Assembly: GCA_020435995.1 (NCBI GenBank) | Contig: JAGQYO010000002.1 | Span: 1-62,872, forward strand | DNA from: Flavobacteriales bacterium | GTDB taxonomy: Bacteria > Bacteroidota > Bacteroidia > Flavobacteriales_G > Salibacteraceae | DNA: 62,872 nucleotides | Direction: 5' to 3' | Program-made: the position numbers and the translations under genes | The notes under the pieces: model-generated | What the model was told of the DNA's origin: nothing | What the model saw: only the letters and a program-made list of their open reading frames with translations | Database searches by the model: none | In this document: positions 1 to 62,872 of the stretch, piece after piece | Numbering within the stretch: position 1 is the first letter of the stretch | Layout: each line of letters begins with the position of its first letter

Positions 1-140
1 TCTTCATTCTTGGCCAAAAACGAAGCCTTTCTGTCCCAATGTTTTTTAAAAGAGTCTGTTAGCGAATCATAAGCTTCTAACTGTGGTACTGTTTCTATAT
101 CGAGAAACAGCACATCCTCGAGGTTAAGTTTTTCTAGCAT
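1..140 (-). CDS. Predicted 3'-5' exonuclease (PolB exonuclease-like), N-terminal fragment
   Basis: Only the first 46 codons lie in the window; the gene runs off the left edge. The ATG is at 140-138 and the start reads MLEKLNLEDVLFLDIETVP. The FLDIETVP segment is the DxE exonuclease motif I of the RNase H-like fold, as in the Bacteroidota family related to the proofreading exonuclease domain of DNA polymerase B (PF10108 type). It starts 34 bases after the GNAT-nitrilase gene on the same strand and may be co-transcribed with it. The family is inferred from one motif and the start context; the other catalytic motifs are outside the window. Confidence 0.6.
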   Translation of the reverse strand, partial: MLEKLNLEDVLFLDIETVPQLEAYDSLTDSFKKHWDRKASFLAKNE

Positions 141-174
141 GGCATAAAAATATTAAATAATGGGTTAGCTCTAG

Positions 175-1695
175 TTATTTTCTAACCACATCATAAATAT
201 CTAACCTTCTATCTTTTAAGTTTCGCACACTTCCAAATTGATGTAAGTGTCTCAAGAGGTCGATATCTACGTCGCAAATCAAAATCATTTCATTGTTTGG
301 GGTTGCTTCGGCTTTAATGCCATTTGCAGGAAAAGCAAAATCGCAGGGGGTAAATACCATCGACTGGGCGTACTGAATATCCATGTTGTGTACCTTGGGG
401 AGGTTACCTACACTACCTGCTATGGCCACATAACACTCGTTTTCAATGGCACGCGCTTGAGCGCAATTTCGCACTCTAGAATATCCATTTTGGGTATCGG
501 TAAGGAAGGGAACAAAAAGAATGTCCATGCCGTCATTGGCCAACAAACGGCTCAATTCGGGGAATTCTACATCATAGCAAATAAGGATACCAATTTTACC
601 GCAATCGGTATCAAATACTTTTATTTCTGAACCTCCTTGAAGTCCCCAAACACGCTCTTCATCAGGCGTTACATGAAGTTTTGTAAAGCTCTCCACCGTG
701 CCATCTCTTTTACACAAATAGCCTACATTACGGAGTACATTATCCTTCATTTCGGGCATACTACCCGATATAATGTTGATGTTATAAGAAATAGCGAGTT
801 CCGAAAACTTAGCTACAATGGCATCGGTGTGTTTTGATAATTCGCGGATGGCATCTGCCTCCGAAAGGTGGTTGTTGTCGGCCATTAAAGGTGCGTTGAA
901 AAACTCGGGAAACAAAGCGAAATCAGAACGATAGCCAGATACAGCATCAATAAAAAATTCCGCCTGTTGCAGCAAATCATCAAGGCCATTGTAAGGTCGC
1001 ATTTGCCACTGAATTAAGCCCAATCTCACCACTTTTTTAACGGTTTTGGAAAGGACGGTGGGTTTTTCATAATAGATGTTGTCCCACTCCATGAGTACGG
1101 CAAACTCACCTGAAGCCGCATCGCCCTCTAGGTACCCTCTAAGAATTTTGCTTGGGTGAAAGTCATTCGAAATCTGAAAATTGAGTACAGGATCGTGAAT
1201 TTCTCTTTTGCGCACTTTATCAATATACTCTTTTGGTGAAAGTTTGTCAGCGTATTTATGGAAATTTGGCATCCTTCCACCGAAAGCCACTCCTCGCAAA
1301 TTCAGCTTTTCACAGAGGTCTTTTCTATAATCGTACAAACGACGCCCAAGGCGCAATCCCCTGAAATCCGGTTTGATAAATACGTCGATACCATATAAAA
1401 CGTCGCCGTTTTCATTATGAGTATTAAAGGTATAATCTCCTGTAATTTCTACATAGGTGTGCTTGTCGTCAAATTCATCGTAATCAAGAATCAACGAAAG
1501 CGCGCATCCTGCTATTTGGTTATTTACTTTAATCACCACTTGCCCTTCAGGAAACTTGTTGATCAACGATTGAATGTGGTGTTCTTTCCAGTAAGAATCT
1601 GGAAAATTGGTGTAAGATGCTATCATGGCATCCTTAAGCTCTTTGTAGTCTGTAATGCTGAGAAGACTCAGTTCTATGTTTTCAATTTCTTGCAT
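175..1695 (-). CDS. GNAT acetyltransferase - carbon-nitrogen hydrolase (nitrilase) fusion
   Basis: A 506-residue two-domain protein. Residues 1 to about 210 look like a GNAT N-acetyltransferase: the acetyl-CoA loop is visible as RGLRLGRRL at 112-120. Residues about 222-500 form a nitrilase-superfamily hydrolase with all three catalytic residues: Glu264 in FPEFF, Lys339 in TKLH and Cys373 in LICYDVEFPE. This fusion is a known Bacteroidota architecture, but its substrate is not established, so amide hydrolysis coupled to acyl transfer is only a possibility. A TAgtTTTG -7 box lies at 1726-1719, 24 bases before the ATG, without a clear -33 element. The domain call is secure; the substrate is unknown. 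Confidence 0.9.
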   Translation of the reverse strand: MQEIENIELSLLSITDYKELKDAMIASYTNFPDSYWKEHHIQSLINKFPEGQVVIKVNNQIAGCALSLILDYDEFDDKHTYVEITGDYTFNTHNENGDVLYGIDVFIKPDFRGLRLGRRLYDYRKDLCEKLNLRGVAFGGRMPNFHKYADKLSPKEYIDKVRKREIHDPVLNFQISNDFHPSKILRGYLEGDAASGEFAVLMEWDNIYYEKPTVLSKTVKKVVRLGLIQWQMRPYNGLDDLLQQAEFFIDAVSGYRSDFALFPEFFNAPLMADNNHLSEADAIRELSKHTDAIVAKFSELAISYNINIISGSMPEMKDNVLRNVGYLCKRDGTVESFTKLHVTPDEERVWGLQGGSEIKVFDTDCGKIGILICYDVEFPELSRLLANDGMDILFVPFLTDTQNGYSRVRNCAQARAIENECYVAIAGSVGNLPKVHNMDIQYAQSMVFTPCDFAFPANGIKAEATPNNEMILICDVDIDLLRHLHQFGSVRNLKDRRLDIYDVVRK

Positions 1696-1718
1696 GTAAG
1701 TGCGGAATATTTAGCGTG

Positions 1719-1726
1719 CAAAACTA
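1719..1726 (-). promoter_or_regulatory. Putative -7 box of the GNAT-nitrilase gene
   Basis: On the minus strand the site reads TAgtTTTG, matching the Bacteroidota -7 consensus TAnnTTTG. It ends 24 bases upstream of the ATG at 1695. No TTG was found 19 bases further upstream, so this is a half match only. Confidence 0.35.
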
Positions 1727-1765
1727 AGAGAATGAACATTGTACCATAATAATTGGAGAACGGTC

Positions 1766-3751
1766 CTATTTAAATATTTGGAAAGCAATAAATGCTAATA
1801 AATAGGCAGAAAAACTTGCAACTGCGAACTGAATTATAGGCCACTTCCACCCACCAGTTTCTTTTCTCATGACTGCTACGGTGCTTAAACACTGCATAGC
1901 CAACGCATAAAATATAAGGAGTGAGAGAATGACGGCCATGCTGTATTTCACGCTACCATCGGGGTTAGTATCACTTCTCATTTTTTGCACTATGGTGCTA
2001 GTGTCATCTCCCGCATCTTCTAACGCGTAGATAGTGCTCATGGTACCTACAAAAACTTCCCTCGCAGCAAATGAAGTGATGAGCGAAATTCCAATTTTCC
2101 AATCGTAGCCCAAAGGTTGTATTGCAGGCTCTATAAATATTCCCAACTGACCTATGAGGCTGTTTTCGAGTTTGAGCTGGGCCACCTCATTTGTAGAAAG
2201 TGTTGAAATCAATTCTGGGTCATTATTTTGAATCTGTTGAAAGGTTTGGTTAAATCCGATATTGGCCATGAGGTAAAGTACCAATGAAACCACTAAGATT
2301 ACTTTACCTGCCTGAAATACAAATGATTGACTCTTCTCATAAATAGTTAACCCAACGTTTTTCAAGCTTGGTATTTTGTAATTAGGAAGCTCCATAAGAA
2401 GCATGGATCGTCCTCCTCCCTTCATTACTTTATGAGAAATTAGTGCAATAAAAAAGGACATAAAGGCTCCAAAAAAATAGAGTCCAAACAAGATGAGTCC
2501 CTGCAGGTTGAAGGTGCCCCAAGTGGCTTCAGAAGACACCATGAGGGCTATGAGTGTGGTGTATACGGGTATTCGCGCAGAGCAGGTCATAAATGGGATA
2601 ACCAACATGGTTATGAGTTTTTCGCGCGGGTGTTTAATGGTTCGCGTAGCCATTATAGCGGGAATAGCGCAGGCATATCCCGATATTAAAGGAACCACAC
2701 TTCGACCTGATAAGCCAAATGGTTTTACAAGGCGATCCATGAGGTAAACCACACGCGTCATATAGCCCGATTCTTCGAATAAGGCGATAAATAGAAATAA
2801 AAATGCAATTTGTGGAACAAACACTACCACACCTGCCAAGCCCGGAATAATTCCATCTGTAATGGCATTGGTTATAAAATTGGAAGGTAAAGTAGATTGT
2901 AAAAATTCAGAAAGGGCGCCAAATCCAAATTCAATTATGTCCATCGGATAAGCCGACCACGAAAAAATGGCTTGGAAAATAACCAAAAGGGCCACTCCAA
3001 AAATAAAATACCCCCAAATTGGATGCATTAGTATGGCATCTAACTTCGAAGACTTTTGATTAGAATTTTCACTGGTATTCGCGATGTCGTTTTTTTGATC
3101 CTTGAGCGAAAAGGATGAGTCAATATTTTCTAAACGCTCTCTAAGGTCTTGGGTTATTCTTAAGGCCGAATCCTTGCTAATTTCGCGATTTGCTAATGTA
3201 ATCCAATCGTTATAATCATTGGTTTCCACCGAATAATTAATTGTAGTTACCCTTGATTCAAACTGTTTTTCTATTTGTATTTTAAGGTTGTTTAACCCCG
3301 CGCCAGTGCTAGCATTTACGGCAACAAACGTCGTTTTAAATTTCTCTTCTAGAGCTTTAATCCAGTTCGCCACCTCAGATGGAGTGCTTTTTTTACGGCA
3401 GTTTAGCACACCAATCACAGGCAATCCCAAATCAACTATTTGAGACAGAAGCAAAAGGTTTTTATGTGGTGTGTTGATATCTACCATACAAATGGCCAAT
3501 GGTTTTTCACTCGATTTTCGATAATCTAAGATGGCATTTACGGCAATCTTTTCATCTTCACTTCCCGCGTATAGACTGTATATACCCGGCAAGTCAAAAA
3601 TTTGAAAAAGTTGTTTTTTGTATGTGAATGAACCAACCCTTTTGTCTACTGTAATACCAGGATAATTTCCTACCCGCTGGTTAAGGCCAGTTAATTGATT
3701 AAACAGTGAAGTTTTTCCACTATTTGGATTTCCTGTTAGAATAATTTCCAT
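1766..3751 (-). CDS. feoB: Ferrous iron transport protein B
   Basis: A 661-residue inner-membrane Fe2+ transporter with an N-terminal GTPase domain. G1 is GNPNSGKT at 7-14 and G3 is DLPG near 54. The expected G5-like segment NASTG is present. The membrane domain follows from about residue 240, with two Gate-type repeats (for example the SGYACAIPAIMATR and TSFAAREVFVGTM segments). The G4 position reads NCRK instead of the usual NxxD, so the Asp that reads the guanine base is missing. The start codon overlaps the feoA stop codon by one base (TAATG), indicating translational coupling. Length is typical of FeoB proteins with a short cytoplasmic linker. Confidence 0.95.
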   Translation of the reverse strand: MEIILTGNPNSGKTSLFNQLTGLNQRVGNYPGITVDKRVGSFTYKKQLFQIFDLPGIYSLYAGSEDEKIAVNAILDYRKSSEKPLAICMVDINTPHKNLLLLSQIVDLGLPVIGVLNCRKKSTPSEVANWIKALEEKFKTTFVAVNASTGAGLNNLKIQIEKQFESRVTTINYSVETNDYNDWITLANREISKDSALRITQDLRERLENIDSSFSLKDQKNDIANTSENSNQKSSKLDAILMHPIWGYFIFGVALLVIFQAIFSWSAYPMDIIEFGFGALSEFLQSTLPSNFITNAITDGIIPGLAGVVVFVPQIAFLFLFIALFEESGYMTRVVYLMDRLVKPFGLSGRSVVPLISGYACAIPAIMATRTIKHPREKLITMLVIPFMTCSARIPVYTTLIALMVSSEATWGTFNLQGLILFGLYFFGAFMSFFIALISHKVMKGGGRSMLLMELPNYKIPSLKNVGLTIYEKSQSFVFQAGKVILVVSLVLYLMANIGFNQTFQQIQNNDPELISTLSTNEVAQLKLENSLIGQLGIFIEPAIQPLGYDWKIGISLITSFAAREVFVGTMSTIYALEDAGDDTSTIVQKMRSDTNPDGSVKYSMAVILSLLIFYALAMQCLSTVAVMRKETGGWKWPIIQFAVASFSAYLLAFIAFQIFK

Positions 3752-3975
3752 TAAAGTGCGGGTATTACTTCAATAAGCCGGGCGTCTTCCCTACGTATAA
3801 TGATTTGGGCTTTGTCGTTTTTTAATGTCAAAGGCCCCCTAAAAGGTGCGCGACGCAGAACCTCCAGAGTCGAGTGTACGGAAAAACTCAATTCCAAAAG
3901 TTTGATTTCTAGGGTAGCATCATGTATAGCTGTAATCCTAAAACCTTGAAGTATGGGCGCCTCAGATAAATTCAT
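3751..3975 (-). CDS. feoA: Ferrous iron transport protein A
   Basis: A small SH3-like FeoA protein of 74 residues that accompanies FeoB. I chose the ATG at 3975 because the product then begins MNLSEAPILQGFRI, matching the usual FeoA start (LSEL...G..ARI). A GTG nine codons upstream (4002) is also in frame. The C-terminal half, with the LRRAPFRGPLTL and IIIRREDARLIEV segments, matches the FeoA pattern. It overlaps feoB by one base. A 6-bp dyad at 4013-4030, just upstream, resembles a dyad in front of the SUF operon and may be an operator. Confidence 0.9.
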   Translation of the reverse strand: MNLSEAPILQGFRITAIHDATLEIKLLELSFSVHSTLEVLRRAPFRGPLTLKNDKAQIIIRREDARLIEVIPAL

Positions 3976-4012
3976 TTGCGGGCAAATGTGAGGAGAAAGC
4001 ACGGGAAGTGCA

Positions 4013-4030
4013 ATACCTAATCAGAGGTAT
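4013..4030 (-). promoter_or_regulatory. Candidate operator upstream of feoAB
   Basis: The sequence ATACCT-AATCAG-AGGTAT is a perfect 6-bp inverted repeat with a 6-base spacer, 38-55 bases upstream of the chosen feoA ATG. The core TACCTAATcagAGGTA is 13/16 identical to a dyad with the same spacing at 5251-5266, upstream of the SUF operon. The minus strand reads TAGGTATTGC across the site, similar to a -7 box, so a bound protein could block transcription. The regulator is unknown. Confidence 0.4.
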
Positions 4031-4181
4031 ATGATTGAAAAAGGGAATGACGGACTTTTAGAATGGAAAGATGTGAAATGAAAAGCTTGAATCAGAAATT
4101 TATTGCCAACCACGCTTTACAGCGAATATCCAATGAGGCTTACAGTCGGGCAGGCATCCAATATCCATCACCCACCACCCA

Positions 4182-5000
4182 TCAATCTTCAACTTGTCCA
4201 CCCCATTTTTTAAGATGTGAATGAATATGGTCAATGATCATTTGTTGCTCTTTTTTACCCGCTCCATCTATGGAAATGGGCTCACCAAACTCAAAGTAGA
4301 TCCTTAAATCTCGATGAATCACTCCAATGTCTTTTAAAAGTGTTCCGTTTTCCCAAAAATCAGTTTTGATAGCCAATGGAACCACTTTAACATTTGCGTT
4401 TTTTGCCAATTTAATGCCCAGTGTATTAAACTGCTTGGGGTTAAATTTCACCATGCGTTGGCTCTGGGGAAATATCACCACGGAAACATTGTTCTTTAAA
4501 CTTTCAGTACCGTCTAACATCACCTTCTTAAAATCAGAAATTGGGTCTTGGCGATCGACCGCTATGGGGCCACGGGCGCGCATTACTGGGCCGAATATAG
4601 GATGTGTGGTTAGGCTTTTTTTTACTACGAAAGTCACCTCTCGGCGCGAAGCTATTAAGCCTGGCAAAACCATGCTTTCGAGCATACTCATGTGATTACT
4701 CACAAATACAACGGGCTCCTTGCTGCTCTGAATATGGTCCAATCCTCGAATATCGAATTTTCCACCGCAACGTTCAATCAGTTCAAAAATATCCATTGAT
4801 CGGCTTGCCCAAGTATGGGTGTCAAACCTCCCATTGAGTGCTGTTTTTCGGCTTTTGAACAATTGAGAAATAAACATTATCCAGAAGTAGAGCGAGCCAC
4901 CAAAAAGAATTTTATCAAAAAATGCGCGCGGCGTATTCTCGGGGGTTACGTAGCTGTCAGTATCGATAAACCTTCCTCGCGATGTAGTACCTTCCTTCAT
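4182..5000 (-). CDS. PlsC-like lysophospholipid acyltransferase
   Basis: A 272-residue protein of the 1-acyl-sn-glycerol-3-phosphate acyltransferase superfamily, expected at the inner face of the membrane and transferring acyl groups to a lysophospholipid. The usual catalytic HX4D box appears as NHMSMLE (His103, Glu108), a His-X4-Glu variant. The substrate-binding box, usually FPEGTRS, reads IFPQSQR at 176-182. A hydrophobic stretch at about 31-47 could anchor it. It diverges from the SUF operon, with 358 bases between them, and is transcribed towards feoAB with a 179-base gap. The family call is good; the acyl acceptor is uncertain because both motifs are altered. Confidence 0.8.
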   Translation of the reverse strand: MKEGTTSRGRFIDTDSYVTPENTPRAFFDKILFGGSLYFWIMFISQLFKSRKTALNGRFDTHTWASRSMDIFELIERCGGKFDIRGLDHIQSSKEPVVFVSNHMSMLESMVLPGLIASRREVTFVVKKSLTTHPIFGPVMRARGPIAVDRQDPISDFKKVMLDGTESLKNNVSVVIFPQSQRMVKFNPKQFNTLGIKLAKNANVKVVPLAIKTDFWENGTLLKDIGVIHRDLRIYFEFGEPISIDGAGKKEQQMIIDHIHSHLKKWGGQVED

Positions 5001-5250
5001 TCTATTAAGATCTTCAAAAACTAAAATGTGTCATAATTGGGTGGTACAAAATGAAACAATTTTGCTGTTTCTATTATTTTCTTTTATAAAGTTCAAATAT
5101 CAGTATAAAGGAGTTCTTAAATGGGAATTACTTATCCTAGAAATGCGGAAATTTGAATGCTGTTCAAATTAAGGCTTTTTTGGAAATAGACACATCGAAT
5201 GGCTTACCTTAGCCGGCGCAAAAAAAGTAGGGCTGTTAAGGAAAATTCCC

Positions 5251-5266
5251 TACCTAATTCTAGGTA
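5251..5266 (+). promoter_or_regulatory. Candidate SUF operator, shared dyad with feoAB
   Basis: TACCTA-ATTC-TAGGTA is a perfect 6-bp inverted repeat. The two half-sites (TACCT, AGGTA) have the same 6-base separation as the dyad upstream of feoA, and 13 of 16 bases are identical. It lies 42 bases upstream of the SUF -7 box and 92 bases before the first SUF start codon, a normal place for an operator. It does not fit the classic DtxR or Fur consensus, so no regulator is named. Confidence 0.4.
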
Positions 5267-5287
5267 TTTAAATGATGCTAAAAGTTT

Positions 5288-5315
5288 TTATTTAGAAACA
5301 ATCTAAATAACTTTG
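5288..5315 (+). promoter_or_regulatory. SUF operon promoter -7 box overlapped by a 9-bp dyad
   Basis: TAacTTTG at 5308-5315 matches the Bacteroidota -7 element. The expected -33 TTG position (5286-5288) reads TTT, a weak match. A perfect inverted repeat TTATTTAGA-AACAA-TCTAAATAA spans 5288-5310, filling the spacer and entering the -7 box, so a dimeric protein bound here would compete with RNA polymerase. The promoter call rests on the -7 box and position; the operator function is inferred. Confidence 0.45.
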
Positions 5316-5358
5316 CAGGCATATAATCAAGAGGATTTGCACAATTGTTTTTAAGACT

Positions 5359-5685
5359 ATGATTAAAGTATCAGAAGAGGCTAAACAGGAAGTAACACGA
5401 TTAATGGCGGATTCCAAAATTCCTCAAAACGCAATAATTCGCGTAGGTGTAGAGGGCGGCGGCTGTTCGGGCCTCACTTACAAAATGGACTTTGCAGAAA
5501 GAGCGGAGGAAGACGACAAATTATTTGAGGATCAGGGAATTAAAATTGCCGTAGACAAAAAGAGTTTTCTTTATTTGGCTGGAACAGTATTGGAATATAG
5601 CGGTGGCCTTAATGGAAAAGGGTTCGCCTTTAAAAATCCAAATGCTTCGCGCACTTGTGGATGCGGTGAATCCTTCTCGATATAA
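5359..5685 (+). CDS. A-type Fe-S carrier (HesB/IscA/SufA family)
   Basis: First gene of the SUF operon; 108 residues. The three cluster-ligating cysteines of A-type carriers are present: Cys36 in GGGCSGLTY, and Cys100 and Cys102 in the C-terminal CGCG. The family passes Fe-S clusters from the SufBCD scaffold to client proteins in the cytoplasm. The gene ends 11 bases before the sufB ATG. The position at the head of sufB-C-D-S-E supports a SufA role, although sequence alone does not separate SufA from IscA or ErpA. Confidence 0.93.
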
Positions 5686-5696
5686 ATTTCCAAAAA

Positions 5697-7154
5697 ATGG
5701 CAGATAAACTCGCACAACAAGACGTAGCTCTTGACAAACATATAAAGTCGGATTACAAATACGGTTTTACGACCAACATTGAATCTGATAATGCACCAAA
5801 AGGGCTCAATGCTGATATCATTCGGTTTATTTCAGCAAAGAAGAACGAGCCAGAATGGATGCTCGAATTCAGATTGAAAGCATTAGAGAAATTCTTCACG
5901 CTTGAAGAACCTAATTGGGCGCATGTGGATTATGAAAAACCCGACCTCCAAGACCTGATTTTTTATGCCGCCCCCAAACCAAAGAAAAAGCTCAACAGCC
6001 TCGATGAGGTTGACCCAGAATTGCTCGATACCTTTAAAAAATTGGGGATCTCCATAGAAGAGCAAAAGCGGCTTTCTGGAGTAGCAGTGGATATTGTGAT
6101 GGACTCGGTTTCAGTAGCTACCACTTTCAAAGAAACCCTCGCCGAAAAGGGAATTATATTTTGTTCTTTCTCGGAAGCAGTAAAAAACCACCCCAAATTG
6201 GTACAGAAATACATGGGTTCGGTGGTACCTGTAAATGACAATTACTACGCTACTCTTAACTCTGCGGTATTCACCGACGGATCGTTTTGTTATATCCCAA
6301 AGGGTGTTAGGTGCCCAATGGAGTTATCTACATATTTTAGAATAAATGAGGCGAATACGGGCCAGTTTGAAAGAACACTCATTATTGCGGATGAAGGGAG
6401 CTATGTGAGTTATCTCGAAGGTTGCACAGCACCCATGCGCGATGAAAATCAATTACACGCCGCAGTTGTAGAAATAATAGCGCATAAAGATGCTGAGGTG
6501 AAATATTCTACAGTACAAAACTGGTATCCGGGAAACAGTGATGGAATTGGTGGGGTTTTCAATTTTGTGACCAAGCGTGGTTTGTGCGAGGGAAGCCATT
6601 CTAAAATATCGTGGACACAGGTTGAGACCGGTTCGGCTGTCACTTGGAAATACCCAAGTTGTGTCCTCAAAGGAGACTATTCAGTAGGTGAGTTTTATAG
6701 CGTTGCGGTTACTAACAATTACCAGCAAGCTGATACCGGCACCAAGATGATACACATTGGCAAAAACACCAAATCGACCATTATATCTAAAGGAATATCG
6801 GCTGGCAAAAGCAGCAATTCCTACCGAGGATTGGTGAAGATTAATAAGAGCGCAACAAATGCTCGCAATTTCTCGCAATGTGATTCATTGTTGTTGGGGG
6901 ATACCTGCGGTGCGCATACTTTTCCCTATATCGAAACATCTAACAAAACGGCAAAAGTGGAACATGAAGCCACCACGTCAAAAATTGGAGAAGACCAAAT
7001 ATTTTATTGCAACCAAAGGGGAATTAATACGGAAAAAGCCATTGGCTTAATAGTTAACGGATATTGTAAAGATGTGCTCAATCAGCTTCCAATGGAGTTT
7101 GCGGTTGAGGCACAAAAACTATTGGATATATCGCTTGAGGGTAGCGTCGGGTAA
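5697..7154 (+). CDS. sufB: Fe-S cluster assembly scaffold SufB
   Basis: A 485-residue cytoplasmic scaffold subunit of the SufBCD complex, on which Fe-S clusters are built from sulfur delivered by SufS/SufE. The length and the conserved beta-helix core segments are typical ([14 protein letters not shown]-like block as [13 protein letters not shown], the SRGLVKI block as YRGLVKI, and [17 protein letters not shown] near the C-terminus). It follows the A-type carrier after 11 bases. The next gene downstream is not sufC: an unknown ORF and repeat sequence separate them by about 840 bases. Confidence 0.96.
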
Positions 7155-7310
7155 AATCGCTTTGCTCGAATGAAGAATTTTAAGTTTTGAATGTTGAATT
7201 GTAAACAGAGTATTTGAAAATTGAGAAAGAGCAATGGAGTATAAATTTAGAATTAACGCTTTGCGAAACTCTGGGACTCCTTTGCGAAACTTCGCGTAAC
7301 AACATTGAAT
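7155..7310 (+). repeat. Intergenic repeat region between sufB and the unknown SUF ORF
   Basis: The gap contains an AT-rich stretch resembling decayed direct repeats (TTTTGAATGTTGAATTG at about 7183-7199). It is followed by a degenerate repeat in which GCTTTGCGAAAC (about 7258-7269) and CTTTGCGAAAC (about 7280-7290) alternate with short spacers. A related block occurs before sufC at 7932-7985, so the ORF between them is bracketed by direct repeats. Short GC-richer repeats of this kind are often seen between Bacteroidota genes; their function is unknown. Confidence 0.55.
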
Positions 7311-7838
7311 ATGGACATTAAAACAGGAACAAAAGTTGACCACGAAAGATACGGTGAAGGTATAGTTACGGCAGCTTCGCTATCTGGTTTTACGGTGATT
7401 TTCAAACGTGCTGGGGAGATGAATTTTTCTCGCTTGACAGATGCTTTTGAAATTCTTGAAGAAGGCGATGGTGCAGCTCCTACTGCCGACGGCAAAACTG
7501 TGAATGAGGTCGTTGGGCTTTTAAGAAATGTGCTTGAAGAATTTAACGGACTGTCAGAGGTTGTTGAATTGGGCGATAGATGGCAAGGTGGTACTATGGT
7601 GCTCAATCCAGCCAATCCAGATTTGCAACCAAAGGAAATTCCATTGGAGCAGTTTTTTCATAAAATCGTAATGGTGCGTGATAGGCTCCGAGTGCTTGAG
7701 CAAAACATAAACAGCCACGAAAAACTGACAGATGAAGACAAAGTGCATCTCCAACAGTATATCACTAGAAGTTACGGAAGCCTAACCACTTTCAATATTT
7801 TATTTAAAAACAAAGAAGATCAATTTACGAGTAAGTAA
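7311..7838 (+). CDS. Unknown protein inserted between sufB and sufC
   Basis: A 175-residue protein I do not recognise. ATG at 7311 was chosen over an in-frame TTG two codons upstream. Residues 1-50 ([19 protein letters not shown]...[12 protein letters not shown]) resemble the small beta-barrel seen at the C-terminus of UvrD/PcrA helicases (V.H..FG.G.V). This hints at a Tudor-like fold that contacts nucleic acid or RNA polymerase. The rest (60-175) is acidic and probably helical, without catalytic motifs. It is in operon orientation but bracketed by intergenic repeats on both sides, unlike the tight spacing of sufC-sufD. The function is open; a role in Fe-S assembly is suggested only by position. 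Confidence 0.75.
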
Positions 7839-7931
7839 AAATTATAACGGAAAGAGACGCTAAGAGCCGCAATGATGCGCAAAGAAAATTCACATTTCAT
7901 TAATGATTGTTCAATCTAAGTTGAAAATGAA

Positions 7932-7985
7932 AACGCTCTGCGATCCGATAGCTATCGGATGCTTTGCGAAACGCTGCGGAATAAC
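7932..7985 (+). repeat. Degenerate repeat with 18-nt palindrome before sufC
   Basis: AACGCTCTGCGATCC is followed by the perfect palindrome ATCCGATAGCTATCGGAT (7943-7960), then GCTTTGCGAAACGCTGCGG and AATAACA. The GCTTTGCGAAAC core also occurs at about 7258-7269, before the preceding ORF. The palindrome could form a cruciform or an RNA hairpin in the leader of sufC. No gene lies here. Confidence 0.6.
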
Positions 7986-7994
7986 ATTTAAAAT

Positions 7995-8753
7995 ATGCTA
8001 TCGATAAAGAATTTAAAAGCAAGTGTTGAAGGGAAACAAATCCTCAACGGACTGAACCTCGAAATTAAGGCAGGCGAAGTACACGCCATAATGGGCCCCA
8101 ACGGCTCAGGTAAAAGTACCCTTGCTGCGGTATTGGCTGGAAGAGAAGATTTTACAGTAGAAGGCGGAGAAGTGACTTTCGACGGAAAGAACATTCTTGA
8201 ATTGGCTCCAGAAGAACGGGCCGCCGAAGGACTGTTTTTAGCTTTTCAGTACCCGATTGAAATTCCAGGTGTGAGCAACATCAATTTTTTAAAAACCGCT
8301 ATCAACGAAGTTCGAGAATATAAAGGACTCGAAAAAATGACAGCTAAAGATTTTTTGAAGCGGCTGAAGGAAAAGAAAGAATTGGTTGAATTAAAAGATG
8401 GCTTGGCCAACAGGTCGGTAAATGAGGGTTTTTCGGGAGGCGAGAAAAAACGGAATGAAATTTTTCAAATGGCCATGCTCGAGCCCAAGTTGGCTATTTT
8501 AGATGAAACCGATTCTGGTTTGGATATCGATGCGCTTCGCATAGTGGCCAATGGGGTAAATCGACTTAAAACAAAAGATAACGCTACAATCGTAATTACT
8601 CACTACCAAAGGTTGTTGGATTATATCGTTCCTGATTTTGTACATGTGCTTTACCAAGGAAAAATTGTAAAAACAGGTGGAAAAGAATTAGCCTTAGAGC
8701 TTGAAGAAAAGGGTTACGATTGGTTGACCAAAAATGAGAAAGAGCTAGCATAA
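7995..8753 (+). CDS. sufC: Fe-S cluster assembly ATPase SufC
   Basis: A 252-residue ABC-type ATPase that powers the SufBCD scaffold. Walker A is GPNGSGKST at 34-42, the signature is FSGGEKKRNE, and Walker B runs into the D-loop as LAILDETDSGLD. The H-loop His is in ITHYQRLLDY. The TAATG junction shows the stop codon overlapping the sufD start by one base, so the two are translationally coupled. The 156-base leader carries the palindromic repeat. Confidence 0.97.
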   Translation: MLSIKNLKASVEGKQILNGLNLEIKAGEVHAIMGPNGSGKSTLAAVLAGREDFTVEGGEVTFDGKNILELAPEERAAEGLFLAFQYPIEIPGVSNINFLKTAINEVREYKGLEKMTAKDFLKRLKEKKELVELKDGLANRSVNEGFSGGEKKRNEIFQMAMLEPKLAILDETDSGLDIDALRIVANGVNRLKTKDNATIVITHYQRLLDYIVPDFVHVLYQGKIVKTGGKELALELEEKGYDWLTKNEKELA

Positions 8754-9979
8754 TGGATGTTGTATCAATGGATAAAAAAGAGCTTTTTCTTGAACAATTT
8801 CGAGTTTCCGAGGGGGTTCATGGAGTAAGCAAGTCGGCGGAATTAGCCTTGTTAGAACTTCCATTTCCGAATACGCGAGAAGAATATTGGAAGTACACTA
8901 GGCTCACAAAAATTCAAAACGGGAACTTTTTACTTGATGAGAATCCATCATTTGAGCCAATTCTTACTGAGTTTGGCGACGCATTCACATTCAATTGTGT
9001 TAATGGTTTTTTTGAAGATTCGGATGTAAAATTACCGATTGGTGTACAGTCTAAAGTAATTGAAGAGATTCGTGATCCACTTGTGGAATATCAATATGAG
9101 TTCTTTAGTGCGCTCAACACGGCCTATTTCACGTCCGGAATCCGAATTAAATTGGAGCCAAAAATGAAATTGGATAAACCCATTTTAATCAATTTTGTCT
9201 CCACTGGAAATGCCATTCAGGCACAACCTCGGTTAGAAATTGTGTTGGGCGAGGGCGCGTCAGCAGCGGTAATTATTAACTTTCAAAACCAAAATGCCAC
9301 AGAACATATTACCAATGTGGTTTCGGAAATGAAGGTAAGTAAAAACGCCAGCCTTCAGGTGCATCAGCTCCAGCAATCGGGCGATGATAATTATTTGATT
9401 AACACCACCGAGGTTCTACAAAAACGGGATTCTAAGTTTTCAATTCACACCATGAGTCTTGAAGGAAAAATATTGCGAAACAACCTCAATATTGCTGTAG
9501 ATGGCCAAAACTGCGAGACTAGATTAAACGGAGTTTATTTGGTTTCTGGCACCCAACATGTTGATAACCACACTTATGTAGATCACAAAAAACCCAATTG
9601 CAATTCGAGTGAGAATTATAAAGGAATCATAGACGATAAAGCTACGGCTGTGTTTAATGGAAAGGTGATGGTGCAGCCCGATGCGCAGAAAATTAACGCC
9701 TTTCAGAGCAACCAAAATATTTTGTTGAGCGATGATGCCACAATAAACTCAAAACCCGAGTTGGAAATCTATGCCGACGATGTTCAGTGCTCTCATGGAT
9801 CTACAACTGGGCAACTAGATGAGGAAGCCTTGTTTTACTTGCGTTCGAGAGGAGTGAGTGAAAAAAGCGCCAAGAAAATGCTGATTAGGGCATTTGTATT
9901 TGATGTACTCGAAGAAATTGAATTAGAGGTTTTTAAATATCACGTGGAGGGCCTAGTCGAGGAGAAATTTGGGGTTTGA
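8753..9979 (+). CDS. sufD: Fe-S cluster assembly protein SufD
   Basis: A 408-residue paralogue of SufB and third member of the SufBCD complex, involved in iron acquisition for cluster building. The SufB/SufD C-terminal signature is clear: CSHGSTTGQLDEEALFYLRSRG, of which the central HGSTTGQLDEEALFYL is best conserved. Coupled to sufC by a one-base overlap. An in-frame Met five residues further in (MDKKEL) could also serve as the start. The gene is followed by an inverted-repeat-flanked cassette rather than directly by sufS. Confidence 0.95.
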   Translation: MDVVSMDKKELFLEQFRVSEGVHGVSKSAELALLELPFPNTREEYWKYTRLTKIQNGNFLLDENPSFEPILTEFGDAFTFNCVNGFFEDSDVKLPIGVQSKVIEEIRDPLVEYQYEFFSALNTAYFTSGIRIKLEPKMKLDKPILINFVSTGNAIQAQPRLEIVLGEGASAAVIINFQNQNATEHITNVVSEMKVSKNASLQVHQLQQSGDDNYLINTTEVLQKRDSKFSIHTMSLEGKILRNNLNIAVDGQNCETRLNGVYLVSGTQHVDNHTYVDHKKPNCNSSENYKGIIDDKATAVFNGKVMVQPDAQKINAFQSNQNILLSDDATINSKPELEIYADDVQCSHGSTTGQLDEEALFYLRSRGVSEKSAKKMLIRAFVFDVLEEIELEVFKYHVEGLVEEKFGV

Positions 9980-9986
9980 GTTTGAG

Positions 9987-10001
9987 AACATCGAACAAGG
10001 A
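9987..10001. repeat. Left arm of 15-nt inverted repeat flanking the four-helix-bundle gene
   Basis: AACATCGAACAAGGA here is the exact reverse complement of TCCTTGTTCGATGTT at 10437-10451. The two arms enclose the four-helix-bundle gene and little else. The left arm begins 8 bases after the sufD stop codon. Confidence 0.8.
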
Positions 10002-10046
10002 TCAAAGAAGTGAGAAAGTTGAACAACAAATAAGATTGATAAATTA

Positions 10047-10415
10047 GTGAAGTTTGATTTAGAAGATAGAATAATTGAGTATTCTTCAATGGTTATTGGA
10101 TTTTCAAAGACCCTGTCCAATAACTACGTAACAAATTATCTTTCAAATCAAATGGTTAGGTCAGGCTTATCACCGGCTTTGAATTATGCTGAGGCGCAAG
10201 GTGGAGAATCAAGAAAGGACTTCGTTCATAAAATGAAAATCACCTTAAAGGAATTAGGAGAAACAAGAATGAACCTCAAAATAATTGAGCGCTCAAGTTT
10301 ATCCTCAGAAGTTGAAATTTTGACAAAACTTATTGAAGAGAATAATCAGCTCATTTCAATTTTTGTAAAAAGCATTGAAACTGCTAAAAGAAATTTGGAA
10401 AATGAAAAGTCATAA
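10047..10415 (+). CDS. Four-helix-bundle protein (23S rRNA intervening-sequence protein family)
   Basis: A 122-residue helical protein of the four-helix-bundle family (TIGR02436, S23/IVP-like). This family is best known from intervening sequences inserted in 23S rRNA genes and from many scattered chromosomal copies in Bacteroidota. Visible family segments are the N-terminal FDLEDRIIEYSSMVI, the NYAEAQGGESRKDFVHKM stretch with the conserved Glu/Ser region, and the LKELGETRMNLKII helix. The start is GTG. A perfect 15-nt inverted repeat encloses it, and it interrupts the suf operon between sufD and sufS in the operon direction. Its biochemical role is unknown; an SUF function is unlikely. Confidence 0.85.
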   Translation: MKFDLEDRIIEYSSMVIGFSKTLSNNYVTNYLSNQMVRSGLSPALNYAEAQGGESRKDFVHKMKITLKELGETRMNLKIIERSSLSSEVEILTKLIEENNQLISIFVKSIETAKRNLENEKS

Positions 10416-10436
10416 CTACAGTTCATATTTCATTTT

Positions 10437-10451
10437 TCCTTGTTCGATGTT
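10437..10451. repeat. Right arm of 15-nt inverted repeat flanking the four-helix-bundle gene
   Basis: TCCTTGTTCGATGTT is a perfect reverse complement of 9987-10001. It ends 11 bases before the sufS start codon at 10463, so it lies in the sufS leader. Confidence 0.8.
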
Positions 10452-10462
10452 TAATATTCAAA

Positions 10463-11692
10463 ATGAACAAAATAATGCTTGATTTAAGTAAAATCAGAAA
10501 AGATTTTCCAATTCTTCACCAAGAAGTAAATGGCAAGCCTCTCATCTATTTTGACAATGCCGCGTCTACCCAAAAGCCAAAGGCGGTTATTGATCGAATT
10601 TCGAGATATTATGCTCAAGAGCATTCAAATATCCATAGAGGAGTTCATTCACTTTCAGCGGCCGCCACAGAAGAATACGAATTAGCCAGAAAAACCATCC
10701 AACAACATTTAAACGCATCCCACGACCACGAAATTATTTTTACAAAAGGCACAACCGATGGCATCAATTTAGTTGCGAACGGGTTTGCTAAAAGTATTTT
10801 AAAACCTGGTGATGAGGTGTTAATCTCTGAACTGGAACACCATTCCAATATTGTACCTTGGCAACTGGCTTGTGAAAGTTCGGGGGCAAAGCTGAAAGTA
10901 ATTCCCATCTCAGATTCTGGAGAGTGGATTATGAAGGATTTTTATAAGCTTCTTTCAAAGAAAACCAAGATTGTTGCCGTGAATCATGTTTCTAATGCGC
11001 TTGGAACCATTAACCCTGTAAATGATGTAGTTGACACAGCACATCGTATGGGTGTTCCTGTATTATTAGATGGAGCTCAAGCTGCACCCCACATGAATGT
11101 GGATGTAAAGGCCTTAAATTGTGACTTTTATGTACTCTCAGGACATAAATTATTTGGTCCAACAGGTGTAGGAGTTTTGTACGGTAAGGAAGAGTGGTTG
11201 AACAAACTTCCCCCTTACCAGGGTGGCGGCGATATGATAAAATCGGTTTCATTTGAAAAAACAGAATATAATGAGCTTCCATTTAAATTTGAAGCGGGAA
11301 CTCCTCATATTGCCGGCGTTTTAGGAATGAAAACTGCCATCGATTATTGCAATGCGATTGGTTTTGATGCGATCGCAAAATATGAGCATGAGTTACTTGA
11401 ATATGGAAGCAAAAAATTGTCGTCGATAGAAGGATTAACTATATATGGTACGGCGGAAAATAAAGCTTCGGTGATCTCCTTTTTAATTGATGAAATTCAT
11501 CCTTATGATACAGGTACTATTCTAGACAAATTGGGAATAGCAGTCAGAACGGGTCATCATTGTACAGAGCCCATCATGACAAGATTTGGAATACCAGGTA
11601 CTGTGCGTGCTTCATTTGCATTCTACAATACCAAAGAAGAAATTGATGTACTCTATGAAGGTTTGTTGAGGGTAAAAAAAATGTTTGAATAA
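10463..11692 (+). CDS. sufS: Cysteine desulfurase SufS
   Basis: A 409-residue PLP enzyme that takes sulfur from L-cysteine (giving alanine) and hands it to SufE as persulfide. The PLP lysine is Lys229 in SGHKLFGP, the N-terminal YFDNAASTQKP block is typical, and the active Cys367 is in RTGHHCTEP, the group II (SufS) pattern. An internal Met5 (MLDLSK) is an alternative start. The leader contains the right arm of the inverted repeat; the gene is followed after 31 bases by a GxxExxY gene. Confidence 0.96.
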   Translation: MNKIMLDLSKIRKDFPILHQEVNGKPLIYFDNAASTQKPKAVIDRISRYYAQEHSNIHRGVHSLSAAATEEYELARKTIQQHLNASHDHEIIFTKGTTDGINLVANGFAKSILKPGDEVLISELEHHSNIVPWQLACESSGAKLKVIPISDSGEWIMKDFYKLLSKKTKIVAVNHVSNALGTINPVNDVVDTAHRMGVPVLLDGAQAAPHMNVDVKALNCDFYVLSGHKLFGPTGVGVLYGKEEWLNKLPPYQGGGDMIKSVSFEKTEYNELPFKFEAGTPHIAGVLGMKTAIDYCNAIGFDAIAKYEHELLEYGSKKLSSIEGLTIYGTAENKASVISFLIDEIHPYDTGTILDKLGIAVRTGHHCTEPIMTRFGIPGTVRASFAFYNTKEEIDVLYEGLLRVKKMFE

Positions 11693-11700
11693 TGATTGAC

Positions 11701-11719
11701 CCCGCAGATGAACGCAGAT
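11701..11719. repeat. Left arm of imperfect inverted repeat flanking the GxxExxY gene
   Basis: CCCGCAGAT-GAA-CGCAGAT begins 8 bases after the sufS stop. Its reverse complement, with a small change in the middle (CT in place of GAA), occurs as ATCTGCGAGATCTGCGGG at 12127-12144 and in the two further copies downstream of the gene. Confidence 0.7.
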
Positions 11720-11723
11720 CACA

Positions 11724-12101
11724 ATGACTGAGAATAAGATTTCATATGAAATACGAGGGGCTATTTTCGACGTTTACAATGAATTGGGCCCAGGATTGTT
11801 GGAGTCAGTTTATCAATCGGCACTTTTGTTTGAGTTAATTGAACGAGGATTAAATGTTAAATCGGAAGTTCCACTACCGGTAGTGTACAAGGAGAAAAAA
11901 TTAGAATTGGGGTATCGGCTTGATTTATTGGTTAATGATTTGGTAATCATAGAAATTAAGTCTGTTGAAATGCTGATGAACGTTCATCATAAACAATTGC
12001 TCACTTATTTAAAATTGACTGGATTGAAATTGGGCATATTGGTAAATTTTAATGAAGACCAAATAGAAGAGGGAATTTATAGAAAAGTAAATGGATTATA
12101 A
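11724..12101 (+). CDS. GxxExxY protein (PD-(D/E)XK nuclease-like)
   Basis: A 125-residue member of the GxxExxY family (PF13366 type). The name-giving motif is present as GLLESVY near residue 24, and a PD-(D/E)XK-like core follows: Asp in YRLDLLV and E-I-K in VIIEIKS. These small proteins are scattered in many copies through Bacteroidota genomes; no function is established, though the fold suggests nuclease ancestry. It lies between sufS and sufE, in operon direction, bracketed by inverted repeats and a 44-nt tandem repeat, which suggests an inserted cassette. Confidence 0.9.
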   Translation: MTENKISYEIRGAIFDVYNELGPGLLESVYQSALLFELIERGLNVKSEVPLPVVYKEKKLELGYRLDLLVNDLVIIEIKSVEMLMNVHHKQLLTYLKLTGLKLGILVNFNEDQIEEGIYRKVNGL

Positions 12102-12120
12102 AACTAGTAGAATTTGATTC

Positions 12121-12233
12121 GCGAAAATCTGCGAGATCTGCGGGACTTCGTCTTTGACTTTTCAGCGAAAATCTGCGAGATCTGCGGGACTTCGTCTTTG
12201 ACTTTTCAGCGAAAATCTGCGAGATCTGCGGGA
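12121..12233 (+). repeat. 44-nt tandem repeat, about 2.6 copies, before sufE
   Basis: Copies start at 12121, 12165 and 12209 and appear identical; the third is cut after 25 bases. Each unit begins GCGAAAATCTGCGAGATCTG and contains the right-hand inverted-repeat arm of the GxxExxY cassette. The array is contiguous with no spacers, so it is not a CRISPR. It forms most of the sufE leader and could vary in copy number. Confidence 0.9.
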
Positions 12234-12245
12234 GAAATAAAATAA

Positions 12246-12668
12246 ATGACAATAAACGATAGACAAAACGAATTAATTGAAGAATTCTCCATGTTCGACG
12301 ACTGGATGGAGAAGTACGAGTACATCATCGATTTAGGTAAAGAAGTAACCGGTATTGCTGATGATTTAAAAACGGATGATTATCTAGTTAAGGGTTGCCA
12401 AAGTAGGGTATGGCTTATACCTTCAAATAAAAGCGGAAGAGTTTATTTTGATGCCGATTCGGATGCTATAATTACCAGAGGATTGGTAGGGATGGTTACA
12501 CGTGTTTTGAGTGATGCTACCCCCAAAGAAATCCTAGAATCTGATTTATTTTTTGTGGATAAAATTGGACTAAAAGAACATTTATCGCCCACCAGATCAA
12601 ACGGCTTGGTATCGATGATTAAGAAAATAAAAACATACGCATTAGCTTATACAGCAAAAGCAAATTGA
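12246..12668 (+). CDS. sufE: Sulfur acceptor protein SufE
   Basis: A 140-residue partner of SufS. It receives persulfide on Cys51, which sits in the family motif VKGCQSRVW, and passes it to SufB. Length and C-terminal helix region are typical. The ATG follows the 44-nt repeat array by 12 bases; the DUF59 gene starts one base after its stop codon, so the two are tightly coupled. Confidence 0.96.
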   Translation: MTINDRQNELIEEFSMFDDWMEKYEYIIDLGKEVTGIADDLKTDDYLVKGCQSRVWLIPSNKSGRVYFDADSDAIITRGLVGMVTRVLSDATPKEILESDLFFVDKIGLKEHLSPTRSNGLVSMIKKIKTYALAYTAKAN

Positions 12669-12669
12669 C

Positions 12670-12981
12670 ATGGACAAAAGAACCTTAGAGAATACGATAA
12701 TTGAAGTACTCAAAACGGTTTATGACCCGGAAATTCCCGTGGATATTTATGAACTTGGTTTGATTTATGACATTAAAGTGAATGATGATTATCACGCGGA
12801 TGTATTGATGACTTTGACTTCACCGAGTTGCCCGGTAGCTGAAAGCCTCCCAGAGGAGGTTGAGCAAAAAATAGCTGGAATTTATGGGTTGACAGGTGCT
12901 AAGGTAAAAATCACTTTTGAACCGCCTTGGGAAAAAGACATGATGAGTGAAGAAGCTCAACTTGAATTGGGTTTTATGTAA
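12670..12981 (+). CDS. sufT: SUF-associated DUF59/MIP18-family protein (SufT-like)
   Basis: A 103-residue MIP18-family protein. The hallmark blocks are VYDPEIPVDIYELGLIYDI (residues 17-35) and the TSPSCPVAES segment with the conserved cysteine. Family members, including SufT, act as accessory factors in Fe-S maturation. The ATG comes one base after sufE. The symbol sufT is given from position and family; the exact role has not been tested in this lineage. Confidence 0.88.
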   Translation: MDKRTLENTIIEVLKTVYDPEIPVDIYELGLIYDIKVNDDYHADVLMTLTSPSCPVAESLPEEVEQKIAGIYGLTGAKVKITFEPPWEKDMMSEEAQLELGFM

Positions 12982-13031
12982 AAGGCTATTCCGCAAAAGA
13001 GTAATCCTCTGCGCCACTCTGGATAACAAAA

Positions 13032-13544
13032 ATGGAAAACGAAAAAGAAATTATAAATCGTGTGGCGATGTCGGGACTTGTCCAGCTCGACATGGCCGAT
13101 TTTTTTCCGAACGAGGAAATTATTGAGTACGATATTGCCCAAAATCTGTGGCAAGGAATCGCCCTTAAGGAAAAAGATTTTCGTGATTTTATTGTAGCTA
13201 ATGATTGGTCCATGTATTCCAACAAACATGTGGCGTTAACCTGCTCAGCTGATGCCATCATTCCAAGTTGGGCATACATGCTCCTTTCGGCGGCCCTTCA
13301 ACCTTATGCGATCACAATTTCTTTTGGCACAAAAAGCGAAGTAGAGCAAATACTTCTAATATCCAACATCAATAAAATCATCGCTTCTAACTATCAAGAC
13401 ACCCGAGTTGTCATTAAAGGTTGCAGCGATAGCGTTGTGTCAGAAGGAGCATGGGTAGCCATCACCTATAAATTACAGCCTGTAGTGAAATCGTTAATGT
13501 TTGGTGAGCCATGTTCAACGGTTCCTATTTTTAAGAAAAAGTAA
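13032..13544 (+). CDS. DUF2480 family protein
   Basis: A 170-residue protein matching the Bacteroidota DUF2480 family, which is often the last member of SUF operons in this phylum. Recognisable stretches are the N-terminal IINRVAMSGLVQLDMADFFP and the C-terminal VIKGCSDSVVSEGAWVAIT. No enzymatic motif or membrane segment is visible. It starts 50 bases after the DUF59 gene. The function is unknown; synteny links it to Fe-S assembly. Confidence 0.85.
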   Translation: MENEKEIINRVAMSGLVQLDMADFFPNEEIIEYDIAQNLWQGIALKEKDFRDFIVANDWSMYSNKHVALTCSADAIIPSWAYMLLSAALQPYAITISFGTKSEVEQILLISNINKIIASNYQDTRVVIKGCSDSVVSEGAWVAITYKLQPVVKSLMFGEPCSTVPIFKKK

Positions 13545-13612
13545 ATATTTACCGTTCATTTTTACTAACCTACCGCTCGATTACTTTTCGAGACAATGAG
13601 AACTTCTGCGGA

Positions 13613-15826
13613 GTGCCGTTCGTACAAAATGTTCTACTTTCATTTTTAAAATTCGGATTGAAATATCTGCTCATCATACTATTCTTTAACTTTTTGTTCG
13701 CTAGCCAAGGACAAGAAGCTCTTTTCAATCAGTTCACCACAAAGGACGGCCTACTTAGCAATAAGGTTTACGACATAGTTCAAGATTCGAAGGGCAATTT
13801 ATGGTTTGCCACCAGTAAGGGAATTGCGAAACTCGAAGGTTTTGATTTTATAAAATACGCCGCCGGAAACGATTTTGTGGGAGATGAGCTAATCGGGCTT
13901 CACAAGGGCAAGAGTGGTGAACTATGGGCCTACAGTTCTTTGGGAAATATCTATACGCTTAAAGGCAATCAATTTAGGGCAATTGCTCTCAACAATCAGA
14001 TAGATCTTGTGTGGGGAGGAAAAATCGTAAACTGTTTTACTTCTGACCCTTATGGCAATTTGTTTTTAGGTTCAGTAATACCGGGGGAATTACTTGAGGT
14101 AAATCGCCAGAATAAAACCGTTACGGCCATTCCAGTTTCCCGAAAAACGGGATTTGTAGTTCGCGAAGTTGCCGATGGTGCATTTGTATTTGGAACATCA
14201 AGTTCAAAAGGTCAAGAAAATATGCTGCTTTTTGAGGGTAAAAACGGTGTTTTTGAAGTGAATTTGGGAGCCGAAGCTGGCTTTTCAAAATCGAGATTCC
14301 TAAAAAGAAAAAACGGGAACTACCTGTTTGCAGTGGGAAGCGAGGTCATTGATTTTAATTCCAAAGCCATTACTTCGAGATTGTTCGTCGAAAAATCGGT
14401 AGAATCTATTTTAGAAGATAGCGAAGGTAAAATTTGGATTGGACTACGTCAAGGTGGTGTGATTTGCTTCCCCAATTCCGAAATTTCCTCCCTCAACAGA
14501 ATTGAATATCTAGGTAAGCAAACCGTAACATCTATTTATGAGGACAATGCCCGAAATCTATGGTTTGCTACTGAAGAAAATGGTGTTTATCACCTCGCAT
14601 TAAGTCCACAAATTAACTATTCAGCACCAGAATTATCAAGTAGCTCAGATTCAACACGCACAAGATCGGTACAGGCTGTTGAGCTAAGCGCAACTTCTGG
14701 ACAATTGAATTTGACCAACCAAGAAACTTTTGATACCATAGCACCAAAGGTATTTTTCAGTGGAATTGAAATCAATAACAGGGATACCACCATTCTAACC
14801 AAATATGACTTAACAGCCGATCAAAATTTTTTAAAAATTGGATTTGTGGGTTCTGCCTTAGGCAATCCTGGGCTTTTTCAATACAAATACCGAATGCTTG
14901 GCGTAGATAAAGATTGGGTGTATAGCAGTTCTAATGTAGTTCAGTACACCATGCTACCACCAGGAAAATATATATTCGAAGTAAGCGCTATGAGCAAAGG
15001 TGGCAAATGGAGTCTACAGCCAGCTAATATTGAGTTTGTTATTCACCCTAAGTTCTACCAAACCGTATGGTTTAAAATAGGATCAGCCTTATTTGGTATC
15101 GCCATTCTGGTTCTGGGTTTGTTTCTTTATGTAAGCCGAATTAAACAAAAAGAAAGTGAAAAACTGAGCTTAGGTAAAAAGATAGCCGATCTCGAATTAA
15201 GCGCATTACGCGCCCAGATGAATCCACATTTTATATTCAATACATTGAGCTCTATTCAACATTTTGTGGCTACCAACAATACCGAAGAAGCCCTGCGTTA
15301 TCTTTCAAAGTTTGCCAAGTTGATGCGGGTAATTTTGGACAACAGCAAACGAAAGGAAATTCCTGTAAAGGATGAGGTAATGGCCATCTCGCTATACTTG
15401 GAGCTAGAAAAACTGCGGTTTAAGAATAAATTTGATTTTGAGGTTTTAGTGTCCGACAACCTTGACCAATCCTACGATCACATTCCTTCCATGCTTGTTC
15501 AGCCTTATATCGAAAATGCCATACTTCACGGCATAATGAATAAAAGAGGAAAAGGGCATATTCGATTAGAATTTCATCGCGAAAATGGACATTTGATTTG
15601 CCTTGTTGAAGACAATGGAATTGGAAGAGAAGCGGCTCGGGTGATAAACGAAAGCAAACCAAATAAACACAAAAGCCAAGGGATGCTGATCACCAAGGAT
15701 AGGCTTGATATAATTAATAAAGTAAACGAGAGTAACCTGAGTGTAGAAATAACAGATTTAAACCCTGACGAAGCCGAAACCGGTACCAAGGTCAAGATTT
15801 ATATACCATTACAAAATACAGATTGA
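13613..15826 (+). CDS. LytS-type sensor histidine kinase with beta-propeller sensor domain
   Basis: A 737-residue inner-membrane sensor kinase. An N-terminal signal/anchor (about 15-32) is followed by a periplasmic two-component-regulator propeller (for example GNLWFATSKGIAKL, GKIWIGLRQGGVICF, NLWFATEENGVYHL). Next come a Y_Y_Y domain (about 415-475), one membrane helix near 485-507, and a His_kinase (PF06580) domain. The phosphoacceptor is His539 in NPHFIFN; the N box is YIENAILHG and the G box DNGIGR. The GTG start was chosen because the nearby ATG at 13596 is in another frame and stops quickly. The response regulator begins one base after the stop, so the two form an operon. The ligand is unknown. 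Confidence 0.92.
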   Translation: MPFVQNVLLSFLKFGLKYLLIILFFNFLFASQGQEALFNQFTTKDGLLSNKVYDIVQDSKGNLWFATSKGIAKLEGFDFIKYAAGNDFVGDELIGLHKGKSGELWAYSSLGNIYTLKGNQFRAIALNNQIDLVWGGKIVNCFTSDPYGNLFLGSVIPGELLEVNRQNKTVTAIPVSRKTGFVVREVADGAFVFGTSSSKGQENMLLFEGKNGVFEVNLGAEAGFSKSRFLKRKNGNYLFAVGSEVIDFNSKAITSRLFVEKSVESILEDSEGKIWIGLRQGGVICFPNSEISSLNRIEYLGKQTVTSIYEDNARNLWFATEENGVYHLALSPQINYSAPELSSSSDSTRTRSVQAVELSATSGQLNLTNQETFDTIAPKVFFSGIEINNRDTTILTKYDLTADQNFLKIGFVGSALGNPGLFQYKYRMLGVDKDWVYSSSNVVQYTMLPPGKYIFEVSAMSKGGKWSLQPANIEFVIHPKFYQTVWFKIGSALFGIAILVLGLFLYVSRIKQKESEKLSLGKKIADLELSALRAQMNPHFIFNTLSSIQHFVATNNTEEALRYLSKFAKLMRVILDNSKRKEIPVKDEVMAISLYLELEKLRFKNKFDFEVLVSDNLDQSYDHIPSMLVQPYIENAILHGIMNKRGKGHIRLEFHRENGHLICLVEDNGIGREAARVINESKPNKHKSQGMLITKDRLDIINKVNESNLSVEITDLNPDEAETGTKVKIYIPLQNTD

Positions 15827-15827
15827 T

Positions 15828-16595
15828 ATGGACGCAACTAGAGTGATAATAGTGGACGACGAAGAGGGAGCAAGAGAGTCTCTTAGCAACTTATTGGAGA
15901 AATATGTAGACAACGTGAAGGTGGTGGCTAAGTCTGAAAATATCGCTTCCGGGTTGGAAAAAATCACGAAATACACACCCGAATTGGTATTCCTTGATAT
16001 AGAAATGCCTTTCGGATCTGGCTTTGAATTACTTGAGCGTATGAAACCTGTGAATTTCAACATCATTTTTGTGACTGCTTATGATCATTATGCACTCAAG
16101 GCGATTAAGTTTTCGGCCCTTGATTATTTGCTAAAACCCGTAGATATTGACGAGCTTCGGACGGCTGTAAAAAAACATCAATTAGAATCTGGAAACAAGT
16201 CGGAGGCCAGCTACAACAACTTATTAGAGAATTTAAAAGCCGATGACCAAGAAAAAAAACTTGCCATACCCGATAGCCATGGTATCACATTTTTAAAGAT
16301 TAACGACATTATACGGTGCGAGTCGGACGGAAACTACACGAGAATATTTATGAAAGAAGGCAAACCTATTTTGGCTTCAAAAACTTTGGGTGAGTATGAA
16401 CATTTGCTGGAAGGGGAAAGTTTTTTTAGAGTTCATCGAAGTCATTTGGTTAACTTAATGCACATTAAAAAATACCTCAAAGGCGATGGTAGCTACATTG
16501 TACTTAGCGACGATACCAAAGTAGATGTAAGTAGAAGAAAGAAGTCCGCTTTTTTAGAAGTTTTGAATCAATTTAACCACTGGGATGCCGTTTAA
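15828..16595 (+). CDS. LytTR-family response regulator
   Basis: A 255-residue response regulator with a receiver domain at 1-125 (phosphoacceptor Asp57 in LVFLDIEMP, acidic pocket VDDEE at 9-13, Lys in LLKPVD). A LytTR DNA-binding domain occupies about 145-250, with the SDGNYTRIF and FFRVHRSHLVN blocks. It is the evident partner of the upstream kinase, which ends one base before the ATG. Targets are unknown. The 3' region contains several hairpins and a strong terminator. Confidence 0.94.
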   Translation: MDATRVIIVDDEEGARESLSNLLEKYVDNVKVVAKSENIASGLEKITKYTPELVFLDIEMPFGSGFELLERMKPVNFNIIFVTAYDHYALKAIKFSALDYLLKPVDIDELRTAVKKHQLESGNKSEASYNNLLENLKADDQEKKLAIPDSHGITFLKINDIIRCESDGNYTRIFMKEGKPILASKTLGEYEHLLEGESFFRVHRSHLVNLMHIKKYLKGDGSYIVLSDDTKVDVSRRKKSAFLEVLNQFNHWDAV

Positions 16596-16609
16596 TAAGT
16601 GAGTCAAAC

Positions 16610-16752
16610 CGCTTGCGTAAACAAACTCAGAAAGCCTAAGGGCTTGGAGTAGTTTTACAGAGCGAAAATAAGATTCCGTGGTTGGAATCGACTAATGAAG
16701 TTTTTCAGAAATGAGACTGGAGCTGCCCTTTGCGAGAGGGCAGCTTTTTTTT
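16610..16752 (+). ncRNA. Candidate structured RNA or 3'UTR element
   Basis: Three consecutive hairpins. The first (16610-16664) is an extended imperfect stem made of four stacked helices: CGCT/AGCG, GTAAAC/GTTTTAC, ACTC/GAGT and AAGCC/GGCTT, closed by a UAAG loop. The second is GATTCC/GGAATC at 16672-16689. The third is the terminator at 16721-16752. No separate promoter was seen, so this may be a 3'UTR or an sRNA processed from the kinase-regulator mRNA. The pairing is seen directly; a function is inference. Confidence 0.35.
16721..16752 (+). terminator. Intrinsic terminator of the two-component operon
   Basis: AGCTGCCCT pairs perfectly with AGGGCAGCT (16721-16729 and 16737-16745) across a 7-base loop, followed by eight T residues. 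Confidence 0.9.
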
Positions 16753-16919
16753 GGTATTATTTCAACCTTTTTTTGCCATCACTGCATGATTTCCTTCCCC
16801 TTACTCAATGCTGAATTTGTTAGAGCATCTCATACATGACCCACTATATTTTTTAACTACCAAAAATTCTAGAGCAAATTGATATCGGTACGAGTAAGTG
16901 CTTGTCGTTTGTGCTGTTT

Positions 16920-17708
16920 TCACCCCATGGCACAAAACGCCTTTAACTCCTTCAAACATTCTTCTGGCGATTCAATATGTCCCATGTGCCCTGGCCCTTT
17001 GAGTATGATTGCAGTGCTCTTGTCCGCGCCTTTAAGCTGATTTCCAATGGTTTTAATGTCTATAACTGGATCGCGTTGTCCCGAAATAAAATGAATAGGA
17101 AAGGGAGCAAATTTTAATAATACCTCACGAGAAGGGCGTCGCTTCATTCCCTCCAATGCCGCTATTATCCCTTGTTTTGGTGTTTTTAAAGCCTCTTCTT
17201 TTGCGAGTTTTATTTCATCGCGCTTGACGGTCCGATACTTCGATCGGAACAACAGCGGAAACGCGATTCTCACAAAACTTTTGTGGTTTTTCTTGACCAA
17301 TTCTATAGCCCCATTTCTACTTTTTTTCTTTTGGGCATTATCGGCCTTTGTGGTGCTAAAGAACAAACAAATTGATCGAGTATGATCGGGAAATAAATCT
17401 CCAAAAGCCAAGGAAACATAACCACCCATAGAATGACCTACGATACTTGCCTTTCTTATTTTCAATTGTGATATAACAGATTTTACGGCTTCCGCCATTT
17501 CTTCCATGGTATGTACGTATCCAAAACAGGCCGATTTTCCATGTCCAGGCAGGTCAATCGAAACAACTCGGTATTTTTTCGAAAGTTCGGGAATAGCGAA
17601 TTTCCACATAGTGGAGTTTTCTAAAAATCCATGTAGCAATACGACCGTTTTACCTGTTCCTTTTTCAGTAAAATAGACACGAGCCTTTTTGTATTCGGCA
17701 AAGGGCAT
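16920..17708 (-). CDS. Alpha/beta-hydrolase fold protein
   Basis: A 262-residue hydrolase with the classic fold. The oxyanion segment is LLHGF at 24-28, the nucleophile elbow GHSMGG has Ser93, and the acid is probably the Asp of SGQRDPV. The catalytic His lies in the GPGHMGHIESPE segment near the C-terminus. There is no signal peptide. It starts 30 bases after the stop of the aminopeptidase gene upstream on the same strand and is probably co-transcribed. The substrate cannot be told from sequence (esterase or C-C hydrolase are both possible). Confidence 0.88.
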   Translation of the reverse strand: MPFAEYKKARVYFTEKGTGKTVVLLHGFLENSTMWKFAIPELSKKYRVVSIDLPGHGKSACFGYVHTMEEMAEAVKSVISQLKIRKASIVGHSMGGYVSLAFGDLFPDHTRSICLFFSTTKADNAQKKKSRNGAIELVKKNHKSFVRIAFPLLFRSKYRTVKRDEIKLAKEEALKTPKQGIIAALEGMKRRPSREVLLKFAPFPIHFISGQRDPVIDIKTIGNQLKGADKSTAIILKGPGHMGHIESPEECLKELKAFCAMG

Positions 17709-17738
17709 TAGAAAATAAAAAAGTGGCTTTACCCAGCT

Positions 17739-19031
17739 TTAAGCATTCATAAGTTCTTCGATGTGATCGGCCTCAATTGGAATATCCCTCATTAGATTAA
17801 GGGGTTCTCCTTTTGCCTGCACAATAAGGTCATCTTCTAGTCGAATTCCCAGATTTTCAGCAGGGATATAAATACCCGGCTCACAAGTAAAAGCCATTCC
17901 AGCTTTTATAGGTTCTGTCCATGACCCAACATCGTGTGTATCCAGTCCTATATAATGAGAGGTGCCGTGCATGAAGTATTTTTTAAAAGCTGGCCAGTTA
18001 GGATCTTGGTTTTTAATGTCTGTTTTGTCAATGAGCTTAAGGCCCAATAATTCGCTTTCCATGATTTTGCCAACCTCAGTGTGGTAATCGGCCAAATAAG
18101 TTCCTGGAACCAAAAGTTTTTGCGATGCTGTTTTCACCCTAAGCACTGCATTGTAAACATCTTTTTGCCGGGATGTAAAACGTCCTCCCACAGGTACGCA
18201 TCGGGTTAAATCAGAAGCATAATTGGCGTACTCTGCACCAAAATCCATGAGGATGACTTCTCCATCTTTACATTGTTGGTTGTTTTCGATGTAGTGTAAT
18301 ACGCAGGCACTATATCCGCTACCAATAATAGGAGTATAGGCAAATCCGTTGGAGCGATTTCGCACAAATTCGTGAATAAGCTCAGCTTCAATTTCATATT
18401 CCCAAACCCCAGGTTTGATGAATTTAAGAATACGCTCAACCCCCAATTTGGTGATGTTACAGGCAAGTTGCATGGCATCAATTTCTTCTTGTTCTTTTAC
18501 ACTTCGTATATCGTGCATGATTGGGGCCGACTTGCGATAAATGTGTGCGGGGTACTTGTTTTGAAGCGATTGAATAAATCGGTCTTCTCTGGTTTGCGTT
18601 TCAGTATTGGCCCTCAGGTGCTCATTGGTGTTGATGTAAACACTCTCGGCTTGTGCCATCATTTTTTTGAATTCTACATCAAAATTTTGCAACCAAAACA
18701 CATTTTTAATTCCAGAAAGCGCGAGTGCTGAATCTTTATTTAGCTTTTCCCCTTCCCAAATAGCAATTAACTCTGATGTTTCTTTTAAAAAAAGTACTTC
18801 TCGGTATTTCTCATCTGCGGCATCCGGAAACAAAACCAAAATACTTTCCTCTTGGTCTACACCCGAAAGGTATAGGATGTCGCGATGTTGTCTAAACGGA
18901 AATGTGCTATCGCCACTAACGGGGTAGATATCATTGCTATTGAAAACGGCCAACGATTTTGGCGCCATTTGCTTGATAAATTTTTTTCTATTGTTGGAAT
19001 AAAAACTACTGCTGAGGGGTGTGTATTTCAT
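17739..19031 (-). CDS. pepP: Xaa-Pro aminopeptidase (aminopeptidase P, M24B)
   Basis: A 430-residue cytoplasmic metallopeptidase that removes N-terminal residues preceding proline. An N-terminal aminopeptidase-P domain (about 1-140) precedes the pita-bread catalytic domain. The dinuclear metal ligands are visible: Asp in LMDFGAEY and ASDLTR, His in HGTSHYIGLDTHD, Glu in FTCEPGIY and Glu in GIRLEDD. It is divergent from sdhC, with 128 bases between the start codons. Confidence 0.93.
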   Translation of the reverse strand: MKYTPLSSSFYSNNRKKFIKQMAPKSLAVFNSNDIYPVSGDSTFPFRQHRDILYLSGVDQEESILVLFPDAADEKYREVLFLKETSELIAIWEGEKLNKDSALALSGIKNVFWLQNFDVEFKKMMAQAESVYINTNEHLRANTETQTREDRFIQSLQNKYPAHIYRKSAPIMHDIRSVKEQEEIDAMQLACNITKLGVERILKFIKPGVWEYEIEAELIHEFVRNRSNGFAYTPIIGSGYSACVLHYIENNQQCKDGEVILMDFGAEYANYASDLTRCVPVGGRFTSRQKDVYNAVLRVKTASQKLLVPGTYLADYHTEVGKIMESELLGLKLIDKTDIKNQDPNWPAFKKYFMHGTSHYIGLDTHDVGSWTEPIKAGMAFTCEPGIYIPAENLGIRLEDDLIVQAKGEPLNLMRDIPIEADHIEELMNA

Positions 19032-19102
19032 ATCATTCTAATTCTAAAAGCCAATATTAATAATAGTGGAGTAGAATAGCGTAAATTCTTTCCATTTCTC
19101 TT

Positions 19103-19132
19103 TTGCTTGCAAGCAAGTGGCGTTTACATTTG
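19103..19132 (+). promoter_or_regulatory. Promoter of the sdhCAB operon
   Basis: TTG at 19103-19105 [read T-T-G], a 19-base spacer and TAcaTTTG at 19125-19132 match the Bacteroidota consensus exactly, 28 bases upstream of the sdhC ATG. The perfect 14-bp palindrome TTGCTTGCAAGCAA (19103-19116) begins at the -33 element and extends into the spacer, so it could be an operator. Confidence 0.8.
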
Positions 19133-19159
19133 CTTTTTTAAAACATGAAATAATAGATT

Positions 19160-19852
19160 ATGTCAACTCACGAAGGAATGACGTCGATAGTAAGAAAATT
19201 CTTAATGGCACTTTCAGGCTTTTTCTTGCTGATCTTCTTGTTACAGCATTGCGCTATCAACTTTTTGTCGGTTATTTCCCCCGACATGTTCAATAGCGTG
19301 TCTCATTTTATGGGAACCAATCCCTTGATTCAGTTTGCGATGCAACCCATACTGGCTTTCGGTGTTTTTTTTCATATCATTATGGGAGTAATTCTCAACA
19401 AAATGAATGATGCAGCTCGGCCAATCAAATACGCCATGAACAAACCTGCAGAGAATTCAAGCTGGATGAGCCGAAATATGGTGATTACTGGAATCATGAT
19501 TTTGTTGTTTTTAGGACTACATTTTTACGATTTCTGGATCCCAGAATTGAATGTTAAGTACATACAAGGTGATATGAGTGGTTTGTTAGACCCAACATTT
19601 GCCGAAAGTGGATTGAGGTATCACGAAGAATTAGTTCACAAATTTCATAATCCAATCCGCACCTCAATTTATATTCTAGCCTTTGTGTTTTTGTCGTTGC
19701 ACCTCCTTCACGGGTTTCAATCTGCGTTTCAATCAGCCGGTTTCCGACACAGCAAATACACACCCATGATTAAAAAACTGGGAAACCTTTACGGAATTAT
19801 TGTTCCGGCCGGTTTCGTGTTTATTGCGATTTATCATTTCATTAATGGCTAA
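19160..19852 (+). CDS. sdhC: Succinate dehydrogenase/fumarate reductase cytochrome b subunit
   Basis: A 230-residue membrane anchor of the single-subunit (Wolinella FrdC-like, type B) kind, with about five membrane helices starting near residues 15, 60, 107, 168 and 205. Histidines placed to bind two hemes b are His30, His72, His121 and His181 or His184. It passes electrons between SdhB and the menaquinone pool. First gene of sdhCAB, with a consensus promoter 28 bases upstream; sdhA begins 17 bases after its stop. Confidence 0.92.
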
Positions 19853-19869
19853 CCAAAAAACAGAAGATC

Positions 19870-21873
19870 ATGACAAATTTAGATGCTAAAATTCCAGAAG
19901 GTCCAATCGCCGAAAAATGGACAAACCACAAGAATAAAATCAATGTTGTAAATCCTGCAAACAAGCGAGCAATTGATGTGATCGTGGTAGGAACTGGGCT
20001 CGCAGGTGGGTCTGCTGCTGCTTCTCTTGCGGAACTTGGTTATAATGTAAAGGCGTTTTGTTTTCAGGATTCACCCAGAAGGGCTCATTCAATTGCGGCT
20101 CAGGGAGGAATAAATGCTGCCAAGAATTATCAGAATGATGGTGACTCAACTTACCGGTTGTTTTATGATACTGTAAAAGGTGGTGATTACAGGTCGCGTG
20201 AGGCTAATGTTTACCGTTTGGCAGAAGTATCCGCTAATATCATAGATCAATGTGTGGCTCAAGGGGTTCCTTTTGCCCGAGACTATGGTGGGCTACTTGA
20301 CAACAGATCTTTTGGGGGCGTACTGGTTTCGAGAACTTTTTATGCCAAAGGACAAACTGGACAACAACTTTTGTTAGGTGCGTATTCGGCTATGTCAAGA
20401 CAAATTGGCAAGGGAAAAATTAAAATGTACAACAGGCACGAGATGCTCGATCTTGTAAAGATTGATGGAAAAGCTCGGGGAATTATTGCTCGTGACTTGG
20501 TAACTGGACAAATAGAAAGACATTCGGCTCACGCCGTTGTGATATGTTCAGGGGGCTACGGAAATGTATTCTTTTTGTCTACCAATGCTATGGGCTCTAA
20601 TGCCACTGCAGCTTGGAAAATTCATAAGAAGGGTGCTTTTTTCGCAAACCCTTGTTATACACAAATTCACCCTACATGTATTCCAAGGTCTGGTGAACAT
20701 CAATCCAAATTGACGCTTATGTCAGAATCATTAAGAAATGATGGTAGAATTTGGGTGCCAAAGCATCTCAAGGATGTAGAAGCAATACGATCTGGAAAGA
20801 TGAAACCAACTCAATTAAAAGAAGAAGACCGCGATTATTATTTGGAGAGGAGATATCCGGCATTTGGAAACCTTGTACCAAGAGATGTTGCCTCAAGAGC
20901 GGCAAAGGAAAGATGTGATGCTGGATTTGGAGTAAATGCAACTGGTGAGGCGGTGTATTTAGATTTTTCAGCAGCTTTTATGCGCTATGGTAAAGAGAAG
21001 GCCAATGTTGAAGGGATAGAAAATGCAAGTGAAGCTGAAATTAGAAAGTTGGGCCAAGGAGTAATCGAGGCAAAATATGGCAACCTCTTTCAGATGTATG
21101 AAAAGATAGTTGACCAGAATCCTTATGAAACGCCAATGATGATTTATCCAGCTGTGCATTATACAATGGGTGGAGTTTGGGTGGATTACAACTTAATGAC
21201 TACCGTACCTGGATGCTACTGTTTAGGTGAGGCAAACTTTTCTGATCATGGCGCTAATCGACTGGGAGCTTCTGCATTGATGCAAGGATTAGCAGATGGA
21301 TATTTTGTGCTTCCTTACACCATTGGGGATTACCTAGCAAATGACATTCGTACGGGCCCAATTTCCATTGATTCACCAGAGTTTTTGGAAGCAGAGAAAG
21401 AAGTGAAAGACCGTTTAAGCAAGTTGATCAACAACAAAGGAGTTCATTCGGTTGATTATTTCCACAAGAAACTCGGAAAAGTAATGTGGGATAAAGTGGG
21501 TATGGCTCGAAACGAAAAGGGACTAAAAGAGGCAATAACCGAAATACGTGAAATTCGTGAGCAGTTCTGGAAAGAAGTGAGAGTTCCTGGTAGTTTGAAT
21601 GAGTTTAACCAAGAGCTCGAAAAAGCGGAAAGAGTGGGTGATTTCTTAGAGTTAGGAGAATTATTTGCCATGGATGCGCTTCAAAGAACGGAGTCTTGTG
21701 GAGGTCATTTTAGAGAAGAATCTATGACCGAAGAAGGTGAGGCGCTTAGAGATGACAAAAACTTCGCATTTGTGGCGGCGTGGGAATACAAAGGCGATCC
21801 TAAAGATGCCGTATTGCACAAAGAAGCACTTGAGTTCAAAGATATTGAGTTGAAGCAAAGGAGTTATAAGTAG
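19870..21873 (+). CDS. sdhA: Succinate dehydrogenase/fumarate reductase flavoprotein subunit
   Basis: A 667-residue catalytic subunit that oxidises succinate to fumarate (or the reverse). The FAD-binding [10 protein letters not shown] is at 41-50, and His73 in [10 protein letters not shown] is the covalent FAD site. The substrate-binding and catalytic segments are present ([15 protein letters not shown], and the HxxR-type [10 protein letters not shown]). The length and the C-terminal domain fit the FrdA-like group that pairs with one-subunit anchors. A 159-base gap separates it from sdhB. Confidence 0.96.
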
Positions 21874-22032
21874 TTTTAATAGCCATGAAGCAATTAGAGA
21901 ATCGTGAAGAATGTGTAAAAGCTGATACTTGAATTAAAGTGGCAAATAAAATGTTGAATAAATTGATAAAAACATTAGGGTAAGTGGTTTTGGTTTATTG
22001 CCTAACTCAAAGCCCTAATTAACTTTCATAAT

Positions 22033-22782
22033 ATGGATTTGATCTTAAAAATCTGGAGACAAAAAAACAAGGAAGCAAAAGGTGAATTGAAAACCTATGA
22101 AGTAAAAGGTGTTTCTCCAGATTCTTCTTTTTTAGAAATGCTTGACGTACTGAATGATGATTTGGTAAACAAAGGTGATGAGCCAGTTGCTTTTGATCAT
22201 GATTGTAGGGAGGGTATTTGCGGAATGTGCTCACTCTATATCAATGGTGAGGCGCATGGTCCTGATAGGGCTATTACAACTTGTCAGTTGCACATGCGAA
22301 AATTTAAGGATGGAGATACCATTTATATTGAGCCTTGGAGGGCCGCAGCCTTTCCAGTTGTTAAAGATTTAGTTGTTGACCGTTCGGCATTTGATAGAAT
22401 CATGGCAGCAGGAGGGTTTGTTTCAGTTAATACAAGTGGAAATACACAAGATGCAAATGCACTTCCGATTCCAAAGGATGATGCCGATAAGGCATTTGAT
22501 GCCGCTACTTGCATTGGTTGTGGAGCGTGCGTGGCATCTTGTAAAAATGCCAGTGCTATGCTGTTTGTTTCTGCAAAAGTTTCACAATTGGCCTTACTCC
22601 CTCAGGGAAGGGTAGAGGCAGAGAGAAGAGCAATTCACATGGTAGAGCAAATGGACCACGAAGGTTTTGGAAATTGTACCAACACGGGAGCTTGCGAAGT
22701 AGAATGCCCCAAAGGGATTTCTTTAGAAAACATTGCTAGACTGAATAGAGAATATTTGAGTGCTGCGATTAAAGCAGAGTAA
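22033..22782 (+). CDS. sdhB: Succinate dehydrogenase/fumarate reductase iron-sulfur subunit
   Basis: A 249-residue electron-transfer subunit. The [2Fe-2S] ligands are Cys58, Cys63, Cys66 and Cys84 ([10 protein letters not shown]...TTC). The ferredoxin domain has [12 protein letters not shown] and [15 protein letters not shown] for the [4Fe-4S] and [3Fe-4S] clusters. The 159-base leader from sdhA contains an inverted repeat ATTAGGG/CCCTAAT (21974-21980 with 22013-22019) just before the start, which could affect RNA processing or translation. Followed by a terminator. Confidence 0.96.
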
Positions 22783-22806
22783 TCGTTTCTAATATTGGTA
22801 TTGAAG

Positions 22807-22831
22807 AGGCTGCCGCTTGGCGGCCTTTTTT
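22807..22831 (+). terminator. Intrinsic terminator of the sdh operon
   Basis: AGGCTGCC pairs with GGCGGCCT (one G-U pair) across a GCTT loop, followed by six T residues; 24 bases after the sdhB stop. Confidence 0.85.
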
Positions 22832-22888
22832 GTTGATAATTGGCACAAAAGACAAAGGCTCTAAAATCGAAAAAAGGTCCTAAAAAGC

Positions 22889-22896
22889 TAAGTTTG
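22889..22896 (+). promoter_or_regulatory. Putative -7 box of the methionine aminotransferase gene
   Basis: TAagTTTG followed by C, 23 bases before the ATG and just after the sdh terminator. The expected -33 TTG is not visible. Confidence 0.4.
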
Positions 22897-22919
22897 CTAA
22901 CTCTATTCAAGGTAAAAAT

Positions 22920-24077
22920 ATGCCCAAGTTTCAAGGTTCGTTAAGTTCAAAATTACCCAAGGCTGGAACCTCCATTTTTACGGTAATGTCGGGGTTGAGC
23001 GCTGAACAGGGCGCAATTAATTTGAGTCAAGGGTTTCCTGATTTTGGTGTTGACCCACAACTGATTGATTTGGTTACTGGCTACATGAAGGCTGGACATA
23101 ATCAATATGCTCCTATGCCTGGATTGCTTTCACTTAGAAAAGCCATATCGCAAAAAATCGAGAAAAGTTATTCATTAGCATACAACCCAGAATCAGAAAT
23201 TACCATTACTTCTGGGGCAACTCAAGCAATTTATTCGGCAATTTCAGCCGTAGTTAAAGAAGGAGATGAAGTAATTTTATTCACACCAGCTTACGATTGC
23301 TATTCGCCAGCCATAGAACTTAATGGCGGAAAACCCATTCACATTCAACTTCAACACCCGTATTACACTGTAGATTGGAATGAGGTAAAAAAGACTGTGA
23401 ATTACCGGACTAAACTCATTATCATTAACACGCCACATAACCCAACCGGTAGTATATTGAGTGCAGCGGATATGATGGAGCTCGAAAAAATTACCCATAA
23501 TAGCGACATTCTAATTCTGAGTGATGAGGTGTACGAGCATATCATTTTTGATGGATATGAACATCAGAGTGTAGCACGATTTCCTAAGTTGGCCGAGCGA
23601 AGTTTTATCGTTTATTCATTTGGGAAAACATTTCACGCCACGGGCTGGAAGTTGGGCTATTGTGTCGCCCCTGAAAAGCTGATGCACGAATTTAGAAAAA
23701 CACACCAGTTCCAAGTTTTTGCATGTAACCATCCTATGCAAGCCGCTATGGCCGAATATATTAGTGTGGAGTCCAACTATAACGGCGTTTCATTGTTGTA
23801 TCAACAAAAGCGAGATTTATTTAATTCACTACTCAAAGGCTCTCGATTTGTTATTCGGCCAAGTGCTGGTACTTACTTTCAATTGCTTGATTATAGCGCC
23901 ATTTCTAAAGACGATGACTTGTCGCTTGCTCAAAAATGGACAAAAGAGCAGAAAGTAAGCTCCATACCAGTTTCCGTATTTTATCACAAGTCTGTTCAGA
24001 ATGGAGTACTTCGATTTTGTTTTGCCAAACAAGATGAAACTTTAGCAAGAGCAGCACAAATATTGGCATCACTCTAA
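22920..24077 (+). CDS. Methionine-type aminotransferase (class I/II)
   Basis: A 385-residue PLP-dependent aminotransferase of the YbdL/KAT/glutamine transaminase group. Lys236 in SFGKTFHATGWKLGY is the PLP lysine, and NTPHNPTGS and LSDEVYEHIIFDG are the expected cofactor motifs. YbdL-like enzymes prefer methionine, and related enzymes convert 4-methylthio-2-oxobutanoate to methionine with glutamine as donor. The stop codon overlaps the start of the omega-amidase gene (TAATG), which supports the glutamine-donor model because the by-product 2-oxoglutaramate is the omega-amidase substrate. The class is secure; the substrate is inferred. Confidence 0.88.
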   Translation: MPKFQGSLSSKLPKAGTSIFTVMSGLSAEQGAINLSQGFPDFGVDPQLIDLVTGYMKAGHNQYAPMPGLLSLRKAISQKIEKSYSLAYNPESEITITSGATQAIYSAISAVVKEGDEVILFTPAYDCYSPAIELNGGKPIHIQLQHPYYTVDWNEVKKTVNYRTKLIIINTPHNPTGSILSAADMMELEKITHNSDILILSDEVYEHIIFDGYEHQSVARFPKLAERSFIVYSFGKTFHATGWKLGYCVAPEKLMHEFRKTHQFQVFACNHPMQAAMAEYISVESNYNGVSLLYQQKRDLFNSLLKGSRFVIRPSAGTYFQLLDYSAISKDDDLSLAQKWTKEQKVSSIPVSVFYHKSVQNGVLRFCFAKQDETLARAAQILASL

Positions 24078-24853
24078 TGAAAGATATCAAAGTTTTACTT
24101 GTCCAATTGGATATTGCTTGGCAACAGCCCGAAAAGAACAAGTCGAAAATCGAAAAAATATTAGTGGGCCAGCCTCAAGTTGATCTCATTGTACTTCCCG
24201 AAATGTTTACTACTGGTTTTACAATGGAAACGGATACAATGTCCGAGCCTCATGAAGGACCCACATTTTTGTGGATGCAGCAATTGGCTAAGTCAAAAAA
24301 CAGTGTAGTTACTGGTAGTTTAATCATAAACCACCAGGGCAAGATGTTGAATCGCTTGTACTGGGTTCAGCCTGATGGAAAATCAATTGTTTACGACAAA
24401 AGACATCTTTTCAGAATGGCTGGAGAAGATGAGCATTTTAATGAAGGACATCAAAAGGTTTATCCTATTATAAAAGGGTGGCGGGTTTGTCCTTTGATTT
24501 GCTACGACCTGCGTTTTCCTGTTTGGAGTAGAAATCAAAACGATTTTGACTTATTGCTGTATATCGCCAATTGGCCAGAGGCACGCAGACACGCGTGGAA
24601 AACCCTTTCTTGTGCTAGAGCCATTGAGAACTTAACTCCGGTAATAGCCTTAAATCGAGTAGGTACCGATGGGAAACACATCAGTTACTCAGGAGATTCA
24701 GCGATCTTCAACGCCAAGGGCGAAATTATTGCGGAAGGGCTAGATAAAAAGGAACAAGTCATTTTTGGTGAAATAAAGGCTAAAGAATACAGGGCTTTTC
24801 GAGATAAATTCCCTGCACATCTTGATGCTGATCATTTTTCGATTCAACTTTAG
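24077..24853 (+). CDS. Omega-amidase (nitrilase superfamily)
   Basis: A 258-residue carbon-nitrogen hydrolase with the catalytic triad Glu42 (LPEMF), Lys108 (YDKRHLF) and Cys142 (LICYDLRFP), as in YafV/Nit2-like omega-amidases that hydrolyse 2-oxoglutaramate to 2-oxoglutarate and ammonia. It overlaps the methionine-type aminotransferase gene by one base, so the pair most likely forms a glutamine transaminase/omega-amidase module that makes the transamination irreversible. Its stop codon shares bases with the stop of the convergent lipoprotein gene (TTAG). Confidence 0.88.
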   Translation: MKDIKVLLVQLDIAWQQPEKNKSKIEKILVGQPQVDLIVLPEMFTTGFTMETDTMSEPHEGPTFLWMQQLAKSKNSVVTGSLIINHQGKMLNRLYWVQPDGKSIVYDKRHLFRMAGEDEHFNEGHQKVYPIIKGWRVCPLICYDLRFPVWSRNQNDFDLLLYIANWPEARRHAWKTLSCARAIENLTPVIALNRVGTDGKHISYSGDSAIFNAKGEIIAEGLDKKEQVIFGEIKAKEYRAFRDKFPAHLDADHFSIQL

Positions 24854-26448
24854 TGTGGAATAATCCATTCCAACTCTTTATCCCATCCTTCTTTGATTTC
24901 GATTTCACCAGAGAAATAGATTACGCGTTCGGGTAGTTTTCGAGGGATAAAAGTTCCAGGGTCCCATTTCTCATTTCCGTTTTCATCAAAGGTTAGCTTA
25001 ATCTTGTATTTTCCTGGATCCACGTTTTTGAATTTAAAGATTCGCTCATCTTTAAATAATATTTTTTCAATTGTTTTTCCCTCTGCTGTCATAAACTCCA
25101 TATAAAATGATGAACCGTTCAGCTCCTTTATGGTAAGATTAAGATTGGCGTATTGAATAGAACTCTTGGTTTTAAAATCAAATTTCCCACTGTCATTATA
25201 TAATCCGAGGTAATCCACAAACGTTGAGTCATTTATAATAAATGAGTAATTTTTTTCTTCTTCAAGCCGGTAATCAACCTCAAACTCCATGTTGGAGAGT
25301 TGAGTGTACTTAGGCTTTATGGTATCCAACCCTTGAACAATTGTGATGGCATTCTCTTGAAAACTAACGATTGGCGATGACCACTTAAACCTAATGGGTT
25401 CAAAATATTTGGTCATTCCAGAGGTGATCGAAGAGGATAATTTAGGTTGAATTTTTTGGTATTCTTTTGGAAACTGGGCCAGTTTTATGGATATAGTATC
25501 TAAAATAGAATCATTGTCTGAAAGTGCTAATTTCAGGCTTTGAGACCCAAACTTCCCCAAATCATTCCACAACGTAACCGTATCATTTGTCTTTGAATAG
25601 TCAATCTGAAACCAAGGTTTGTTGAAGTTCGAATCAAGAATATTAATAATTAATTTTTTCAATGGTTGATTGAACGCCAGCACCATTTTTCCATACCGCT
25701 CCTCATTAGATTTCAAAACATATTGGTTTTCGCGGTCCTCTTGAAATAGATGAATAATGACAGAAGAATCAGGATTGGATGAGGAGATAGGAAAATCCAA
25801 GAACCCTATTCTTTCATTGGGCAGGTCGTAAATAGAGTTGGAGTTTTTGTCTTCAAGTACAAATATCTGAAAATCACCATCTTTAAGGTGGTTTAAATCA
25901 AATGAACCATCTTTTTTGGTCTTTGCATAATAATAAGGTCTCGATTTGGCTGGAGTAGAATCTTCTGAAGACTCATAAAGCATAACTTGTACTTTTTCTA
26001 CTTCACTCAGGTCAAATGCATTTTTTACCATGCCTTTTATGCGATTAGAGTCAAGGTAGTTTCCGGTAGAAAAAACAAAAACACTAGAGTCGAGCACATT
26101 TCCTTCGTGATAATCTTTTACTCCTTCGCCAAAATTGAGAAGATACGTAGTATTTGATTTTAAAGAATCAGGAAAGGTAACTAACAAAGATTTTCCCTTC
26201 AATTTGAATTCTAATTCATTTTCCATTGGTGGTGATAGCAAATATTCCGATTGAATTGAGGAAATGGTTACGTATTCATCATAAGTTATTTTTATACCAT
26301 TTCCTTCAAATTTTGTGGAATAATTGAGGGGTTCGCTTTTTTTTATTTTGGGCGAAGTTTCGTCCTTTGGCCCTCCTTGTGGGGTCATCTGCTGAGCACA
26401 TCCCACAAGAATAAATGCAGATGCCAGAAATAAATATTTAATACTCAT
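24850..26448 (-). CDS. Lipoprotein with N-terminal Ig-like (Big_5) domain
   Basis: A 532-residue lipoprotein. The signal peptide ends in a lipobox LVGC with Cys17, so it is probably anchored to a membrane. Residues about 25-130 match the bacterial Ig-like Big_5 pattern (PKI..SEP.N..T...N.I.ITYDEYV...). The C-terminal part (about 450-532) has a Gln/Asn-poor beta-rich domain ending in ITPH-like aromatic residues, with the DENGNEKWDPG segment that may bind calcium. It overlaps the upstream sulfoxide reductase gene by 4 bases, indicating co-transcription. The function is unknown. Confidence 0.85.
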   Translation of the reverse strand: MSIKYLFLASAFILVGCAQQMTPQGGPKDETSPKIKKSEPLNYSTKFEGNGIKITYDEYVTISSIQSEYLLSPPMENELEFKLKGKSLLVTFPDSLKSNTTYLLNFGEGVKDYHEGNVLDSSVFVFSTGNYLDSNRIKGMVKNAFDLSEVEKVQVMLYESSEDSTPAKSRPYYYAKTKKDGSFDLNHLKDGDFQIFVLEDKNSNSIYDLPNERIGFLDFPISSSNPDSSVIIHLFQEDRENQYVLKSNEERYGKMVLAFNQPLKKLIINILDSNFNKPWFQIDYSKTNDTVTLWNDLGKFGSQSLKLALSDNDSILDTISIKLAQFPKEYQKIQPKLSSSITSGMTKYFEPIRFKWSSPIVSFQENAITIVQGLDTIKPKYTQLSNMEFEVDYRLEEEKNYSFIINDSTFVDYLGLYNDSGKFDFKTKSSIQYANLNLTIKELNGSSFYMEFMTAEGKTIEKILFKDERIFKFKNVDPGKYKIKLTFDENGNEKWDPGTFIPRKLPERVIYFSGEIEIKEGWDKELEWIIPH

Positions 26449-26918
26449 TTAAGCAGCTTATGACTAATAATTTGAGCAAGGTCAACAAGGTGTTTTTCGT
26501 CAACTTCATCGAACTCAGCGTAGTTTTTACTATCAATATCAAGCAAAACTTGCACTTCACCATTTGTTGAAATAGGAACCACAATCTCAGAGTTGGAGAA
26601 AGATGAGCAAGCTATATGTCCTGGGAAGTCATGAACATTCGGGACATTAATAAGCGTATTTTTTTTCCAAGCGCTTCCACAGACTCCCTTGCCATACTCA
26701 ATTCTTTGACATGCAACCGGCCCCTGAAACGGTCCTAGGAACAAAGATTTGCCATGGGAACTCTTTGAGTCCCGAACAATATAAAAACCCACCCACCAAA
26801 AATTGAATGATTCTTTAAGGAGCGCACTTAAGTTTGAGAGGCCCGAAATGAAGTCATCACCATCTGAAATGAGGGCATTTGCTTTTTCTAAAGTCTCTCG
26901 GTACAACTCGGATTTCAC
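26445..26918 (-). CDS. Free methionine-(R)-sulfoxide reductase (GAF domain)
   Basis: A GAF-domain enzyme that reduces free L-methionine-(R)-sulfoxide. The three redox cysteines occur in VACQRI, GVCGSA and HIACSSF with spacings of 10 and 24 residues, the same as Cys84, Cys94 and Cys118 of the E. coli enzyme. The flanking blocks WWVGFYIV, LGPFQGP and SEIVVPI also match. GTG at 26918 was chosen as start (157 residues); an in-frame TTG at 26927 overlaps a -7 box and is less likely. The downstream lipoprotein gene overlaps it by 4 bases. Context with a methionine-type aminotransferase fits methionine repair. Confidence 0.92.
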   Translation of the reverse strand: MKSELYRETLEKANALISDGDDFISGLSNLSALLKESFNFWWVGFYIVRDSKSSHGKSLFLGPFQGPVACQRIEYGKGVCGSAWKKNTLINVPNVHDFPGHIACSSFSNSEIVVPISTNGEVQVLLDIDSKNYAEFDEVDEKHLVDLAQIISHKLLK

Positions 26919-26924
26919 AGGTGC

Positions 26925-26932
26925 CAAAAGTA
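26925..26932 (-). promoter_or_regulatory. Putative -7 box of the sulfoxide reductase gene
   Basis: On the minus strand TActTTTG ends 7 bases before the GTG at 26918, so transcription would begin at or next to the start codon (leaderless mRNA). No -33 TTG at the expected distance. Confidence 0.35.
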
Positions 26933-27108
26933 GCTGAAAATAGTCGTAACCATCTGCCCAAATAGAGGATATTGAAAAGGCAAAACTCGTGTGAATTGCG
27001 TATTAAAATTATTTTATTTTAGCGGGCTTGAAAAAAATTATTTTTTAGGAAGCAACTAAAGACAAAGTTGGTCGTCATAAGGTCAGGAAAATTGAAAATT
27101 ATCACATT

Positions 27109-30100
27109 ATGAAAAAATTATTAGGAATTTTAGCAGTTGTATTGATTACAACGTTTTCGGGGTACGAAGCTAGTGCGTCCCACTATTCAGGAGGAAATAT
27201 TTCCTACAAGTACTTAGGCCCCGGGCCTTCGGCGGGTACTTTCCGTTATAGAATTTCTTTGAGCATTTATCGAGATTGTAATGGTGCTCTTCACAATACC
27301 AACTCGGAGCGAATTTCGGCCTTTTGCCCGGGTAATGCGGTAATTGCCCTAACAGCAAACAAGATAAACTATGTGGCTAAGCCAGGTGAAAAGCCTGCGA
27401 ATCAAGGCCGGAAAGATGTTTCAGATATTTGTAGAGGAATTGCCAGCCGATGTGCCGGAACAAGTAACCCTGGAGGGTACGAGGCTAGTATTTATGAGGT
27501 TGACGTAACGCTTCCTCAATGTAATTACTGGGAGTTTTACTATCAGGCAACACCATGTTGTAGAAATAACATGATCAACAATTCAGGAAGTACATTTGGT
27601 ACAGTTACACGATTAAACAGCCTTGATTTCCCTACCAATAGCTCTCCTTCTTTCGATGACAAGATCAAGCCGATGCCTACCGTTTGTGTTGGTCAAAATG
27701 TGTTTTATGGTTTGGGTCTAACTGATGTGGATAAGGATAGTCTGCGTTTTTTCTTTAATTGTCCTATTAACAGGGTAAACTCTGCAGGAAATTACACTTA
27801 TGCGGCATACAGGTCTGGGTATTCTTGTACAGCTCCAATTAGCGGCGTTGTGCTTGATTCGGCTTCTGGCCTTATCACTTTTAGACCCACCATAGCTGGG
27901 CGATTTCTTCTTTCCTTTTGGGTAGTGGAATATGAGCGTTGTACGGGAAGAGAAAAAGGGCGAACTCATCGCGAAGTACAATTTGATTCGCGCGCATGTT
28001 CAGCCAGTAATACCCCGCCACGAGATATTTCGGGGATTTCCAATGTAATCGGTAATGCCAAAAGATTAGGTAGATGGTCACTTGAAATGTGTGAAGGTGA
28101 TGTTGTTCAATGGGAAGATACACTTGCTGACCCTAATTCAAATGACAGTATTTATGTGTTGACAAATGTTGATAGCGTATTAACAGGCGTGACATGGTCT
28201 ATTATTCCTACGGGCAAGAAAAATGTGTCTGTAATTCGTTGGAGATGGAGAGCAAAATTGGATGCTGGTCAATACCTAACCTATTTTATCTCCTTCGATG
28301 ACAACTTTTGTCCTTTTCCAGGAAATGGAATCGGTCAATTTGAAATCTATGTCCGTCCTGCCGCATCTGCTGGACCGGATCAAACGGTTTGTAAGGGGGA
28401 TACGGCATTTATAGATGCTTTAGGGGGTACATCATTTCGTTGGCATCACATTTCAGGTGATCCAATGATTACCGGGGTGAATTGGTTCCCGGATACTACT
28501 CTAAAAGACACCAACAGAACAGTGAAATTTATGCCTACCAGAACTACTTCAATATGGGTTGAGGTTGACACCCTCCGAAATGCGTGCGGTGCTAAGGTTG
28601 TGGCGAATTGTTTTACAACGGATACGATTACGATTTTTGTTCCAGATAGTTTTGGAATACGTACTGTTCCAGATCGTTTTTTATGTAATCCAGGATCTGG
28701 ACAATTGGATGTGTCACCATCTCGAAATTTTAAATACACTTATAAATGGGCGCCAGCTGGTTTCTTAGATACAGCAAGCAAAAAGGATCCTACCTTCCGA
28801 AATGTGAAATACCCTACTACCTTTAAGGTGACCGTTACATCTGATAGCGGTTGTGTAAGGGAGGATGAGGTTAACGTAAATGTTACAGACCCGTTCCCTA
28901 CTAATATGAAAATAAAGGCAACTGATACATTAATTTGTGTTTCAAAGACTATAGGACTGTGGGTAGATGAGGGGCAAATTGATTATGGTAAGCTATGTGA
29001 TACTGCGAGCTATAATTGTCAAGGTACATTTAAAAATTTCATTCTAGGAGCAGGCCTTCAATCTAATTCAACTACGAGCAATAACTTCCCATTGGCATAC
29101 GGTAGTGACCATTTTAGTGGTAAAAGCCAGTATTTATATCGAGGCACAGAACTGAAGGCAATGGGTATGAAACCTGGTCCTATTCAATCTATTGCATGGG
29201 AAATAAAAGGGCTTTATGCAGGATTAGGGACCCCTTTCAACGACTTTACGATTCGCATGCGATGTACTTCTGCAACAGATTTGGTACAGGGTTCTTTTGC
29301 AGTGCCAGGCGGGATAGTTTATGGTCCTAAATCCTATATTCCTAGCGTCGGGTGGAACGATCATGTTCTTGACAGGGAATACAACTGGGATGGGGTTTCC
29401 AATCTTTTGGTTGAGGTTTGTTGGGAAAATTCGGCTGGCTACAACGGAAGTCATATTCAATCGTTTGATAATAAAGGCTATGCGGCGTCTTCCTATTATT
29501 ATCAATTAAACACATTCTCTTATGCGCCGGCATGTGGACAAACCACTCCTTCTGGAGGTTTCCCACAAAACGTGCTACCTCGAACTCGATTTAATTCTTG
29601 TGTTGGAGCCAGATCGTCATTGTTTAAGTACGATTGGGAGCCAAAAGCTAATGGTGGGTTTATTGGTGCTACCAATAAAGATACAGTAAGTGTAGGTGCT
29701 AATTTGGCAACCGCTAAATGGTACACAGTATATGTTGAGGATTCCATGTTTGGGGTTTGTAAGGATACGCTTAGTATCAAAATTAATGTGGTTTCACAAT
29801 ATGATGTAAAACCAGATTCACTCGGTGAACAATGTGTTACAAATGGATACATTCAATTAAAATCTCCGACTCCATGGAAGATTAGCAACCCTGGTGGCAG
29901 ATGGTCTGGAGTGGGAATTATAAATGATACCCTAGGAATCTGGGATCCTACTAAATCCGGGTTTGGGCAGTTTTGGGTTAAATACCAAGTCACAGGAAAT
30001 GCCTGCGCTAATAAAGATAGTACACTTATAGACATTGTAGGTTTACCTGATGTTTCCATCGTTTCCCCAGATTCGGGATGTGTGTATTACGGTGGCACCG

Positions 30101-32166
30101 TGGATACGGTAAGCCATAGACTGGTTGGTCGTATTCCAGGTGGAATTTTCTCGGGAAAAGGTGTCGATTCTACTTTAAATAAGAATGGTAAAATGGTTTA
30201 TTACCTAAATGGTACCGTGTTTAGTCCGAAGGCTGGTAAGCCTGATACGGCTTATGTGAAACATAGGCTATTTAAAGGTTGCTGGCATGACACAATTATT
30301 AAGATACCTATTGTGGCTGCTTGGGATTCTACATTTATGGGTATTTTGTTTAATGGTGTTGAGTTTGATGACAAAACATTCTGTAAAACAAGTACCCCAG
30401 ATACATTGGCAGTGCGCGGTCCACGCCCAATTTGGAAATCCCTTAAGAATCCTTCGGCTATGATTGATACCCTTCGAGGGGTTTACAATCCGAGATTTGC
30501 AAGACCTGGTCTTGATTCAATATTGGTATATAGCAACGCTTTTTGTGGAACGAGCAACAAATTCGAAATATTTATACAGGACACTGTAGAAATTGAGATT
30601 CAAGAAAAGCAATATTGCTTTGCTAACGGGTGCTTTGGTATTCCACTGGCTGAAAGAGAGGACACCATCCTTATTCGCTTGCCTAAAGGGCCTGGAATGG
30701 GTGGCTTGACCAATAAGTTAGACACAAATGGTTTTGACCCTACAAAGGAAGTGCTGGTGTATAGAGGGCTTTCTAGTAATTCTGGTTGGTTAAAAGTTAA
30801 CGACCACGAAGACTTTAATAAATGGGGAGGAACCCTAGGAACTACCCCTCAAGTGGCGCGATTTAAGCCGTGTACGAAAGATGAAGGCACCTATGTGGTG
30901 AAGTATTCCTTTCCACTGGTTTATCGAAACAATCACCCAAGAAACCTCTGTTATTCAAAGGATGCGGCCACTATCGTGATACGTAAGCCGCCTTTGGCCC
31001 CTGTGCCTACCAAAGAGATGTTCGCATATTGCCCATCGGATAGAATAAGTGGAATTATTGTGGATACAACGAGTATTTATCGTGCAGGGTACAAGATTGA
31101 ATGGTATGTAGATACGAATAAGTCACCTGTGTATGTTGGATTCCCACTTGAGTCTGGTGAACTAAATAACACGGTTGGAAGCCATAATGTGTTTGTTAGA
31201 TATGTGGATAGTGTAGCAGGATGTTCTGGGCCATTTACTTTGGTTTCTTACAAAGTGTACGGCAATCCTAAAGCTGAATTTGGGTTTAGCAACAACTCGG
31301 GCAATGAAAGAATTTTTGCAGGAGAAGATAAAGTGACATTTAAGAATGTTACTGATTACTCCGATACCTCAGTCTTTTATCGATGGTATGATTTGAAATC
31401 AAATTCTGGGATAACTTCGGGTGATTTAATAGATAGAGATTTGGCTTCTAATTCATACAATGAAAGTAGCTTCGATACAAGCAGATGGTATCACAGGGTA
31501 AGGTACGCTACAAGCGATGGTTTGGTTTGGGAAGTTCCATGTGAGCCTCGCGACGGAATTCAGCGTAAAATTAATCCTGAGTTCACCCTCGTCAATGGAA
31601 GAATGGTTCCTACCAAGTTTGGGTTATCTACTGAAAAGGATACGCTTTGTGCTTGGGGACGTACTTATTCGGAATTTGGAGGGTATGGAATGTGGTTGGT
31701 AGCGATCAATGACATAGGTTGTGGAGATACGGCTTTCCATTCGCTTACAATAGACCAAAAGGTGGATCCAAAATTTCCAAATGTATTTACTCCTGATGGA
31801 GATGGAATAAATGATTTCTGGTCAATTATTCCACCTGTTGGAATCGAATGCCCTTGTCCGTCTACTCATGGCGGTGCTAATAATTGCTATTGCCCTGAAG
31901 GAGAGGCTTTGTTGAGAGAGATGTATAAAAGAGATTTCTTGTCAATTGAAGGCTATATATTCGACCGTTGGGGAAGAAAAGTTTTTGAACTATCTCTTGA
32001 CGAGCCGATATGGAAAGGTCAGAATAAGGCCGGAAACAACCAAGTAGATGGTGTGTATTTTTATACCATGAAAGGCGTTTTGAGAAACCAAAGTCAGGAT
32101 CCTTTGATAGATCCGGCTACAGGTGAAGCTCCTCAAGGTACAATAACACTGATTCGTGGCAAGTAA
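27109..32166 (+). CDS. Giant secreted protein, T9SS type B sorting domain (paralogue 1)
   Basis: A 1,685-residue exported protein. A signal peptide (cleavage near ASA-SHYS, about residue 23) precedes the shared N-terminal domain (about 24-300; SHYSGGNISYKYLG, RDC, and DVDKDSLRF where the paralogues have DPDGDSL). Ig/PKD-like repeats follow (for example AGPDQTVCKGDTAFI), with a nested Cys-bounded module at 630-831. The C-terminus is a gliding-motility-associated/T9SS type B sorting domain (PNVFTPDGDGINDFW ... FDRWGRKVF ... DGVYFYTMKG). That sorting domain carries an unusual insertion with the cysteines CPCP and CYC. It is followed by its own terminator. Probably a surface adhesin or matrix protein; the function is inferred from architecture. 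Confidence 0.9.
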   Translation: MKKLLGILAVVLITTFSGYEASASHYSGGNISYKYLGPGPSAGTFRYRISLSIYRDCNGALHNTNSERISAFCPGNAVIALTANKINYVAKPGEKPANQGRKDVSDICRGIASRCAGTSNPGGYEASIYEVDVTLPQCNYWEFYYQATPCCRNNMINNSGSTFGTVTRLNSLDFPTNSSPSFDDKIKPMPTVCVGQNVFYGLGLTDVDKDSLRFFFNCPINRVNSAGNYTYAAYRSGYSCTAPISGVVLDSASGLITFRPTIAGRFLLSFWVVEYERCTGREKGRTHREVQFDSRACSASNTPPRDISGISNVIGNAKRLGRWSLEMCEGDVVQWEDTLADPNSNDSIYVLTNVDSVLTGVTWSIIPTGKKNVSVIRWRWRAKLDAGQYLTYFISFDDNFCPFPGNGIGQFEIYVRPAASAGPDQTVCKGDTAFIDALGGTSFRWHHISGDPMITGVNWFPDTTLKDTNRTVKFMPTRTTSIWVEVDTLRNACGAKVVANCFTTDTITIFVPDSFGIRTVPDRFLCNPGSGQLDVSPSRNFKYTYKWAPAGFLDTASKKDPTFRNVKYPTTFKVTVTSDSGCVREDEVNVNVTDPFPTNMKIKATDTLICVSKTIGLWVDEGQIDYGKLCDTASYNCQGTFKNFILGAGLQSNSTTSNNFPLAYGSDHFSGKSQYLYRGTELKAMGMKPGPIQSIAWEIKGLYAGLGTPFNDFTIRMRCTSATDLVQGSFAVPGGIVYGPKSYIPSVGWNDHVLDREYNWDGVSNLLVEVCWENSAGYNGSHIQSFDNKGYAASSYYYQLNTFSYAPACGQTTPSGGFPQNVLPRTRFNSCVGARSSLFKYDWEPKANGGFIGATNKDTVSVGANLATAKWYTVYVEDSMFGVCKDTLSIKINVVSQYDVKPDSLGEQCVTNGYIQLKSPTPWKISNPGGRWSGVGIINDTLGIWDPTKSGFGQFWVKYQVTGNACANKDSTLIDIVGLPDVSIVSPDSGCVYYGGTVDTVSHRLVGRIPGGIFSGKGVDSTLNKNGKMVYYLNGTVFSPKAGKPDTAYVKHRLFKGCWHDTIIKIPIVAAWDSTFMGILFNGVEFDDKTFCKTSTPDTLAVRGPRPIWKSLKNPSAMIDTLRGVYNPRFARPGLDSILVYSNAFCGTSNKFEIFIQDTVEIEIQEKQYCFANGCFGIPLAEREDTILIRLPKGPGMGGLTNKLDTNGFDPTKEVLVYRGLSSNSGWLKVNDHEDFNKWGGTLGTTPQVARFKPCTKDEGTYVVKYSFPLVYRNNHPRNLCYSKDAATIVIRKPPLAPVPTKEMFAYCPSDRISGIIVDTTSIYRAGYKIEWYVDTNKSPVYVGFPLESGELNNTVGSHNVFVRYVDSVAGCSGPFTLVSYKVYGNPKAEFGFSNNSGNERIFAGEDKVTFKNVTDYSDTSVFYRWYDLKSNSGITSGDLIDRDLASNSYNESSFDTSRWYHRVRYATSDGLVWEVPCEPRDGIQRKINPEFTLVNGRMVPTKFGLSTEKDTLCAWGRTYSEFGGYGMWLVAINDIGCGDTAFHSLTIDQKVDPKFPNVFTPDGDGINDFWSIIPPVGIECPCPSTHGGANNCYCPEGEALLREMYKRDFLSIEGYIFDRWGRKVFELSLDEPIWKGQNKAGNNQVDGVYFYTMKGVLRNQSQDPLIDPATGEAPQGTITLIRGK

Positions 32167-32206
32167 TATGGTTTATCAATCATAATGAGAGATTAATGAA
32201 TCTTAG

Positions 32207-32237
32207 AAAGCACCCTGCAAATGGGTGCTTTTTTTTT
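32207..32237 (+). terminator. Intrinsic terminator after secreted paralogue 1
   Basis: AAAGCACCC (32207-32215) pairs perfectly with GGGTGCTTT (32223-32231) across a 7-base loop and is followed by a T run to 32237; 41 bases after the stop codon. Confidence 0.9.
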
Positions 32238-32281
32238 GGTAAAACTCGCTATATTTTTACACTTTCTAAACTAGGAGCGAA

Positions 32282-35200
32282 ATGTATAGATTTGTAAGAA
32301 TGATAAAGGGAAATAAAGAACGCAATATGTTCGAATTCAGAAATTTTGGAATTCGATTAATCGTTGCGCTGGCAATGTTTCAGTTTGTGGCTTTAACCGG
32401 TTATGCTTCTCATATTTCTGGTGGAAGTATTAAGTATGCTCACGTTACCACAGGATTAAATCAATGGTACATTGAAGCAGGTGTATTTAGAGATTGTGGG
32501 GGCGCGAGTTTCAATTCAACTTCTCTTACTATAACCGCATTTTGTAATGCGACCTTGGCTACCACGTTACTTACATTACCTCATTTACCTTTCGTTGGTC
32601 CTGTTCCTGCGCCTTTTGGCGGCCCTTATGCGGGTGTTTCTGTTCCTACTAATTTGGTAGCTGAGGAAGTGTCCGATGTTTGTGATAAAGTGTTAAATCC
32701 TAATTCTACTCCAAATTCTAATTGTCGAGGGGGGTCTGTTCAGGGCTATACCCGTTTTAAATATGCTGGAACATTTACCCTTGCGCCATGTAATTATTGG
32801 AAGCTCGGCTTCTCTCCCGTGTGCTGTAGGAATACAGGTTCGTCTAATACGTCAAGTGGGTCCATGTGGGTTGAAACGTGGTTTGACTCTCAAAACTTTC
32901 CAACCAATACTGCTCCTGAGTTTGCTGATGAAGTAAAACCAATACCCTCAACTTGTGTTGGAAAAACGGTGTTTTATGGTATCGGTACCCTAGATCCTGA
33001 TGGTGATAGCTTGCGTTTTGAACTGAATTGCGCAATGCAGTCTTCGGGAAACTGTGTAACTTATAACTCTGGGTTTTCTGCAACACAACCATCACCAGGC
33101 CTAAAACTAGACTCGACAACTGGTCTTATATCCTTTACACCTCAATCTGTAGGAAAGCGAGTGGTTGCCTTTTGGGTAAAAGAGTATGAGCGATGTACAG
33201 GTAGGTGGAAGGCACAGACCCTTAGAGATGTTCAGTTTCGAGTTGAACAATGCTCGAACAATGTACCGCGAGACATTTCGGGCATAAGTAACCTACAGGG
33301 AAAAAATGCTGTGAAGCTTGGTGGCTATAAGTTACAAGTGTGTAATGGAACTACCGTTTCATGGGAGGATACTATCTATGACCCTGATGCCGCAGACACC
33401 TTAGTGTTTACTTCAAATTATGCTCAGGTAATGCCTGGTGCAACAATGCAAACTACCTTCTTGGCTCGGAATAAGGCTGTGGTGAAGTTTACATGGTATG
33501 CTTCGATTGGAATTAGCCCTGTAAAAATATTTTATATGGTGTTTAACGACGATAAATGTGATTACCCTGGTAACGGGTTTTCAGTATTTGAAATTCAAGT
33601 GCAAAATTCGACTGGAGCTGGCCCCGACATTTTGTTGTGTGCAGGTGTAGATACAGCATTCATTGAAGGAACAGGTGGTAGTCTTTATAAATGGAAAACA
33701 GTTTGGGGTGACTCTCTGATTTGGAGTGGTCCAAATAAGAATATTTGGGGAGACACGACTGCTACTGACACCAATAAAAGAATTAAGTTTTTCCCAAGTA
33801 AAACGACCTACTTGGAAGTCACATCAGATATGAAGAATGGATGTCTGATTTCGTATGCTTGTCAAGGAAAAGATTCGATTAGAATTGTTGCCGCGAAGGA
33901 TTATAAGTTGATAAAGTCGAGCGACACTGTTATTTGCTTTCACGATAGTGTTCTTCAATTAAGTGTTGTTCCTGATTCTGCGCATTTTCAATATTCCTAC
34001 AAGTGGGAGGCGAATAAAACCCTGTCAAGCGATACAGTGAACAATCCTATTGCTATACCAATTGTAACTCAGAAGTACAAGATTACAGTAACATCTGACT
34101 CAGGATGTGTGAAAAACGATTCAATAAATGTGGTAGTTACGCCGCCTATGCCGCCTGTTATTAAAGCTACGACTTTATCGGACCCAGCTTGTCCGGGTGT
34201 GCCAGCTCAAATAAAACTGAGCTTGGGTAGAATTCCGAAAAATTGCGGGCCAACCACAGCCAAATGCGTAGGTGCAATTGAACGAAGCACAAGCGACTCT
34301 ACTAACAACTATAATGGTGCAGGAGCAACTGGAGTTGGTAACTGGCCATGTCCTTATGGGGCTTCTCAACGATCAGCGAGGCAGCAGTTTTTATATACGG
34401 CTGCTGAACTAAGCGCAATGGGAGTCACTAGGGGTACAATTGAGGCCCTTGGATTTAATGTGGTCAATACTAACGGAGCTGGTTCCATGGTTGATTTTAC
34501 CATTAGAATGACATGTATGAACCCAACAAGTTCTACCTTGAACAGTTGGGTTCTAGCAACAACTCAAGTATTTAATCCTAAAACAATTTCTGTAAGCAAC
34601 GGATGGAATATGCATAATTTTGATCAAAATTATGACTATGACGGCGTGTCAAACTTATTGGTTGAGATTTGTTTCACTAACCTTAGTTCAACTCCGACCA
34701 ATAACGCGTCTGTAGCTTATACTGTAACTCCTGTTAATTCTTGCCTAGGTGTTTATGGTAATATTGCTCAATGTAGCGCCAATTCAATGTCTTTGATCGC
34801 CAACAGGAATAGGCCGAACCTTCGACTTTCATTTTGTGGTGCCAGAGATAGTGCTGAGTTTAAATTTAAATGGACACCGGCAGCTGGATTGAATTCTAGA
34901 ACAGCTAAGGATCCTTGGGCTACTATTCATGGTCAAATGACTTACACCGTTCTCCTGTCTGATACTTTTGGTAAGTGTTCAGATTCTACTTCTATTACCA
35001 TGAATGTTTCTAACTTGGATGCAGGAAAAGACACTTCGATTTGTCCAAACGATACGATATTGTTAACTCCAAAGGTGAAGATGTCATGTAATGGAAGGGG
35101 AAAATACAAATGGGCTCCGAGCCAGTATTTTCCAAATGATTCGTTGCAAAATCCATTGGTTTCAGTTCCGAAAACAACTGTGGTTACTGTTACTTTCTCA

Positions 35201-37561
35201 GATTCTTGTGGTTGTGTAATGAAAGATAGTCTGACCATTTTTGCAGATTCCTTAAAAGCACCCCAAGCTATAAATAAAAATCCAAGATGTGGATTTATGG
35301 ATGGAAGTATTGATATCGTTCCAGTAGGAGGGTGGAGTCCATATACATATAGTATTGATAGTGGTAAAACATATAGTGGGATATCAAAATTTGTTGGTCT
35401 CGGACCTTTATATTACAATTTACGTGTTACCGATAAGCTTGGATGTGTGAGTCCTGTGGCTCCAGATACTTTGTTTAATGCAGGAGCTCCTAGAATAATT
35501 GGTTTCTCAACCACAGATATATCTTGTAAAAGTTTCGCTGATGGAACGATTTCTATTACTACATCTGGAGGAGTTCAGCCTTTGTCCTTTAGTGTAGATT
35601 CTGGTGCTACTTGGGGTGCATCGAATGTTATTGGTGGATTAAGAGCCGGTAAGTATATTATGTATGCCCGTGGAGCAGGACTTTGTACTTCTTTTCCTGA
35701 AACGGTGTTTTTAACTGAGCCAGATACGTTTACACTTGATTTTGAAATAAACACGGATAGTTGTTTCAACCAAGGTAATGGCTGGGCTGAAGCTAGACTA
35801 AATGGTGGAGTTAAACCTTATACCACTACATGGTTGGGCGTGAAGCCAGGTGCATCAAAAAACCCTGTAGTAGTCGGAGACTCTATCTATAAAAACCTTT
35901 ATGCGTTCAATAATTACATTTACAAAGCTGTTGATAGCAATGGGTGTATTATAGATTCGACATTTACAGTTGGTGAGACTCCTAATATTGTTATTGATTC
36001 GCTGACGAGTATACCTTCTACATGTTTTGGATATGATAATGCTGAAATTAGTATTCACGCAGTTGGTGGTAACCCTGCATTGGGTAAAGGTTCTTACTTT
36101 TTTAGCTTAGATAGTGGTAAAAACTATTACCCACCTACTTTCGGAGGAAATCCCAATTTTGCAACACTTGACACATCGGTGGTAAAGCACGGAATTGGTG
36201 CAAAAGCACATAATATTTTTGTAAGGGATGAGAGTGGCTGTATAGGTACAAGTATTATAGTACCTACTCAACCAGACTTGATGGTTCTCACTACACCGCA
36301 AGATTCTATTAAGATTTGTGTGTCGACATGCACTAGGATGCAAGTGTTTTCTGTGGGTGGAAATAATACGGATCACAAGTATCATTGGACCCCGTCCATC
36401 GGCACGTCAAATGTGGTGAATGTTTGTCCTGAGAAGAATTCAATCTATTCGGTTTATGCAACTGACAATAAGGGATGTGCGTCAAACTCCCAGTTGATGC
36501 GGGTTTATTTATATGATTCACTAAAAGTGTTCACTTCTCCAGATACTTCTATTTGCGCGGGTTCTGTAGCAAGTTTGAGGTCTTATCCATCGGGTGGCGA
36601 TGGTTATGGTTATAATTTTAAGTGGTCACCATTTAGTAACTTGTCTAATGCGTTTATTTCAAATCCGTTTGCAACTCCTAGGTCGAGGGCAGTTTATAAA
36701 GTTACAATAGGAGATGAATGTGGTTCGCCAGAAGCTAGCGATACTGTTGTGGTTGAAATATTGCCTCAACCAGAAGTAAACTTTGTAGGTGATACATTAG
36801 CAGGATGCCCTCCACTGATTTCTAAATTCCAAAATTTAACGAATGCTTCGGCAAAATGTAGATGGGAATTTGGAGACGGATCTAGAACACAAACATGTCA
36901 GGATGTTTATAAGACATATACTCAGGCTGGCAAGTATGATGTGACTTTGGTTGTTGAAAGTGTTGATGGTTGTAAAGACTCTTTGAAAAAGGAAAATTAT
37001 GTTGACATTTATAGGGTGCCTCGAGCTGGGTTCTCTATGAGCCCACAGCCTACTGATATTTTAAATACCAATATTCATTTTGAAGATGAATCAGAGGGAC
37101 GTATTATCGAATGGAATTGGAATTTTGCCAGCATGGATACTTCACTTGAAAGGAATCCTACATTTAGATTTCCAGACGAAGCAGCTGGTAAATACCCAGT
37201 AAGACTTGATGTGTATTCTGATTTGGGCTGTAAAGATGATACCATAAGATATGTTGTAATAAACGCCAAGTACTTCCTTTACATACCATCGAGCTTTACA
37301 CCAAATGGTGATGGTAAAAACGATACTTGGAAGCCGCTCGGAACGGGGTTTGAACCTGACTTTTTCCATGTAACGGTGTTTGATCGATGGGGCCGTTTAG
37401 TGTACGAGTCGATAGATTATAATGATGCATGGGACGGTGTAGTAAGCACTTCTGGTGAAAAAGCGCCAGTCGGGGTTTACTCGTACAAGATAGTTGCTGG
37501 AGACGCTAATAATGAGAAGGAACGACATGAGTTGTTTGGAACCATTACCATTGTAAAATAG
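32282..37561 (+). CDS. Giant secreted protein, T9SS type B sorting domain (paralogue 2)
   Basis: A 1,759-residue exported protein. The signal peptide ends near GYA-SHIS; in-frame ATGs at residues 7 and 16 would give a more usual signal length. The N-terminal domain (about 45-345) has SHISGGSIKYAHV, RDCGGASF, DPDGDSLRFEL and LRDVQFRVEQC. Then come Ig-like repeats, the nested Cys-bounded module at 655-852, SprB-type repeats from about 1000 to 1330, and two PKD domains (CRWEFGDGS, WNWNFASMD). The type B sorting domain is SFTPNGDGKNDTW...FDRWGRLVYES...PVGVYSYKI. Only 8 bases separate it from paralogue 3, so they are one transcript. Confidence 0.9.
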   Translation: MYRFVRMIKGNKERNMFEFRNFGIRLIVALAMFQFVALTGYASHISGGSIKYAHVTTGLNQWYIEAGVFRDCGGASFNSTSLTITAFCNATLATTLLTLPHLPFVGPVPAPFGGPYAGVSVPTNLVAEEVSDVCDKVLNPNSTPNSNCRGGSVQGYTRFKYAGTFTLAPCNYWKLGFSPVCCRNTGSSNTSSGSMWVETWFDSQNFPTNTAPEFADEVKPIPSTCVGKTVFYGIGTLDPDGDSLRFELNCAMQSSGNCVTYNSGFSATQPSPGLKLDSTTGLISFTPQSVGKRVVAFWVKEYERCTGRWKAQTLRDVQFRVEQCSNNVPRDISGISNLQGKNAVKLGGYKLQVCNGTTVSWEDTIYDPDAADTLVFTSNYAQVMPGATMQTTFLARNKAVVKFTWYASIGISPVKIFYMVFNDDKCDYPGNGFSVFEIQVQNSTGAGPDILLCAGVDTAFIEGTGGSLYKWKTVWGDSLIWSGPNKNIWGDTTATDTNKRIKFFPSKTTYLEVTSDMKNGCLISYACQGKDSIRIVAAKDYKLIKSSDTVICFHDSVLQLSVVPDSAHFQYSYKWEANKTLSSDTVNNPIAIPIVTQKYKITVTSDSGCVKNDSINVVVTPPMPPVIKATTLSDPACPGVPAQIKLSLGRIPKNCGPTTAKCVGAIERSTSDSTNNYNGAGATGVGNWPCPYGASQRSARQQFLYTAAELSAMGVTRGTIEALGFNVVNTNGAGSMVDFTIRMTCMNPTSSTLNSWVLATTQVFNPKTISVSNGWNMHNFDQNYDYDGVSNLLVEICFTNLSSTPTNNASVAYTVTPVNSCLGVYGNIAQCSANSMSLIANRNRPNLRLSFCGARDSAEFKFKWTPAAGLNSRTAKDPWATIHGQMTYTVLLSDTFGKCSDSTSITMNVSNLDAGKDTSICPNDTILLTPKVKMSCNGRGKYKWAPSQYFPNDSLQNPLVSVPKTTVVTVTFSDSCGCVMKDSLTIFADSLKAPQAINKNPRCGFMDGSIDIVPVGGWSPYTYSIDSGKTYSGISKFVGLGPLYYNLRVTDKLGCVSPVAPDTLFNAGAPRIIGFSTTDISCKSFADGTISITTSGGVQPLSFSVDSGATWGASNVIGGLRAGKYIMYARGAGLCTSFPETVFLTEPDTFTLDFEINTDSCFNQGNGWAEARLNGGVKPYTTTWLGVKPGASKNPVVVGDSIYKNLYAFNNYIYKAVDSNGCIIDSTFTVGETPNIVIDSLTSIPSTCFGYDNAEISIHAVGGNPALGKGSYFFSLDSGKNYYPPTFGGNPNFATLDTSVVKHGIGAKAHNIFVRDESGCIGTSIIVPTQPDLMVLTTPQDSIKICVSTCTRMQVFSVGGNNTDHKYHWTPSIGTSNVVNVCPEKNSIYSVYATDNKGCASNSQLMRVYLYDSLKVFTSPDTSICAGSVASLRSYPSGGDGYGYNFKWSPFSNLSNAFISNPFATPRSRAVYKVTIGDECGSPEASDTVVVEILPQPEVNFVGDTLAGCPPLISKFQNLTNASAKCRWEFGDGSRTQTCQDVYKTYTQAGKYDVTLVVESVDGCKDSLKKENYVDIYRVPRAGFSMSPQPTDILNTNIHFEDESEGRIIEWNWNFASMDTSLERNPTFRFPDEAAGKYPVRLDVYSDLGCKDDTIRYVVINAKYFLYIPSSFTPNGDGKNDTWKPLGTGFEPDFFHVTVFDRWGRLVYESIDYNDAWDGVVSTSGEKAPVGVYSYKIVAGDANNEKERHELFGTITIVK

Positions 37562-37569
37562 TTCTTTAA

Positions 37570-40500
37570 ATGAGAGTAACACTTAGGATTATTGTAATTG
37601 TCTTATGGAGTTTGTTCGGAGCAGATGCTTATGCTTCGCACATTTCTGGAGGAAGTATCAAGTATGCTTACGTTGGCCCCGGACAATACTATTTAGAAGC
37701 TCAGGTCTTTAGAGATTGTGGTGGCGCTAGTTTTAGCTCTACATCCGTAACCTTGTCTGCTATCTGTAGTGCTACTTTGGTTACACAAAATATTGTAGCT
37801 GCCAATGTGCCATTTGTGGCACCTACCCCAATTACATTTGGTGGGCCCTATGCGGGGATTCTGATTTCTGGAACCGTGGTGGCTGAAGAGGTTTCCGATG
37901 TTTGTGATAAGATTTTGAATCCGACATTGATGCCAAATTCAAACTGTAGAGGAGGAACCGTTCAGGGCTATACCCGATTTACATACGCCGCTACGGTAAA
38001 TATGGCGGCTTGTAATTATTGGATAGTAGGGTTCGCGCCTGTTTGTTGTAGAAATACGGGCTCATCAAATATATCAAGCTCAGAAATGTGGGTAGAAACA
38101 TGGTTTGACAATGCTACTTTCCCCACTAATTCAGCGCCTAAATTTGCGGATGAAGTAAAGCCAATCCCTTCCGCTTGTGTCGGAAAAACGGTTTTTTACG
38201 GGATAGGTACAATCGATCCAGATGGAGATAGTTTGAGATTTGAGCTTGCATGCGCCAAAATTAATTCCAGTACTTGTGTTTCTTATAACTCGGGGTATTC
38301 AGCAACGGCACCTGCTCCTGGGCTTAAATTGGATTCAGCTACGGGATTGTTCTCATTTACCCCGCAGGCAGTTGGGAAAAGAGTTGTGGCTTTCTGGGTG
38401 AAGGAGTACGAACGTTGTACAGGAGTTTGGAAGGCGCAAACACTTCGCGATGTTCAGTTTCGAATTGAGACATGTCAAAACAGCGTTCCACGTGATATAT
38501 CTGGTATGAGTAATATTCAAGGGAAAAACGCAACCCAACTTGGAAGGTATATACTGCAAGCATGTAATGGAAACACGATTAGCTTTGAAGACACTATTTA
38601 TGATGCCGATGCAACTGATACCTTAGTGTTTAACTCGAATTACGCCTCGGTTTTACCCGGAGCTACAATGAATGTAACTCACATAACACGAAACAAAGCA
38701 GTAGTTCGGTATACGTGGACGCCGAGTATCGGGCTGAACCCACATAAGATTTTCTATTTGGTATTTAATGATGATAAGTGTGATTATCCAGGAAATGGTT
38801 TTTCACTTTTTCAAATCCAAGTTCGAAACTCTACTAACGCAGGCGAAGACCAACAACTTTGCTTGGGAGTTGATACGGCCTTTATTTCAGCTACGGGAGG
38901 TAGGTTTTATCAATGGAAAACTGTGTGGGGTGATTCTCTGATATGGAGTGGCCCCAACAAAAACATTTGGGCAGATACGAGTGTAAATGACACGAATAAG
39001 AATATCAAGTTTCTACCAAAAACAACTACCTACCTCGAAGTGTGGTCAGATATGAAGGAAGGGTGTATCACTGCGTTTGCGTGTCAATCAAGGGATACCA
39101 TTAAAATTGTTGCAGCCAAGAATTATAACTTACTAAAACAATCCGATACTACCATTTGTTTTAATGATAGCACAATACCGATCTGGGTAACCCCTGATTC
39201 CGCATTTTTTACCTATGGATATTCATGGAAATCTGATCCAACACTAACCCCTAGCAATGTCAAGAATCCGTTAGCGACTCCGATTACCTCAAAAACATAT
39301 TATGTTACTGTTACATCGGATTCGGGGTGCGTTAAAGAAGATTCAATCAAGGTATCAGTGACACCACCATTTCCTGAGAATATATATACCATTGCGGATG
39401 ACTCATCTATTTGTAAGGGAACAAAGGCACAATTAAACCTTCAGTTTGGCTACAAGCCAACCTCGTGCGGGATTACAAAAGGAGCTTGTTCAGGAGCTCC
39501 AGTTAATTATGTGTTGGGAAAAGATGTTACTGCAAATGCGGCTATCGGTGCGTTGACTAATGCGACATGGCCATGCCCCTACGGTGGGGAGTTTAATAGC
39601 GCTCGGCAACAGTTTCTTTATCGAGGTTCTGAATTAAGAGCCGCGGGAATGAAGGCCGGTATCATTCAAGGATTGAGTTTTGACGTGAAGAAGTTAGGCC
39701 GACAAGGAACATTTGCTAACTATACCATTAAAATGAAATGTGTAAGTACAAGTGTTTTATCAAGTTGGGTTGGAGGTGCAGTACAAGTTATGAATCCGAA
39801 AACATTTAGTATTTCTCAAGGGTGGAATTACCACGCTTTTGACAACCCTTATGACTGGGATGGGGTATCAAATTTAGTAGTGGAAATTTGCTGGCTAAAT
39901 TCAGTAAGTACGGGTGATAATTCCGAAGTGTATTATACCGCCACTACTTACAATTCTTGTATTGGAAATATGTCTAATCCAAATACTTGCGGTTCGGCTG
40001 GGTTGTCACTTATATCAAATATGAACCGCCCAAACATCAAATTTAATTTGTGCCAAGCCCCGGATTCTAATCTGTACACTTATCGATGGATTCCTTCAAC
40101 TTATTTAAGTGCTACGAACATTAAAAACCCTGTTTCCACACCGTATGATACTATTACATATTATGCTCATATAACGGATACATTTAAAAAATGCGACGGC
40201 TATTCAACCAAACTCAAGATTAACCTTACGAGTATTTCTGTTGGAAAAGATACGGTGTTATGTCCTTACGACACGGTGAAAATATCAATTGACGATAGCA
40301 AGCTATGTCCTGGTCCAAAGAGGTATAAATGGACAAAATTACAAGCGAGTGCATACATTTCTAATGATACTATTGCTTCACCAAGTTTAATGGCCATTGT
40401 TTCAACTGATTTTATTGTGTCAGTAGCGGATACATGTGGTTGTCAAGTATTGGATACGTTTACCATCAACATGCGTAAAATACCCCGACCAGGAATATCT

Positions 40501-42717
40501 AAAGTAATTCCCAATTGTGGATTTAGTAATGGTTCTATTCAGGTCACAGGACTTGGCGGTATTGCACCTTATACTTACCAACTCCTGCTAAAAGGTCAAG
40601 TTGTGGGGAAGAATGGTTCAGGTTATTTTAATAAGCTGAATACGGGATACTATAACGTTATAGTAACAGATGCGGGAAATTGCTATTACCAAACATTAGA
40701 TACCCTAACTAATAATTCGCCCATTATTGACACGGTTATTTCGAAAAACCTATTGTGTTATAAAGACCAAAAGGGAGAAATATCTTTAAAAGTTTCATCT
40801 GGAATCCCACCTTATGACTATAGTATTGATAGCGGTAAGACGTTTTTGTCGACGGATACGTTTAAAACACTTTCGAAGGGTAGGTATCATGTCATCGCCA
40901 GGTCTTTTGATAAATGTATTACAAAGCCCATTCCCATAAATTTAACACAGCCGGATTCTCTTTATTCTAATTTGATATACAGTGAGGTTACGTGTTTTGG
41001 TGATGCAGATGCGAAGGCTATTTCCATACCGAAAGGTGGAACAATGCCCTATCAGTTTTCATGGGCTAGTGGATCAACCACCGATACGGCTAAAGGTCTT
41101 TCTGGCGGTTGGGATTCATTAACCTTATCTGATTATAACAACTGTCAATACGTAATTCCGTTCTATATAAACGAATACCCAAAAGTTGTAGTTGACTCTA
41201 TTACTTTTAAAAATGTTTCTTGTTATGGTTATGACGACGGTTCTGTAAAAATATTTGCGAAAGGTGGTAAACAGGCTTTGTTCTATTCTGTGAATGGTGG
41301 TAGCATCTTTAATCCCAATCCTGGATTTAGTAGGCTGATTCCGAAGGGATATAGTGTTAGAGTGAAGGATGTAAATGGATGTACTGTTAACGACACAGTT
41401 ACTATAGCGGAACCTAAAGAGGTACGGGTCTTTACCAATTTCGATACTTCTAAAATTTGTGTGAGCAATTGCATTGATATGTTGGCGAATGCCACGGGTG
41501 GAAATGGTTCAAAATATTTGTTTCACTGGACCCCTGGAATTACGAGCAACGATGCGGCTCAACGTATTTGCCCTAAAGAGAGTGCTTCTTATTGGGTTTA
41601 TGCTAGAGATACGGCAGGGTGCATCTCAACACGTAAGCAGGTAAGGGTCAATTTGTACGATTCACTAAAGGTTACACCAAAACAAGATTTGGTGGTTTGT
41701 TTTGGTGATAATACTGAAATACCTACCGTTGCTAGTGGCGGAGATGGGGCGGGTTTTAGCTACAATTGGTATCCACAAAGCGGTTTGGATAATCCAAACT
41801 CAAGTAAGCCAAATGCAAGCCCAGATACAACAACTCAATATATGGTAGTACTAACCGACCAGTGTGGAAGTCCTTCGGATACTAGCTTTACTTTCATTAA
41901 AGTAAATCCTTTGCCAATAGTTCGTTTCATTACTGACTCTAGTTTTGTATGTCATCCTGGGCGAGTTTTATACACTAAAACCAGCCCAGACGATGCTGTA
42001 AGTTGTCTATGGGATTTTGGAAATGGAGATCAAGTTGAAAATTGTTTACCTACACCATACGTTTACAGGTACCCTGGGATATATTCTCCAAAGCTTATAG
42101 TAACTGATATCAATAATTGCACAGATAGCTTGGTGCGTGAAAAATACATGGAGGTAGGGCGAACACCGGCAGCTTATTTCACCAAAACGCCGGAAAAACC
42201 AACCACCATGCAGCCTGAGGTTCAGTTTTATGATAAGTCTTATGGATGGATAGTACGGTGGGAATGGACCTTTGCAACTTTTGATTCATCCACAAAGCAA
42301 AATCCAAAGTTTACTTTTCCTGAAACACATAGAGATAAGTATCCAGTAAAACTCATAGTTTGGGATACTAATACGTGCGTAAGCGATACCATTATCGAAA
42401 TAAGAATAGGCCCCGAATATGGATTTTATATACCCACGGCTTTCACACCCAATGGTGATGGACTCAATGATGTATTTCTTCCTCTCGGAACTGGAATAAA
42501 TCCGAAGCAATATGAGATGGTTATTTTTAACCGATGGGGTGAAATTATATTCGAAACTAAAAACCCGAGTGAAGGTTGGGATGGCACAGATCGTAGAAGT
42601 GGTGAAATGGTGCCAACAGGAAGTTACCCGTATCGATTGAGGGTTGGCGATACTTTCGATGAAAAAGATCGCCATGAGTATCAGGGTACCGTTTCGGTTT
42701 ATTACACTGGTGAATAG
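37570..42717 (+). CDS. Giant secreted protein, T9SS type B sorting domain (paralogue 3)
   Basis: A 1,715-residue protein, a tandem duplicate of the previous gene with the same domain order. It has a signal peptide (cleavage near AYA-SHIS), an N-terminal domain to about 305 (SHISGGSIKYAYVG, DPDGDSLRFELAC, LRDVQFRIETC), Ig-like repeats and a nested module at 633-828. SprB repeats follow (for example GCGGFSNGSIQVTGLGG-like as NCGFSNGSIQVTGLGG), then PKD domains (CLWDFGNGD, WEWTFATFD). The type B sorting domain is TAFTPNGDGLNDVF...FNRWGEIIFET...PTGSYPYRL. The first 300 residues of the pair are nearly collinear and highly similar. A terminator follows 24 bases after the stop. Confidence 0.9.
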   Translation: MRVTLRIIVIVLWSLFGADAYASHISGGSIKYAYVGPGQYYLEAQVFRDCGGASFSSTSVTLSAICSATLVTQNIVAANVPFVAPTPITFGGPYAGILISGTVVAEEVSDVCDKILNPTLMPNSNCRGGTVQGYTRFTYAATVNMAACNYWIVGFAPVCCRNTGSSNISSSEMWVETWFDNATFPTNSAPKFADEVKPIPSACVGKTVFYGIGTIDPDGDSLRFELACAKINSSTCVSYNSGYSATAPAPGLKLDSATGLFSFTPQAVGKRVVAFWVKEYERCTGVWKAQTLRDVQFRIETCQNSVPRDISGMSNIQGKNATQLGRYILQACNGNTISFEDTIYDADATDTLVFNSNYASVLPGATMNVTHITRNKAVVRYTWTPSIGLNPHKIFYLVFNDDKCDYPGNGFSLFQIQVRNSTNAGEDQQLCLGVDTAFISATGGRFYQWKTVWGDSLIWSGPNKNIWADTSVNDTNKNIKFLPKTTTYLEVWSDMKEGCITAFACQSRDTIKIVAAKNYNLLKQSDTTICFNDSTIPIWVTPDSAFFTYGYSWKSDPTLTPSNVKNPLATPITSKTYYVTVTSDSGCVKEDSIKVSVTPPFPENIYTIADDSSICKGTKAQLNLQFGYKPTSCGITKGACSGAPVNYVLGKDVTANAAIGALTNATWPCPYGGEFNSARQQFLYRGSELRAAGMKAGIIQGLSFDVKKLGRQGTFANYTIKMKCVSTSVLSSWVGGAVQVMNPKTFSISQGWNYHAFDNPYDWDGVSNLVVEICWLNSVSTGDNSEVYYTATTYNSCIGNMSNPNTCGSAGLSLISNMNRPNIKFNLCQAPDSNLYTYRWIPSTYLSATNIKNPVSTPYDTITYYAHITDTFKKCDGYSTKLKINLTSISVGKDTVLCPYDTVKISIDDSKLCPGPKRYKWTKLQASAYISNDTIASPSLMAIVSTDFIVSVADTCGCQVLDTFTINMRKIPRPGISKVIPNCGFSNGSIQVTGLGGIAPYTYQLLLKGQVVGKNGSGYFNKLNTGYYNVIVTDAGNCYYQTLDTLTNNSPIIDTVISKNLLCYKDQKGEISLKVSSGIPPYDYSIDSGKTFLSTDTFKTLSKGRYHVIARSFDKCITKPIPINLTQPDSLYSNLIYSEVTCFGDADAKAISIPKGGTMPYQFSWASGSTTDTAKGLSGGWDSLTLSDYNNCQYVIPFYINEYPKVVVDSITFKNVSCYGYDDGSVKIFAKGGKQALFYSVNGGSIFNPNPGFSRLIPKGYSVRVKDVNGCTVNDTVTIAEPKEVRVFTNFDTSKICVSNCIDMLANATGGNGSKYLFHWTPGITSNDAAQRICPKESASYWVYARDTAGCISTRKQVRVNLYDSLKVTPKQDLVVCFGDNTEIPTVASGGDGAGFSYNWYPQSGLDNPNSSKPNASPDTTTQYMVVLTDQCGSPSDTSFTFIKVNPLPIVRFITDSSFVCHPGRVLYTKTSPDDAVSCLWDFGNGDQVENCLPTPYVYRYPGIYSPKLIVTDINNCTDSLVREKYMEVGRTPAAYFTKTPEKPTTMQPEVQFYDKSYGWIVRWEWTFATFDSSTKQNPKFTFPETHRDKYPVKLIVWDTNTCVSDTIIEIRIGPEYGFYIPTAFTPNGDGLNDVFLPLGTGINPKQYEMVIFNRWGEIIFETKNPSEGWDGTDRRSGEMVPTGSYPYRLRVGDTFDEKDRHEYQGTVSVYYTGE

Positions 42718-42740
42718 AATATTGAATAATCTTGAAAAGA

Positions 42741-42767
42741 AGACTGCCTTACGAGGTGGTCTTTTTT
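42741..42767 (+). terminator. Intrinsic terminator after secreted paralogues 2 and 3
   Basis: AGACTGCC pairs with GGTGGTCT (8 pairs, two of them G-U) across a 6-base loop TTACGA, followed by six T residues. Confidence 0.75.
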
Positions 42768-42813
42768 ATTTTTGGAGCGTTCCATATTATCTTGGAGCAC
42801 AAATAGCATTTAC

Positions 42814-44358
42814 ATGAAAAAGAATCTTCAGAATCTTCAGGATAAAAAATCTAAAGCATTTAAAAGTGGTGGCGATAAGAGATTGGCCAAACAACACGCC
42901 CAAGGAAAGCTATCAGCCAGAGAAAGGTTAGATGTGCTTTTGGATGAAGGAAGCTTTGAAGAAATTGGAATGTTTGTTACACACCGCTCGACTAACTTTG
43001 GGTTAGAGAACCAAAAATATTTGGGAGATGGTGTGGTTACGGGATATGGAAAAATCAACGGTCGTTTGGTTTATGTCTTTTCGCAAGACTTTACGGTTCT
43101 AGGTGGAAGTTTAGCAGAAGCGCATGCGGAAAAAATTTGTCGAGTAATGGATCTTGCCATGCAAAATGGAGCTCCCATTATTGGACTAAATGATTCTGGT
43201 GGAGCGCGAATTCAAGAGGGTGTGGTTTCACTTGGTGCATACGCCGAAATCTTTTATCGAAACACAAGGGCATCAGGAGTAATTCCCCAAATTTCGTCAA
43301 TTATGGGACCCTGTGCCGGTGGTGCCGTGTATTCACCAGCACTGACTGATTTCATATTTATGGTTGAAGGCACCTCATATATGTTTGTAACGGGCCCTAA
43401 CGTTGTTAAAACTGTAACTCACGAGGAAGTGTCTTCGGAGGAATTGGGAGGCGCTTCGGCTCATGGAACAAAGTCTGGTGTTATTCATTTTTCGAGAAAG
43501 AATGAGATTGATACCATAAAGGATATTAAAAAATTATTAAGCTACCTACCACAGAATTGTGAGGAACAACCTCCTTTTTTGAAATATGAGCATAATGGCG
43601 ATGAAATTCGTTTAGATTTAAACAGGGTTATTCCAGAAAATCCGAACCAGCCCTATGATATGCATGATGTAATAATTGGTGTAATAGACGAAGATTCTTT
43701 TTTGGAAGTTCAAAAAAACTATGCTGAGAATATCATTGTTGGGTTTGCAAGGCTGGCTGGAAAATCAATCGGAATTGTAGCTAATCAGCCTTCTGTATTA
43801 GCTGGGGTTTTGGATATTCAATCCTCAAAAAAGGCAGCTCGATTTGTTCGTTTTTGCGATTGTTTCAATATCCCATTATTGGTTTTTGAGGATGTTCCTG
43901 GATTTTTGCCTGGTACCGATCAGGAGTGGAATGGGATAATTTCAAATGGGGCAAAGTTACTTTATGCATTTAGTGAAGCTACTGTACCTAGAATTACGGT
44001 AATCACACGTAAGGCTTATGGTGGGGCGTACGATGTTATGAATTCGAAGCACATAGGGGCGGATATGAACTACGCGTGGCCATCTGCAGAAATTGCTGTA
44101 ATGGGTGCAAAAGGTGCAGCTGAAATTATTTTTAGAAATGAAATAAAGGCAGCTGACAACCCGCAAGAAAAATTAAAGGAGAAAGAAGTAGAATATGCCG
44201 AAATGTTTGCAAACCCTTATAATGCTGCTGCCAGGGGATACGTAGATGAGGTTATCATTCCTTCTGAGACGAGACGGAAGCTTATTACCGCATTTGAAAT
44301 GCTAAAGAATAAGGTTGAAAGCTTACCTAAGAAAAAACATGGAAACCTGCCGCTATAG
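42814..44358 (+). CDS. Acyl-CoA carboxylase carboxyltransferase (beta) subunit
   Basis: A 514-residue carboxyltransferase of the propionyl-/methylcrotonyl-/acetyl-CoA carboxylase beta family. It moves CO2 from carboxybiotin to an acyl-CoA. ATG at 42814 (MKKNLQNLQDKKS) was chosen over an upstream in-frame TTG inside the spacer. Key blocks are the acyl-CoA pocket SGGARIQEGV and GPCAGGAVYSPALTDF, and in the C-terminal half VFEDVPGFLPGTDQEW and RKAYGGAYDVM. No biotin carboxylase or biotin carrier gene is next to it, so the partner is elsewhere. The stop codon (TAG) shares the palindrome CTATAG with the stop of the convergent riboflavin synthase gene. Confidence 0.93.
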   Translation: MKKNLQNLQDKKSKAFKSGGDKRLAKQHAQGKLSARERLDVLLDEGSFEEIGMFVTHRSTNFGLENQKYLGDGVVTGYGKINGRLVYVFSQDFTVLGGSLAEAHAEKICRVMDLAMQNGAPIIGLNDSGGARIQEGVVSLGAYAEIFYRNTRASGVIPQISSIMGPCAGGAVYSPALTDFIFMVEGTSYMFVTGPNVVKTVTHEEVSSEELGGASAHGTKSGVIHFSRKNEIDTIKDIKKLLSYLPQNCEEQPPFLKYEHNGDEIRLDLNRVIPENPNQPYDMHDVIIGVIDEDSFLEVQKNYAENIIVGFARLAGKSIGIVANQPSVLAGVLDIQSSKKAARFVRFCDCFNIPLLVFEDVPGFLPGTDQEWNGIISNGAKLLYAFSEATVPRITVITRKAYGGAYDVMNSKHIGADMNYAWPSAEIAVMGAKGAAEIIFRNEIKAADNPQEKLKEKEVEYAEMFANPYNAAARGYVDEVIIPSETRRKLITAFEMLKNKVESLPKKKHGNLPL

Positions 44359-44952
44359 CTTGCCAGCTTGAGACAGATATTTTTGAATATATTTTCCTAG
44401 TATGTCAAATTCAAGGTTGACCAAATCTCCTACTTTGAGGTCTTTGAAGGTGGTGTGCTCGTATGTATAAGGAATAATGGCTACACTGAAAAAATCGTTT
44501 TGCGAATCAACAACGGTAAGGCTAACCCCATTCACGCAAATCGAACCCTTGGCTACCGTCAACTGATGTGATTTGGGGTCATATTTAATACCAAAAACCC
44601 AACTACCTTCTTCACTTTTGATCGATTTTATAGAACCTGTTTGATCTACGTGTCCTTGAACAATATGCCCATCGATTCGACCATTGGCTATCATACAACG
44701 TTCAAGATTCAACACATCTCCAACTTTAGCTGAGCCAAGATTTGTTCGATCTAGTGTTTCTTTTATAGCCGTGACTTTGTATCGGTTTTCTTGCTCGAGT
44801 GAGGTTACGGTTAAACATACACCGTTATGCGCAACACTTTGGTCTATCTTTAGTTCTGGTTTCAAAACCGAGGATATAGTAAACTCCATATTTGTTCCGG
44901 CCAAAGTGGTTTCTTCAACCCTTCCCAAATCTTCTATTATTCCAGTAAACAT
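44353..44952 (-). CDS. ribE: Riboflavin synthase alpha subunit
   Basis: A 199-residue protein with two lumazine-binding repeats, starting with the signature MFTGIIEDLGRVEE. The repeats are seen twice (NGVCLTVTSLEQ and NGVSLTVVDSQ; DRTNLGSAKVGDVLNLERCM and THTTFKDL-like HTTFKDLKVGDLVNLEFDI). It dismutates two 6,7-dimethyl-8-ribityllumazine molecules to riboflavin. The gene starts 6 bases after the stop of the upstream secreted-protein gene, with no room for an FMN riboswitch, and is likely read from that gene's promoter. The symbol follows the E. coli name (ribC/ribE naming varies). Confidence 0.94.
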   Translation of the reverse strand: MFTGIIEDLGRVEETTLAGTNMEFTISSVLKPELKIDQSVAHNGVCLTVTSLEQENRYKVTAIKETLDRTNLGSAKVGDVLNLERCMIANGRIDGHIVQGHVDQTGSIKSIKSEEGSWVFGIKYDPKSHQLTVAKGSICVNGVSLTVVDSQNDFFSVAIIPYTYEHTTFKDLKVGDLVNLEFDILGKYIQKYLSQAGKL

Positions 44953-44958
44953 AAATGC

Positions 44959-47658
44959 TTAGTTTGTGGGTACCGTACTTCCGTTCCTGATTAACGTGAC
45001 ACTTCCTTTTAACTCAACTGTATTTATACCGCTGAGCCTAATTTCATTTACGTTGCACACGTAAAAGTAAACTCCCGTTGGACAAGGCTTTTGGGTTTCT
45101 AAATTAGTGCCATCCCAATTAATATGAGGATCTGTGGTGCTAAAAACTTCTTGTCCCCATCGGTTAAAAATATGGATTTCAATATCTTGTATATATCTAA
45201 AAGGCAGAATGGGATGAAAAAAGTCATTAATTCCGTCTTTTCCAGGTGTAAAAACGTTGGGTAGTTCATAAAGTGGACAATTGTCAACACATACGCGCTC
45301 ACTTAAGTCACTTTCATTATTAAAAGTATCCACCGCAGAAATGGCATAGCAACCTGCAACACTTTCTAATTCATCAAAAACCGAAGAGGTATCATTAATG
45401 TCATTTTTGATTTCTAAAACTTTGTACTTGAGGCCAACCCGAGGCGTAAAGTACACTTTGTAACCTACTGCATCTTTATATGAACAAGTAGGGTTGGGGT
45501 TTTGCCAACTTAGTTTATTGCGATATAGCTCACATTCGCTCGATATCATTGGTTTTTCGGGAACACAGGGCGGAATGGTGTCTTTTGGTATGCCCACTTG
45601 TATTTGGGAAAGGTTTATAATAGTGTCTGGTAATTCATCAATGCTGTATTTACCTCTGGTTTTTACATAATACCGGTATGGCTTAAGATTTATCAGATTC
45701 GAATCTACATAAACCGTATCTTGGGTAGTGTCAATCGGAGAAAATTCGCCATTGATTTCCTTGTATATTATATGTTCAAAATTGTACCAAGGAGCTTCTA
45801 CCTTCCATTCGAGATGAAGTTTTCTGTCATCAGGCCCAATTTTTAAATAAATAGAGCTGGCCACATGCGTTGTTCCGATGAGGGAGTCGGCACTGAATAA
45901 CTCAAATCGAAACGCATTAGGTCCATCGAGGGTGTTTAATGTTTCAATTCGAAAGACGGTATCAATTTCTTCATAACGGAGAAAAAGAGGTGACTCTGAA
46001 ATGAGGTTTTCTGCACTTTCAAATGACTCGGAATGGTATAGTTTAAAGGAATAAGGAGGCGGAAGTTTTGAAAGGTCTATGTGTTGTGGTTTGGCAAATG
46101 CTATACTGTCTCCGCCATAGGTTTTCGACGTTTGAAATACAGATGAACGGTTTATTATAGGCACGTCAAAGGGTAGTTTGTTGCAAATTTCTTCTGATGC
46201 GTACCCGCGTGCACCATCTTCATAAACTGCCACGATTCTATAACAATACACCTGACCATGATAGAGTCCTTTCCCTTTGGCATCATCCTCGTAATAATTT
46301 GTAGCATAGCCCTCTACATAATCGATTTTGGTGTAACCAAGGCTTTCTGGAATGCCAATTTCACAATTAGAAGGTATCCATACGGTAGAATCTATTTTTC
46401 TATAAATTTCATAACCCTTGGCATTGGTACATCTGGATGGATCCCAAGCGATAGCAATTTTATTTTGCCCAGATGATGAGCGCATATTTTGGACAGCTGG
46501 CCCCACTACTCTCATACCTATTGTCATAAAATTTACAAGTTCCACAGGAATACCGTTATCCACGGCTTTAAAGGTCGTTAAATACTCAGAGTTATTAATA
46601 TGGGAGCATTGCGTTTTCCAGTAAAATTTAGACCGAACTGTGTCTAAGCCAACTACGGGATTAGGGAAAATTGCAGGACTATTAATTAATAACAAAGGCT
46701 CCCCAGTTCCTGTTAAGGTAACTCTTTCGCCCGGGCTATCGAAAGCTGTAATCACTTCACTGATAGTATCTCCAGCCGTAACGCATATTTGTTGAATTTC
46801 TTCAAATTCAGGTGGCTGATTTCTGCAACCTAAAACATCAACTTGCATGTCTCGAAGCACTTGGCCAATCATTCTGGTTTGTCCCCTCGGAGTGTTTTCT
46901 TTTCTCCATTCGGTAATTAATATACACACATTAAACTGACCTTGCACACCTGGTCCATCCCATGTGAGTGTTCCCGTTCTTGGGTCAATAGAAAATGTAT
47001 TTTTAGGGCAGCTGGCACGAGGATATTCATACCCTGGAATGGTAGCACCATTCGCCCCTAAGCACACATCAAGTGAATAAGAAAGGCTATCTCCATCGGG
47101 ATCCACTGCCCCTGGATTATGATAGAATGGCGAACATAGGCAGGCCTGATCTACTGGTGCGAAATTTAATGTTGGTGAACTATTAGAACCCATAGAAGGG
47201 TCAATAATTAAGCGAGATCGAATAGTGAACGGAACCGAGACTGAATTGGGAATGTTTTTTATCCCGTCAACTCTATTTGGGTCTTCCATAGTTATGAAAT
47301 ATTCTCCTGGCCCCGCATAAGTGTGTCTGGTTGAGTAGATGTTTTTCTTTATTTGATTTTCTATTTCATCTCCGCGACAATCGCAGTTTATACTAGGGTT
47401 GCAAGGCGAACCATTTTCGTTGTTTACCCGAGGAATAGTATCACTTTTACCATCGCCAAAAAAAATTCCGAGTTCACACCGATCCGCTTGGGTACTCTTC
47501 ACATCTGTGTAAGTGGTTATGGTAATTTCGTAAGTTGTGCCATTGAGCCTTTTGTATGTGATTTCTCCAGCTCTATTGTGAGTGGCATACGAGTGCTCTG
47601 GAAGCCATGACAGGCCAGCAATTGCAGATAATATAATAAGCCTATAAATGTTTGACAT
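44959..47658 (-). CDS. Secreted fibronectin-type protein with T9SS type B sorting domain (paralogue 4)
   Basis: An 899-residue exported protein. ATG at 47658 was chosen, since it gives a compact signal peptide (MSNIYRLIILSAIAGLSWLP...SYA-THN); an in-frame start 12 codons upstream would lengthen it. The N-terminal domain (about 27-300) is shared with the giant paralogues: THNRAGEITYKRL, PGAVDPDGDSLSYSL, LRDMQVDVLGC. Fibronectin-III-like domains follow (NKIAIAWDPSRCTNAKGYEIYRK, NKLSWQNPNPTC). The C-terminal type B sorting domain is NVFTPGKDGINDFF...FNRWGQEVFST...PTGVYFYVC. Riboflavin synthase follows after 6 bases. Probably a surface protein. Confidence 0.9.
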   Translation of the reverse strand: MSNIYRLIILSAIAGLSWLPEHSYATHNRAGEITYKRLNGTTYEITITTYTDVKSTQADRCELGIFFGDGKSDTIPRVNNENGSPCNPSINCDCRGDEIENQIKKNIYSTRHTYAGPGEYFITMEDPNRVDGIKNIPNSVSVPFTIRSRLIIDPSMGSNSSPTLNFAPVDQACLCSPFYHNPGAVDPDGDSLSYSLDVCLGANGATIPGYEYPRASCPKNTFSIDPRTGTLTWDGPGVQGQFNVCILITEWRKENTPRGQTRMIGQVLRDMQVDVLGCRNQPPEFEEIQQICVTAGDTISEVITAFDSPGERVTLTGTGEPLLLINSPAIFPNPVVGLDTVRSKFYWKTQCSHINNSEYLTTFKAVDNGIPVELVNFMTIGMRVVGPAVQNMRSSSGQNKIAIAWDPSRCTNAKGYEIYRKIDSTVWIPSNCEIGIPESLGYTKIDYVEGYATNYYEDDAKGKGLYHGQVYCYRIVAVYEDGARGYASEEICNKLPFDVPIINRSSVFQTSKTYGGDSIAFAKPQHIDLSKLPPPYSFKLYHSESFESAENLISESPLFLRYEEIDTVFRIETLNTLDGPNAFRFELFSADSLIGTTHVASSIYLKIGPDDRKLHLEWKVEAPWYNFEHIIYKEINGEFSPIDTTQDTVYVDSNLINLKPYRYYVKTRGKYSIDELPDTIINLSQIQVGIPKDTIPPCVPEKPMISSECELYRNKLSWQNPNPTCSYKDAVGYKVYFTPRVGLKYKVLEIKNDINDTSSVFDELESVAGCYAISAVDTFNNESDLSERVCVDNCPLYELPNVFTPGKDGINDFFHPILPFRYIQDIEIHIFNRWGQEVFSTTDPHINWDGTNLETQKPCPTGVYFYVCNVNEIRLSGINTVELKGSVTLIRNGSTVPTN

Positions 47659-47668
47659 ACTGGGGTAA

Positions 47669-47696
47669 CAAATGTACTGATATTGCGGTTTCACAA
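47669..47696 (-). promoter_or_regulatory. Putative promoter of secreted paralogue 4 and ribE
   Basis: On the minus strand TTG (47696-47694), a 17-base spacer and TAcaTTTG (47676-47669) match the Bacteroidota promoter with a shortened spacer. The box ends 11 bases before the ATG, giving a very short leader. Confidence 0.5.
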
Positions 47697-47764
47697 TTTC
47701 TTAGGTTTGTTAATTAAATCGGTGGTCTTTTACCAGGTTTAATGGTCATGTTTCTTTTAAATTC

Positions 47765-47772
47765 TAAATTTG
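47765..47772 (+). promoter_or_regulatory. Putative -7 box of the sigma-54 regulator gene
   Basis: TAaaTTTG ends 29 bases before the ATG at 47801. No -33 TTG is seen at 19 bases, and no -24/-12 element. Confidence 0.35.
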
Positions 47773-47800
47773 GGAAAGTTTCCTAAAATGAATTTTTCTA

Positions 47801-49147
47801 ATGAGAATTTGGTGCGTAGAAGATGATCCAGTTTATTCTAAATTTATCGAATATGGGTTAAAGTTAAATCCCAATTATGAGGTATATATGTTTAGTTCTG
47901 GAACTGATATGCTAAAACAACTTCCTGGAAGCGTTGATGTTATTACGTTGGACTATCGCCTGCCAGATTTGAAATGTGAAAAGCTGATTAAGGAGATTAA
48001 GACCAAGCTGCCAGACCTGCCCATTATAGTAATATCAGCACAGGAAGATATTGCAACAGCCGTAGAGTTGCTCAAAGTGGGTGTTTATGACTATATAGTG
48101 AAAAATGAGGAGACCAAAGATCGCCTGTTAAACACGATAAAACATCTAGGTGAAAACATTAAGCTCAAGGAGGAGTTGAGATCCTTGCGACGAGAAATCA
48201 CCAAGCGATATGATTTTTCGAATAGTATAAAAGGTAATAGCAAAGCCATGCAGGATGTATTCTCCTTACTAGAAAAGGCTGCGGGAAGTAACATTACGGT
48301 TTCAATTTCTGGAGAAACAGGCACAGGCAAAGAACTAGTTGCCAAGGCAATTCACTTTAATTCGAATCGAAATTCAGGGCCGTTTGTGGCGGTAAATATG
48401 GCTGCTATTCCTAGTTCTTTGGTCGAAAGCGAGCTTTTCGGGCACGAAAGAGGAGCATTTACAGGTGCTGATCAAAAGAGAATTGGCAAGTTTGAGGAGG
48501 CCAATGGTGGGACCTTGTTTTTGGATGAAATTGCCGAATTAAACCTTAATCTTCAAGCAAAAATTTTAAGGGTTTTACAGGAGAAGGAAATTAACAGAAT
48601 CGGCAGTAACAAAATTATAAAGGTCAATTCTAGAGTGATTATAGCTACACACAAGAATTTAAACGAAGAAGTGCGAAATGGCACTTTTAGAGAGGATCTT
48701 TATTATCGAGTGCTGGGCTTGCCTATTCACCTACCTCCCTTAAGAAAAAGGGGTTCTGATATCATTGAGCTCGCCAAGTATTTCATTGATCAGTTTTGTG
48801 AAGAAAACGGATTGCCCAAGAAAGGCATAGAAGCCGCCGCAAATCCAAAATTACTGGAGTATTCGTGGATGGGAAACGTAAGAGAATTAAAGGCCGTTAC
48901 AGAATTGGCCTGTGTTATGAGTTCAGGTGCAAACATTGCCGCTGATGATATCATATTTAGCCCTACCTCACAATCATTGAATTTATTTGAAGAGGAAATG
49001 TCACTAAAAGAGTACACTAACCAAATTGTAAAACACTATGTGAAAAAAAACAATAACAACGTGGTGGAGGCAGCCAAAGTTCTTGGAGTAGGAAAAAGCA
49101 CAATTTATAGACTTATTAAGTCGGGAGAAATAAAAATGGAGAATTGA
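47801..49147 (+). CDS. Sigma-54-dependent response regulator (NtrC family)
   Basis: A 448-residue enhancer-binding protein with three domains. A receiver (1-120) has phosphoacceptor Asp51 in ITLDYRLPD and acidic pocket EDD at 7-9. A sigma-54-interacting AAA+ ATPase (about 140-370) has Walker A GETGTGKE, the GAFTGA loop that contacts sigma-54, and LFLDEI as Walker B. The C-terminus is a Fis-type helix-turn-helix (VVEAAKVLGVGKSTIYRLIK). An Hpt protein gene starts one base after the stop. No kinase gene is adjacent. Targets cannot be told. Confidence 0.95.
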   Translation: MRIWCVEDDPVYSKFIEYGLKLNPNYEVYMFSSGTDMLKQLPGSVDVITLDYRLPDLKCEKLIKEIKTKLPDLPIIVISAQEDIATAVELLKVGVYDYIVKNEETKDRLLNTIKHLGENIKLKEELRSLRREITKRYDFSNSIKGNSKAMQDVFSLLEKAAGSNITVSISGETGTGKELVAKAIHFNSNRNSGPFVAVNMAAIPSSLVESELFGHERGAFTGADQKRIGKFEEANGGTLFLDEIAELNLNLQAKILRVLQEKEINRIGSNKIIKVNSRVIIATHKNLNEEVRNGTFREDLYYRVLGLPIHLPPLRKRGSDIIELAKYFIDQFCEENGLPKKGIEAAANPKLLEYSWMGNVRELKAVTELACVMSSGANIAADDIIFSPTSQSLNLFEEEMSLKEYTNQIVKHYVKKNNNNVVEAAKVLGVGKSTIYRLIKSGEIKMEN

Positions 49148-49148
49148 T

Positions 49149-49487
49149 ATGAAAAAATCATATAGTCTGGATGGTTTAATAGAAATGTGTGGCGATGATC
49201 AAGCATTTATAGAAGAAATGCAGAAGGTGTTCGTTGAAAACAACGAAAAATACCTTGATGCCATGGTAGATGCTTGCAACAAGCAAGATTGGCCTGAAGT
49301 AAAAAGCAATGCTCATAAAATTAAACCCTCAATTTTACTCATGAGGATTAACTCATTGAAAGATATTATTTTAGATTTAAATGAATTTGCTGGGAAGGAA
49401 ATTAATTTGGACAGAATACCTTCGATGGTAGATACCGTAAAGGAAGGGCTTAATGTTGTGTTTAAAGAAATGAAAAAAAATAGTTAA
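49149..49487 (+). CDS. Histidine phosphotransfer (Hpt) domain protein
   Basis: A 112-residue single-domain Hpt protein. The phosphorylatable His56 is in SNAHKIKPS, matching the AHxLKxx pattern of Hpt domains, and the rest is predicted as a helical bundle. It begins one base after the sigma-54 regulator stop codon and is surely co-transcribed. It most likely relays phosphate between an unlinked hybrid kinase and the neighbouring receiver domain; this is inferred from the arrangement. Confidence 0.88.
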   Translation: MKKSYSLDGLIEMCGDDQAFIEEMQKVFVENNEKYLDAMVDACNKQDWPEVKSNAHKIKPSILLMRINSLKDIILDLNEFAGKEINLDRIPSMVDTVKEGLNVVFKEMKKNS

Positions 49488-49507
49488 AAATTACCCCCCA
49501 GTGGTGT

Positions 49508-49537
49508 TGTTATGACAAGAATTTGACTTACATTTGC
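49508..49537 (+). promoter_or_regulatory. Consensus promoter of the structured RNA candidate
   Basis: TTG (49508-49510), exactly 19 bases, then TAcaTTTG (49530-49537) followed by C: a full match to the Bacteroidota vegetative promoter, 20 bases after the Hpt stop and pointing into a non-coding region. Confidence 0.75.
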
Positions 49538-49599
49538 GCCGTTGTTCTTTGAACGGGTTATGAAGCCCAAAAAAAATAGATGTAAGCCGTAGTTTACGA

Positions 49600-49722
49600 A
49601 GATTGGTTGGTTGGGACCTCCTCCTTGGCACACCCTATTGTCGGGAGGGCTCAAGGTCCTACTAAAATGAAATTGTAACTGCGTTTAGATATTTAAGATT
49701 GGTTGGTTGGGACCTCCTCCTG
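49600..49722 (+). repeat. 27-nt perfect direct repeat, two copies 96 bases apart
   Basis: The copies at 49600-49626 and 49696-49722 are identical over 27 bases. The sequence after each copy differs but keeps the ability to fold back on the repeat's GGGACCT end. Confidence 0.9.
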
Positions 49723-49784
49723 CATAGGGTTTGTGCTTGCACAAGCAGGAGGAACCTCAGGTCCCAAATGCACTAATCGCGACA

Positions 49785-49829
49785 TTAAAAAAGCCCAATG
49801 GAGTTTGTTTCCATTGGGCTTTTTTTTTG
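49785..49829. terminator. Bidirectional intrinsic terminator
   Basis: AAAGCCCAATGGA (49791-49803) pairs perfectly with TCCATTGGGCTTT (49811-49823) across GTTTGTT. There is a T run on the plus side (to 49828) and an A run on the left side that serves as a T run for the minus strand. It can end both the RNA candidate and the convergent T9SS gene. Confidence 0.92.
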
Positions 49830-49845
49830 CCTGTATTTTTGTTTT

Positions 49846-51348
49846 CTATTGAACAACGATCTGATGGATGCTTGATCCAGCTTCATTTTTTATTTGAATC
49901 AAATAGATTCCAGGATTATTTGGTATCGAAAAGGAGCCGGATTCAACTACTTGCTGCGCTATTAATTTTTCTCCCAAAGAATTATAGATAGAAACTTGTG
50001 ATTTTAGAGGAACATCTATTTGAAAGCTTCCGCTTGAAGGATTTGGGTAGATTTTTATGCGATGATCAGAATAGGCTTCAGATATACCTACAAAAGATCC
50101 TATAGAATCGCTTAATGTTTTGGTACAAAGATTTAAGTCAGTTACGGTTACAGTATGCGTTCCACCAACTAAGTCATCTGCTTTATTTGTAGTACTAGCG
50201 CTTTTATCCCATTTATAGGTATGAGGAAGTGTGCCACCTGCGGAGTTAATTTCAATGATTCCATTTTTTCCTTCAATCCCTTCGTCAGTCTTGCTTACAA
50301 CTGTAATGTTTATCGAGTCAGGGGCAACCATCTCTACTGAGTCAACAAAAGTTGCACTACTAATTAAATCAGTGACCGTAACAAAGTGTTTTCCGGGGGC
50401 CAGATTAGTTGCTACGAAGGTTGTTTGACTGTTGGCCGACGCGCTCCAAACTACTGTTCTATTACCAGAACCGCCTACAGCCACTACTTCGGCTTGTCCA
50501 TCACCCGTAGAATGGCACTTAGGATGTTGAATGTTGGTAATAAACGCAAAAATGCTATCATTGAGTAAATAACTAGCTGATTCACAAGCCCCATTTCGTT
50601 CATCTGTAGTAGCTTCTGCGATCTGGTACCCTTTGCCTTTGGCATACCATCTATAAGTGTGAGTTGTATCTGCTGGTTGAGTGAATACAGGGTTCTGATC
50701 CCACTGCTTGCTGATGGCGTTTCTGCCATACGCTTTTATATCTCTTGCTTCTTGTGAATAGACCTTAAGAACGTCGTAGTTTGACTGCACCGTTTTAAGC
50801 TTTCCATAGCTTTCAGCTACGTTGAAGTTATAAATGTCAACAACGATTCTTACTTTATCATAGAAAGCAATGTTGGTATCAACAATGGTATCGATGAGAG
50901 TTGTGGTGGTAAAACTATCTTGATAGTTAAAAGGAAACTTCATCAACATCATGTTCTTTTTGAAATTGACATTCATTTTTACACCGAGCACGAAATCATA
51001 ATCAAGCAAACCGTCAATCATTATTGAGTCTTTGCCAGTAACTAGGTAAGAAACACCTCTTTTCTGATGACTAAAAACTGTATTTGCTTCAGGAAACAAG
51101 GCATCTACAGGATGAAGGGTACTATTTGGTTTTCGAGTAGCTATTTTGATCACTGTATCCGTGGCTAGGGAAGAGAAATCCCACAATGAATCTCCCATAC
51201 CTTTTACATCAATTATCGAGGGGTTTTTTCCATTAAGCATATTGAATTCGTCCCCTGGCTGAAACAAGTCAGCACTATCGAGGGAGATTTGAGAGAAAGC
51301 CGAAGCAGAAAGGCTAATTGCTAAGATTAAGGTGTAAATATTTTTCAT
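49846..51348 (-). CDS. Secreted protein with SprB-type repeats and T9SS type A sorting domain
   Basis: A 500-residue exported protein with signal peptide (MKNIYTLILAISLSASAFS, cleavage near residue 19). Residues about 20-270 are a beta-rich domain I do not recognise. Two SprB-type repeats follow (about 270-345 and 350-415; KCHSTGDGQAEVVAVGGSG, VTVTDL). The last about 75 residues are a type A sorting domain (IKIYPNPSSGSFQID...YNSLGEKL...GIYLIQIKN). It lies 31 bases after the ABC exporter gene on the same strand; a TAgaTTTG box at 51375-51368 could give it its own promoter. Confidence 0.88.
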   Translation of the reverse strand: MKNIYTLILAISLSASAFSQISLDSADLFQPGDEFNMLNGKNPSIIDVKGMGDSLWDFSSLATDTVIKIATRKPNSTLHPVDALFPEANTVFSHQKRGVSYLVTGKDSIMIDGLLDYDFVLGVKMNVNFKKNMMLMKFPFNYQDSFTTTTLIDTIVDTNIAFYDKVRIVVDIYNFNVAESYGKLKTVQSNYDVLKVYSQEARDIKAYGRNAISKQWDQNPVFTQPADTTHTYRWYAKGKGYQIAEATTDERNGACESASYLLNDSIFAFITNIQHPKCHSTGDGQAEVVAVGGSGNRTVVWSASANSQTTFVATNLAPGKHFVTVTDLISSATFVDSVEMVAPDSINITVVSKTDEGIEGKNGIIEINSAGGTLPHTYKWDKSASTTNKADDLVGGTHTVTVTDLNLCTKTLSDSIGSFVGISEAYSDHRIKIYPNPSSGSFQIDVPLKSQVSIYNSLGEKLIAQQVVESGSFSIPNNPGIYLIQIKNEAGSSIHQIVVQ

Positions 51349-51379
51349 AAGATAAAAGTTAGAATTGCAAATCTAAACG

Positions 51380-53233
51380 TTATTGAAAACTCTGTAGTTG
51401 GCTCAACTTAAAGTAAGTTCCTTCTAAAGCTAAAAGTTCATCGTGGCTACCTGATTCTACTACTTCACCATTTTCAATCACAACAATGCGATTCGCATGT
51501 TGAATAGTACTCAACCTATGGGCAATAACAAGGCTCGTTCTGTTTTCCATTAGGTTGTACAAGGCACTTTGAACAAGTTGCTCAGACTCCGTGTCAAGTG
51601 CAGAGGTTGCTTCGTCCAAAATTAAAATTGAAGGATTTTTAAGAACCGCACGCGCAATACTGAGTCGTTGCTTTTGTCCACCAGATAATTTGCCGCCACT
51701 GTCTCCAATATTGGTTTCATATCCATTTGGAAGGTTTGCTATAAACTCATGTGCATTGGCAATTCGAGCGGCCTGTTCTACCTCTTCTTGAGTTGCTTTT
51801 TCAACACCGAAAGCAATATTGTTAAACACTGTATCATTAAACAGAATTGAGGTTTGTGTTACAATTCCCATTTGATTTCTAAGACTTTCTATTGAAAGCT
51901 GCCGAATTGAAATTCCATCAATTAGAATATCTCCACTGGTGGGATCGTGAAAACGAGGTAGCAAATCGGCTAGGGTAGATTTTCCTCCACCAGAAGCTCC
52001 GACCAAAGCAATCGTATCTCCTTTGTTTACTGTAAGGTTAATTCCTTTCAAAGCCTCCTCATTGGCATTTCTATATGAAAAACGCACATTTTTATACTCT
52101 ATTGATTCTCGAAATTCAGTTAGCTCAATAGGGTTTTCTACGTCAGAAATCGTCTCTTCGGCATTCATTATCTCTCCTAATCGATCTGCACTTGCCGCTC
52201 CTTTTTGTACATTATACCATGCTTTTGATAGCGCTTTAGCTGGAGTAATTATCTGAGAGAAGAGCATGACAAAAGCAATAAAAACCGAAGCAGACATCCC
52301 TGAATCGAGGACCAGCTTGCCTCCAAACCATAGGATGATAACTAATATAGATACACCCAAAAATTCACTTAGAGGTGATGATAGGTCTCTTTTTCGATAT
52401 AATTTGACCATGACATTAAAGTACTCGGTATTTGTTTCTTCAAACTTTCTTTTGCTCTTGTTTTCAGCATTAAAGGCTTTGATGATTCTAAGGCCAGTAA
52501 GAGTTTCTTCAAGGTTAGCGACAACTTTCCCGGCCATAGACTGACTCACGTTTGAAGTTTGGCGAAGGCTGTTGCCTACTTTTCCAATCAAAAGGGCTGT
52601 GAGTGGTAGCATGAGAAACACAAATACAGTGAGTTGTGGACTCATGTATATCATGGTGCTTAAAAACAGTATAATAGATAGAGGCTCTCTAAAAACCAAT
52701 TCTATACCGAGTAGAACAGACCATTCAATTTCGAGCACATCATTGCTGAGTTTACTGATAATATCACCCTTTCTTTCTTCACTGTAATATGAAAGGGGGA
52801 GGAATAAAATTTTTCGATAAGTGTTTTGGCGTAAATCTCGTAAAATTCCGTTTCGCACTACTGCCATGACATAGAGTGCTAGGTAGGTAAATAGATTTTT
52901 GAAGAAAAACAAAATGATGATGATAATGCATAAAAAGACCAAAGCATTGATTTTGCCATCCAATAAGCTTTCACTTTCAATTATAATTTTTGAAAGCTCG
53001 TAATTGAAATTGCCTAACATAGAATCAATAGAAAACTCTAAGGTTTGAGGGCCTCCGGCATAATACTGTTGAAATTCTTGGTCTTGTGTTCTGAAAATAA
53101 GGTCTAAGAACGGCACTAACATGGTCATTGAGAACAGTGAAAACACAACGGCCAAAAAATTAAAAATGAGATTTAGAACGACATAAACCTTATAGTTTCT
53201 TGCCAGTGACAGAATGGTAATGAGATTTCGCAC
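51380..53233 (-). CDS. ABC exporter, fused permease and ATPase (MsbA-like)
   Basis: A 617-residue half-transporter that would work as a homodimer in the inner membrane. Six membrane helices lie within about 1-335. The ATPase domain has Walker A GASGGGKST, the signature LSGGQKQRLS, Walker B ILILDEATSALD and the H-loop IAHRLST. This type exports lipids (MsbA) or drugs and peptides; the substrate is not determined. The GTG start at 53233 is 4 bases after a TAtaTTTG box, implying a leaderless mRNA. Divergent from rbfA. Confidence 0.92.
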   Translation of the reverse strand: MRNLITILSLARNYKVYVVLNLIFNFLAVVFSLFSMTMLVPFLDLIFRTQDQEFQQYYAGGPQTLEFSIDSMLGNFNYELSKIIIESESLLDGKINALVFLCIIIIILFFFKNLFTYLALYVMAVVRNGILRDLRQNTYRKILFLPLSYYSEERKGDIISKLSNDVLEIEWSVLLGIELVFREPLSIILFLSTMIYMSPQLTVFVFLMLPLTALLIGKVGNSLRQTSNVSQSMAGKVVANLEETLTGLRIIKAFNAENKSKRKFEETNTEYFNVMVKLYRKRDLSSPLSEFLGVSILVIILWFGGKLVLDSGMSASVFIAFVMLFSQIITPAKALSKAWYNVQKGAASADRLGEIMNAEETISDVENPIELTEFRESIEYKNVRFSYRNANEEALKGINLTVNKGDTIALVGASGGGKSTLADLLPRFHDPTSGDILIDGISIRQLSIESLRNQMGIVTQTSILFNDTVFNNIAFGVEKATQEEVEQAARIANAHEFIANLPNGYETNIGDSGGKLSGGQKQRLSIARAVLKNPSILILDEATSALDTESEQLVQSALYNLMENRTSLVIAHRLSTIQHANRIVVIENGEVVESGSHDELLALEGTYFKLSQLQSFQ

Positions 53234-53237
53234 GGTG

Positions 53238-53245
53238 CAAATATA
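53238..53245 (-). promoter_or_regulatory. Putative -7 box of the ABC exporter gene
   Basis: TAtaTTTG on the minus strand, followed by CACC and then the GTG start codon. The start of transcription would be at or very near the start codon. No -33 match. Confidence 0.4.
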
Positions 53246-53329
53246 TTCTCATTAAAAGGTACGGCCCTAGTATGAAACATTAATTAATGGAACTTGATGT
53301 GGAATAGGCTTTCAAATAAGGCATTTCAG

Positions 53330-53337
53330 TACATTTG
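53330..53337 (+). promoter_or_regulatory. Putative -7 box of rbfA
   Basis: TAcaTTTG followed by TCGAC and then the ATG at 53343. The distance implies a leaderless or nearly leaderless mRNA. A TTG at 19 bases is absent. Confidence 0.4.
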
Positions 53338-53342
53338 TCGAC

Positions 53343-53678
53343 ATGTCTAGCATTAGAAGAGAAAAGGTTGCGAGCCTTTTGAAAAAGGAGCTCAGTCAAA
53401 TTTTGCAACTTGAAGCAAGAGGAATTGGGTTAACAGAATTACTTACAATTACAGTGGTCCGAATTTCCTCAGATTTGTCTTTTGCCCGTGTTTATGTTAG
53501 TGTGTTTCCGTCGGAGAACGGGGCCGCAGCAATTGCAAAACTTAAAGATTATAATTCGCTACTTCGCGGAAAACTAGGGAATCAAATCGGAAAGCAGGTG
53601 AGAGCTGTACCAGAATTTGCGTTTTTTCTTGATGACAGCTTAGATTACGCTGAACGGATTGAAGATCTGCTCAAATAA
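53343..53678 (+). CDS. rbfA: 30S ribosome-binding factor A
   Basis: A 111-residue KH-fold protein needed for late 30S subunit assembly and 16S rRNA 5' end maturation. Recognisable: the N-terminal RREKVASLLKKELSQIL, the DLSFARVYVSVFPSE strand block, and the C-terminal VRAVPEFAFFLDDSLDYAERIEDLL. The permease gene follows 6 bases after the stop. A -7 box 5 bases before the ATG suggests a leaderless transcript. Confidence 0.95.
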   Translation: MSSIRREKVASLLKKELSQILQLEARGIGLTELLTITVVRISSDLSFARVYVSVFPSENGAAAIAKLKDYNSLLRGKLGNQIGKQVRAVPEFAFFLDDSLDYAERIEDLLK

Positions 53679-53684
53679 TCTCGC

Positions 53685-54908
53685 TTGAATTTACCGCTTT
53701 TTATAGCTCTTAGATATCTTTTTTCTAAAAAGACCAAGAATGTAATTAACCTCATTTCGGGTATTTCCATGATGGGAATTGCAATTGGCGCCATGGCTTT
53801 GGTAGTTGTTCTTTCTGCATTTAATGGAATTGAGAATTTGGTCGACAAGCTTTACAGCTCGTTCGATCCCGACATTCGAATTTCAGCTGTAGAAGGAAAA
53901 ACGTTTTCTTGGGATGATTTTCCATTATCGGAAGTAAGGGAAGTTGAAGGGGTAGATTTTGTGTCTCGATCTATTGAAGAAACCGTGCTGCTCAAACATC
54001 GAGAAGCTCAATTCTTTGTAACCTTAAAAGGAGTGGATGAATCTTTTTTAGAAATGAGCGGGCTTGATAGCATGCTATTCGAGGGAGAATTGATATTGAT
54101 GAGAGATTCTATACCCTGTGCTATTATTGGATATGGAATAGCCGACCAGTTGAACGTATTTATTAATCATGTATTTGAACCCAGTCAGATTTATGCAGCC
54201 AAACGAACAGCAAAAGGGCAACTAAACGTTGACAATGCTTTTATTCAGGGACCGATTTATGCTTCAGGTATTTTCGGAATCAACCCCGAATTTGATTATA
54301 AATATGTCTTGGCACCTTACGAATATAGCAGCCAACTACTTCAACACGAGGGGGATGTTACGTCGGCTGAAATTGGCATCGCCTTAAACGCGAATATGAA
54401 CCAAGTCAAAGAGCGCTTGGCCAAAGTATTGGGTGAAAGTTTTGTGGTCAAAACTCGCTTTGAACTAAACGAATTGTTATACAAAACCAATAAAACTGAA
54501 AAGTGGATTACCTTTTTAATACTTTCATTTATTCTCATTATTGCTGCATTTAATATGATTGGCTCACTTACTATGCTAATCATAGATAAAGGCCCAGACT
54601 TAAAGGTAATGGCTGCAATGGGCATGACACCTAATATGATTAAGAATGTTTTTTTGTGGGAAGGAATTTTAATTTCACTAGCAGGTGGAGTCGGGGGTAT
54701 TGTAGTTGGACTTGCAGCCTGCTATGCTCAAACCGAGATAGGATTATTGAAATTACAAGAAGGAACAATAGCTGAATATTACCCGATTTCTGTTGAGAAA
54801 TTGGATGTATTAGCCGTGCTTGTTGTAGTTGTCATTATTGGGTTTTTAACATCGTGGTTTCCAGCTCAGTTGGTTGCAAAAAGGCGGGCGTCAAGTTTTA
54901 TAAAGTAA
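53685..54908 (+). CDS. FtsX/LolC-type ABC permease
   Basis: A 407-residue membrane protein of the MacB/FtsX/LolCE permease family. A TTG start directly follows rbfA and gives MNLPLFIALRYLFSKKTKNVINLIS, the usual LolC/E start. One membrane helix lies near 25-47, a periplasmic domain spans about 50-265, and three C-terminal helices start near 270, 325 and 370. Such permeases work with a LolD-like ATPase to release lipoproteins from the inner membrane, but no ATPase gene is next to it. The GMTPNMIKNVFLWEG segment between helices is typical. Confidence 0.9.
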   Translation: MNLPLFIALRYLFSKKTKNVINLISGISMMGIAIGAMALVVVLSAFNGIENLVDKLYSSFDPDIRISAVEGKTFSWDDFPLSEVREVEGVDFVSRSIEETVLLKHREAQFFVTLKGVDESFLEMSGLDSMLFEGELILMRDSIPCAIIGYGIADQLNVFINHVFEPSQIYAAKRTAKGQLNVDNAFIQGPIYASGIFGINPEFDYKYVLAPYEYSSQLLQHEGDVTSAEIGIALNANMNQVKERLAKVLGESFVVKTRFELNELLYKTNKTEKWITFLILSFILIIAAFNMIGSLTMLIIDKGPDLKVMAAMGMTPNMIKNVFLWEGILISLAGGVGGIVVGLAACYAQTEIGLLKLQEGTIAEYYPISVEKLDVLAVLVVVVIIGFLTSWFPAQLVAKRRASSFIK

Positions 54909-54913
54909 ATGAT

Positions 54914-56053
54914 ATGATAAATATGAGAATGGTATTGGTAGGCGTTTTATTATTTATTGCAGGTGCAATAAATGCTCAAGAAGAAAGAAAAAATACTGTT
55001 GACGGTGGATTTGTGTTCAAGGATTTTGTTGAAGTAAAAACGACAGAGGTGAAAAATCAAAACAGATCAGGTACATGTTGGAGTTTTGGTAGCATATCTT
55101 TTTTAGAAAGTGAATTAATCAGAAGCGGGGTGGCCGACCCAAATCTTTCGGAAATGTTCATAGTACGAAAAGCTTATTCGCTCAAAGCGGATGAATATGT
55201 TAGACGGCAAGGTAAATATCAATTTGGCCCTGGGGGTCAGTTTCACGACGTGATTGAGATAATTAAAAAATATGGGATTTTACCTGAATCCAAATATGGC
55301 GGAATGGCTGTTGAATATGGAAAGCCAGTTCACAACGAAATGGATGCAATGGCCAAGGCGATTTTAGATGTGGTGATTTCAAATCCCAACAAAAAGCTAT
55401 CTCCAAATTGGAGGGTTGCGTATGAAGGTACATTAGATGCTTATTTAGGTGAGCTACCTGCCGATGACCCTAAAGTGTATGCCGAAAGATTGGGACTCAA
55501 TTGGAACGATTATGTGGAGATCACAAGTTATAACCACGAGGAGTTTTACAAGCCATTTAACTTGCAAATCCCAGATAATTGGATGGGTGGTGATTATTAC
55601 AACTTGCCCATCGATGAATTAGCCGCAACAGTAGAAAACGCCCTGAAAAATGGATACTCCGTTGGGTGGGATGCAGATGTAAGCGAGCCTGGGTTTTCTT
55701 TTAAGAATGGCGTAGCTATACTGCCGGTGAAAGAGTGGTCTCAAATGGACAAGGTACAGAAAGACACCATTTTTAATTCGCCCAGCGAAGAGGTAATGGT
55801 AACTCAAGAATTACGACAAGAGATGTACGAAAATTATGAAACCACTGATGATCACCTTATGCATATAACGGGTATGTGCAAGGACCAAAATGGAACACGA
55901 TATTATGTGGTTAAAAACTCTTGGGGAACGGATAAAAATGATTGTGAAGGATATATCTATGTTTCAGAAGCTTACTTTAGGGCAAAAACAGTTGTTTTAC
56001 TTGTAAATAAAGCATCTATTCCAAAAGGAATTTCGAAGAAACTAGGATTTTAG
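54914..56053 (+). CDS. Exported C1B cysteine peptidase (bleomycin hydrolase/PepC family)
   Basis: A papain-like peptidase of the C1B family, 379 residues from the ATG at 54914, 5 bases after the permease stop. An in-frame start 20 codons upstream lies inside the permease gene and is unlikely. Catalytic residues are visible: Gln49 and Cys55 in KNQNRSGTCWSFG, His in DDHLMHITG and Asn in VVKNSWG. A signal peptide (about 1-21, cleavage near INA-QEE) marks it as exported, unlike the cytosolic PepC of other bacteria. Its stop shares TTAG with the stop of the convergent FG-GAP gene. Confidence 0.92.
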   Translation: MINMRMVLVGVLLFIAGAINAQEERKNTVDGGFVFKDFVEVKTTEVKNQNRSGTCWSFGSISFLESELIRSGVADPNLSEMFIVRKAYSLKADEYVRRQGKYQFGPGGQFHDVIEIIKKYGILPESKYGGMAVEYGKPVHNEMDAMAKAILDVVISNPNKKLSPNWRVAYEGTLDAYLGELPADDPKVYAERLGLNWNDYVEITSYNHEEFYKPFNLQIPDNWMGGDYYNLPIDELAATVENALKNGYSVGWDADVSEPGFSFKNGVAILPVKEWSQMDKVQKDTIFNSPSEEVMVTQELRQEMYENYETTDDHLMHITGMCKDQNGTRYYVVKNSWGTDKNDCEGYIYVSEAYFRAKTVVLLVNKASIPKGISKKLGF

Positions 56054-58359
56054 GGGATCTGAATCACCCGATGTCTCGACACCCAATCCTCAGTTTTAAT
56101 CTCAAGAATGTACAAGCCTTTTGAAAGATTTTCTGTATTGAGGGTTACCTCAGATTGATCGAAATATGAAATCATTTCAATTCTTCCCTTCATATCGAAA
56201 ATGGTAATAAATCCCGATTCATTTTTGTTCATCATGATGTTGAGCGCATTAGAAAATGGGTTAGGATAAATCCTTATGTCACCTTGACCTCCAAACTCAG
56301 GTACTAAATCAGGATCCGTAATGGTATCTTGGGTTGTATCTACTGGCACTAAAGGTGGAGGTTTAGGAACAAATCCACGACCTTTTACCATAGAAATTAA
56401 ACCCCCGCGTTGTGTACCGCTAATAATAACTGGAAGGCTATCTCGGTTGAGTATGTCAACAGTGAGGGTTAAATTTTTGTTGTAGGTGTGGATGGTATCG
56501 ACAGGAATAGCAGTTCCGTTGGTATCAAACTCATAAGAATATATTGGGCCTTCGCTCACGCCAATCAACAATAGCCGTTTGCCACCGTTTGAATCTGTTG
56601 CTAGTTTTCCAGTTGAGTCTACCTCGATCATGTGTGGTGATAGCAAGGGGTAATTGTTGGGGTTGTCGTATTTTACATGTATCCAGCCAAATTGCGGATG
56701 ATTTGGTTGTTTGTCAAATTTAGGGGTTGATTTAGTACCAATATTTTTGTAGTAACTTATAAATGGAAGAACGCTGCCGACTAATAAATCCAAAAGGCTA
56801 TCGCCGTCAATATCAACTAAATGCGGTTTACTATAATTGCCAAATTGAAGCGAATCAAATGTTGAAGAGCGTCGAACGAATTGCGCGGAATCCGTAGGCA
56901 AGAGCGCCTTGTTTTCGAACCAGATGGATACCCCATTGCTTTTGGTGCCAAGTAAATCAATATCTCCATCGTTGTCAAGGTCACCTTTTGCTAAGTGCAG
57001 ACCGTCAAAACCTAAGTCGAAAGCTTTGTAATTTTTAGTGATGAGTTTAAACTTGGGTACATAATTGTCACCTATATTTTTAAAATAAGCCACATTGGTC
57101 CAGTAGGTATCACCATCTGTGTAGTATGTATTTGAGACAAGTAAGTCCGTAAGGCTATCTCCATCTACATTTATGAGCAGGGGATGCGAACTAGTTCCAA
57201 AATCCATTGTTTGATCATAGAGAAAAGTACTATCCACGTATGAAAAGATAGGGTTATTTGGGCTTCCAATATTTTCATAATTCCAAAACTGATTATGGTC
57301 TTTATTGAATAAGTAATTTGCTGGTGTAAATAGCAAATCTTGGAGTGTGTCGTGGTTTAAATTAATGGATAATGGGCGTACAAAATATTTGAGGTTGACT
57401 GAAACGTTTTTCGAATTAAAGTTCGTATCCATGGATGTCATATTCACACTTTTGTTGGATCCACTGTTGTAAAGTGCTTTTGCTCTTGGGTCAAGGGCTC
57501 CTCCAATAAAGCAGTCCATGGTATTGCCGCTATCTATTTTAGTTAAATAAATCGTAGACCCAGCTGCATGGCGACTTCCGGATCTACTTCCTTTGCAGCT
57601 TCCTAAAAGAATGGAGTTATTCGACATATCTTCTGAAAATCTTCCCCAACAATTTTCTGAGTTTCTGAAATCTAACGTATCAGGTTTTCCTCTCTGGTCA
57701 ACAGAAATATTTTCAAACCAAGAAACGCGACCTTGAGTTCCGGTCATGATCACAATATCCATGTCGCCATCCCCTTCAATATCTACAAGAGCCGGCACAT
57801 CCAAATTGTTGCAGTTGATGGCGCTCCATAGATAGTCGGTTGCGTTGTAATAGCGCTTGTGCGACATGCCAATCCCCCATTTCGTGCTATCACTAGAAGA
57901 TCGAAACAGTAACTGATGCCACTCTAAGCTTTTTGTGGGATCCTTAGAAATGTTTTTATAAACTGTAATTCCAGATGTGGAAGTCGTGAAAATGTCGGGT
58001 AGAGAATCGCCATTGTAGTCGTATAAAAGTACCCAACTGTCTAGATTCGGAAAAAACTGTGTATAAAACGGATCGTGTATGTATTTCAAAAATCCTTTGT
58101 GCTGTCTTCTAATAAATACATTGATACTGTTGTCGAATCGGTCAAATATGACAAGGTCTTTAACTCCATCCTTATTTATGTCAACATAAGATGTGATGGG
58201 TGAGTGGAGGCCACCGCACCAAGGGCTAGTTATGCTGTCACTTCCATAAATCACGGGTATTGAATCATAGATACCATACTGAGACAAGAACTTAAATCCA
58301 GATTGAGAATAAGATGAAAAAGCGGGTAAAAAGAAGAGGAGGATAAAGATTCGAGTCAT
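56050..58359 (-). CDS. Secreted FG-GAP/VCBS repeat protein with T9SS type A sorting domain
   Basis: A 769-residue exported protein (signal peptide about 1-18, ends YSQ). I count seven FG-GAP/VCBS calcium-binding motifs of the form D-x-N/D-x-D-G-x-x-D, including DINKDGVKD, DYNGDSLPD, DIEGDGDMD, NLNHDTLQD, NVDGDSLTD, DLDNDGDID and DIDGDSLLD. Seven fits an integrin-like seven-bladed propeller. A linker rich in Pro precedes a type A sorting domain (IRIYPNPFSNALNI...IFDMKGRIE...GLYILEIKT). The binding partner is unknown. It starts 2 bases after aspartate kinase on the same strand. Confidence 0.9.
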   Translation of the reverse strand: MTRIFILLFFLPAFSSYSQSGFKFLSQYGIYDSIPVIYGSDSITSPWCGGLHSPITSYVDINKDGVKDLVIFDRFDNSINVFIRRQHKGFLKYIHDPFYTQFFPNLDSWVLLYDYNGDSLPDIFTTSTSGITVYKNISKDPTKSLEWHQLLFRSSSDSTKWGIGMSHKRYYNATDYLWSAINCNNLDVPALVDIEGDGDMDIVIMTGTQGRVSWFENISVDQRGKPDTLDFRNSENCWGRFSEDMSNNSILLGSCKGSRSGSRHAAGSTIYLTKIDSGNTMDCFIGGALDPRAKALYNSGSNKSVNMTSMDTNFNSKNVSVNLKYFVRPLSINLNHDTLQDLLFTPANYLFNKDHNQFWNYENIGSPNNPIFSYVDSTFLYDQTMDFGTSSHPLLINVDGDSLTDLLVSNTYYTDGDTYWTNVAYFKNIGDNYVPKFKLITKNYKAFDLGFDGLHLAKGDLDNDGDIDLLGTKSNGVSIWFENKALLPTDSAQFVRRSSTFDSLQFGNYSKPHLVDIDGDSLLDLLVGSVLPFISYYKNIGTKSTPKFDKQPNHPQFGWIHVKYDNPNNYPLLSPHMIEVDSTGKLATDSNGGKRLLLIGVSEGPIYSYEFDTNGTAIPVDTIHTYNKNLTLTVDILNRDSLPVIISGTQRGGLISMVKGRGFVPKPPPLVPVDTTQDTITDPDLVPEFGGQGDIRIYPNPFSNALNIMMNKNESGFITIFDMKGRIEMISYFDQSEVTLNTENLSKGLYILEIKTEDWVSRHRVIQIP

Positions 58360-58361
58360 AT

Positions 58362-59621
58362 TTATTCGGTATTTGATCTAAGTACAAATTTAATGGTACT
58401 TCGAGTTTTTTGCTCCAACAACACTTCTTTATGAGCAACTAGCTGGACAACTTGCTCATAAATGTAATGCCTCACTGTGAGTAGCTCTAAGTTGGTGTTG
58501 TAAAACACACGATATAGTTTACCAAACTCAGAAATGGCTTTATCGAGCTTTTCCTGATTTAGGTCTGTACAAAAGGAAAAGTTGATCGCTGAATTTTGCA
58601 TGCTATTTACGTCCATTTTAAAATCATGCAAGATTTTAAAAATCCGGGATAGCTGTTCTTCATTTATATAGCTAAAGTCTTTAGGTGAAAGAGAAATTAG
58701 CACTTGGTTTGGTTTGAAAATATAAATGGGTTTAGCGGAGTCTAACTCGCCATCGCTACTAATGAGGGTACCTTTTTCATTTGGATGATTAAATGATTTT
58801 ACCCAAAGCGGAATATTTTTGTTTTGGAGCGGTTTTATGGTGTCTGGGTGAATGATCGTAGCACCGTAATAAGCCAATTCAACGGCCTCTCGGTATGAAA
58901 TCCGATCTAATTTTATTGGGTTGTTAAAATACCGTGGGTCAGCATTTAGCACACCAGGCACATCTTTCCACACCGTAAGAGACTCAGCGTTAAGCATATT
59001 TGCCAAAATTCCGGCCGTATAATCGGAGCCTTCCCGCCCAAGAGTTGTCATTTTATTGTTTTCGCCACCACCTATAAAACCTTGAATAACGTAGTTTTTT
59101 GGTAATACGCATTGCTCTTGAATCAAAGCCTCCGACTCCTTCCATTTTATATGTGCCCTTCCATAATAATTATCGGTAAGCAAGAGTTTACGGGCATCCA
59201 GCCACTGGTTTTCAAAACCTACAGAATTTAAATACGCACTCAAAATTTTAGAAGACAGGAGTTCGCCAGCCGGAATAATCTGATCGTAAACTTCATCCTT
59301 GCTTAAGCCTTCAGCGTGCAGAAGGTACTTGTCGATATAGGCAAAAACCTTTTCACAAGATTCTCCTACCTCATTGTTTACATTCCCAAAAAGCTGAGAA
59401 ATAATATTTAAATGGTAGTTTTTTATGGCTGATAAATGTTCATTGAAATTACCTTTAGCGTAAAATGCTTTTAGCACACCTTCAAGTTGATTGGTGGTTT
59501 TGCCCATGGCTGAAACAACGATAATCAAGTCGACCTTATTTTTAACAATTTGACCAACCCCTCGAATCGATTCATCACTTTTTACCGATGCTCCACCAAA
59601 TTTGAATATGCTAAAACCCAT
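58362..59621 (-). CDS. Aspartate kinase (monofunctional)
   Basis: A 419-residue enzyme that phosphorylates L-aspartate, the first step towards lysine, threonine, methionine and diaminopimelate. It begins MGFSIFKFGGASVKSDESI, the Bacteroidota form of the KFGGTS motif, and has VSAMGKTTNQL and the GREGSDYTAGILA block near residue 200. The C-terminal ACT-like region (about 305-419) ends without a homoserine dehydrogenase domain. A TAcaTTTG box lies at 59645-59638, 17 bases before the ATG. The FG-GAP gene follows after 2 bases. Confidence 0.93.
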   Translation of the reverse strand: MGFSIFKFGGASVKSDESIRGVGQIVKNKVDLIIVVSAMGKTTNQLEGVLKAFYAKGNFNEHLSAIKNYHLNIISQLFGNVNNEVGESCEKVFAYIDKYLLHAEGLSKDEVYDQIIPAGELLSSKILSAYLNSVGFENQWLDARKLLLTDNYYGRAHIKWKESEALIQEQCVLPKNYVIQGFIGGGENNKMTTLGREGSDYTAGILANMLNAESLTVWKDVPGVLNADPRYFNNPIKLDRISYREAVELAYYGATIIHPDTIKPLQNKNIPLWVKSFNHPNEKGTLISSDGELDSAKPIYIFKPNQVLISLSPKDFSYINEEQLSRIFKILHDFKMDVNSMQNSAINFSFCTDLNQEKLDKAISEFGKLYRVFYNTNLELLTVRHYIYEQVVQLVAHKEVLLEQKTRSTIKFVLRSNTE

Positions 59622-59861
59622 ACTTTTACGAAAGTATCAAATGTAAAACCTTAATTTTCTAGATAGAGATATTTTAAGGGTTTGGTTTTTAACGTTCTAC
59701 TATTAATAGTTTTAAGTATAGGTACTTGATTGAACCCTACAATCCACTAGTATTGGTATTTGAAAAGAATGTACTTTTACCAGTTATTATAGCTATAGCG
59801 AAATACCAACGCTATGGTTAATTTAACGTTATTGAGAGGTATCGCTAAAATTTGAAGCAAT

Positions 59862-62800
59862 ATGCGCACACAGTTACGCAACTACGTAATCGTTTTTTTT
59901 ACTCTTTTACTGATTTCTATTGGTAATCAGGCCAAAGCAACTCATGGGGCAGGTGGAGAGATTACATACAAATGTTTAGGAGGTACATCCTATGAGTTAA
60001 CATTTTACTTTTATAGAGATTGTGACGGAGCGCCGCCCCCTAACTTGGCAGCTTGGAACACACAATTGAATCAGCTTTCGGCAAATGGTCAAAACTCACC
60101 ACCACCAAATAATGCGAATTCCAATCAAAATAACGGTACCCGAATATGGAACACCTGTAATAGCACAACCATTGCACCTTCTTGGACGCCAATTGACACA
60201 GTAATAGTTTCGAGCTCTTGTTCTTCGGTAAAAACGAACTGTGAAGGAGGTACTGCTAAAGGGCGTTTTTTGTATATATATAAAGATACAGTTTCACTTA
60301 CATCATGTAATAACTGGTTTATAGGAGCGGGTCTTTATGCAAGAGGTACGGGAATAAACAACCTTCAAAATTCTGGCGGTGTTAGACTATGGATGCAAAC
60401 TGCTATTTACACTGCAAATAAGGGATGTAACAATTCACCGACATTCACCAATGCCCCTGTTCCAACGGTTTGTGCCGGTGATACTATTAATTACTTAGTT
60501 GGAGCAATCGACCCTGATGGTGATTCAATATTTGTGAGTTTTGTCCAGCCTTTAAAGGGAAGCTTAAGTCCCATCCCCTTCAACTCGGGGTATTCTGTCA
60601 ACTTTCCCGTTTCACCATTTATGACCATTGATTTTAGAACAGGGAATATGACGTTTAGGGCCCCTGCTACTGGAAAATACGTTATTGCCATTAAAGTATC
60701 TGAATATGAAAAGGGAACGGGCCTTTTATTGGGTGAAATAGTAAGAGATTTTTATTTAACAACCACTACTATTGGCTGTACATCTAATGCCGCTCCAATG
60801 GTAAATTCTGGTGGATTAGATCCAGATTCCATCACGGGAGGAGCTAAAACAGGGTTCCTTAACTTAAAAACAAAAAGGAATGCAAACTTGTGTTTTCAAG
60901 TCCCATTTGTTGATACCAACACTACATCCCAATGGGTGTATAAGGATAGTCTTTTTACCACTACAAACGCCTTAAGTGCATTGTCACCAGGGGCTGTAAC
61001 TACCAGGCAAATTAGGTATAAGACTGACACGGTTCCAGCACCAAATAACACAAGCTTATTACCTGTTATTCGAGAAATCTGTTGGGCAGTTCCTGCAACT
61101 GCCTCCGGTTTTTATAATGTGAGTGTGGAGGCATCAGATAATTTCTGTCCCTATAACAAATCAATTCCAGTAAATGTTAGAATCGATATTGTAGGCGATA
61201 TAGACACTGTACTACTTGCTCCTCAAAGTGAGCTTTGTGCTGGAGATGGTCTTGGGCAATTAACGGCTAACGTAATTGGGGGAATCGGCCCTTTTAGATT
61301 TGAATGGGACAGTGCGGGCGTAAAGAAAATTAATACAACAAGTAATGTTTTAACTAATGTACCACCAGGGGTAAATTATTTTGTTACTGTTTACGACTCT
61401 TTCAATGTGAGCCTTATAGATACATCTGTTTCCGCAGTTGCTTCTGTGGGAACAAATACGGTTTTATATGTGAATACTGCGAGCAGTAAAACCAATATTG
61501 GGTGTGAAGGCGGATGCACTGGAACCATTACACTTGGGAACGTTACGGGAGGCAAGCCTTTTCCCTCTCTTCCAAAATACAGGTATAAATGGAGTGGAAC
61601 ATCCGATACCACGTCAGTGCCAGACAGCTTGTGTCAGGGATTGCATTATGTTACTGTATCCGATGCAAATGGTTGTGACACGATTTATTCGTTTGAAATC
61701 CTTGCAGAAAGTCCAGAGATTACGGTCTCTATAGCTAGTACAAGTGATGTTACCTGTAAAGGTGGTAGCGATGGCAATGCAATTGCCAGAGGAGTTATGA
61801 CTTCTTGTGGGGTTTATAGTAACCTTGCCACAGATACGTGTGCTTCAACGAGCACTGCTTTTGTTTCTGCACCTGGAGCAAAGGGAAATTATGCTTACGC
61901 TTCAAGTCCGACTTCTCCAATGGGAGGCTTGTTAAATGCGAAACATCAATACCTTTATTTGGCGTCAGATTTAAAAGCAAAAGGATTTAAAAAAGGACGT
62001 ATTTCAAAATTGAACTGGCCGTCTGAGGCAAATTTTTTAAGTCTCGTGCAGGGATTAACCATTAAAATGGGGTGTACCGATTCACTAAATTTAGATAGTG
62101 GTTTTGTAAGCGGATTGCATGAAGTTTACTCAGGAAATTTGAGTCTGACCGTTGGTGGGACGTCAACCACAGTTAAATTGAGTAAGGTTTTTGAATGGGA
62201 TGGAAATTCCAACATTGTGATTCAAACTTGTTATTCAAAGAACAGCTCTGGACTTTTAAATATCCCCATAAAACATGCGGTAACTGGTTATAAATCTGTT
62301 GCGTTTGTCAACAATTCTACCAATAGCGTTTGTTCTGACCAATCTTATTCCACTAGTAATGTTCGACCAGAGATAAATTTTCTTTATTGTGATCCAGGTA
62401 TTACATATTCATGGTACAAGCTTCCTAACACAACTACTGTTGTTGATCCAGATTCGAATCTAAACAATGTAACCAAAGGTACTTACAGGGTTATAGCGAG
62501 AAACTTTGCAGGTTGTAAGGATACTGCGGTAGCTGTGATTGACGAGCCAGTTCAAGTATTAACACTGGCCAAAACAACAATTAAAACTTTGTCGTGTTTC
62601 GCAGATACTAATGGATCGGTAAGTGTTCAAGTTACTGGAGGAACTCCAAAATCAGGATCTCTTGGATATAATTTCTTTTGGCCTTCGGGAGTAATTACCT
62701 CTTCCGATAGCGTTGCAACGAATCTTCGCGGAGGTGTTAACTATGTTGTTACAGTGTCCGATTCAAAAGGATGCTCCGATGTTATAAATGTGAGTTTAAC

Positions 62801-62872
62801 CTCACCAGACTCGATGAAAATCACGAGCAGTCAGGTAAATGTAAAATGTAAGGGAGGCAATACAGGCTCCAT
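59862..62872 (+). CDS. Giant secreted protein (paralogue 5), 3' end outside the window
   Basis: An open frame of 1,003 codons running off the right edge. The ATG at 59862 starts a signal peptide (cleavage near AKA-THG). The shared N-terminal domain spans about 28-305 (THGAGGEITYKCL, FYRDCDG, AIDPDGDSIFV). SprB-type repeats follow (for example IGCEGGCTGTITL, CKGGSDGNAIARG, CFADTNGSVSVQVTGG, VKCKGGNTGS). The Cys-bounded module at 649-843 is nested inside one of these repeats. A T9SS sorting domain is expected downstream but is not in the window. The 221 bases upstream hold no gene and no clear consensus promoter. Confidence 0.9.
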   Translation, partial: MRTQLRNYVIVFFTLLLISIGNQAKATHGAGGEITYKCLGGTSYELTFYFYRDCDGAPPPNLAAWNTQLNQLSANGQNSPPPNNANSNQNNGTRIWNTCNSTTIAPSWTPIDTVIVSSSCSSVKTNCEGGTAKGRFLYIYKDTVSLTSCNNWFIGAGLYARGTGINNLQNSGGVRLWMQTAIYTANKGCNNSPTFTNAPVPTVCAGDTINYLVGAIDPDGDSIFVSFVQPLKGSLSPIPFNSGYSVNFPVSPFMTIDFRTGNMTFRAPATGKYVIAIKVSEYEKGTGLLLGEIVRDFYLTTTTIGCTSNAAPMVNSGGLDPDSITGGAKTGFLNLKTKRNANLCFQVPFVDTNTTSQWVYKDSLFTTTNALSALSPGAVTTRQIRYKTDTVPAPNNTSLLPVIREICWAVPATASGFYNVSVEASDNFCPYNKSIPVNVRIDIVGDIDTVLLAPQSELCAGDGLGQLTANVIGGIGPFRFEWDSAGVKKINTTSNVLTNVPPGVNYFVTVYDSFNVSLIDTSVSAVASVGTNTVLYVNTASSKTNIGCEGGCTGTITLGNVTGGKPFPSLPKYRYKWSGTSDTTSVPDSLCQGLHYVTVSDANGCDTIYSFEILAESPEITVSIASTSDVTCKGGSDGNAIARGVMTSCGVYSNLATDTCASTSTAFVSAPGAKGNYAYASSPTSPMGGLLNAKHQYLYLASDLKAKGFKKGRISKLNWPSEANFLSLVQGLTIKMGCTDSLNLDSGFVSGLHEVYSGNLSLTVGGTSTTVKLSKVFEWDGNSNIVIQTCYSKNSSGLLNIPIKHAVTGYKSVAFVNNSTNSVCSDQSYSTSNVRPEINFLYCDPGITYSWYKLPNTTTVVDPDSNLNNVTKGTYRVIARNFAGCKDTAVAVIDEPVQVLTLAKTTIKTLSCFADTNGSVSVQVTGGTPKSGSLGYNFFWPSGVITSSDSVATNLRGGVNYVVTVSDSKGCSDVINVSLTSPDSMKITSSQVNVKCKGGNTGS

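Follow-up and report, generated by a model that had tools for sequence, protein, structure and literature searches.

A new two-arm structured RNA, narrowly distributed and encoded beside an Hpt gene in one family of Bacteroidota

What is encoded in the gene-free stretch that follows a sigma-54-dependent regulator and an Hpt gene in this Flavobacteriales genome? In the window, by which we mean the whole 62,872-nucleotide stretch of DNA that was analysed, comparison across six genomes shows positions 49541-49828 to be a conserved, free-standing gene for a structured non-coding RNA, under strong purifying selection within one clade; taking the ends as inferred, its predicted transcript would measure ~288 nt in the window, and about 270-290 nt overall. 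From 5' to 3' its parts are a promoter, an rRNA-like boxA, a small 5' hairpin, arm 1 enclosed by a stem (P1), arm 2 and a terminator (Table 1). An earlier note on this DNA had proposed a tandem-domain non-coding RNA, and this proposal is borne out by covariation in six genomes, a promoter and terminator of its own, a variable spacing of the repeat copies and the lack of an Rfam match. The author's remark that no known RNA family has such features likewise agrees with cmscan, which returned no match in the window against Rfam 15 at the gathering cut-off and, at E<=10, sub-threshold matches only, mostly over the terminator. We found no description of such an RNA in the literature, and to our knowledge few regulatory RNAs of Bacteroidota have been described outside Bacteroides. 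The RNA thus represents a new, narrowly distributed family of the general kind of structured sRNAs, with an unusual two-arm design, and is distinguished further by clear covariation, two invariant 21-mers, an apparent control by boxA as in rRNA operons and a constant position next to the Hpt gene.

Table 1. Features of the RNA gene and its upstream neighbours (positions in the window)
Feature	Position	Strand	Remarks
Sigma-54-dependent response regulator (receiver, AAA+ with GAFTGA, HTH)	47801..49147	+	Pfam PF00072, PF00158, PF25601, PF12728
Hpt phosphotransfer protein	49149..49487	+	PF01627; invariant AHKIKPS with His56
Putative promoter TTG-N19-TACATTTG, sigma-ABfr type	49507..49536	+	-7 box 49529-49536 conserved in 6/6, -33 box not
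Predicted transcription start	49541..49541	+	last G of -7 box at -5, published spacing (PMC6847099)
boxA-like GTTCTTTGA, at about +4	49544..49552	+	identical to boxA candidates of relatives' rRNA operons
Small 5' hairpin after boxA	49555..49568	+	comparable hairpin in L002 and L006, none seen in genus g10
P1 stem, 5' strand	49588..49594	+	pairs with 49677-49683; two-sided changes in 3/7 pairs
21-mer GATTGGTTGGTTGGGACCTCC, copy 1	49601..49621	+	invariant
Arm 1 hairpin	49612..49661	+	3' bulge GCTCA 49649-49653; distal stem with 5 two-sided pairs; proximal 8 bp invariant
Arm 1 loop ACCCTAT, proposed kissing strand	49632..49638	+	7 bp with 49724-49730, kept in 6/6
P1 stem, 3' strand	49677..49683	+	pairs with 49588-49594
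21-mer GATTGGTTGGTTGGGACCTCC, copy 2	49697..49717	+	invariant
Arm 2 hairpin	49708..49766	+	3' bulge 49753-49758; inner TTGTG-CTTG-CACAA hairpin; 4 two-sided pairs
Arm 2 5' bulge ATAGGGT, proposed partner of arm 1 loop	49724..49730	+	kept in 6/6
Intrinsic terminator	49787..49828	+	palindrome and T run in the sequence

How widely is this gene distributed? A DNA search of 100 related genomes turned up five further carriers within the family, with 80-84% identity, giving six carriers of both arms from four genera of one Bacteroidota family, all at the same syntenic site. An exact 17-mer scan over the contigs of 84,980 species yielded four Flavobacteriales or Crocinitomicaceae MAGs, whose contigs are those of four of the relatives from the DNA search, and two single chance hits. 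A covariance model built from the six carrier sequences (R1) matched only these carriers among 35 genomes of the family, 42 of the order and 395 of the class, the class search being a weak one with few candidates scored per genome. Allowing up to 3 mismatches, we find exactly two copies of the 21-mer GATTGGTTGGTTGGGACCTCC per carrier genome, with no further copy elsewhere in it, and none in three tested non-carriers; the family is thus narrow and single-copy. One genome of the same genus as three carriers (G009) lacks the RNA and the Hpt gene; it is uninformative on loss because the flanking gliding and ABC genes are absent from it as well.

The repeat had been described as a 27-nt sequence occurring twice without change, and so it does (49599-49625 and 49695-49721, 96 nt apart), with the conserved core amounting to the 21-mer GATTGGTTGGTTGGGACCTCC that starts both arms; the letters that extend it to 27 vary in the relatives. 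Over the six genomes, a single one of the 252 positions in the 21-mers has changed. The spacing of the copies (96, 92, 90, 90, 91 and 90 nt) varies, which rules out a shared reading frame, and no ORF is common to the six; a small protein at the locus was considered and rejected on these grounds. Each arm consists of a single-stranded GAUUGGUUGGU, an invariant 8-bp proximal stem, a 3' bulge and a variable distal stem whose changes are compensated. The outer GGGACCT is, as first proposed, restored by differing partners, namely AGGTCCT in arm 1, through one G-U pair that is invariant in the six genomes, and AGGTCCC in arm 2.

Covariation among relatives, on which the earlier note had staked the two stems, is plainly present. 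Over 53 pairs in a model-fitted alignment of the six sequences, the fit of which leans towards the model, 99.7% of 316 base-pair cells are kept as standard pairs, and 12 pairs (23 cells) show two-sided changes, against 1-3 pairs in slid-partner controls. A plain MAFFT alignment leaves 98.1% paired and 10 pairs with two-sided changes, RNAalifold predicts the same two arms, and the fold of 49500-49830 is far more stable than those of shuffles (z = -7.3). This evidence for the fold is carried by P1 and the distal stems, which vary freely; the proximal stems, without a change in six genomes, and the single strands, including the UUGGUUGG run in both copies, are fixed in sequence. Because the 21-mers and proximal stems are fixed while P1 and the distal stems are free, we infer recognition of sequence and not of shape alone, with something reading the invariant 21-mer and proximal stem. 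A strand-swapped switch fold was also entertained and rejected: it has near-equal energy in the window and in two relatives (L019, L023), but in L020-L022 (genus g10) it loses to the two-arm fold by 6-18 kcal/mol, and is thus not conserved. Owing to the parallel evolution of the two copies, some of the covariation fits the swapped fold as well.

To the features described by the earlier note we add a pairing that it missed: ACCCUAU in the loop of arm 1 and AUAGGGU in the bulge of arm 2 are perfectly complementary over 7 bp in the window. In the relatives two sites of this helix have changed, each from A to G and each time with a G-U pair kept, and when the unpaired letters are shuffled, 7 bp arise in 0.6-0.9% of trials. 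These observations support a kissing contact between the arm 1 loop and the arm 2 bulge, short of proof because no pair changes on both sides; such a contact would make the two arms one compact unit.

The signals for expression differ in how they are supported. Of the full-consensus promoter read by the earlier note, TTG-N19-TACATTTG is present and its -7 box, TA(C/A)ATTTG, lies at the same place in all six genomes; the match by itself is not above chance (2 observed vs 1.8 expected in the window), so the case for a promoter must rest on conservation. The sigma-ABfr consensus and the spacing from -7 box to start used here are the published ones (PMC6847099). A second perfect match in the window, at 19103-19132, contains a CTTGCAAG palindrome. 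The -7 box is followed at a nearly fixed distance in 6/6 genomes by GTTCTTTGA or GTTCTTTAA, the copy in L003 being degenerate (GTCCTTAATGA). The rRNA operons of two relatives (G011 and G022) have GTTCTTTGA ahead of 16S and again in the spacer downstream of it; we name the element boxA for its likeness to these leaders and for what boxA is known to do in rRNA antitermination (PMC4807359), and this identity is supported. Genome-wide, the pattern TTTG-N-GTTCTTTRA is not above its reversed-pattern control, so the boxA assignment relies on positional conservation. Leaders of rRNA operons in the same family (L090, L091) resemble the RNA gene in their TACATTTG-type promoter and GTTCTTTGA boxA, and differ from it in that no rRNA lies 3' of its promoter, the boxA standing at the start of a short RNA. 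Upstream of 16S (L091/L094, L090/L093) we also observed promoters in tandem, with a short CCCG...CGGG hairpin and GTTCTTAA/GTTCTA after each one; these units resemble a repeated start-site module. At the 3' end, the perfect-palindrome terminator reported before does close the stretch, as a 16-nt palindrome (49787-49802/49810-49825) with a T run; the terminator probably serves both the RNA and the convergent gene for a T9SS-sorted protein. An automated terminator scan missed it, apparently since the A/T run lengthens the stem.

The carriers share, as far as their contigs reach, the order riboflavin synthase - T9SS-sorted 911-aa protein - regulator (where present) - Hpt - RNA - T9SS-sorted protein - ABC transporter - RbfA. 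An Hpt orthologue lies directly upstream of the RNA in 6/6 genomes, and the six carriers are the only genomes with a close Hpt orthologue (E about 1e-25 or better). In other, related genera the T9SS-ABC pair is present, with Hpt, regulator and RNA all absent from this site. As the co-occurrence is confined to a single clade, the Hpt-RNA linkage amounts to one evolutionary event, and it could be plain synteny. The regulator is found at the locus in four of the six genomes: in L020 (G025:C15:4500-23500) and L021 (G022:C3:634800-653800) it is cleanly gone between Hpt and the gliding genes, with ~350-400 bp from Hpt to the next gene, and Hpt and RNA remain. The latter two thus persist without it. 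Since, moreover, no sigma-54 promoter (TGGCAC-N5-TTGCW type with both GG and GC) was found upstream of the RNA in the six genomes, control of the RNA by the regulator is not supported. Accordingly, the tie to a phosphorelay suggested by the earlier note stands for the Hpt protein, with the weight of one event, and is weakened for the regulator.

What, then, might the RNA do? We favour, with a probability of about 0.42, a trans-acting sRNA that binds a protein at the duplicated UUGGUUGGUUGGGACCUCC element, serving the pathway to which the adjacent Hpt protein belongs and with rRNA-like synthesis. This element, in which unpaired letters run into an invariant stem, is identical in both arms and would offer two copies of one candidate sequence-specific protein site, through which an abundant sRNA could act in trans by sequestering or scaffolding its protein. 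Between titration of a protein and of an mRNA, protein binding seems to fit the conservation pattern best. The boxA and housekeeping promoter would make synthesis rRNA-like and growth-linked. Kept as it is beside the Hpt gene, the RNA most likely belongs to the Hpt pathway, and might act there in the general manner of the Rsm/Csr-type titrating RNAs coupled to phosphorelays. In Gammaproteobacteria, RsmY/RsmZ and CsrB carry repeated identical protein-site motifs in hairpins and are linked to phosphorelays. The RNA is like them in its repeated identical, protein-site-like motifs in hairpins and unlike them in lacking a GGA-loop array (no GGA in either terminal loop) and a match in Rfam, in its motif, UUGGUUGGUUGGGACCUCC, and in having two arms only. 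If it does bind a protein, the invariant 21-mer is a ready-made bait for a new RNA-binding regulator.

The chief rival, which we hold to be unlikely, is a base-pairing sRNA with a Qrr-like role, whose exposed GAUUGGUUGGUU runs (present twice) or un-kissed loop would pair with mRNAs of the pathway. The UUGGUUGG run, single-stranded and invariant in both copies, could equally be an mRNA seed; the order response regulator-Hpt-sRNA resembles that of Vibrio, where luxO-luxU has qrr1 next to luxO (PMC8043402); and Bacteroides is known to have sRNAs with seed regions and sigma-ABfr promoters (PMC11697453). However, the single strand is no more invariant than the proximal stem, and the 80 sites of the 10-mer complement AACCAACCAA in two genomes (G000 and G011) include one orthologous pair, antisense to a coding gene, and no orthologous sense site near start codons. 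Pairing through the UUGGUUGG run thus finds no support, although the scan is a weak argument against base pairing in general because it concerned one possible seed in two genomes. Two loci of G000 (L229, G000:C174:13816; L215, G000:C140:28500) are rich in AACCAACCAA/CCAACCAAAC repeats, with no orthologous site in G011. Like the Qrr RNAs of Vibrio (LuxU-LuxO), the RNA has a free-standing gene with a terminator, near the gene for a sigma-54 regulator served by an Hpt protein, with Hpt present in 6/6 genomes and the regulator in 4/6. Unlike them, it has no sigma-54 promoter, is found without the regulator in two genomes, takes a proposed two-arm kissing fold, belongs to another phylum and scores 17.2 bits against the Qrr model (RF00378; gathering cut-off 50, E 1.2). 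With FopS and GibS, Bacteroides sRNAs with sigma-ABfr promoters, it shares promoter type and phylum and nothing else; FopS RNAs are multicopy, with a 5' part that is single-stranded and a single terminator hairpin (PMC11697453), whereas the RNA is single-copy with two arms.

Improbable, taken as a whole, is the more ambitious conception of a new RNA class that is boxA-controlled, has twin protein platforms locked by the kissing contact and is the partner or effector of an Hpt phosphorelay without sigma-54 control; were it true, phosphotransfer signalling would have an RNA partner of a type other than those of Vibrio and Rsm. We are more doubtful still of an RNA of the rRNA machinery, in which the boxA would bind NusB-S10 and the RNA would be a decoy or growth-rate reporter with the arms as a stabilising body. 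The boxA (GTTCTTTGA or close) at +4 in 6/6 genomes matches that of rrn, the other promoter-boxA matches that we looked at belong to rrn or to seemingly coding sequence, and SSU rRNA was the sole cmscan result over 20 such loci; yet the degenerate L003 boxA and the genome-wide control speak against this reading, which also leaves the invariant 21-mers unexplained. Very doubtful, too, is a structured 3'-UTR or termination/stability element of the regulator-Hpt mRNA: the RNA is on the same strand, always directly 3' of Hpt, with no terminator-like repeat seen between the two, but a -7 box and boxA of its own, conserved in 6/6, intervene, and it is far more elaborate than a stabiliser needs to be.

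We give little credence to the anti-Shine-Dalgarno resemblance as a function, that is, to a mimic that would bind SD-like mRNAs or ribosomal partners of the 16S 3' end. The likeness drawn by the earlier note exists, in that ACCUCC of both copies resembles the 16S end of the relatives, GGAAUACCUCCUUU; but every ACCUCC lies within a stem kept in 6/6 genomes, and the letters that follow it vary by compensated changes. The reading fails because the sequence is paired throughout and the mRNAs of Bacteroidota are without Shine-Dalgarno sequences (PMC6847099). A repeat or end of a mobile element, suggested by the direct repeat adjoining a terminator and named by the earlier note as a possible refutation, has next to no chance, as exactly two repeat copies per genome at one syntenic locus refute it, and viral, phage and plasmid collections gave no matches.

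Finally, in two genomes of genus g2 (L118 and L119) a short conserved stretch, CTTTAAAATGGGTGAATATGAAAAATGGGG...CCCCATTTTTTT, lies just downstream of the T9SS-ABC pair and looks like a small terminator-ended element.
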